From: Deltaproteobacteria bacterium
Lineage (GTDB): Bacteria; Desulfobacterota; Syntrophia; Syntrophales; UBA2192
Assembly: GCA_012728915.1 (NCBI GenBank)
Contig: JAAYEC010000067.1
Coordinates: 1-32,029, forward strand
Direction: 5' to 3'
Length of the DNA stretch: 32,029 bases
Shown: one piece after another, positions 1-32,029 of the stretch
How positions within the stretch are numbered: the first letter of the stretch is position 1
How the letters are laid out: each line of letters starts with the position of its first letter
The notes under the pieces: model-generated
Told to the model about the DNA's origin: nothing
Seen by the model: the letters and a program-made list of their open reading frames with translations, nothing else
Database searches by the model: none
Position numbers and translations under genes: made by a program

Positions 1-105
1 ATCCAGGCCGCCAAGGCCAGGGCCCGAGGTTACCGAACCATTAAGAACTTCATCACGATGATCTATCTCATCAGCGGCAAACTGGACTTCAGGCTACCCA
101 CTTGA
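1..105 (+). CDS. ISL3-family transposase, C-terminal fragment
   Basis: An open frame enters from the left edge and stops with TGA at 103-105, giving 34 residues. It contains ARGYRTIKNFITMIYLISG followed by KLDF, which resembles the conserved C-terminal tail of ISL3-type (IS204/IS1001/IS1165) DDE transposases. The catalytic domain is outside the window. The tail overlaps the 3' end of the opposing hsdS frame, as expected if the element jumped into hsdS. Family assignment rests on this short tail only and was made by recognition, not by search. Confidence 0.6.
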   Translation: MQAAKARARGYRTIKNFITMIYLISGKLDFRLPT

Positions 106-119
106 AACAGCGAGGAACC
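1..119 (+). mobile_element. Right end of an ISL3-like insertion sequence (partial)
   Basis: The first 119 bases read as the end of an insertion sequence: the last codons of a transposase, then a short non-coding end. The likely outer boundary is at about 119, where the hsdS reading frame on the other strand stops resembling HsdS. Read inward from that boundary on the minus strand, the end starts GGTTCCTCGCTG and continues to GTGGGTAG at about 94, which has the look of an ISL3-family terminal inverted repeat. The other end of the element lies outside the window, so neither the repeat pair nor the target duplication can be confirmed. Confidence 0.6.
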
Positions 120-962
120 ATATTTTTCAATCTCATTCTCATGGAGATTCATTCTCTTTAATTTCGTCCAATCAACTTTTCCATCTTGAATATTGTACAT
201 TCTCAGGCAGATTACCCCAGTGTCATTGTAGAATTCCTCAGGCTTATAAATACCATTTGACATTGATTCGATATAATCAGCAAGAAATCCCCAACTCCAT
301 GATACTGGCACGGGAAACGGATTACCATTATTGCTTGATCTCTCCACATCTGCCCTCTTGGTATCTGCTTGTCGCCAATCTGCCGTGAGGCGACCAGAGC
401 AGGCGGCTGCAAGGACGGATTGGCGGAAGCGTTTGAGGATGGCCGGGATTTTATCCAGCCGCTCCTTGCAGGCGTCGACTTTTGCCAGAAGTTGGTCCAG
501 CTTGGCGACGATGCGCTGCTGTTCATCTAAGGGCGCGAGTAAAACTGCGATGCCTTCAACATCTTTCTTAGAGATTGCCGTAAAAGTTGAGCCGGTGCCC
601 TGCTTGGAGAGAATCGGTTCAATGAAACGTAAATAGTTCAGTAGATATTGAGAGCTTGTGACCTGAGAAGGCCGAATAGCCGCCAAACCTCTGCCGATAC
701 AGGATTTCTCTTTATTAAGATTTGTCGGACCGACGGGCGCTCTGACCGAGAGCAAAATGTCTCCTGTCTCTGCGATCTTTTTCGGCTCATCGCAAAATTT
801 GACAACCCTAGGGTACAGAGCCTGAAATTCAGCTTTGCCCTGGAAGAACGGCAGTCCTCTCCCTTCGGAGTTATAGGAACTTGACGGTGGAGATTGTCCC
901 ATGACTATCTCTGAAATTTCGTTCAGAGGGATCTCCTGCCATCCTGTCGGCAAATTACTCAT
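63..962 (-). CDS. hsdS: Type I restriction-modification specificity subunit HsdS, truncated by IS insertion
   Basis: HsdS selects the DNA target for the HsdM/HsdR complex. The 299-residue frame starts with the typical LPTGWQEIPLNEI, has a first target-recognition domain (about residues 8-143), the central conserved helical region with LAPLDEQQRIVAKLDQLL and a coiled coil (144-197), then the start of a second recognition domain from about 215 (PVSWSWGFL). Real HsdS sequence appears to end at Tyr281; the last 18 residues are read from the inserted IS end. Full HsdS proteins are usually 400-450 residues, so most of domain two is lost. The ATG overlaps the stop of an hsdM-tail remnant (ATGAGTAA), the normal hsdM-hsdS coupling. 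Base composition is AT-richer than the rest of the window. A half-length HsdS can sometimes act as a dimer, so loss of function is likely but not certain. Confidence 0.88.
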   Translation of the reverse strand: MSNLPTGWQEIPLNEISEIVMGQSPPSSSYNSEGRGLPFFQGKAEFQALYPRVVKFCDEPKKIAETGDILLSVRAPVGPTNLNKEKSCIGRGLAAIRPSQVTSSQYLLNYLRFIEPILSKQGTGSTFTAISKKDVEGIAVLLAPLDEQQRIVAKLDQLLAKVDACKERLDKIPAILKRFRQSVLAAACSGRLTADWRQADTKRADVERSSNNGNPFPVPVSWSWGFLADYIESMSNGIYKPEEFYNDTGVICLRMYNIQDGKVDWTKLKRMNLHENEIEKYGSSLFQVGSLKSSLPLMR

Positions 963-1085
963 TCCGGCCGTTCCCGTTAGATTCTATCAACTGCAGTATC
1001 TCCCGCAACTCATCCACCACCGCATCCAGCTCCGTGATGGCCTCGGCGGCCAGGTCCTGTGGATCGGGCAGATTACTGGCCTCTT
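955..1085 (-). pseudogene. Remnant of a second hsdM 3' end
   Basis: On the minus strand, codons directly upstream of hsdS read as a close relative of the last 40 or so residues of the intact HsdM, with the shared core DLAAEAITEL and the ending SNGNG-x-NE, followed by TAA inside the hsdS start. It differs from the intact copy at several codons (DPQD for EPQD, AVV preceded by D for E, IES for IDS). An in-frame TAA lies just upstream of the similarity, so it is not a gene of its own. It looks like the tail of the hsdM that originally belonged to this hsdS. Confidence 0.85.
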
Positions 1086-1138
1086 TGGGTTACTTACAGT
1101 AGCTCAAAAACATGCTTGACATTCAGTCAAATCTGCAT

Positions 1139-1167
1139 ATTATATCTATTAAAGATTGACGTATTGG
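1139..1167 (-). promoter_or_regulatory. Weak candidate promoter for hsdS
   Basis: A perfect TATAAT is read on the minus strand at 1144-1139, about 180 bases upstream of hsdS and downstream of the DUF3800 hairpin. The hexamer 17 bases upstream (CCAATA, 1167-1162) is a poor -35. It could give hsdS its own transcript now that the insert separates it from hsdM, but AT-rich sequence makes chance matches common. Confidence 0.25.
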
Positions 1168-1190
1168 GATCGGGGTGTCCCCGGTCGGTA

Positions 1191-1214
1191 AAGGGTCTCC
1201 ACTTGGAGACTCTT
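1191..1214 (-). terminator. Hairpin terminator after the DUF3800 gene
   Basis: A 10-bp stem, AAGGGTCTCC against GGAGACTCTT with one G-T pair and the loop ACTT, starts 6 bases after the DUF3800 stop codon. On the minus strand the stem is followed by only a short T run, while on the plus strand a stronger TTTATTTTTAT tail follows, so it may work in both directions. Confidence 0.55.
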
Positions 1215-1219
1215 TATTT

Positions 1220-1852
1220 TTATGGAAATAACTTCAACCCCCAGCCCATGAATTCCCCTGCCTCGGAACAGTATAGCTTGTCCTTGATGATCTGGAATGG
1301 GATGTATGGCACTTCCGGGGCGAGGATGTATCTTGCGAGCGGATAGGCGCACAGGTCGGCGAGCTGCAGACCGATGATGTTGTCCCGTTTCGAAAAGAAG
1401 TCGAACTGAATGATTTTCTTCTTGAGTCTGTCCGCAGACACATAATAGGTCCCCCGGTCCATTGTCGAGTTAAAATGCGCCAAGAGCAATCTGTCTTCTT
1501 TCTTTCCTCTCTCCTCCACTGCGATCGCGACCGTGGAATCCGGATGAAGGCGATCCAGACAGAAGACCAATCTCTCTATGATGAAAGAGAGCGATAAGGC
1601 ATATGGATCCTTTGCCCCCCGCCCGTACCGTTTTACATGTTCCTCTTTGTGGATACCCGCCCCGATAATGTGAAACGTGGTTTTTTTGATCACGTCATTC
1701 AGTTCATGATAAAATTTTTCCTTGAGCCTTAAATCGAACAAAATCTGAAATGCATCTTGGCATTTCCGGATGTCCCTAGAGTGCAGGATAACTTTATCGG
1801 TCTTAAAAAACCTCTGCTTGAAGGCACGCATTTCTTCTTCGAGCTGGCGCAT
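1220..1852 (-). CDS. DUF3800 protein, N-terminally broken
   Basis: The open frame from ATG 1852 gives 210 residues with the C-terminal motif GLQLADLCAYPLAR typical of DUF3800, a family with a predicted RNase H-like fold often found beside defence genes. The family's other signature, the N-terminal YLDETGDHG, is encoded in the same frame but upstream of this ATG at 1945-1919. Between it and the only plausible start (ATG 1966, overlapping the hsdM stop) are the tandem stops TAA TAG at 1954-1949. No ATG, GTG or TTG lies between the stops and the motif. The encoded protein would therefore lack its first acidic motif and is probably inactive. It lies between hsdM and hsdS, is AT-richer than hsdM, and is flanked by duplicated hsdM tails, which suggests acquisition by recombination. 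Confidence 0.75.
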   Translation of the reverse strand: MRQLEEEMRAFKQRFFKTDKVILHSRDIRKCQDAFQILFDLRLKEKFYHELNDVIKKTTFHIIGAGIHKEEHVKRYGRGAKDPYALSLSFIIERLVFCLDRLHPDSTVAIAVEERGKKEDRLLLAHFNSTMDRGTYYVSADRLKKKIIQFDFFSKRDNIIGLQLADLCAYPLARYILAPEVPYIPFQIIKDKLYCSEAGEFMGWGLKLFP

Positions 1853-1958
1853 CCACTCATCTCCGATCAGACAGCCACACAGCAGGAAGAGCGGGAAATT
1901 CTTGTCGATGAAGTCCAGTCCGTGATCCCCGGTTTCATCGAGGTAGAACTATTATTTT

Positions 1959-3371
1959 TCACTCATTTTTCCCGTTACCATTCGAGTCGATCAATTCAAG
2001 AATTTCCCTTAGCTCATCCACCACCGCCTCCAGCTCCGTGATGGCCTCGGCGGCCAGGTCCTGCGGCTCGGGAAGATCGTCGGCGTCTTCCAGGGATTCG
2101 TCCTTCAGCCAGGTGATGTCCAGCTTGTACGCCCGTTCCCTGATCTCGCTGATGTGGAACCTGCGGAATCGGCCCTGCTCGCCCTGGTCCTTCCGCCGCG
2201 ATGCGCCATTGGGGTCGGCGCCGTAGCATTTCTCGAAGTCCGCGAAATGGGCCGGCGTGAGCGGGCGTTCCTTCTTCGTGATGCCCGGCACATTGGAGCG
2301 GGCGTCGTAGATCCAGACGTTCTCCGTGGGGTACCCCTTCTGGAAGAAGATCACGTTGGCCTTGACGCCCTGGCTGTAGGGGGTGAAGGTGCCCCGCGGC
2401 AGGCGCAGGATGGTGTGAAGCCCGCAGTCCTGCATGAGGATCTCGAACACCTCGCCCGCCTTGTCCTCGAAAAGGCAGTTGTCGGGCAGGACCATTGCGG
2501 CCCGGCCGCCGCGCTTGAGGATGTTCGTCACGTGTTGGACGAAGTTGAGCTGCTTGTTGCTGGTCTCGATGGTGAAGTCGTCGCGCACGGGCGCCTGGTT
2601 GGCCCCCTTCGTGCCGAAGGGCGGGTTGGTCAGGACGCAGTCGTACAGTTCGTTGCGGTTGGGCTCGTAGATGGAATCGCCGAGGTAGATCGTCGGCTCC
2701 AGGCCGTGCAGGAAAAGATTCATCAACGCGAGGCGCCGGGGGCGCGGCACGAGGTCCTGGCCGTAGTACGTGGCCGAGCGGACCCGCTTGAAGTCCTTCC
2801 GCTCGACCCCGCCCTGCTCCAGCAGCCACTCGTAGGCGCACATGAGAAAGCCTCCCGTCCCGCAGGCCGGGTCGCAGATCGTGAAGTCCCGGCTCGCCCT
2901 CGGGTCGGGTTTCATGACGCGGACGACGGACTGGATCAGAACCCGCGGCGTGAAGTACTGGCCCGCGCCCTTCTTGCCCTCGCTGGCCGCCTTTTCGAGC
3001 AGGCCCTCGAAGGCCGCCCCCTTCACGTCCACGTCCATGGAGGTCCATTCTTCCTCGTCGATCATGGTGATGAGGCGCTTCAGATTGACGGGGTTGTTGA
3101 ATCGGGGCATGGACTGGCTGAAGATATCGCCGAGAAGGCCCTTGGCCTCCCGAAGCCGACGGAGAATGTCCTGGTAGTGATCCGTCAGTTCCGTGCCGGA
3201 CTTTGCCTTCAGGCTGTCCCAGCCGCAGCCCTTCGGGATCTCGACGCCGCGCTCGTCGGCCATCTTCAGGAAGAGCAGGTAAGTGAGCTGCTCGATGTAG
3301 TCGCCGTAATCGATCCCGTCGTGGCGCAGGGTGTGGCAGAACCCCCAGAGCTTGTTGACGATGTCGGACAT
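1959..3371 (-). CDS. hsdM: Type I restriction-modification DNA methyltransferase HsdM
   Basis: N6-adenine methyltransferase of a type I system; two copies with one HsdS form the modification enzyme. The 470 residues carry the N-terminal HsdM helical domain (LWGFCHTLRHDGIDYGDY), the GQYFTP box near 137-142, the AdoMet-binding motif DPACGTGGF (167-175) and the catalytic motif NPPF (249-252). Length and motifs are complete, so this gene looks functional. The final codons overlap an ATG in the pattern ATGAGTGA, the usual coupling to a following gene; here that is the broken DUF3800 frame, not hsdS. GC content is high, like hsdR and unlike hsdS. A 396-base spacer with repeats separates it from hsdR upstream. 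Confidence 0.95.
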   Translation of the reverse strand: MSDIVNKLWGFCHTLRHDGIDYGDYIEQLTYLLFLKMADERGVEIPKGCGWDSLKAKSGTELTDHYQDILRRLREAKGLLGDIFSQSMPRFNNPVNLKRLITMIDEEEWTSMDVDVKGAAFEGLLEKAASEGKKGAGQYFTPRVLIQSVVRVMKPDPRASRDFTICDPACGTGGFLMCAYEWLLEQGGVERKDFKRVRSATYYGQDLVPRPRRLALMNLFLHGLEPTIYLGDSIYEPNRNELYDCVLTNPPFGTKGANQAPVRDDFTIETSNKQLNFVQHVTNILKRGGRAAMVLPDNCLFEDKAGEVFEILMQDCGLHTILRLPRGTFTPYSQGVKANVIFFQKGYPTENVWIYDARSNVPGITKKERPLTPAHFADFEKCYGADPNGASRRKDQGEQGRFRRFHISEIRERAYKLDITWLKDESLEDADDLPEPQDLAAEAITELEAVVDELREILELIDSNGNGKNE

Positions 3372-3504
3372 GGGCGGGGCGTTTCCTTCCTCGAAGTACT
3401 ATCGGAAGTGAGAGATTTTCTTCTATAACTCAAACGAAAAATGAGTCATTACGAGCCGAACCTCGTGAGGCGTGGTAATCTACAATTCTGAATGAAATAA
3501 CGAA

Positions 3505-3721
3505 GATTGCCGCGTCGGGCTCGCGTCCTCCTCCTAATGAACAACTTTGAGGGTCATTGCGGTGAGCCGAAGCCCCGAGCGAAGCGCGGGGGGAAGCGAA
3601 GCAATCTCAATCATTTCAGTGGATTGCCGCGTCGGGCTCACGCCCTCCTCGCAATGACGGATCGGCGCTGTTTCTTCCATCGATAACCCCGTCTCCGAAG
3701 GGGTCAGCGGCTCGCAATGAC
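3505..3721. repeat. REP-like palindromic intergenic repeat cluster
   Basis: The hsdR-hsdM spacer (3372-3767) holds no gene. It contains GATTGCCGCGTCGGGCTC at 3505 and again at 3622, each running into CCTCCTC and (G/T)CAATGA or AATGA. An inverted partner begins GTCATTGCG at 3553 and ends GCAATCTC at 3607. Together 3553-3658 form a large imperfect palindrome with GTCATTGC/GCAATGAC ends. A further CTCGCAATGACA lies at 3711. Such GTCATTGCGAGG...GCAATC units are scattered between genes in many deltaproteobacterial genomes. Confidence 0.7.
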
Positions 3722-3767
3722 AAAAGATTATTGCGGCAAAGTCTCCGGAAAGGGAATGGATTGATCC

Positions 3768-6449
3768 TTACGCCGCGATGGCGTAGTTGAACTGTTCAAT
3801 AAGCGTTTCGAGGCCTTCTGTAAAGACCTTTCTGGCGCGGCCGAGGCCGCCCTTCGCGGCGAAGGCGGGCGCGTTGTCGAAGTCGGCAAGCTCGATGGTC
3901 AGGTTCCGGACCAGGTGCTCGCGGATGAGCCCCATCCAGAGGCTCTGCTCCCCGGTGAGCTGTTTTCCCGCGGTCACCTTTGCCATGGCCCGGTCCGTCC
4001 GTTCCTCCGCCGTCAGGATGGGTTCCTCCTGCCGGGCGGCGTGCTTGACCATGGAGATGATGTCGGCCAGCGCCTTGTTGTAGACCAGCCTGTGGGCTTT
4101 CTGGAGGTCCTTCTCGTCGAAGCGGTTGAGGCTCAGCGTCCGCCTCAGTTCGTCCAGGGCCTCCGTCTTCCATCCCCTGGGCCGCTCCAGCAGGATGCGG
4201 ATGGCCTCGATCTGCTCGGGGTTATCCCGGACGAAGCGCGCGAAGGTGTCGAGATAGTCCTCGGGCTTCTGATACTCGCTTCCCCGGCGGATCATGACCC
4301 CCGAGGTGACCTCGTCGACGACCTCGTATCCTTTATAGAAGCTCTTCCGGGCGCGGGGGTAGTTGACAAGCAACTCCTGGAATTCCTTGTTTCGCAGGAT
4401 CTTCATGGTCTCGGTGAAGTCATTTTTGATTCGGTCGGGAAGGCTCCCGGCGAACTTCCCCATATCGCCGTCGGGGATGAAGGCCGCGAACTTCTCCCTC
4501 GCCTCGCCGCTCATTTCTTTTTCGATGCGTCTCAGGCGCTTCGCGAGCACCCGGACGTGGTAGTCCCGGTCGACGTTCTGGTAGATGTTCTCGATGACCT
4601 GCTCGATCGGCATGGGCTCCTTCCGGGGCGGCTCGACATCGAAGTCCGTCGTGTTCCGGAAATACTCGATCAGCGTCCCGTCGAAGCAGTCGAAGATGGT
4701 GAAGTGGGACTTGTCGATCTCGGGACACAGGCGGGTGCCCCGGCCCAGCATCTGGACCCAGAGGATGCGCGATTTCACGGGGCGCATGAAGACCACAAAC
4801 TCCAGGCTGGGGATGTCGACGCCGGTGCTCAGCATGTCCACCGTTACGACGACCTTCGGATTGGGCCGGTTGCGGAACTCGCGGATCTTCTGCAGGGGAC
4901 GATCCACGCTGGGACTGCCGGTGATCTTCTGGACGAAATCGTCGCCCTGGCCGAACTCTTCCCGGCAGAGCCGGACCAGCTGGTCGGCGTGCGAGATGTG
5001 GGGCAGGTCGTTTGCGGCGAAGATCAGGATCTTGGGGAAACGACCCGTTTCCTTTTCGTGCGCGTAGGCATACCGGGCGATCTCCCCGACGATTTTCCGG
5101 TTGCTGTCCGGAGCGGTGATGTCTTTCTCAATTTGCTCGGAGGAAAACTCCCGCTCGTCTTCGAGCTGATCGTAGACCTCCTGGCCCGTTTGCGTATCGA
5201 CGAGGCCGACCTGTTCGCCCTCCTTCAGGAACACGCCGTTCATCCGCACGTTGGACTTGATCCTCACGGCGTCGTAATCGACCAGGTAATCATCCAGAAT
5301 GGCCTGTTCGGTGGTGTAGCGGAAGACTACTTCATTGAACAGAGAGAGCGTATGCGGGGCGGGGGTTGCCGTGAGGCCGATCTTGACGGCATCGAAGTGG
5401 TCCAGGACGGCCCGCCAGGTCGCGGTGTCCTTTGCCGTGTAGCCCCGATGGCATTCGTCGGCGACAATGGCGTCGAAGGCATGGATCGGGATGTCGATCC
5501 GGTCGGTGTCGTCCTCGTCGTACTCGGGATCGCTTGCGCTCTGGGAGAAGGCGCCTTCCCGGCCGAAGAGATTGATCGCCATGCGCTGGATCGTCGAGAC
5601 GTAGACGAAGGTGTGGGTCGCCTGGGGGGAGGTCAGATAGGCACCCGGCAGCACCTTCGGGTCGTAGGGCTTGTCGTCGTCGAAGTCCTCCCGGCGGAAC
5701 CGCTGGCTGAAGACGTCGTACTCCTTGTCGAACTTGAGCCCCTTCGGCGTATTGAACGCGGCGAACTCCCGCACGGCCTGGGCGGCCAGGGCTCGCCGGT
5801 CGACGAGGAACAGGACCCGTCGAAAGGCCTTCGACTCGAGGAAGCGGTAGATCTGGGCTACCGTCATGAAGGTCTTTCCCGTGCCCGTCGCCATGGCCAG
5901 CAGCATGGCGCGCTTTCCCTTTGTGATGGCCGCTTCGGTCGCCTCGATGGCCGCTTTCTGGTAGGGCCTCAGCCGATCGATCGCGTTCGGGTTTTCACCG
6001 AACCACTCGTAACCGGACTGCCGGCCTAACCATTCCTCCAGGGCATCGGCCGTATGGAAATCATGGATTCTTCTCGAGACGTTCTTTTCGGCCCGGACAT
6101 CGAGAAACCAGATCACTTCGCCGTTCGAGGCATACAGGAAAGGAACGCGGTAGCCCCGCCAATTGCCGGTTCCGTCGTGTGCGCCTTTCGCGTATCGCTT
6201 GGCTTGCTCCAGTACGGTATAGGGCCCCACGCCGACTTTCTTCGCTTCGAGGATGCCCAGGAGTTTCCCCTTGACGAAAAAGGCGTAGTCGGCGGGACCG
6301 TTGGCGGTGGGATATTCCTCGACGGCGTGGCAGTGCAGTTGGGCGGGATCCAGGCCTTCCTTGAATTTGATGATTTCCCAGGACGGCTTGAGCGCGGCAA
6401 GCTTCCTGTTGATGCGGTCTCTTCTTGTCTGCCACTCGAGCTCGGTCAT
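3768..6449 (-). CDS. hsdR: Type I restriction enzyme subunit HsdR (EcoEI-like)
   Basis: The restriction and DNA-translocation subunit of the type I complex. In 893 residues it has an N-terminal nuclease domain with Asp54 and LEAKK (Glu68, Lys70) as the PD-(D/E)xK core; a superfamily 2 helicase motor with MATGTGKT (186-193), DECH (331-334), TATP, the later motif STGVDIPSLE and GRGTR; and a long C-terminal region resembling the EcoEI-type R domain. The start has a GGAGAGAGG ribosome site. All motifs are present, so the subunit itself looks intact. It needs an HsdM-HsdS core to act, and the only hsdS here is truncated, so restriction is probably off. A good promoter precedes it. Confidence 0.95.
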   Translation of the reverse strand: MTELEWQTRRDRINRKLAALKPSWEIIKFKEGLDPAQLHCHAVEEYPTANGPADYAFFVKGKLLGILEAKKVGVGPYTVLEQAKRYAKGAHDGTGNWRGYRVPFLYASNGEVIWFLDVRAEKNVSRRIHDFHTADALEEWLGRQSGYEWFGENPNAIDRLRPYQKAAIEATEAAITKGKRAMLLAMATGTGKTFMTVAQIYRFLESKAFRRVLFLVDRRALAAQAVREFAAFNTPKGLKFDKEYDVFSQRFRREDFDDDKPYDPKVLPGAYLTSPQATHTFVYVSTIQRMAINLFGREGAFSQSASDPEYDEDDTDRIDIPIHAFDAIVADECHRGYTAKDTATWRAVLDHFDAVKIGLTATPAPHTLSLFNEVVFRYTTEQAILDDYLVDYDAVRIKSNVRMNGVFLKEGEQVGLVDTQTGQEVYDQLEDEREFSSEQIEKDITAPDSNRKIVGEIARYAYAHEKETGRFPKILIFAANDLPHISHADQLVRLCREEFGQGDDFVQKITGSPSVDRPLQKIREFRNRPNPKVVVTVDMLSTGVDIPSLEFVVFMRPVKSRILWVQMLGRGTRLCPEIDKSHFTIFDCFDGTLIEYFRNTTDFDVEPPRKEPMPIEQVIENIYQNVDRDYHVRVLAKRLRRIEKEMSGEAREKFAAFIPDGDMGKFAGSLPDRIKNDFTETMKILRNKEFQELLVNYPRARKSFYKGYEVVDEVTSGVMIRRGSEYQKPEDYLDTFARFVRDNPEQIEAIRILLERPRGWKTEALDELRRTLSLNRFDEKDLQKAHRLVYNKALADIISMVKHAARQEEPILTAEERTDRAMAKVTAGKQLTGEQSLWMGLIREHLVRNLTIELADFDNAPAFAAKGGLGRARKVFTEGLETLIEQFNYAIAA

Positions 6450-6538
6450 CGCCTCTCTCCGGGCATCCGACCCGTCATTGCGTCAGAGAATGAAAAAGCC
6501 CGAACGGGAGCTGCGGCTCCGCTTCCCCTCCCGGCGAA

Positions 6539-6567
6539 TCTATAGAAGGAACGAAACGAAAAGTCAA
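6539..6567 (-). promoter_or_regulatory. Sigma70-type promoter of hsdR
   Basis: On the minus strand TTGACT (6567-6562) and TATAGA (6544-6539) are separated by 17 bases, about 90 bases ahead of the hsdR start. The leader between them and the gene contains a GC-rich inverted repeat with CGGGAG/CTCCCG arms. Confidence 0.65.
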
Positions 6568-6630
6568 GAACGTCCATGTCTTCCGCTGTGGTGGGCGGGT
6601 ACATTGCGGTCGGGAAGGGGGGAAGAGCAA

Positions 6631-6658
6631 ACCCCCCGGGGACAGATCCCCGGGGGGT
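6631..6658 (-). terminator. Strong hairpin after the 6694-7107 gene
   Basis: ACCCCCCGGGGA and TCCCCGGGGGGT form a perfect 12-bp stem with a 4-base loop, 36 bases beyond the stop of the minus-strand gene. The following minus-strand bases (TTGCTCTT) are only moderately T-rich. It also separates that gene from the divergent hsdR promoter. Confidence 0.6.
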
Positions 6659-6693
6659 CGGACAATGCCGCGCTGCCGGCTCTTTCGGACGAT

Positions 6694-7107
6694 TTACCGT
6701 CCGAGGACTTGTTGCGTCTGGTTGTAGCCCGCGCCGGTCGCTTTCTGCGTGGCTGTCGGCGTTGCCGGAGCCGTGTTGACCTTGTTGACGAAGGTTGCGT
6801 TCTTCTTCGGGTCCTGTGGAGCCGGGCCCGGAGTTTTCACGATCGGTCGGGGAGGCTGCGCGGGCGCCTGTGTTTGACCCGGCAGGATGATGGGCCTGAC
6901 CGCCGGCATGGGCTGGCCGGGCTTCGCGGGCTGACTGAAACCGTCCGAAACCGACTTTCCCGGGTTACCCTGCGGCATTTTCTTCATGAAGTCCTGGTGC
7001 TGAAAAGAAGGGGGAGCCGCCGCGTCGGCGGCAAGCGCCGGAGAGGCGAGAGCCATGGCGAAAACCAGGGCGGCGAAAACTGCGGTCGACTTCTTCTCCA
7101 TGATCAT
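6694..7107 (-). CDS. Small exported protein, proline/glutamine-rich, unknown function
   Basis: I do not recognise a family. The 137-residue product begins MIMEKK and has a clear signal peptide (hydrophobic AVFAALVFAMALASPALA, cleavage expected after ALA-A). The mature part is low-complexity, rich in Pro, Gln, Ala and Thr (for example PGQTQAPAQPPRP), with no cysteine or enzyme motif. The start at 7107 is chosen because AAGGAG lies 7 bases upstream; an earlier in-frame ATG at 7143 lacks this and would add a charged leader before the signal. A second ATG at 7101 is possible. It follows the DUF3617 and CARDB-type genes on the same strand after a 216-base gap, so it may share their envelope location. 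Confidence 0.7.
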   Translation of the reverse strand: MIMEKKSTAVFAALVFAMALASPALAADAAAPPSFQHQDFMKKMPQGNPGKSVSDGFSQPAKPGQPMPAVRPIILPGQTQAPAQPPRPIVKTPGPAPQDPKKNATFVNKVNTAPATPTATQKATGAGYNQTQQVLGR

Positions 7108-7323
7108 GCTGGATCTCCTTTCCCTGCGTCGGTCGTCCGTCATGTAACAAGATCGTCAGGGCGCGACCGAACTTGAGCGGTCATTGCCGTCTCCCCGCAG
7201 GCCCGGCGCCGGATCGGTGCCGGGATATCCATCGACAACCCCGTCTGCCGGGCTGGGTCCGGGGCATGCGGCGATCCCCGGGCTGTTCTGTACGGCTCTT
7301 TCCCACCGGAGCCGGGACTGCCG

Positions 7324-7767
7324 TCACTTGCACGGCCCCACCCACTTGCCGTTCATCTGCTGCGTCATCTCCATGGCGCCCCGCTTTCCGTCGGGCACGC
7401 GGACCTTGACGGCGCCCTCCATCGCGTCCCCCCTGTAGGTCACGGTTCCGCTGCTGATCACCGCACCCTCCGGGGCCGTGCACTCGATGACCCAGGAGAC
7501 CGTGTCCCCCTTCACCTCGCGCTTCACTTCCCTGCAGTTGGTCTGTCCCGGCTGCTCCTGCGTCTTGGGGACCATGTCCTTGTGGGTCAGGCAGTGCCTG
7601 TACGTCTGCGGGGGCATCGGCATTGGCATGCCCGGCATGTCCATCCTGATCGTGATCTCCCAGAGGCCTTCCTTCATGTTGGGGCCGCCCGGCCCGCCTC
7701 CACAGGCGGCAAGCGACGCAATAAGAATGGACACGACGGCGAGCGCGATCCGGTCTCTCCTGGGCAT
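7324..7767 (-). CDS. DUF3617 lipoprotein
   Basis: A 147-residue protein with a lipoprotein signal peptide: basic MPRRDR, hydrophobic core and the lipobox LAAC with Cys22. The mature part starts with KEGLWEITIRMDMPGMPM, carries a methionine/proline-rich stretch and four further cysteines spaced as in the DUF3617 family (RHCLT, TNCRE, IECTA, GPCK), which probably pair in the periplasm. The molecular role of DUF3617 is not known. A GAGGAGG ribosome site precedes the ATG. It lies 99 bases downstream of the CARDB-type gene on the same strand. A 6-bp inverted repeat (7293-7298/7309-7314) lies just after the stop but has no T tract. Confidence 0.85.
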   Translation of the reverse strand: MPRRDRIALAVVSILIASLAACGGGPGGPNMKEGLWEITIRMDMPGMPMPMPPQTYRHCLTHKDMVPKTQEQPGQTNCREVKREVKGDTVSWVIECTAPEGAVISSGTVTYRGDAMEGAVKVRVPDGKRGAMEMTQQMNGKWVGPCK

Positions 7768-7866
7768 GATGCATCCTCCTCGAAAATCTGTATTTCCAGC
7801 GTTGCTCGTCGGGGAAGGGGCCGCGTTCGGAATGCGGTGGCGGTCCCCCTTCGTGCCGCGGGATCG

Positions 7867-9315
7867 TCACCGCGGGCTGAGGGACTCTGCTTTCGCATTG
7901 TTCGTCCGGTCCCGGTCGTCGATCCGGCCCGTCGCGTCGATGACGGCCCCGACGGTTGCGGGGCCATTCAGCGGCACGTCGAGCACGTACACGACGGAGG
8001 CACCCTCCCGGGACAGGAGACGCTGCGGGTCGAAGGCCGACAGGGGAGCCATGGCCCAGGAACGACCGTTCTGGGTCAGCTGCAGGACGGGCTGGTCCGC
8101 GCCGGAGAGCTGCCAGAGCTCCGGGGGCACGGGACCGCCGAGGTTGCGGATCTCCACGTTCACGCGACGCGCGGCGTTGAGCCAGATACGGGTAACCGCC
8201 AGGTCGGGCCGGTTCTCGGCGCCGGTGGCGGGGCCGGCCGGGTCGGAGGCGGAGAGCGCCGATCCGGCTTCGCCGCGCTTGTGGCGCTGACGCTGCTGTC
8301 CGGGGGCGAGCCGCTCGGCCTTGCGGTTGTTTCGCGTGTTTCCCTCCACGAGGCGGCCGTCGGGGTCGATCACCGCCGTCACCTCCGCCTCTCGGTCCAC
8401 CGCGAGATCGCTCACATACCGCAGGGTCTGCCGCCCGCTCTTCGAGAGCTTCATGCCCGGGTCGAATTCCTGGAGCGGAACGCTTTTTCGTTCCTGTCCA
8501 TCCACTTTGAGGACCAGCCGGATCGACTTCTCCCGGGGGTCGTTCCACCGAACCGCCGGGACGCCCCTCATGCTCGCGCCCGCGATCACGACCATGACCC
8601 GGTTGGCCCCGTCGAGGCCCAGCGACTCGACAGACAGGTCGGCCTTGACCTCGTAGCCCTTCTCGATTTCGGGGTCCACCTCCCAGGCCGTGCCGGGATA
8701 GTCGATCAGAAGCTTCCCCTTCACCGTCTGGGACGAGAAGTTCTGCAGGATGACGAGGTACCGGCCGGCTGTCGCCGCCAGTTCCGGATGGTCCACGGCG
8801 TGGTCCAGGCCGCTCATGGGCATGGACGACTCCATGACCTTATGACCGTGGTAGTAGGCCGGGGGCTTCTTTTTTTTGTCTCCAGTGAAGACATGCGTGA
8901 TGTTTTTCAGGTATGTCACGACCTCGCCGATGATCTTTTCCGAGACCTTGACCATGGGGTGGATCTCCATCACCGACTGTGCCGTTTTCGCGACAGGCCG
9001 TACCGATCGGTAGATCTGATCCCAGAAACCGGACGGCGTCTTCTTGGGATCGAAGATCCGGGCATCCACAAGTGTCGCCCGTATGCGGTGCTGGGAGGGG
9101 CCGGACCCGGACTCTACGGACACGATGACGCGGACAAGGCCCGGGCGGGTCAACTCGACGGGGTAATACAGATCGAAGGGGTCGCTCTTCGATCCGCCAT
9201 AAAGGGTGAAGGCCTGGTGGTAGCGCGCGTTGTCGCCCCAGTCGGCGGCAGGGGCTGCGGCGGGCGACATCATGCAAGCCAAAGCGAGCAAGAGAACAAA
9301 AAGAGAGCGCTTCAT
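7867..9315 (-). CDS. Exported protein with two CARDB-like modules
   Basis: A 482-residue secreted protein. The start at 9315 has AGGAGGAGGA just upstream and begins MKRSLFVLLLALACMMSP, a signal peptide cleaved near APA-ADWG. An N-terminal beta-rich region (25-220) contains a Lys run at 147-150. Residues about 225-335 and 370-477 look like two CARDB (cell-adhesion-related, Ig-like) modules: each ends in the same pattern, AVIDPDGRLVEGNTRNN and AVIDATGRIDDRDRTNN, which is the usual VD-x-x-x-x-V-x-E-x-x-E-x-N-N motif. A basic linker (QRQRHKRGE) joins them. No catalytic residues are evident; a binding or structural envelope role is likely. It is the first gene of the minus-strand exported-protein group. 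Confidence 0.75.
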   Translation of the reverse strand: MKRSLFVLLLALACMMSPAAAPAADWGDNARYHQAFTLYGGSKSDPFDLYYPVELTRPGLVRVIVSVESGSGPSQHRIRATLVDARIFDPKKTPSGFWDQIYRSVRPVAKTAQSVMEIHPMVKVSEKIIGEVVTYLKNITHVFTGDKKKKPPAYYHGHKVMESSMPMSGLDHAVDHPELAATAGRYLVILQNFSSQTVKGKLLIDYPGTAWEVDPEIEKGYEVKADLSVESLGLDGANRVMVVIAGASMRGVPAVRWNDPREKSIRLVLKVDGQERKSVPLQEFDPGMKLSKSGRQTLRYVSDLAVDREAEVTAVIDPDGRLVEGNTRNNRKAERLAPGQQRQRHKRGEAGSALSASDPAGPATGAENRPDLAVTRIWLNAARRVNVEIRNLGGPVPPELWQLSGADQPVLQLTQNGRSWAMAPLSAFDPQRLLSREGASVVYVLDVPLNGPATVGAVIDATGRIDDRDRTNNAKAESLSPR

Positions 9316-9969
9316 GTCTTTCCTCCTCCTGAAAGATGGGCCTGCCTCGAGAGGCACGGCATTCCCGTCCAATGGATTCCATTCGTGAATCCAAGACCCT
9401 GCGACGCAACACCGGGCAAATGGCATGCCGTTCGTCGATTTGCCTTGCATGACGAAAACCTGGCGGGCCACTCCCGACAGAGGGAGCCGCGGTTTCGTCG
9501 GCCGGTGCCCGTGAAAAAATGAAACAAAAGCAAGAATCCGGCCAACCTGGACGGAATGGGAAAACCGGCGGCCTGGAACCAACCGGGAGGACGGCCGGCA
9601 CCGCAGAATGCAAGACGGGTCAAGTTTCGTGCATGGCCGTCCGATTGAGAACGGGAATCCTTTGCGCCGATCGAGGCCGCGACGCCAGGCAGTGCGGCAC
9701 TTGGAAAGGAACGTGCGGCGGGAAGTTCAAGGAAAGGGGCAAACTTTCACGGTCCTTGCATGTCGGATGTCGAGCCTGTCCACATGCATCGGCTTTCGCG
9801 GCAGGAACACGTCCGTTCGCGCGGGTATCCGATCCGGTTCGGCCCTTGTGACCCGGCGTCCTCACACGCCGCGCCGGGGCACGGGCAAGCGTCAAGCAAC
9901 CGTCGGACAGAGCCGGTATTGCGGCAGGCAGGGAGTCAAGGTTCGTGCGGTTTGCGGGAGGGATTCGCA
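9316..9969. other. Long divergent intergenic region without a recognisable gene
   Basis: About 650 bases lie between the CARDB-type gene and the caspase-operon promoter. Open frames exist on both strands but none has a ribosome site with a protein-like sequence. Two overlapping small dyads (AATGGA-T-TCCATT at 9371-9383 and GGATTC...GAATCC at 9374-9392) lie about 60 bases ahead of the minus-strand gene and could bind a regulator. I see no riboswitch or RNA gene pattern. Confidence 0.5.
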
Positions 9970-9998
9970 TTGACAGGGACAAACCGATTTTCTATACT
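9970..9998 (+). promoter_or_regulatory. Strong sigma70-type promoter of the DUF4384-caspase operon
   Basis: TTGACA (9970-9975) and TATACT (9993-9998) are spaced by exactly 17 bases. Transcription would start near 10005, leaving a leader of about 120 bases before the first gene at 10128. Confidence 0.75.
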
Positions 9999-10048
9999 TC
10001 CCGCAGCTTTTCGAGGGTCGCCGGCTGCGGTGGGAAGGGTTGAGATGC

Positions 10049-10080
10049 CGCAGGCCCGGCAGGTGCCGGGTCTGCGTTTC
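10049..10080 (+). promoter_or_regulatory. Attenuator-like hairpin in the caspase-operon leader
   Basis: CGCAGGCCCGGC (10049-10060) pairs with GCCGGGTCTGCG (10065-10076) around an AGGT loop: a 12-bp stem with one G-T pair, followed by TTTC. It sits inside the leader between the promoter and the first gene. The T run is short, so it may be a weak terminator, an RNA-stabilising stem or a pause site rather than a full attenuator. Confidence 0.5.
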
Positions 10081-10127
10081 TGCAGCATACGAAAAAGGAA
10101 GACACAGATTCACAGGGAGGTTGCAGC

Positions 10128-11027
10128 ATGATGAGAAAGCATTGGGCGTTTCTCGCGGTCCTGACGTTCGTCTGCGCCATGATTCTCGTTCCCATGGCGG
10201 CGGACGCCCAGAAATCCCCCAAGGGGGCAAAGGCGATCTTTGACAGCGGCGACGGCGCGTCCGTACGGATGTCCTCCGGCGGGCCCGCACCGGCCGCGGC
10301 GACGGCGCCGGCAGCGGAGAAGTACGTCGGCATTTCCTACAAGATTGCGCTCATGAAGCCCAACGGCGATTTTTCGGTCGTCCCGAGGACGCGGACCTTC
10401 AAGTCCGGCGAACGGATCAAACTGCTCGTCCGCACGAACCGGGCGGGCTACCTCACGATCATGAACATCGGCCCCACGGGCAACACGCACGTGCTCTTCA
10501 ACGAGTACGTGGAGGCCAAGCAGCTCTACGAGATCCCCAAGGCGACCTCCCTGAGGTTTGCCGGCGCGCCCGGCACCGAGAAGGTCATGATCATGCTGTC
10601 CAACAACCAGAACCCGATCGTGGGCGGGCAGTCGACCACCGTCGCCAGCGCTCCTCCCATGGCGCCCCCGGCTGCCCCGCCGGCCATGCCTCCCCCTGCC
10701 GGCGATCCGGCAGGCTCTATGCCTCCGAGCATGCCTCCGCCTCCTCCCGGCCCCGTGGTGGACGCCGGCAGCAGCCTGCCCCCGCCCCCGCCGATGGCCA
10801 TTGCCAGCAGCATGCAGGGCTCCAAGGACATCGTGATGGAAGACCAGAACAGGACGGGCTATGCCGTGATCTCCCCCAAGGCGGGCTGGAAGCCCTCGGC
10901 CAAGGGGACCAAGGACATCATGCTGGAGAGCGATGTCCGCGACGGCAGCAACTACGGTGTCGTGCCGGCCTCGGCGATCGACGAGGGGGGCATCCTCACC
11001 CTGGACCTCAAGCTGACGCATCGGTAA
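10128..11027 (+). CDS. Secreted DUF4384 protein with proline-rich linker
   Basis: A 299-residue exported protein, first gene of the caspase operon. A signal peptide ends near ADA-Q (residue 27). Residues about 66-160 match the DUF4384 pattern (SGERIKLLVRTNRAGYLTI, then NIGPTGNTHVLFN), a beta-sandwich domain known mainly from proteins linked to bacterial caspases and kinases; its function is unknown. A Pro/Met/Ala-rich linker (176-222) follows. The C-terminus holds two copies of a short unit, KDIVMEDQ at 233 and KDIMLESD at 262, each followed by a Tyr-x-V segment; the same peptide occurs in the caspase two genes downstream. AGGGAGG precedes the ATG by 7 bases. The next gene is 16 bases away. 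Confidence 0.8.
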   Translation: MMRKHWAFLAVLTFVCAMILVPMAADAQKSPKGAKAIFDSGDGASVRMSSGGPAPAAATAPAAEKYVGISYKIALMKPNGDFSVVPRTRTFKSGERIKLLVRTNRAGYLTIMNIGPTGNTHVLFNEYVEAKQLYEIPKATSLRFAGAPGTEKVMIMLSNNQNPIVGGQSTTVASAPPMAPPAAPPAMPPPAGDPAGSMPPSMPPPPPGPVVDAGSSLPPPPPMAIASSMQGSKDIVMEDQNRTGYAVISPKAGWKPSAKGTKDIMLESDVRDGSNYGVVPASAIDEGGILTLDLKLTHR

Positions 11028-11043
11028 AAGGGGAGGGCTCTTC

Positions 11044-11787
11044 ATGAACGTCTTTCGCATCAAAACGCTCAGCCTGCTGATGGTCTGCGTCTTCCTGCTG
11101 TCCTCCTGCGCGTCGGTTCTTCCCGACCCGTCGCAGATCCGGACGGAGGAAGAGCGGATCGACGCCCGCAACAAGTGCATCGCCATGTACACGGCGGGAG
11201 GCGCCGCGGCGGGCGCCCTGGCAGGCGCCCTGATCGGCGGCGACTGGAAGGCCGCGGGCATCGGCGCCCTGGTGGGCGGGGGGTTCGGGTTTCTCGTGGC
11301 CTGGGGCCACTGCCTGAGCCTCTACTCGACCCTCCAGAGCACCCCCGTGGCGGGCTACCAGCAGACGGCCCAGCAGGTGGGCTACAACCCCTCCCAGGGC
11401 AACGTGACCAAGATCCAGGGATTCAACGTGACCCCGGGGTCGATCACCCCCGGCAAGACGGTCAACCTGGGCGGTTCCTACTACGTCATGGCGCCCCAGG
11501 GCTCCAAGGAGATGAAGGTAACCGAGACGCGCTACGTGAAGTTCTTCGACACGTCGAAGAACGAGTGGACGAACCTCGGGGCCGTGGACCAGGAGATTAC
11601 GGCGGCGCCGGGACTCCGCAAGGCCGACGGCAAGTTCGACATCCCCAAGGACGTCCCCGAGGGGAAGTACCGGATCGGCTTCAAGGTGGCCTCGGCGGGC
11701 AAGGAAGACGTCGTCGAGCGCGACCTTACCGTGAAGAAGGGCACCGCGTCCCTGCCGGTCCACATCGCCTGGAGCGAGAACCGCTGA
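11044..11787 (+). CDS. Glycine-zipper lipoprotein
   Basis: A 247-residue lipoprotein: signal peptide ending in the lipobox LSSC (Cys22). Residues about 50-85 are a glycine zipper (AGGAAAGALAGALIGG, then GIGALVGGGFGF), which forms paired membrane-inserting helices in outer-membrane proteins of the Gly-zipper families. The C-terminal half (about 115-245) is a beta-rich domain with no recognised family, ending in an Ig-like strand pattern (GKYRIGFKV, ERDLTVKK). GGGGAGGG lies 6 bases before the ATG. It lies 16 bases after the DUF4384 gene and 25 bases before the caspase gene, so it is almost certainly co-transcribed and would place part of the system at the outer membrane. Confidence 0.75.
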   Translation: MNVFRIKTLSLLMVCVFLLSSCASVLPDPSQIRTEEERIDARNKCIAMYTAGGAAAGALAGALIGGDWKAAGIGALVGGGFGFLVAWGHCLSLYSTLQSTPVAGYQQTAQQVGYNPSQGNVTKIQGFNVTPGSITPGKTVNLGGSYYVMAPQGSKEMKVTETRYVKFFDTSKNEWTNLGAVDQEITAAPGLRKADGKFDIPKDVPEGKYRIGFKVASAGKEDVVERDLTVKKGTASLPVHIAWSENR

Positions 11788-11812
11788 CGACTGACCACCA
11801 AGGGAGCCCATC

Positions 11813-13054
11813 ATGACAAAACGGGTCGCCATCGCGATGATCGTTCTGGCTGCGGCCATGGCGGCGCTCGCGCCGGGCGCCGCCATGGCGCAGTCCGCCG
11901 TGACGGACGCGCACATCCAGCAGGTCAACCGGCTCTTTGCGCAGAACGGCGTGCCCGGCGGGCGCGTCGAGCTCGACTCCTACGGGCGGCTGGAGCTCAA
12001 GGGGGAATACGAAGACGAAGTCCAGGTGGACCGGGCCTTTTCCCTGGCCCAGACCGTCGTGGGCGTGAAGTGGGTCTCGCCCGTCACGCCGGAGAACGTC
12101 AAGGTCAAGGAGTGGGAGAAGAGGCTCGGCTCGCTGTTCAGCCGCGCCGCCGTGCTGCAGCCGGGCGTGCGGGGGGACGGCCCCGTGGGTCCGATCCGCA
12201 ACCGCTACGGCCTCGTCGTCGGCGTCGGGAAGTTCAGAAACGGCATCACGCCCCTGCAGTTCGCCGTGAGGGACGCGAACCTCTTCTACCGGTTCCTCAT
12301 CGAGCAGGCGGGGTTCGCGAAGAACAACACCTATTTCCTTGCGGACCAGAACGCCACGTCCTCCAACGTCGTCCGCTACCTCAACGGCATCCGCAGCGCC
12401 GCGAAGGAGGACGACCTGGTCGTGGTTTACATGAGCAGCCACGGGACCCCTCCGGACAAGTTCGGGGGCGTCTACATCGTGACCTACGACACGGAGGTCA
12501 AACCCCGCGAGCGCGTCTGGCACACCTCGGTGGCCGAAAGCGCGCTGAAGGACTTCGTGGAGAATCTCAAGGCCAGGCGTCTCGTGATGATCCTCGACAC
12601 GTGCTACTCCAACGGCGCTTACCGGGCCATCCCGGGCTTCCTGCCGCCTGGCGGAAAATCGCTCGGCGTCGGCGACGCGGACGAGGGCTACGGGGTTTCC
12701 ACGGCCCAGGGCAAGAGGCTCTTCGGGGCCAAGGACATCGTCCTGGAGGACCAGCCGCGGCCGTCTGCGTCAACGGCGAAGAGCCTGGGTCCGCAGGAGA
12801 CCTACGGGAAGGTGCTCATCAGCGCAAGCAGCGCGGGCGAGAAATCCTGGGAGTCGGACCAGCTGCGCAGCAGCGTCTTCACCTACTACTTCGTGGACGG
12901 GATGAAGCGCCACGACGGCTCGGTGAAGGACGCCTTCGACTATTCGAAGCCCCGCACCCTGCAGCGCGTGCAGCAGGAGAAGGGGGCCGAGATCACCCAG
13001 ACCCCGCAGGCCATGGCCACCAACGAGAACTGGAACATGAAAGTGAAACGATAG
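11813..13054 (+). CDS. Secreted BON-caspase (peptidase C14) fusion protein
   Basis: A 413-residue exported caspase-like cysteine protease. A signal peptide runs to AMA-Q (residue 26). Residues 30-95 look like a BON domain (GRLELKGEYEDEVQVDRA, ending GVKWVSPVTP), usually a lipid- or envelope-binding module. The caspase p20 fold begins at RYGLVVGVGKF (131-141); the catalytic dyad is visible as His210 in YMSSHG and Cys264 in LDTCYSNG. The p10-like strand is VLISASSAGEKSWESDQ with VFTYYFVDGM. An insert with KDIVLEDQ (307-314) is shared with the DUF4384 protein. Prokaryotic caspases of this kind usually cleave after Arg or Lys; the substrate here is unknown. GGGAG precedes the ATG. Export, rather than cytoplasmic location, argues against a suicide-defence role. 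Confidence 0.88.
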   Translation: MTKRVAIAMIVLAAAMAALAPGAAMAQSAVTDAHIQQVNRLFAQNGVPGGRVELDSYGRLELKGEYEDEVQVDRAFSLAQTVVGVKWVSPVTPENVKVKEWEKRLGSLFSRAAVLQPGVRGDGPVGPIRNRYGLVVGVGKFRNGITPLQFAVRDANLFYRFLIEQAGFAKNNTYFLADQNATSSNVVRYLNGIRSAAKEDDLVVVYMSSHGTPPDKFGGVYIVTYDTEVKPRERVWHTSVAESALKDFVENLKARRLVMILDTCYSNGAYRAIPGFLPPGGKSLGVGDADEGYGVSTAQGKRLFGAKDIVLEDQPRPSASTAKSLGPQETYGKVLISASSAGEKSWESDQLRSSVFTYYFVDGMKRHDGSVKDAFDYSKPRTLQRVQQEKGAEITQTPQAMATNENWNMKVKR

Positions 13055-13083
13055 ACGAAACGGATCCGAAAGGAGGAGCATTC

Positions 13084-13698
13084 ATGAAGAGAACGATCAT
13101 CGCGTCCCTTGCCCTTGTCGGGCTCCTTGCCCTCGGCGCAGCCGGGTGCGGGCAGCAGTCCTCACCCCCTCCGCCCCCGCCCCCGCCTCCGCCTCCGGCG
13201 GCGCAGGCGCCCGCGCCGGCAGCCCCGGCCCCGGCGGCGGACCCCGGCCAGCCGTCCCTGGAAGTGACGCAGCACCTCAAGCAGGGCATGGCCTACGTCA
13301 GCACGGCCAAGAACGCGAACTCGCCGGCCATCTTCAACGAGAACATCAGCAACGCGATCAACGAGTTCTCCAACGCGATCAAGAAGGATCCCGGCTACGC
13401 CACGGCCTACTCGAACCGTTCCGTGGCCTACATGATGCAGAAGAAGTACAACCTCGCCCTCGACGACCTCAAGAAGGCGAAGGAACTCAAGCCGAACGAC
13501 CCGGCCGTCCGGTACAACATGGCCTCGTGCCATTCCATGATGGGCAACGTGGACCTGGCCTTCGTCGAGCTCGATGCCGCCCTGGCCAACGGGTTCAACG
13601 ACTACGACTCCCTCCGGAGGGACCCCGACCTCGCCAACATGAGGAAGCACCCGGACTGGAGGAAGACGCTCGAGAAGTACAAGGTGTTCATCAACTAG
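13084..13698 (+). CDS. TPR lipoprotein with polyproline stretch
   Basis: A 204-residue lipoprotein, last gene of the caspase operon. The signal peptide ends with the lipobox GAAGC (Cys22). Eleven consecutive prolines (28-38) and a Pro/Ala segment follow, probably spanning the periplasm or peptidoglycan. From about 60 to 165 there are tetratricopeptide repeats (AINEFSNAIKKDPGYATAY, then LDDLKKAKELKPNDPAVRY), a protein-binding scaffold. The start at 13084 is chosen for AGGAGG 7 bases upstream; the same frame is open further upstream inside the caspase gene but that part is not protein-like. A strong terminator follows after 84 bases. Confidence 0.85.
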   Translation: MKRTIIASLALVGLLALGAAGCGQQSSPPPPPPPPPPPAAQAPAPAAPAPAADPGQPSLEVTQHLKQGMAYVSTAKNANSPAIFNENISNAINEFSNAIKKDPGYATAYSNRSVAYMMQKKYNLALDDLKKAKELKPNDPAVRYNMASCHSMMGNVDLAFVELDAALANGFNDYDSLRRDPDLANMRKHPDWRKTLEKYKVFIN

Positions 13699-13782
13699 GC
13701 CGAGGGGCCGATCCCGCACGCGGCCGGCGCGATCCGGAAACCGGGACGCGACGCTGCCTGGCACGCGGTCCTGACTGCCCGC

Positions 13783-13817
13783 GCCCTGTCCGGCCCCGAG
13801 CCGGGCAGGGCATTTTT
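13783..13817 (+). terminator. Rho-independent terminator of the caspase operon
   Basis: GCCCTGTCCGGC (13783-13794) pairs with GCCGGGCAGGGC (13800-13811), a 12-bp stem with one G-T pair and a 5-base loop, followed directly by ATTTTT. This is the best terminator in the window and closes the four-gene unit. Confidence 0.85.
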
Positions 13818-13844
13818 CATCGAAGACCCGACGGGAGCGCTCCC

Positions 13845-14483
13845 ATGAACAGAGGGATCTTTCTTTTCGCGATCCTGTGTGTTGCTGTTGCAGCCAACGC
13901 CGGTGCGGCCGAGCGTGCAGCCTCGGATCCTGCGGCGGGGCGCCCGGCCGTCGCCGAGGAGACGGAACGGCAGAAACTCGCCCTGCGGCGCGCCGTCGCA
14001 GCGGGAATGCGGGACGAAGCCTATGCCCTCCAGCAGAAAGGGCAGATCCGGGACGCTGTCATCCGCTACCGTCAAAGCCTCGTGTACTGGCCGGACACGG
14101 GCCTCGAGGCCTACGTCGCGCCGCTCGAGCGCAGATCCGGGTTCCAGCTCACGCAGTACAGGCCGGAAGCGCGGCAGGCCGCGGCTGCAGCCCCGACGGC
14201 GCGCGCCTACGCCACGGTGCGAAACCGTTCGGCGCACGACATCACCCTCGCGGTCCGCGGGGAGGCGCCCGAAGCGGCAACGACGGTGCGGGCGGGCGAG
14301 ATCCGGATCCGGCCCGTCTGCCCGGGCGCCGCGGGGGAGGTTACCTTCGAGGTCTCGCGCGGCGGGCAGATCCTCGAGACGCGGACCTGGAAAGGCAGCC
14401 CGGGCTCCCCGGGCGTCGTTCCGGTCCTGCTCTACGATGATGCCCTGCAGGGCAGGCTCTTCGTCATGACGGGACTCCGCTAG
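13845..14483 (+). CDS. Exported protein with a short TPR-like segment, unknown function
   Basis: A 212-residue protein with a signal peptide (FLFAILCVAVAANAGA, cleavage near AGA-A). Residues about 45-85 form a helical TPR-like unit (LQQKGQIRDAVIRYRQSLVY). The C-terminal half is beta-rich and resembles a small carbohydrate- or metal-binding sandwich (TVRNRSAHDITLAVRGEAP), but I recognise no family. The start ATG directly follows the perfect palindrome GGGAGCGCTCCC, whose GGGAG half is the only ribosome site. It lies after the caspase-operon terminator, so it probably has separate transcription. No promoter was clear in the 27 bases between terminator and ATG; read-through is possible. Confidence 0.65.
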   Translation: MNRGIFLFAILCVAVAANAGAAERAASDPAAGRPAVAEETERQKLALRRAVAAGMRDEAYALQQKGQIRDAVIRYRQSLVYWPDTGLEAYVAPLERRSGFQLTQYRPEARQAAAAAPTARAYATVRNRSAHDITLAVRGEAPEAATTVRAGEIRIRPVCPGAAGEVTFEVSRGGQILETRTWKGSPGSPGVVPVLLYDDALQGRLFVMTGLR

Positions 14484-14608
14484 CGCCGCGGGAACCCGGG
14501 GGCGAAGCACGGTCCGGACGTCCGGTGGGGGGACATTGAGCAGCCTGGGGGGAAGGAACGCGGAGCGGACGCCGCGTGGATCGAAAACGATGAGTTGAGG
14601 AGTATTGC

Positions 14609-16111
14609 ATGCCGGACGGGATGACGCGTATCTGCCGCAAGCGCGGCGCCTGTGTGCGAAGCGTATGTCGTGTGCTGCTGATCGTCTTGCTGTGCGGGGT
14701 TGCGGCCTCGTGCGCGACGAACCCCGTCACCGGCAAGGAAGAATTGATGCTGGTCTCCGAGGACGAGGAGATCAAGATCGGCAAGTCGGTTTACCGCGAC
14801 GCGCTCTGGAGCGCGGAGGGCGGAGGGGGGGAGTACCTGGACCCCCAGCTCAAGCGCTACCTCGAGGGGGTCGTCATGCGGCTGCACAGGGTCTCGCACC
14901 GGCCGAACCTGCCCCTGTCCTTCACGGTGCAGAACAGCTCCGTGCCCAATGCCTGGGCAATCCCGGGCCACGTGGTCATGACCAGGGGGTTGCTGGCGGG
15001 GCTGGAAAACGAGGGGGAGTTCGCCTACGTGATGGGACATGAGATCGGCCATGTCTCCGCGAGGCACTCGGCCAGGCAGATGTCCAAGAACATGATGCTG
15101 AGCCTTGCCCTGGGCCTTGCGGCCATCTCCATCGGCGATGCGGACACGAGGGAGGCCGTCGTCGGGCTCGGTGCCCTGGGGGGCCAGCTTCTGCTGCTGA
15201 AATACAGCCGGGACGACGAGCTCGAGGCCGACCGGCTGGGCGTCGAATACATGAGCCGCCTGGGCTACAACCCGAACAACGCCCTGGGCGCGCACCGCAG
15301 CCTCGAGAAGGTCTACAAGGAGTACGCCCGCTCCGTGGGACAGGAACCGACCGAGAGGGGGTTCTTCGAGGAGCTGCTCTCCACGCATCCGCGCACGTCC
15401 GTGCGGATCGATGAGATCCAGCAGATGATCGAGTCTGCGCCGAGGGCGGCGCCCGCGGGCGACGGATCGAACCGGGCGGCCTACCAGTCCATGACGGCGA
15501 ATCTCCGCAGGACGCACCGGGTCTACACGGAGTACTACGACAAGGCCGTCAGGGCCTTCGAGAAGAACCGCCTGGCCGAGGCGAACAACCTGGTGAGCCG
15601 GGCGATCTCCGAGGAACGCTATCAGCCCCCGTTCTACGCCCTGGCGGGATACATTTACCTCAAGCAGAACCGGGGAGCCGACGCCGAGCGCTATTTCCGA
15701 GGCGCCCTTTCGCTGCAGGCCAACTACCAGCCTGCCCTGCGGGGACTGGGCATGATGAACTACGGCGCCAAGAACTATGCGGCGGCCATCGAATACATGA
15801 AGAAGGCCGCGCAGATCTTCCCCGGTGACGCTACCGCCCAGCGCCTGCTGGGCATGAGCCATTACCGGACCTCGAACTGGCGCGCGGCCATCGACCCGCT
15901 GCGCGCGGCTGCCGCTGCAAACCCCAAGAACAGGACGATCCACGGAATCCTGGGTCAGTGCTATGAAAACGTCAACGACCGGCGGGCGGCCTATGAGCAG
16001 TACAAGCTCCAGCTCCAGGTGGCCCCGGACAGCGACGGGGGGCGCCTGGCGGCCTCCCGTGTGCAGGCCTGGAAGGCCCAGTTCGAGCCGGAAACACCAA
16101 AAAAGAAATAG
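14609..16111 (+). CDS. M48 family metalloprotease lipoprotein with TPRs (BepA-like)
   Basis: A 500-residue zinc metalloprotease. A basic N-terminus, hydrophobic segment and AASC (Cys35) suggest a lipoprotein. The M48 domain has the zinc motif HEIGH (144-148) and the downstream Glu ligand in the stretch DDELEADRLG (202-211). The C-terminal 200 residues are TPR repeats (for example AEANNLVSRAISEERYQPP and ALRGLGMMNYGAKNYAAAI). This is the architecture of BepA/YfgC-type periplasmic proteases that degrade or help assemble outer-membrane proteins. GAGGAG precedes the ATG by 6 bases. The 125 bases upstream hold no gene. The next gene starts 10 bases after the stop and is probably co-transcribed. 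Confidence 0.92.
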   Translation: MPDGMTRICRKRGACVRSVCRVLLIVLLCGVAASCATNPVTGKEELMLVSEDEEIKIGKSVYRDALWSAEGGGGEYLDPQLKRYLEGVVMRLHRVSHRPNLPLSFTVQNSSVPNAWAIPGHVVMTRGLLAGLENEGEFAYVMGHEIGHVSARHSARQMSKNMMLSLALGLAAISIGDADTREAVVGLGALGGQLLLLKYSRDDELEADRLGVEYMSRLGYNPNNALGAHRSLEKVYKEYARSVGQEPTERGFFEELLSTHPRTSVRIDEIQQMIESAPRAAPAGDGSNRAAYQSMTANLRRTHRVYTEYYDKAVRAFEKNRLAEANNLVSRAISEERYQPPFYALAGYIYLKQNRGADAERYFRGALSLQANYQPALRGLGMMNYGAKNYAAAIEYMKKAAQIFPGDATAQRLLGMSHYRTSNWRAAIDPLRAAAAANPKNRTIHGILGQCYENVNDRRAAYEQYKLQLQVAPDSDGGRLAASRVQAWKAQFEPETPKKK

Positions 16112-16121
16112 GGGGCCGATC

Positions 16122-16832
16122 ATGAGAAAGGGCAGCAGGATCGGGGCGTTTGCCGTCCTGGCCGTCGCGGCGCTTGTCGCCGTGACGGCGCCGGCGCCCT
16201 GCGGCGCCGAGGTCAAGGGCCAGCGGCCCATGATGATCGTGGAGGACGTGTTCCAGTTCACACCCGGGGCCTGGTCCGACTACCTGATCCACGACCGGTC
16301 GAAACAGGAATATTACCGCATGTCCATCGCCACGCTGGAGCGTCTTGACCGGAACGGAAAGCCCTGCTCCTGGATGGAGATCGGGGTCACGCCGGAAAAG
16401 GAACCCCCTGTGGTCACCCGCTTGCTCGTGGAGCAGACGAAGACCGGGCCCGGGGAGATCTACGAGGTCATCGTTCAGGTCCGGGGCTACGCGCCCTTCA
16501 CTGTCCCCGAGAGCTTCTTCCGGGGCGAGGACAAGGACGTGGGCAACGTCAAGAGTACGGCCGTCGCGAAACGGATCGAGAGGCGGGTGATCCCCGTTGC
16601 AGGCCGAAGCGTCAGGGCCTGGGACGTGGAGGCCGTGGACGCAGCGGGCGATGTGACGGCCGCGCTGGTCAGCGAGGAGGTGGCGCCCATCGGGGTCATC
16701 CTCGCCGAGAGCCCGCAGGTCGACATGGTGCTTTCCGACTGGGGCACGGGGGCGAAGTCGAAGATCGAGGGGACACCGGTGAATTTCTACGTCTGGCTGA
16801 TGATGCAGATGGGCGACGCCCTGACCAAGTAG
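16122..16832 (+). CDS. Exported protein of unknown function
   Basis: A 236-residue protein with a signal peptide (GAFAVLAVAALVAVTAPAPCGA, cleavage near CGA-E). The mature part is a mixed beta protein with FQFTPGAWSDYLIHD near its start and a C-terminal segment NFYVWLMMQMGDALTK. I recognise no domain; the general look recalls periplasmic proteins that read out a stored value or bind a lipid. GGGGG lies 6 bases before the ATG at 16122, only 10 bases after the M48 gene, which places it in that operon. The frame is open further upstream inside the M48 gene but without coding character. After its stop, 16833-17007 shows no gene and no clear terminator. Confidence 0.7.
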   Translation: MRKGSRIGAFAVLAVAALVAVTAPAPCGAEVKGQRPMMIVEDVFQFTPGAWSDYLIHDRSKQEYYRMSIATLERLDRNGKPCSWMEIGVTPEKEPPVVTRLLVEQTKTGPGEIYEVIVQVRGYAPFTVPESFFRGEDKDVGNVKSTAVAKRIERRVIPVAGRSVRAWDVEAVDAAGDVTAALVSEEVAPIGVILAESPQVDMVLSDWGTGAKSKIEGTPVNFYVWLMMQMGDALTK

Positions 16833-17007
16833 GCCGTTAAAAAGCGCCCGCCTGTTGCGCGGCCTCGACCCTCGTCGCTCGGCACACGCGACAAGACACG
16901 CCTTGGTCCTCGGGACTGCGGGTGCCTTGCATCCGGACACGTTTGATCGGCCTATTCTCCACTGAGCCCGTTCTCTTCCCTTCTCGGCCACCCGTGCTGT
17001 CGCCTTC

Positions 17008-17283
17008 TTACCCTCTTTCCGTGGAGCGCCTGCGGTCGAGAAACTCGGCCATCGCGGGAAGCAAGAGCGATCCGAAGGGCAGCAGGAAGATGGCCAGGCA
17101 GGGCACGTAGCGGGCAAGGTGGCGGATGGAGCACCTGAGGGCGCCGATCTCCTCATTCGTCCAGGGGATGCCCGTATTTCGCGGCTTCATGAGAAGATCC
17201 ATGAAGCCCCTCATCGTTGCAGCCTCCGCATAGATCAGTTCACTGTATCGCTCGAACATGGTTCTCAGCATCCTTTTCAGCAC
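17008..17283 (-). CDS. LETM1-like mini-protein, single membrane segment
   Basis: A protein of 91 residues from GTG 17283 (or 87 from ATG 17271). It reads LRTMFERYSELIYAEAATM, a linker with PWTNEEIGALRCSIRHLARY, then a hydrophobic segment CLAIFLLPFGSLLLPAMAEFL and a basic tail DRRR. The H-L-x-R-x-x-P-x-L-x-I-F-L-L-P-x-G-S-L-L-L-P core matches the conserved helix of the LETM1/Mdm38 family, of which short versions occur in deltaproteobacteria. Role unknown; possibly a membrane protein contacting ribosomes. The start is uncertain: GAGGCGG lies ahead of the GTG. The frame continues upstream without protein-like sequence, so a longer form is unlikely. Confidence 0.65.
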   Translation of the reverse strand: MLKRMLRTMFERYSELIYAEAATMRGFMDLLMKPRNTGIPWTNEEIGALRCSIRHLARYVPCLAIFLLPFGSLLLPAMAEFLDRRRSTERG

Positions 17284-17452
17284 GGATCCGCCTCTGCATC
17301 CGAGATCGGGCCACACTGATTCATCGGACACTTTCCCTCCGTCCTGAAGGTGTTTTTCGGACGCAGGGGCAGGGGATTGACCTGCACACCGTGCGGGTAC
17401 TGTGCCGGGTGGCATGGAAATTGATTCGAAGAGGTCAGAGGTCCGGGACAAG

Positions 17453-18244
17453 ATGAAAATACCTGAAGGCAACGACAGGCTGCTGCAGCGAATCGCAGGC
17501 GGGAAACCCCGTGAGGCCGACCCGGGCGGGATGGAGGCGTTCCGCCGGATCCTCGAGTCGAGGATGTGCGGCACGGCGGAAAAGACGGCCAATGAGATGT
17601 CCGACGACGCGAGGATCAGGCAGATCATAGAGATCATCAGGCTTCAGATGATGCTGGACGAGCACCTGCTGGGGTTCATGCGGGGCAAGGACGACGACAG
17701 GTCCTGGCGTCAATCGTTTGCGGGCTGGCCGTGGGTGCCGCCGGGGAAGACCGCCGCTGGCCCCGTGCCGGCTCCGGCGAGGAACCCCGAGGGGGGCGGG
17801 CAGGGAACGCAGGCGGAGGACATCCCTTCCGTCGTTCGTCTCCGCAGGGCACCCGACCGGACGCACCGGTACGATCCCATCATCCGTCAGGCCTCTAGGG
17901 CATACGGGGTCGACGAGGGGCTGATCCGGGCCGTTATCCGTGCCGAGAGCAATTTCCGAAGCGAGAGCACGTCCCCCAAGGGGGCCATGGGTCTCATGCA
18001 GCTCATGCCGGAAACGGCGAAGGATCTGGGGGTAAGAAACGCTTACGATCCCGAGGAAAACATCATGGGGGGAACGCGGTATCTCAAGGGCTTGCTCGAT
18101 CGGTACAGGGGCGACGTGCACACGGCCCTGGCGGCCTATAACTGGGGCATGGGAAACGTCGAGAGACGCCCCGACAAGCTGCCACGCGAAACGCGTGTCT
18201 ACATCGACCGGATCCAGCGTTTCATGGATGAAGGAAAAGCTTGA
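17453..18244 (+). CDS. Lytic transglycosylase, SLT domain
   Basis: A 263-residue peptidoglycan-cleaving enzyme. The SLT (goose-lysozyme-like) domain spans about 138-245, with catalytic Glu165 in VIRAESNFRSES, then GLMQLMPETAKDLGV and ALAAYNWGMGNV, all standard for soluble lytic transglycosylases. The first 130 residues hold a helical segment (RIRQIIEIIRLQMMLDEHLL) and a Pro/Gly-rich linker; no signal peptide is visible, which is odd for a peptidoglycan enzyme. ATG 17453 is preferred because GAGG lies 11 bases upstream; ATG 17414 (13 residues longer) and GTG 17402 are possible. A TTGACC...TACTGT pair with a 15-base spacer at 17377-17403 is a weak promoter candidate that also favours the later start. 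Confidence 0.85.
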   Translation: MKIPEGNDRLLQRIAGGKPREADPGGMEAFRRILESRMCGTAEKTANEMSDDARIRQIIEIIRLQMMLDEHLLGFMRGKDDDRSWRQSFAGWPWVPPGKTAAGPVPAPARNPEGGGQGTQAEDIPSVVRLRRAPDRTHRYDPIIRQASRAYGVDEGLIRAVIRAESNFRSESTSPKGAMGLMQLMPETAKDLGVRNAYDPEENIMGGTRYLKGLLDRYRGDVHTALAAYNWGMGNVERRPDKLPRETRVYIDRIQRFMDEGKA

Positions 18245-18299
18245 AGATTAATGCATAACCCCGCGTGAACACGGGATGATCTAGTAAGCAGGCTTCGCC

Positions 18300-18959
18300 T
18301 TAGTTCGCCTCCAGGTACTCGTTTACAACATCCAGCAGGTGGCTCACCTTGAAGGGCTTTGACAGGGTTGGATAGCGGTGCAGGGCCACCTCGTCGTCCA
18401 GTTCTTTCTTCAGGCGCTTTACGCCGAAGAAGCCGCTCATATAGATAACCTTGATGGCGGGTTCGTCGCCGCGGATGCGCCGGACCAGCTCGATGCCGCT
18501 CACGTTGGGCATGAGAACGTCGGTGAGGACGATGTCCGGCTTGAAGCTCTTGTACACCTCGTAGCCCGTGTCCCCGTCGATGGCAACCCGTACGTCGAAC
18601 CCCTCCATCGTGAAGATGTTCCGCAGGGTGTCCTGGTATCCGAACTCGTCCTCGACAACGAGGACCTTCCACTTGTCCCTCGGTTTCTTCTGGGCCCCGT
18701 TCTTGATCACCTCGATGAGCTCCCGGTCAGCCAGGGAATTGATGATCTGGGCGACCATATTGATCTTCTGCTGCATCTTCTCGGCCTTTTCCTTGTTGTT
18801 CGGGTTCAGGTCGGGGTGGTAGATTTTTGACAAGAGCCTGTAATTCGACCTGACGTAGGAAACAGCCGGGGCCTCCCCGAGTTCCGTGAAAATCTCCCTC
18901 GCCTTGTCCAGCATGCCGAGAACGTTGAGTTCACCGGCCAGATCTATGGATTTCCTCAT
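18300..18959 (-). CDS. J-domain and response-regulator receiver fusion protein
   Basis: A 219-residue cytoplasmic protein with two parts. Residues about 12-85 look like a J-domain: helix, then KIYHPDLNPNNKEKAEKMQQ with the HPD triad at 48-50, then a helix (INMVAQIINSL). J-domains stimulate DnaK ATPase. Residues 96-219 are a receiver: KVLVVEDE with acidic residues 103-105, phospho-acceptor Asp147 in PDIVLTDVLMPN, Ser175 and Lys201 in SKPF. There is no DNA-binding output domain. The start at 18959 has GGAG 8 bases upstream; the frame is open further upstream but lacks coding character. No histidine kinase is adjacent. It may link phospho-signalling to chaperone activity, which is inference. Confidence 0.85.
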   Translation of the reverse strand: MRKSIDLAGELNVLGMLDKAREIFTELGEAPAVSYVRSNYRLLSKIYHPDLNPNNKEKAEKMQQKINMVAQIINSLADRELIEVIKNGAQKKPRDKWKVLVVEDEFGYQDTLRNIFTMEGFDVRVAIDGDTGYEVYKSFKPDIVLTDVLMPNVSGIELVRRIRGDEPAIKVIYMSGFFGVKRLKKELDDEVALHRYPTLSKPFKVSHLLDVVNEYLEAN

Positions 18960-19113
18960 CTTTCTGTCTCCGGGGTGTCTTCGACCGGCCGCGCTGAGCC
19001 CGGATCGCGCGTTCCTGGTCGGAAAAACCGGCGGCACGCGACCGCCACCGTGGAAGAACATGCAAGTCCCATGCAATGTTTCAGAGCGCGGGGATAGCAG
19101 GAAATGACGTTCT

Positions 19114-19914
19114 TCAGCGGAGGCGGGCTGCGAATTCCCCTATCGCCTCGAGGTAGTCCGACAGCCCGACCATGAAGATGCTGTTGTGATCGGCCCCGGG
19201 GATCTTGAGAAGCCTCTTTTCCGACGATCCCGAGGCCCGGTAAAGGTCCTCTCCGTCGGAGAAGGGGAGGATGTGATCGAATTCCGCGTGGATGACCAGG
19301 GTGGGCTTCGCATAGCCGGCGATCTTTTCAAGATGGCGGAACGCCTCCTGCTCGACGATGCCGGCACGCTTCATGTCGATCCCGACGAGGTTCAGGATGG
19401 TCTGCGAATGGGCGAAGCCGCTCTCGATAATGAGACCGTCGATCCGTTCCGGGTAGCTCTCCGCCAGTTCAAGCGCCGGCGCGCTGCCCAGGGAGCGGCC
19501 CATGACGATCAGCGGTCCCGTGCAGCCGTTGAGCTGCAGCCACTTGCGGGTGTATTCAAGAACGACATGGGCGTCGCGCAGCATGGCGCTCACAGACGGC
19601 CGGCCCGTCGAGTGCCCGTATCCCCTGTAGTCGACGGGCAGAAAATTGAGGCCCCTGCGGATGTACAGGAGCGCGATGTCCTCGTAGTCCTCCACGATCT
19701 CCCCGTTGCCGTGAAAGAACAGGATCGAGGGAGCGTCCTTGTCGACGACGTGGTAGCGGGCGCCGACGGAAACGCCCTCGGCAACGGGGATGAGGATGTC
19801 CCGCACGCCCTCCCGGGAGAGGGGTTCATTCCGGGATGACCGGGGGTGAAAGAGGGTCTCGCTGACTTCGGGCCCGTCGAGCCCGGGACAACCGATCCGG
19901 CTCAGGTCTTTCAT
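19114..19914 (-). CDS. Alpha/beta hydrolase (serine esterase/lipase-like)
   Basis: A 266-residue hydrolase. ILFFHGNGEIVEDYED (64-79) is the oxyanion HGNG loop, GRSLGSA holds the nucleophile Ser141, Asp213 in HAEFDHILP is the acid and His243 in GADHNSI is the base. VDYRGYGHSTGRPS is the usual segment of the BAAT/DUF-type 'alpha/beta hydrolase' group. There is no signal peptide, so it should be cytoplasmic. The substrate cannot be inferred. The ATG at 19914 has GGAGG 7 bases upstream. It is transcribed alone on the minus strand, divergent from the methyltransferase-like gene. Confidence 0.88.
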   Translation of the reverse strand: MKDLSRIGCPGLDGPEVSETLFHPRSSRNEPLSREGVRDILIPVAEGVSVGARYHVVDKDAPSILFFHGNGEIVEDYEDIALLYIRRGLNFLPVDYRGYGHSTGRPSVSAMLRDAHVVLEYTRKWLQLNGCTGPLIVMGRSLGSAPALELAESYPERIDGLIIESGFAHSQTILNLVGIDMKRAGIVEQEAFRHLEKIAGYAKPTLVIHAEFDHILPFSDGEDLYRASGSSEKRLLKIPGADHNSIFMVGLSDYLEAIGEFAARLR

Positions 19915-19989
19915 GGCTTCGCCTCCAGAGGATCGCTACGGTGTTCCCTATCACAGCGGAAAAGATGTGTCCACAGGAAGCCCCGGGCT

Positions 19990-20018
19990 TTGACAGCCGC
20001 CGCACGATAGGGTATGCA
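19990..20018 (+). promoter_or_regulatory. Candidate promoter of the membrane methyltransferase gene
   Basis: A perfect TTGACA (19990-19995) is followed after 17 bases by TATGCA (20013-20018), a weak -10. The predicted start near 20025 would leave a leader of only about 11 bases, cutting into the ribosome site, so this is uncertain. Confidence 0.3.
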
Positions 20019-20035
20019 GGACTCGGAGGCGGCAC

Positions 20036-20629
20036 ATGCCGACGTGGCTCGTCATCATCTTCGCGATCCTGGGAGCGGCGCTCGTCCTGAAAATTCTGTA
20101 CGCCCTGGCGATCGTGGCGGTCCACCCGGTGACGCAGGGGGCCATGTATACCTCGACGGGGCGCGTGAAGATCCGGACAGCCCTGGATGCCCTGCCCATG
20201 TTGCCCGGCGAGTTGCTCGTGGACATCGGCTGCGGCGACGGGCGGATCCTGCGGGCCGCGCGCCAGCGCTACGGGGTCCGCTGCCTGGGGTTTGAAGTCA
20301 ATCCGATCGCCTTTGCCAAGGCGGCCCTCCTGACGGCCGGCCGCGACGGCATCGACATCCGGTTCCGGAATTTCTGGCTTGCCGATCTCGCGCAGGCCGA
20401 TGTCGTCGTCTGCTACCTGTTCCCGGACGTGATGGGGCGGCTCGGGACCAAACTGGCCGCGGAACTTGCGGAAGGCGCCAGGGTCGTCTCCTTCAATTTC
20501 CCTATCCCCGGATGGACGGCCCGATCCACGCTCCGCGCCCCCTCCAGGCTCCACAACGACCCGATCTACATCTACCGGATCCCTGCATCACTGCCGGGAC
20601 ACGCGGAAGGTGTGAGGGTAAGAGTTTGA
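20036..20629 (+). CDS. Membrane-anchored class I methyltransferase-like protein
   Basis: A 197-residue protein. Residues 4-30 are one hydrophobic membrane segment (WLVIIFAILGAALVLKILYA). The rest is a small Rossmann domain with the AdoMet motif LLVDIGCGDGRIL (60-72), an acidic residue at the end of strand two (GFEVNP) and FRNFWLADL followed by ADVVVCYLFPDVM. This resembles the short FkbM/Dot1-like group of SAM-dependent methyltransferases. The substrate is not evident. GGAGG precedes the ATG. The stop is followed directly by an 8-bp tandem repeat, and the last codons (GVRVRV) already show a related GGT-rich repeat pattern, so the C-terminus may have been changed by repeat growth. Confidence 0.8.
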   Translation: MPTWLVIIFAILGAALVLKILYALAIVAVHPVTQGAMYTSTGRVKIRTALDALPMLPGELLVDIGCGDGRILRAARQRYGVRCLGFEVNPIAFAKAALLTAGRDGIDIRFRNFWLADLAQADVVVCYLFPDVMGRLGTKLAAELAEGARVVSFNFPIPGWTARSTLRAPSRLHNDPIYIYRIPASLPGHAEGVRVRV

Positions 20630-20669
20630 GAAGGTCAGAAGGTAAGAAGGTGAGAAGGTGAGAAGGTGA
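20630..20669. repeat. Five tandem copies of an 8-bp unit
   Basis: GAAGGTCA, GAAGGTAA and three GAAGGTGA follow head to tail immediately after the TGA stop of the methyltransferase-like gene. The last three units are identical. The block lies in the gap between two convergent genes. Confidence 0.85.
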
Positions 20670-20723
20670 GAGGCTTGGAGATGTGTCCGCGCTTTCTTTC
20701 TCACGTTCTTGCCCTTTATCGGC

Positions 20724-21689
20724 TCACGGCGCCCAGAGATACATGAACCGCATCCCCCTGGGCAGCAGGCTGTCCAGATCCTGGGGGAGAAGGTTGACGA
20801 CCGTCAGGTTCCCCCCCGCTTCGGAGTAGATCGACCCCTTGTAGGAACCCGCCCGGTGGTAGACCACGACGGTGGCGTTCTCGAGGCCGAGGGAGCGCTT
20901 CAGCCCCTCGACGGCGCCGTCAAGGTAGTCGACACGATCGATGAGCCCGAGCTCGAGCCCCTGCGAAGCGGTGTAGATGCGACCGTCGGCCAGCCTGACG
21001 ACGGACTCCCGGGAGAGGGGTTTCCGGCCCTCGGCGATGACCTCGACGAAACGGCCGTGCAGCTGGTCGATGACCGACTGGACGATCTTTCTCTCCTCCT
21101 CCGTGGCCGGGCGGAACGGGGAGAGGATGTCCTTCTTGTCGCCGGACTTGATGGCCTCGGCTTCCACGCCGATCTTTCCGAAGAGCCCCTGGACGTTGAA
21201 CTTCATGGCGATGACGCCGATGCTCCCGGTGATCGTCGTGGGATGCGCGACGATCTCGTCGGCCGCCGTGGCGACGTAGTAGCCGCCCGAGGCTGCCACG
21301 TCCATCAAGCAGGCGACAACCCTCACCCCCGTCTTTTTCCTGTATTCGAGGATTTCATGGCGGAGTATGTCGCTCGCGGTGACGGTCCCGCCGGGGGAAT
21401 TGATGCGGACGACGAGACCCCGGATGTTCCTGTCGCGGCCCGCCTTCTTCAGGGCTTCCCGGAATTCGTCGACCATGGAGATCTCCTGCCGCAGTCCCAG
21501 GGTGCATTTCTTCTCTTCCGTGAGGATTCCCGTGACGTCCAGCAGGAGGATCCGGGCATCGCCATCCCCGTCCACCCGTTTTTCCAGAAGGGGTCCGGGT
21601 TCCGACAGGAGGGACAGGTTGACGTAGGCGCAGCCGCTCCAGAACAGCGGCAGGACCGCAAGGAGAAAAATCCAGAACATCCGTTTCAT
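20724..21689 (-). CDS. sppA: Signal peptide peptidase SppA-type S49 protease, lipoprotein form
   Basis: A 321-residue envelope protease that degrades leftover signal peptides. An N-terminal hydrophobic segment ends in WSGC (Cys20), so it may be lipid-anchored. The S49 fold is clear: RINSPGGTVTASD (95-107), catalytic Ser134 in DVAASGGYYVAT, GSIGV (155-159) and the catalytic Lys in KSGDKKDILSPF (Lys185/186). Length fits the short single-domain SppA class, which works as an octamer. The start at 21689 is chosen for GGAGG 8 bases upstream; the open frame reaches 21845 but that part is not protein-like. Confidence 0.93.
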   Translation of the reverse strand: MKRMFWIFLLAVLPLFWSGCAYVNLSLLSEPGPLLEKRVDGDGDARILLLDVTGILTEEKKCTLGLRQEISMVDEFREALKKAGRDRNIRGLVVRINSPGGTVTASDILRHEILEYRKKTGVRVVACLMDVAASGGYYVATAADEIVAHPTTITGSIGVIAMKFNVQGLFGKIGVEAEAIKSGDKKDILSPFRPATEEERKIVQSVIDQLHGRFVEVIAEGRKPLSRESVVRLADGRIYTASQGLELGLIDRVDYLDGAVEGLKRSLGLENATVVVYHRAGSYKGSIYSEAGGNLTVVNLLPQDLDSLLPRGMRFMYLWAP

Positions 21690-21887
21690 CGCGAATCCCT
21701 CCTTTCCTGCCTCTTCCTGCAGGGCGGATGAGGCTCCGGTCTGCCCGCATGCCTCCGCTCTCTCAGCAGACGCGAGATGTCCTTCTGGCGCCTCGTGACC
21801 TTCCGCTTCGGCACAGCGTCCTTTCCCGCCCGTCGTAATCGGCATCCCCCGGAGATGCGCGCGGATGCGCCGTTTCCGTTTTCCGCG

Positions 21888-21916
21888 TTGACTCGTCCCG
21901 GGGTTGCCCTTATAAT
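21888..21916 (+). promoter_or_regulatory. Sigma70-type promoter of the YtxH-DUF948 cluster
   Basis: TTGACT (21888-21893), a 17-base spacer and a perfect TATAAT (21911-21916). Transcription would start near 21923, 51 bases before the first ATG. The rest of 21690-21887 holds no gene. Confidence 0.8.
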
Positions 21917-21973
21917 CTTACCTGCGCGTGTCATACTGCCAGCAAAACCCGTTTCTGTAAAGGAGGTGTCGTC

Positions 21974-22252
21974 ATGTCGGACAACAGGTGCGGCGACTGG
22001 ATGAAGGGTCTTCTCGTCGGCAGCCTCGTCGGTGTCATCGTCGGTCTTCTCTATGCGCCCAAGAGCGGCAGGGAGACCCGGGACGAGCTGTCGGACCGGG
22101 CGAAGGACATCGCCGGCAAGCTGAAGGACGAGTACGACGTGGCGTTCGAGAAGAGCAAGAGCGCCTACGAGAACCTGCTCAGGAAACTCAAGGAAGTGGA
22201 AGCCAGGGCCGAGCAGAAAGCCAGGGAGATCGAGGGAGGCCCGGCTGCCTGA
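21974..22252 (+). CDS. YtxH domain protein, first copy
   Basis: A 92-residue small membrane protein. One glycine-rich membrane helix (GLLVGSLVGVIVGLLYAPKSG, residues about 12-32) carries the YtxH signature ending APKSGRETR, followed by a charged amphipathic coiled-coil helix (KAKDIAGKL region to 90). YtxH proteins are envelope or stress-associated; their mechanism is unknown. AAAGGAGGTG is a near-perfect ribosome site. The gene opens a four-gene plus-strand unit behind a strong promoter. A second YtxH lies two genes downstream. Confidence 0.9.
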   Translation: MSDNRCGDWMKGLLVGSLVGVIVGLLYAPKSGRETRDELSDRAKDIAGKLKDEYDVAFEKSKSAYENLLRKLKEVEARAEQKAREIEGGPAA

Positions 22253-22275
22253 TCCGGAGGGAGGAGTGAAAGCCT

Positions 22276-22746
22276 ATGAGCTGGGAAACGAGCCTGTTCA
22301 TCCTGTGCCTGGCCGTGGTCGCCCTTGTGGGGTTCACGATTCCCCTGTTGCTGCAGCTTCGAAGAACGGTCCGGAACCTGGATACGACGATCACGACGCT
22401 CAACCAGGATCTTCCCCAGATTCTGAAGAATGTGGATTTCATCACCGAGAACGTCCGGCAGAGCGTGCACGCGGTGCGCGCCACGCTGGAGGAGACGATC
22501 AACCGGTCGCTGCCCTCGATTCTCGAAAATGTCGACCGCCTCACAGCGACCGTGGAGAAGTCGGTGGAACTGGTCCGTAGCCGTGTGGACGAGCTCTCCG
22601 GAGGCCTCGAGCGGGTTCGCGGCAGCCTGGCGCACCTGGACGAGGGGATCAAGGACCGGGCGCGCGGCCAGATGTCCCAGGGGCTGAAAGTTTTCGCAGG
22701 CCTGGTCAAGCGGGTCCGCTCCGCGCTCGAATCCGCCAGGACGTGA
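22276..22746 (+). CDS. DUF948-like membrane coiled-coil protein, first copy
   Basis: A 156-residue protein with one N-terminal membrane helix (LFILCLAVVALVGFTIPLLL) followed by a long heptad-rich helix (LDTTITTLNQDLPQILKNV and onward to 145), the layout of DUF948 proteins. It has no enzymatic motif. It lies 23 bases after the first YtxH gene; the two families are commonly neighbours and probably form a membrane-linked partner pair. The ribosome site is GGAGG about 11 bases before the ATG. Confidence 0.85.
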   Translation: MSWETSLFILCLAVVALVGFTIPLLLQLRRTVRNLDTTITTLNQDLPQILKNVDFITENVRQSVHAVRATLEETINRSLPSILENVDRLTATVEKSVELVRSRVDELSGGLERVRGSLAHLDEGIKDRARGQMSQGLKVFAGLVKRVRSALESART

Positions 22747-22834
22747 CGGGATCCGGCAGGAGATGAGCCAGACGCCGGGCTGAGGTCATCGGGAGGAGCA
22801 CGCGAAACGGCAGGATGAACGAACGGAGGACGCC

Positions 22835-23119
22835 ATGAGCGAAAAAGACGATTTTGCGAAGGGGCTGTTGACCGGTGCGCTGATCGGGGGCCTGATCGGT
22901 GTTGCCGTCGGGATCCTGGTCGCACCCAAGAGCGGTGAGGAAATGCGCGAGGAACTGGCGGAAAAGGCGAAAGACTTCGCCGAGAAGGTCCAGGACGAGT
23001 ACGATGTCCTGTACGACAAGGCCAGGCGCACGACGGACACGCTGATTCACAGCCTGCACGACATCGAGGAGACCGCCCGGAAGAAAGCCGACGAACTGGC
23101 TGCCAGGGTCAAATCCTGA
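22835..23119 (+). CDS. YtxH domain protein, second copy
   Basis: A 94-residue paralogue of the gene at 21974. The membrane helix GLLTGALIGGLIGVAVGILV leads into APKSGEEMREEL and a coiled coil with the shared DEYDV segment and a similar Ala/Lys/Glu-rich end. GGAGG lies 5 bases before the ATG. It follows the first DUF948 gene after 88 bases. Confidence 0.9.
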   Translation: MSEKDDFAKGLLTGALIGGLIGVAVGILVAPKSGEEMREELAEKAKDFAEKVQDEYDVLYDKARRTTDTLIHSLHDIEETARKKADELAARVKS

Positions 23120-23126
23120 ACCCGTA

Positions 23127-23149
23127 AGGCCCCGGGCAGGCCGGGGCCT
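23127..23149 (+). other. Intergenic stem-loop between the second YtxH and DUF948 genes
   Basis: AGGCCCCGG and CCGGGGCCT form a perfect 9-bp stem with a 5-base loop. No T tract follows and the next gene begins 20 bases later, so it is more likely an mRNA-processing or stabilising stem than a terminator. Confidence 0.5.
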
Positions 23150-23168
23150 CCGCACGAGAGGCACGCCC

Positions 23169-23579
23169 ATGTCCTGGGAGTTCGGCGCCGGGCTGGCCGG
23201 CGCATCGCTGCTGGTGTTTGCCGTCCTGGCGGCGCTCACGCTCGCGGAGGTCCTGAGGACCTGCAGACGCGCCGCCGAGCTTGCGGCAGCACTCGAGCGG
23301 CACGTCCCCGCGATCCGCCGGAATCTCGAGGAGATCGGGCGCAATGCAGACGCCCTGGGCGCCTCGTTGCGCTTGCTTTCCGAGCGGGCGTCGGAGACCG
23401 GTGCGAGGTTCGAGAACATTGCCGGAGAAATCCGGGACATCGAGAAGGGCCTGCAGGAGGGTCTCCTGGCTCCCCTTCATCGGCTCGCCGCGGGCGCGTC
23501 AGCCCTCCTTGCCTTCGTTGCCGCCTTCCGGCGGCTGCGCCACCCTTTCCGGAGGCGGCGCGGGAAGGGAAGGCCGTGA
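23169..23579 (+). CDS. DUF948-like membrane protein, second copy
   Basis: A 136-residue protein that begins MSWE like the first DUF948 gene. It has a membrane helix (AGASLLVFAVLAALTLAEVL), a heptad-rich helix (about 35-95), a second hydrophobic stretch (LAAGASALLAFVAAF) and a very basic tail (RRLRHPFRRRRGKGR). It is more diverged than the YtxH pair. Its last 81 bases overlap the 3' end of the opposite-strand TVP38 gene, and the basic tail is exactly the overlapping part. Confidence 0.75.
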   Translation: MSWEFGAGLAGASLLVFAVLAALTLAEVLRTCRRAAELAAALERHVPAIRRNLEEIGRNADALGASLRLLSERASETGARFENIAGEIRDIEKGLQEGLLAPLHRLAAGASALLAFVAAFRRLRHPFRRRRGKGRP

Positions 23580-24248
23580 CCGTCTCCGGTCCCGGATCAC
23601 GGACCGCAGCCACCAGCCCACGTGGAAATACCCCCCCAAGATCAGCAGCGCCGTTACCCCCAGCAGGATGAAGAAGAAGACCTCCCGGTCCTCCCGCAGG
23701 GAGCTTCCCTGCAGCGACAGGATGACCGTGCCCAGCAGGCGTCCTGTCGTGGAGACGACGAGAAAATTCGAGGTTTTCATGTGGGACAGGCCCAGGATGT
23801 AGCAGAGGGTGTCCTTCGGAAAGCCGGGAATCAGGAAGAAGATGAAGGCAATCGCAAGACCCTTGTGTTCGAGAAAGGCATCGTACTGGCGGATTCTGGA
23901 GGGCCGGATGATCCGCTCGACGAAGGGCAGTCCGAAGCTCCGGGCCAGTACGAAGGCGGCCCACGACCCGATGCACAGACCGATCGTGGAATAGACCGTC
24001 CCCAGGAACGGCCCATAGAGGTATCCCCCGATGAGCCCCGTGACGTCGCCGGGCAGGGGAGAGATGACCACCTGCGTGATCTGGAGGGCGATGAAGAGAA
24101 AGACCGACGTGGCGCCGTAGGAGGTCAGCAGCTCGGAGAGCCCCTCACGGTCCATGAAGAAGGAGTGCAGGTCGTAGTGGACAACGAGAAAAATCCCAAT
24201 GGCCGCTCCCAGCGGAACGAGAAGAATCCGCGCAAACGATCTTTCCAC
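23499..24248 (-). CDS. TVP38/TMEM64 family (VTT domain) inner-membrane protein
   Basis: A 249-residue polytopic membrane protein, DedA-related. The VTT core is visible: VVISPLPGDVTGLIGGYLYG (re-entrant loop), the helix with YSTIGLCIGSWAAFVLAR, FLEHKGLAIAFIFFLIPGFP followed by KDTLCYILGLS, and a final helix (FFFILLGVTALLILGGYF). Relatives are lipid scramblase-like or lipid-carrier transporters. The start is GTG 24248 with no strong ribosome site. The C-terminal 40 residues are basic and Pro-rich and lie in the overlap with the DUF948 gene, so the exact end of the functional domain may be near 23600. Confidence 0.88.
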   Translation of the reverse strand: MERSFARILLVPLGAAIGIFLVVHYDLHSFFMDREGLSELLTSYGATSVFLFIALQITQVVISPLPGDVTGLIGGYLYGPFLGTVYSTIGLCIGSWAAFVLARSFGLPFVERIIRPSRIRQYDAFLEHKGLAIAFIFFLIPGFPKDTLCYILGLSHMKTSNFLVVSTTGRLLGTVILSLQGSSLREDREVFFFILLGVTALLILGGYFHVGWWLRSVIRDRRRSRPSLPAPPPERVAQPPEGGNEGKEG

Positions 24249-24457
24249 GCAGTCTATACCCCGTTACGGATCTCGCAATCGGATTCCGGGCGGCGCGGGA
24301 CGGGTCTCGCCGCGATGGAAAACCCTATCACAACCGAAGGTCCAAGGCAAAATGAAATCCGGACAACGTGTTTACCCGAGGTGGTGCCCGCGGCACGGGG
24401 GACGCCGCCCCTGTCCGGGAGACCGTCGACGGGCTCCGGAAACACCCGCCCTCGGGC

Positions 24458-24486
24458 TTGAATTATTCCCCGGATTTCGCTACAAA
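24458..24486 (+). promoter_or_regulatory. Candidate promoter of the RssA-like gene
   Basis: TTGAAT (24458-24463) and TACAAA (24481-24486) are 17 bases apart, each matching 4 of 6 consensus bases, about 90 bases before the ATG. The rest of 24249-24578 holds no gene that I can support. Confidence 0.45.
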
Positions 24487-24578
24487 GGGTGCAGCAGGAG
24501 GCCCCCGTTCCGGTTTCGGGCAGCGGGGAATTGCACAGAACGGGAAACGTCACACCCCCGCTGCACGGAGAACACAGC

Positions 24579-25673
24579 ATGCCGGACAAGCTTCGGAAGA
24601 TCGGACTTGCGCTCGGGAGCGGCTCAGCGAAGGGATGGTCGCACATCGGGGTCATCCGGGGGCTTCAGGAGGCCAACATCGCGATCGACATCGTGTGCGG
24701 CTCCTCGATCGGGGCCCTTGTCGGCGGCGCCTTTGCGGCAGGTAAGCTCGACGAGGCGGAGAAGCTCATCCGGGGGCTTGCCTGGTCCGATTTGCTCGGG
24801 TTCATGGAAGTCCCCGTCCCGCGGTCGGGCATCATCAGCAGCGAGAAGATCGCCGAATACCTCCGGCAGCGCATCGGAGACCCGAACATTGAGGATCTTC
24901 CCATCCCGTTTGCGGCGGTGGCGACGGACCTGACCTCGGGGCAGGAGGTCTGGCTGCGCCAGGGCTCTCTCATCGAGGCGATCCGGGCGAGCATCTCCAT
25001 GCCCGGCATGTTTACCCCCTGCTTCAGGGAGGGGAGGCTGCTGGTCGACGGAGGGCTCATCAATCCCATTCCCGTGTCCCTGTGCCGCTCCATGGGGGCC
25101 AGCACGGTCATTGCCGTCAATCCCAACACGGACGTCAAGATCCAGTACGCGTTTTCCGACAAGCCGGTCGTCGGCGCGCCGCCGAAGCAGGAACCGGGAG
25201 AAGAGGAGCCGGACCTTCGCGTCAGGGACCTCCTGTTTGCAGGGCTGACCCTGTACGTGACGGAACGGCTTAAGCGGGGCAAATCAGCGCTCGCGGGTCG
25301 CTTCGGCTCGAAGGACGCTGAGGAGCAGAACAAGGGCCTCCGGGATCACCTCATGGGGTATCTCACCGACTACATCAACGAGACGATGAAGCAGGGCAAG
25401 TCCCTTGCCCTGGGGCAGATTACCGAGGACGGGACATTCCGGGAGCCTTCGCTCCTGGAAGTCATCCTGGCGTCCATCAACCTGATGGGCGACCGGATCG
25501 GCCGCCAGCGTCTCGCAGGCGACCCCCCGGACGTCATGATTCTACCGCACGTCTCCCACATCGGGCCGCTCGAGTTCAACCGGGCCGACGAGGTCATTGA
25601 CGCCGGCCGCCGCGCACTGAACCTCATGCTTCCTATGCTGAGAGACCAGATCGGCTTTGTCGTCACGATATGA
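24579..25673 (+). CDS. rssA: RssA-like patatin phospholipase family protein
   Basis: A 364-residue patatin-like hydrolase. The start IGLALGSGSAKGWSHIGVI closely follows the E. coli RssA N-terminus. The nucleophile elbow is GSSIG with Ser43 and the dyad Asp157 is in VDGG. Further RssA-like segments are PFAAVATDLTSG, EAIRASISMPG and the late RMAGDPPD-type segment (RLAGDPPDVMI). An insert of about 70 residues (about 190-260), rich in charge, is extra compared with E. coli RssA (about 300 residues). The role is unknown beyond lipid hydrolysis. ATG 24579 is chosen for GGAG 8 bases upstream; the frame is open earlier without coding character. Confidence 0.9.
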   Translation: MPDKLRKIGLALGSGSAKGWSHIGVIRGLQEANIAIDIVCGSSIGALVGGAFAAGKLDEAEKLIRGLAWSDLLGFMEVPVPRSGIISSEKIAEYLRQRIGDPNIEDLPIPFAAVATDLTSGQEVWLRQGSLIEAIRASISMPGMFTPCFREGRLLVDGGLINPIPVSLCRSMGASTVIAVNPNTDVKIQYAFSDKPVVGAPPKQEPGEEEPDLRVRDLLFAGLTLYVTERLKRGKSALAGRFGSKDAEEQNKGLRDHLMGYLTDYINETMKQGKSLALGQITEDGTFREPSLLEVILASINLMGDRIGRQRLAGDPPDVMILPHVSHIGPLEFNRADEVIDAGRRALNLMLPMLRDQIGFVVTI

Positions 25674-25720
25674 GCAGCGCGGACGGCACGGCCGAATATC
25701 CTCCCTCGACTAAAAATCCC

Positions 25721-25749
25721 TTGACAATTCACGGCTGTTTTTTCATTAT
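25721..25749 (+). promoter_or_regulatory. Promoter of the efflux operon
   Basis: A perfect TTGACA (25721-25726), a 17-base spacer and CATTAT (25744-25749). The expected start near 25756 falls inside the operator-like dyad. Confidence 0.65.
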
Positions 25750-25753
25750 CGAG

Positions 25754-25779
25754 CGCTCATTCATAAAAATGAACGGACG
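25754..25779. promoter_or_regulatory. Operator-like inverted repeat for a TetR-type repressor
   Basis: CGCTCATTCAT and ATGAACGGACG form an imperfect dyad (8 of 11 pairs) around AAAA, with a perfect TTCAT-AAAA-ATGAA core at 25760-25773. An overlapping perfect dyad GAACG-GA-CGTTC lies at 25771-25782. ATGAACGNNCGTTCAT-like sites are typical of TetR/AcrR repressors, and the position over the transcription start fits repression. Confidence 0.5.
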
Positions 25780-25785
25780 TTCGTC

Positions 25786-26176
25786 ATGACCCCGCACAGG
25801 GCACTGGCGGGAGTCGGCAGAGAAAGGAACGGGAGTTCCGCTTCCGCCGGCCGAAATCCTCCATCGCGCGGGAAAGCTCTTCGCTTCCAAAGGCTTCCAC
25901 GAAACGACCATGGCCGAGGTTGCCTCGTCGGCCGGATTTTCGATCGGAGGCCGTTACCGTTTTTTCAGCGCCAAGGGGCCGCTCTATTCCTTCATGGTGA
26001 TGGAGAAGGGTTGCCAGATGTACGGCGGGATCATGGGCCCCCGGGCGGAGTCCCTTTCGGGAAAGGTGGACGGCGTCCTCGAGCTGTTCTTCCGGGGCGC
26101 TGCCCCGTCGCCGGGCACCGGGGCCGGCTTCCACGGCAGATACAAGGAACGAGCCCATCATCAGGAGGCGGAATGA
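25786..26176 (+). pseudogene. Decayed TetR-family repressor of the efflux operon
   Basis: The frame ending at 26176 encodes a clear TetR helix-turn-helix: AEILHRAGKLFASKGFHETT, then MAEVASSAGFSIG and YRFFSAKGPLYSFMVMEK. No ATG, GTG or TTG opens this frame between its upstream stop (25787-25789) and ATG 25910, which is already inside the DNA-binding domain. The expected basic N-terminus (RKEREFRFRR) is readable in another frame at 25821-25850, and ATG 25786 is in the third frame, so at least one and probably two frameshifts are present. The C-terminal ligand domain stops after about 45 residues where a full TetR has about 130 more. The stop overlaps the tolC-like start as ATGA, the normal operon junction. 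The protein is very probably non-functional. Confidence 0.8.
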
Positions 26177-27495
26177 ACGGTTTGACGACACGGGCGGTCA
26201 TGGTCGGGCTGCTGCTCCTCCTCGGAGGCGCGACGGCCGCGGCGGAGGAGTACACGCTGGAGGATCTGTTCCGCATCGGGATGCAGAAGTCGGAGAAGAT
26301 CCGGATCTCCGGAGAGAATGTGGAAATCGCCGATTCGGGAAAATACAGGGCCCTCTCGACGCTTCTGCCCAGGGTCACGGCATTCGGAACGTACACAAGC
26401 TACACGGACGAAAAGCGCAACGCCGCCAACTCCCTTATCCAGCCCGACAGGCAGAGTGTCTGGGGGGCGCGGATCGACGAGAACCTCTCGCTCAGCGGCA
26501 GGGAGTTCACCTCCTTCTCGCTCTCGAAGGACAACGTGGAGAGGAGCCGCTACGACTTCCGGAGTTACCGGGAGGAATTCCTCCTGTCCGTGTCCCTGGC
26601 CTACTTCGAGTTCATGAAGGCCCGCAAGGGGCTGGAGATCGCCGACTCGAACGTGGAGCGCCTGGCCAAGTACCGTGAGGCCGCACGGACACGACTCCAG
26701 GCCGGCGAAATCACGAAGACGACCGTCCTGCGGGCCGAGGGCGAGCTCTCGGGGGCGCTGTCTGACCAGATCCGGGCCCGGAACGCCTATGAAAGTGCGC
26801 GGGTGTTCCTGGCTCGTCTCGTCGGCATCGAACGGGAGTTCGGGATCCGCGAGGTGCCCGTCACGGAGCTGGAGACGCCGGATCTCGGGGTCCTGAAGGA
26901 CAGGGCCCTCAAGACGCGCCCGGACGTCAAGAGCGCCGAGACGCAGGTCCGGATCGCTGAGAAACAGATCGACGTCAGCCGGGGGGCCTACTGGCCCTCG
27001 GTGAACGTGGCCGGCGTGTACTCCTCGACCGAGCAGAGTCCCGAGACGGCGTCCTATAATCGGGAGAGCGCCTACGGGGCCGTGACGCTCAATTTCCCGC
27101 TGTTCGAAGGAGGTCTGCGGCGGGCGGAGGTACGGGAGTCGGAATCGAGATACCGGCAGGCCGAGTTCCATTACCGGGATTTCGTGAAATCCGTCAGCGT
27201 GGAGGTGGAGAACACCTACCTGGACCTCGTGGCGCAGAAGGGGATCTTCAAGTCCGCCCAGGACCAGCTGGCCTACGCCGAGGACAACATCCGGGCCGTG
27301 ACGAAGCAGTTCGAGTTCGGCCTTGCGAGCAGCCTCGACGTCATCGATGCAAACAACCTCCTCATTTCGGCCCAGAAACTCATGGCCGATGCGACCTACA
27401 ACTACCAGTTTTTTATCCTGCGAATGCAGCGGGTCACCGGGGTCCCCCTGATGGGCTACGTCTCCGGGGTCCCGACCGCAGACGAGATGCCCTAG
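26173..27495 (+). CDS. TolC-family outer-membrane efflux protein
   Basis: A 440-residue outer-membrane channel component. The signal peptide ends near TAA-AEE (about residue 24). Two related halves of about 200 residues each follow, the OEP repeat: the first opens YTLEDLFRIGMQKSEKIRIS and has long helices (YFEFMKARKGLEIADSNVE); the second repeats with LKTRPDVKSAETQVRIAEKQ and ends in NTYLDLVAQKGIFKSAQ and LASSLDVIDANNLLISAQK. It forms a trimeric channel across the outer membrane and periplasm. AGGAGG lies 5 bases before the ATG. The frame is open far upstream through the TetR remnant, but homology starts here. It is 21 bases from the adaptor gene. Confidence 0.92.
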   Translation: MNGLTTRAVMVGLLLLLGGATAAAEEYTLEDLFRIGMQKSEKIRISGENVEIADSGKYRALSTLLPRVTAFGTYTSYTDEKRNAANSLIQPDRQSVWGARIDENLSLSGREFTSFSLSKDNVERSRYDFRSYREEFLLSVSLAYFEFMKARKGLEIADSNVERLAKYREAARTRLQAGEITKTTVLRAEGELSGALSDQIRARNAYESARVFLARLVGIEREFGIREVPVTELETPDLGVLKDRALKTRPDVKSAETQVRIAEKQIDVSRGAYWPSVNVAGVYSSTEQSPETASYNRESAYGAVTLNFPLFEGGLRRAEVRESESRYRQAEFHYRDFVKSVSVEVENTYLDLVAQKGIFKSAQDQLAYAEDNIRAVTKQFEFGLASSLDVIDANNLLISAQKLMADATYNYQFFILRMQRVTGVPLMGYVSGVPTADEMP

Positions 27496-27516
27496 GAACC
27501 GGAGGAATCGAAACGC

Positions 27517-28626
27517 ATGCCCAGGCGACCCATTCCCGAGTTCAACCGACCCTGCCGATTCCGTGCGGCGTCGGCCTCCCTGCTGATCCTTGCCGTGTTC
27601 ACTCTGGCGTCCTGCGGGACGAAGGAAGCGAAGGTCCTCCCGGAGAAAGCCGTCAACGTCCAGGTTGAGACCGTGCAGACCAGGTCACTCCGACCCTTCA
27701 TCGAGGCGATCGGGACGCTCAAGGCCTTCGAGCAGGTCGTCGTTTCGAGCGAGATCGAAGGGATTCTGAGAACTGCGAACGTCGAAGAGGGCTCCTTCGT
27801 GTCGAAGGGAGCCGTGCTGGCCGCGGTGGACGACCGGGATTACGCCAGTGAACTGCGGAGGGTCGAGTTCGCCCTGAAGCAGGCCGAGGCGACCCTCGTC
27901 AACGCGAAAGCGGAGCACGGCCGCAAGGAAACCCTCTACCGGGAGGAACTCGTCACCAAGCAGCAGTTCGACGACGTTGCCACGAGGCTCGCCGTCGCCG
28001 ATGCGGAGGTCGAGCGCTCCAAGGCGGCCCTGGCCATCGCGAAGGAACGCTATGCCAAGACGCGGATCCTGGCGCCCATGGCCGCCTGGGTCAGCGAGAA
28101 GAAGATCTCCCAGGGGGAATACGTCCGCAACGGGACCCCGCTGTACTCCCTGGTCCAGATCGACCCACTCAAGCTTCTCTTCACGGTCTCGGAGAAGGAT
28201 ATCGGCAGGCTGAAGGTCGGGCAGGACGTCCAGTTCCGGGTGGATGCCTACCCCGACCGGGAATTTACGGGGAAGGTCTCGATCCTCTACCCGACGCTCG
28301 ACGAGAGAACCCGCAGCCTGATGGTCGAGGCCAGGGCCGCGAACCCGCAGCGGCTCCTGAAACCCGGGCTCTTCACCAAGGTGATCCTCTACACGGCCGA
28401 GGCGAGGCAGACCGTCGTGGTGCCCGTGACGGCGATCCTCTACGAGGGCAAGAAGCTCAAGGTCTTCATCGTCGAGGGAGACCGGGCCAGGGAGACGATC
28501 ATCCAGGTGGGAAACAAGTACGACGACGCGATGGAAGTGACCGACGGGCTGAGGGGCGGCGAGACGCTCGTCGTGGCCGGCCAGCAGAACCTCTCCGAGG
28601 GGGCGAAACTGAATGTGGCTCGCTGA
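27517..28626 (+). CDS. RND efflux periplasmic adaptor (HlyD/MFP family), lipoprotein
   Basis: A 369-residue membrane-fusion protein that joins the inner-membrane pump to the TolC-like channel. The lipobox LASC gives Cys33 as anchor after a basic leader. Then come the first half of the lipoyl-like domain (VVVSSEIEGILRTANVEEG), the helical hairpin (ALKQAEATLVNAKAEHGRKE with LVTKQQFDDVATRLAVADAE), the second lipoyl half (ILAPMAAWVSEKKISQGEYV) and the beta-barrel and membrane-proximal domains (LFTVSEKDIGRLKVGQDV). GGAGG lies 11 bases before the ATG. The stop overlaps the start of the pump gene by 14 bases, indicating translational coupling. Confidence 0.94.
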   Translation: MPRRPIPEFNRPCRFRAASASLLILAVFTLASCGTKEAKVLPEKAVNVQVETVQTRSLRPFIEAIGTLKAFEQVVVSSEIEGILRTANVEEGSFVSKGAVLAAVDDRDYASELRRVEFALKQAEATLVNAKAEHGRKETLYREELVTKQQFDDVATRLAVADAEVERSKAALAIAKERYAKTRILAPMAAWVSEKKISQGEYVRNGTPLYSLVQIDPLKLLFTVSEKDIGRLKVGQDVQFRVDAYPDREFTGKVSILYPTLDERTRSLMVEARAANPQRLLKPGLFTKVILYTAEARQTVVVPVTAILYEGKKLKVFIVEGDRARETIIQVGNKYDDAMEVTDGLRGGETLVVAGQQNLSEGAKLNVAR

Positions 28627-31600
28627 CACCTCCATCCGGCGCCCCGTCTTCGCGACCATGCTCCTCATGGCCCTGGTCGTGCTGGGCCTCGTGGCTTACC
28701 CCGACATCGGCGTCGATCTATTCCCGAAGGTGGACTTTCCCATCGTCAACGTGACGACCCGCCTCAAGGGCGCGAGCCCCGAGATCATGGACATCGACGT
28801 GACCGACAAGATCGAGGAGGCGGTCAACACGATCAACGGCGTCAAGACGATCAGCTCGACGAGCAGCGAGGGTGTCTCCGTCGTGACCGTCGAGTTCGTC
28901 CTGGAGCGCAACATCGATCTGGCCGTTCAGGACGTCCGGGAGAAGGTCGCCGTCGCCCGCAAAGGCCTCCCGCAGGACATCGACGAGCCGATCATCGAGA
29001 AGGTGGATCCCGACGCCACCGCGGTGCTCTGGATGAACCTGGCCGGGCAGCGCTCCATCGGAGACCTGTCGACCTACGCCAACGAGGTCCTGAAGGAACA
29101 GATCCAGAAGGTGCAGGGCGTCGGGGCCGTCAACATGTCCGGGCTGCGGCTGCGGCAGGTGAGGGTCTGGCTTGACCAGGACAAGCTCCGGGCCTACCAG
29201 ATCACGGCAAGCGACGTCGTCCAGGCCCTGGGCAAGGAGAACGTGGAACTGCCCGGGGGCCGGATCGAGAGCCGCTCCAAGGAATACGCCATCAAGGTCA
29301 AGGGGGAATTCCCCCGCGTCCCCGACTTCAACGACCTGATCATCGCCTACTTCCGCGGAGCCCCCGTACGGATCCGGGATCTCGGACGCGCCGAGGACGG
29401 CCTCGAGGAGAAACGCACCGTCGCACGGCTCAACGGGGTCACCTCCGTCGCCCTGGGCGTGCAGAAGCAGTCGGGCACGAACACCGTGGAGGTCATCGAC
29501 GCGGTCAAGAAGGAACTGCAGAAGATCGAACGGACCCTGCCGCCCGGCATGATCCTGAGCGTCTCCTTCGACCAGTCGCGGTTCATCAAGCGCTCCATCA
29601 ACGAGGTCCAGCACCATCTCGTGATCGGGGGGCTGCTGGCCGTCCTGGCCGTCTTTCTTTTCCTGCGCAACGTGAGGACGACGCTCATCAGCGCGCTGGC
29701 GCTTCCCATCTCGGTCATCTCGACGTTCTTCCTCATCCAGCTCTTCGGGTTCACCTTCAACAACATGACGATGCTGGCCCTGACGCTCTCCATCGGCATC
29801 CTCATCGACGACGCGATCATCGTGATCGAGAACATCTACCGGCATGTCGAGGAGGGCATGCAGCCGCGGGAGGCGGCTCACTTCGCGACGGCCGAGATCG
29901 GACTCGCCGTCATGGCCACCACAATGGCCATCGTGGCCATCTTTCTGCCCGTGGCCTTCATGAAGGGGATCATCGGGAGGTTCTTCCTGCAGTTCGCCCT
30001 GACCGTCGTCTTCTCCGTTCTCGTGTCGCTGCTCGTCTCCTTCACCCTCACCCCCATGCTCTCGTCGAGATACCTGAAGCCGCGCAGGCCGGCGGGAGAC
30101 CCCCCGGAGCGCACCCGACGGTTAAAGGCCCTGTTTGAGCGGGCGGGGGAGGTGCTCGAGACCTGCTACTCGGCCGCCGAACGGGTCTACCGGGAGATCC
30201 TCGTCACCTGCCTGAACCGCAGGAACACGGTCCTGGCCCTTGCGCTTGCCGTGTTCGTGCTCAGCCTGTTCATGACGCGACTCATCGGGAAGGAGTTCGT
30301 CCCCCAGGAGGACCAGAGCCAGTTCCTCGTGCGCCTGGAGACCCCCATCGACTACTCCGTGGACGAGGCGGAGAAACTCATCATGAGGGCGGAAGCCATC
30401 GTGAGGGGCATCCCCGAGGTGATCCGGATGTCCTCCATGCAGGGGTACGGCCGACTCCAGCAGGTCAACCGGGCCGTGTTCTTCGTGACCCTGTCGCCCA
30501 AGGCGGACCGGAAGAGGAGCCAGCAGGACATCATGTCCGATATCCGGAGGCAATTGACCGCGATCCCGGGCCTCAAGGGGACGTCGGAAAACATCTCGCT
30601 CATCGGTGGGGGGCAGCGCAACGTTCCCATCCAGTACGCTGTTCGGGGGAGGGACCTGGAGGCCCTGCAGGTCTACACGAACCAGATCGCCCGGGAGTTT
30701 GCGAAGCTCCCCGGGATCGTCGATGTCGACACATCCCTGGAGACGGGAAAGCCCGAGCTGAAGGTCTACGTCGACCGGGAAAAGGCGGCGGACCTGGGCA
30801 TCAACATCTCGACGATCGCCGAAGCGGTCAACTTCCTCATCGGGGGCGAGGTGGATGTGACGAAATTCAAGGACGAGGCCCGGGGACGGCGCTACGACGT
30901 CCGGGCGCGCCTCGAGCCGCAGGATCGCACCAGTCCCGCGGACATCGGGAAGATCTATGTGCGCTCCAGGGACGGCCGGCTAGTGGAGATTTCCAATGTC
31001 ATCCGGATCGTCGAAGGCGGAGGGCCTAGCATCATCAACCGCGTCGACCGGCAGAGAGCGATCAATCTCTTCGCCAACCTGGAGGGCAAGACCATGGGCG
31101 AGGCCATCGGGGAGCTCAACGTCATCAGCGCGGGCATCCTGCCGGCCGATTTCACGGGGCGCTACAAGGGTCAGGCGGACGTCATGGCGGAATCCTTTCA
31201 GTACCTGATGTTTGCGATCTTCCTCGGCGTCGTCATGGCCTACATGGTGCTGGCCTCGCAGTTCGAGAGCTTCGTCCACCCCTTCACCGTGCTGCTTTCG
31301 ATGCCGCTGTCGTTCATCGGGGCCTTCGGGGCGCTGCTCGTCACAGGCAAGACCCTCAACGTCTTCAGCTTCATCGGCCTGATCCTCCTCATGGGGCTCG
31401 TGAAAAAGAACGCCATCCTGCTCGTGGATTATACCAACACCCTCCGGGCCAGGGGTGTGGGGCGGCGGGAGGCCATCCTCGAGGCGGGCCCCGTGAGGCT
31501 GAGGCCCATCCTGATGACGACCTTCGCCATGATCTTCGGCATGCTTCCCGTCGCCCTGGGGGTCGGCGAGGGGGCCGAGACGCGAGCCCCCATGGGAATC

Positions 31601-31918
31601 GCCGTGATCGGCGGTCTGCTGACATCCCTCTTCCTGACCCTTGTCGTCGTCCCGGCCGCTTACGATCTCTTCGACGACGGGCAGGAATGGATGAAACGGA
31701 GGGAGTACCGGAAGCTGGCAACCCGGGGATACTGGACCATGCGGATCCGGCAGGTTCCCGGGCTCCTGGGAAAGATCCGCCGCGCTCCGCGCACCCTCGG
31801 CCATGCCTGTACACTTCTCAAGCGGCTGCCGGGGGCGGTCCTGTCCGCGGGCGCCGCCATCGCGCAACGGGTCCGGCGAAGTCGTGGCGGGCCGCCCCCC
31901 GGTCCCGTTGCCTCATAA
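28613..31918 (+). CDS. RND efflux pump, AcrB/HAE-1-like inner-membrane transporter
   Basis: An 1101-residue proton-driven exporter. It opens MWLADTSIRRPVFATMLLMA with the first membrane helix, then periplasmic loop one, helices 2-6 with the relay motif GILIDDAIIVIENIYR (Asp399, Asp400), loop two, and helices 7-12 with GLVKKNAILLVDYTN (Lys932, equivalent of AcrB Lys940). All three relay residues are present. AcrB-like pumps are usually 1020-1050 residues; this one has an extra basic tail of 81 residues after the last membrane helix (VVPAAYDLF), ending in a Pro/Gly-rich stretch. Together with the two preceding genes it makes a complete tripartite pump. The substrate cannot be predicted from sequence alone. 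Confidence 0.96.
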   Translation: MWLADTSIRRPVFATMLLMALVVLGLVAYPDIGVDLFPKVDFPIVNVTTRLKGASPEIMDIDVTDKIEEAVNTINGVKTISSTSSEGVSVVTVEFVLERNIDLAVQDVREKVAVARKGLPQDIDEPIIEKVDPDATAVLWMNLAGQRSIGDLSTYANEVLKEQIQKVQGVGAVNMSGLRLRQVRVWLDQDKLRAYQITASDVVQALGKENVELPGGRIESRSKEYAIKVKGEFPRVPDFNDLIIAYFRGAPVRIRDLGRAEDGLEEKRTVARLNGVTSVALGVQKQSGTNTVEVIDAVKKELQKIERTLPPGMILSVSFDQSRFIKRSINEVQHHLVIGGLLAVLAVFLFLRNVRTTLISALALPISVISTFFLIQLFGFTFNNMTMLALTLSIGILIDDAIIVIENIYRHVEEGMQPREAAHFATAEIGLAVMATTMAIVAIFLPVAFMKGIIGRFFLQFALTVVFSVLVSLLVSFTLTPMLSSRYLKPRRPAGDPPERTRRLKALFERAGEVLETCYSAAERVYREILVTCLNRRNTVLALALAVFVLSLFMTRLIGKEFVPQEDQSQFLVRLETPIDYSVDEAEKLIMRAEAIVRGIPEVIRMSSMQGYGRLQQVNRAVFFVTLSPKADRKRSQQDIMSDIRRQLTAIPGLKGTSENISLIGGGQRNVPIQYAVRGRDLEALQVYTNQIAREFAKLPGIVDVDTSLETGKPELKVYVDREKAADLGINISTIAEAVNFLIGGEVDVTKFKDEARGRRYDVRARLEPQDRTSPADIGKIYVRSRDGRLVEISNVIRIVEGGGPSIINRVDRQRAINLFANLEGKTMGEAIGELNVISAGILPADFTGRYKGQADVMAESFQYLMFAIFLGVVMAYMVLASQFESFVHPFTVLLSMPLSFIGAFGALLVTGKTLNVFSFIGLILLMGLVKKNAILLVDYTNTLRARGVGRREAILEAGPVRLRPILMTTFAMIFGMLPVALGVGEGAETRAPMGIAVIGGLLTSLFLTLVVVPAAYDLFDDGQEWMKRREYRKLATRGYWTMRIRQVPGLLGKIRRAPRTLGHACTLLKRLPGAVLSAGAAIAQRVRRSRGGPPPGPVAS

Positions 31919-31922
31919 ATAA

Positions 31923-32029
31923 ATGTTACCGAAGATGGGGCTCAGGTCGCTGACGACAGAGAGTCCGTTTATAGCAGAGATCGAAGATTTTTTTAAGTTT
32001 GTGTTCCATGGCCTTGCGCAGCACGAAGG
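31923..32029 (+). CDS. Start of an unrecognised reading frame at the right edge (partial)
   Basis: From ATG 31923 a frame of 35 codons runs off the edge (MLPKMGLRSLTTESPFIAEI, then EDFFKFVFHGLAQHEG). No ribosome site precedes it. On the opposite strand a frame entering from the edge (FVLRKAMEHKLKKIFDLCYK and onward, stop at about 31932) is equally open. Composition turns AT-rich just after the pump gene ends, unlike the neighbours. It may be part of a mobile element, but I recognise no family and cannot decide the strand. Confidence 0.3.
   Translation, partial: MLPKMGLRSLTTESPFIAEIEDFFKFVFHGLAQHE

Follow-up and report, generated by a model that had tools for sequence, protein, structure and literature searches.

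Four genes of a Syntrophales bacterium, termed here A, B, C and D, form a well-supported, co-inherited unit of the cell envelope. Its exported caspase (C) carries, in the linker between the p20 and p10 parts, a GxK-DI motif that recurs in the exported DUF4384 protein (A) encoded at the start of the same operon. The arrangement is real and conserved, and is not described in the open-licence literature searched; its parts come from known families. The GxK motif common to A and the linker of C is the new, testable point. It had been missed in the initial annotation of the window (the whole stretch of DNA analysed, 32,029 nucleotides), and is the most specific mechanistic hint that the locus provides.

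Organization of the operon

The four open reading frames lie on the forward strand (Table 1) and are separated by 16 (A-B), 25 (B-C) and 29 (C-D) bases, as the initial annotation had it. Shine-Dalgarno-like sequences are present at all four. The strong promoter and the strong terminator claimed for the operon were both located. Two promoter-type sites of the same quality, matching 11 of 12 consensus positions, occur in the region, against a mean of 0.2 in shuffled sequence. Of 17 loci scanned, counting the window, 12 have a sigma-70-type promoter at -136 to -174 from the start of A, and terminator-like hairpins, judged by eye, were found 3' of D in the relatives inspected. Sigma-54 sites were sought at the loci with no consistent finding. 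The promoter is separated from gene A by a leader of about 120 bases (10005-10127), and long leaders recur in the relatives. A conserved 5' UTR RNA was considered and rejected, the leaders of the relatives aligning poorly. Export signals, assigned by eye, are present on all four products, Sec-type in A and C and lipoboxes in B and D, and hold in the orthologs; this again agrees with the earlier description.

Table 1. Coordinates of the operon, its sequence elements and adjoining genes (positions in the window unless a locus is given)
Feature	Position	Strand	Remarks
Sigma-70-type promoter, TTGACA-17-TATACT	9970..9998	+	11/12 consensus match
Gene A, exported DUF4384 protein	10128..11027	+	299 aa; Pro-rich linker, C-terminal GxKDI repeats
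A, N-terminal motif copy GAKAIFDSG (Lys35)	10224..10250	+	GAKA[IL]FDSG[DE]G in 17/17 orthologs
A, motif copy 1, GSKDIVMED (Lys233)	10818..10844	+	GxKDI in 18/18
A, motif copy 2, GTKDIMLES (Lys262)	10905..10931	+	GxKDI in 18/18
Gene B, lipoprotein (lipobox LSSC)	11044..11787	+	247 aa; glycine-zipper-like segment, conserved C-terminal domain without family assignment
Gene C, exported caspase (C14)	11813..13054	+	413 aa; BON-like N-terminal segment (aa 36-88)
C, extended p20-p10 linker	12650..12781	+	Invariant lysines GGK(282)SLG, G[AS]K(307)DIV, K(323)S
Gene D, TPR lipoprotein (lipobox GAAGC)	13084..13698	+	204 aa; without GxK motif
Intrinsic terminator	13783..13811	+	Strong
Gene E, short relative of the giant TPR/PKD exported protein	13845..14483	+	Probably a separate unit
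Giant TPR/PKD protein, other loci	L039:2039-11014; L004:15-3935; L096:10663-16002; L143:4915-13863

Conservation and distribution

The A-B-C-D order is found in 18 environmental bacterial genomes (that of the window and 17 more) from at least three families. All four genes are present in order, 1-33 bases apart, wherever a contig end does not interrupt; at one of the 18 loci the contig ends after C. The 17 further C orthologs are 59-88% identical to C of the window. Relatives and the GTDB contigs supplied full-length C orthologs in the A-B-C-D order from the genus of the window, from a Syntrophobacterales MAG and from another family of its order. A phylum-wide profile search yielded two more loci in a distant family, making eleven in that family overall. 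The same order in 18 genomes shows that the arrangement is not due to chance. The genes flanking the operon in the window are not retained at the operon outside its genus, and the recurrence of A-B-C-D while the flanks change marks it as a conserved unit. In a phylum sample of 395 genomes the profiles of A and C match the same three, and A is found only where C occurs. The earlier proposal of one envelope unit is thus upheld by the order kept across families, the changing flanks, the kept promoter, the export signals and the occurrence of A only with C; the neighbourhood is kept beyond close relatives. The physical complex and the anchor and scaffold roles that were proposed with it are putative.

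Correlations between the four proteins in their pairwise identities are 0.89-0.97, as expected for genes inherited together. C of the window is 64-68% identical to C of the distant family but 59-61% identical to C of f19, a family of the window's order, a hint of horizontal transfer. A plasmid origin was considered and rejected; there was a single partial DUF4384 match on a plasmid.

The caspase and its linker

C matches the Pfam caspase model PF00656 with 59.8 bits (cut-off 21.4), and all 18 members match it. The catalytic dyad, His210 (12440-12442; SSHGT) and Cys264 (12602-12604; D[TA]CYS), is invariant in the 18 sequences, as are the S1 acids Asp154 and Asp262 and also Ser208. Asp154, Ser208 and Asp262 align with Asp95, Ser156 and Asp211 in the S1 pocket of TbMCA2, which takes a basic P1 residue (PMC4357240, PMC6426788); the position of the TbMCA2 pocket residue Cys92 is taken by Ala151. 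The best matches to C among solved structures, as judged by sequence, are metacaspases. Enzymes of the C14B group cleave after Arg or Lys (PMC5756287), and by analogy C would be expected to do the same.

Of the family labels given to the operon earlier, DUF4384, caspase and TPR score above their cut-offs, whereas BON and glycine zipper fall below those of Pfam. The match of C to the BON model PF04972 is 15 bits (cut-off 27), 4 of the 18 members match at E<=0.1, and residues 26-89 show a weak match to OsmY. A helix-strand-strand-helix arrangement of the BON-like segment is predicted with moderate confidence and is taken as a suggestion of the fold.

Counted from the catalytic Cys up to the core strand that follows, the linker of C spans 65-68 residues; in seven further caspases of the order it spans about 30. 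The order's other caspases (L130-L136), several of which have lipoprotein-type N-termini, possess short linkers that often contain G[AT]RP and not GxKDI. Other caspases of the order that adjoin DUF4384 genes likewise have short linkers, and the GxKDI element was not found in them. In the linker of the yeast metacaspase CgMCA-I, cleavage follows Lys263 and Arg307; the active site of a plant metacaspase is entered and blocked by its linker residue Lys225 (PMC9622860).

The DUF4384 protein and the shared motif

A matches the DUF4384 model PF14326 with 45.1 bits (cut-off 27); a search of solved structures found no relative of it. AlphaFold2 models of A and C, made from four sequences, are poor (mean pLDDT 40 and 37). 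The C-terminal stretch of A, which bears the GxKDI copies, is apparently unstructured, a tentative judgement from modelling. A has four invariant lysines, three of which are situated in the GAKA copy and the two GxKDI copies.

The sequence G[AS]KDIV is present in all 18 C proteins and two GxKDI copies are present in all 18 A proteins; D has none. For the strict motif, shuffling of the window proteins gave p<5e-5 for A and 6.5e-4 for C. When the whole profiles of C and A were compared without guidance, the match fell on the GxK-DI element with modest significance (P 0.001 and 0.0036), and its score exceeds those of all 150 column shuffles. Within the genome of the window, G[AST]KDI is found in A and C only, and GxKDI was absent from the 177 kb scanned, mostly around other caspases and DUF4384 genes. 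The lysine is invariant in all copies and the residue before it varies. Conservation in A and C extends past the lysine (DIxxE...Y-x-V), while the GAKA and GGKSL copies retain little besides GxK and a hydrophobic residue. In the L038/L039 lineage the tail of B also carries a copy of the GxK[DS]I/L type (GAKSLG/GAKSVG), which is confined to this lineage, and A and C have one extra copy each.

The lipoproteins B and D

The lipobox residue C22 of B follows the signal sequence in all 18 orthologs, as judged by eye. The best match of B to the Pfam glycine-zipper models is 20.6 bits (cut-off 28.9), and sub-threshold matches of this kind occur in all 18 orthologs; the search of solved structures gave nothing beyond a glycine-zipper match at E 0.08. 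B belongs to a wider family that is also present without a caspase. The window's genome encodes a second lipoprotein of the family (L125:4101-4703) at a site with no caspase nearby. D scores above the cut-offs of TPR models, with 71.5 bits (cut-off 32) for the NCBIfam model TPR_END_plus.

Neighbouring genes

In three lineages the operon has next to it the gene for a giant exported protein of up to 2991 aa, with a Cys-rich block, PKD domains and TPR repeats; gene E of the window is a short relative of this protein, and a full copy lies on another contig of the same genome, beside a lipoprotein with a transglutaminase core. A profile of the middle region of this protein matches 11 of the 16 operon-bearing genomes tested (12 with a fragment at the contig end of L038) against 3 of 20 without the operon, counts that are not independent because the genomes are related. 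The giant neighbour was considered as a further carrier of the motif and rejected, as it is without GxKDI and gives isolated loose matches only.

Upstream of the operon, a divergent gene on the reverse strand (7867-9510) encodes an exported CARDB-domain protein, which adjoins the operon in L037 too. A BepA-like M48 metalloprotease with TPRs (14609-16111), a second envelope protease, is encoded just downstream and is kept beside the operon in the genus only. The beginning of the window (63-6449) is occupied by the type I restriction-modification genes HsdS, HsdM and HsdR, the first two of which are separated by a DUF3800 gene.

Proposed mechanism and alternatives

From sequence we propose, with about even confidence, that C is an envelope orthocaspase activated by cleavage of its linker after Lys, and that A is its dedicated substrate or pseudosubstrate. 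The exported C would act at the periplasmic face of the envelope, where it may associate with the membrane through its BON-like domain, alongside the lipoproteins B and D and the exported partner A. It would be a zymogen, with the GxK sites in its long inter-subunit linker and a linker lysine held in or near the active site until cut. A displays GxK-DI twice, together with the related GAKA copy, and C would bind A at these sites; A would then either be cut by C as a substrate or hold C as a pseudosubstrate inhibitor. We infer the cleavage after Lys, the substrate or inhibitor direction, the membrane attachment, the complex with B and D, and the trigger. With the motif in the linker of C and the same element in A, recognition of GxK by C in both proteins is the simplest reading. 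A narrower version, in which C, once self-activated at its GxK linker sites, goes on to cut A at two or three copies, is put forward more tentatively. Several points weigh against the proposal as a whole: the structure models are poor, the pocket Cys of TbMCA2 is replaced by Ala, the element (DIxxE...Y-x-V) is longer than a protease site needs to be, the significance of the full-profile comparison is modest, and B and D are without the motif in most genomes, so that the proposal does not account for their part.

Because the element extends beyond a lysine site, a structural or docking role is a serious rival, if on balance an unlikely one. GxK-DI...Y-x-V would then be a structural repeat or a docking strand and not a cleavage site, the lysine being structural; A might pair by a strand with the caspase linker, or both segments might descend from one repeat. 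The conservation of DI, E, Y and V beyond the lysine in both proteins agrees with such a role, and so does the C-A profile alignment, which spans the linker and the core strand that follows. However, the element of C is located in the linker, the site of processing in caspases and metacaspases, the lysine is invariant in every copy next to a variable residue, and little besides GxK and a hydrophobic residue is kept in the GAKA and GGKSL copies. The motif similarity could also be incidental, in a housekeeping operon of co-regulated envelope products that act separately, for example in lipoprotein or periplasmic turnover. The relatives of B without caspases (one of them in the same genome), the generic TPR lipoprotein nature of D and a sigma-70 promoter suggestive of ordinary expression fit this, but the patchy distribution, with A and C in the same genomes, and the restriction of the motif to A and C make it improbable. 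Least probable by far is an anti-phage or death-type effector system. C does match the generic caspase model of PADLOC (E 3e-10), the distribution is patchy and a restriction-modification system is present in the window; however, all four products carry export signals, a sensor or nucleotide-binding part is lacking, and no defence gene family recurs beside the operon across lineages.

Relation to known systems

C resembles the orthocaspases of the C14B group, such as MaOC1 of Microcystis, in the p20 fold, the His-Cys dyad and the acidic S1 residues, and by analogy Arg/Lys specificity and autoprocessing would be expected of it. Unlike them, it is exported, has a BON-like N-terminal segment and an extended GxK linker, and is encoded in a fixed operon of four genes, the others specifying separate envelope partners. 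DUF4384 is an accessory domain of cyanobacterial orthocaspases (PMC8283722), and caspase and DUF4384 genes are also neighbours elsewhere in this order; in the present operon the two are separate exported proteins that share a motif. Metacaspases are the sequence-closest solved structures to C; AtMC4 and CgMCA-I, in which a linker Lys blocks the enzyme or is cut in activation (PMC9622860), are eukaryotic, calcium-activated and without an operon partner. The likeness to OsmY-type BON envelope proteins is weak, and in C the segment, below the Pfam cut-off, is fused to a protease.

Significance

Only one orthocaspase had been characterised biochemically by the time of a 2017 review (PMC5756287), and little is known about which proteins bacterial orthocaspases cut in nature. 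Here a partner, candidate sites and a predicted specificity are found together in one short operon. If the substrate reading is correct, C would be a bacterial orthocaspase whose natural substrate is encoded beside it in the genome, in a self-contained protease-substrate circuit of the envelope, and caspase-type proteolysis would be placed in the bacterial envelope.
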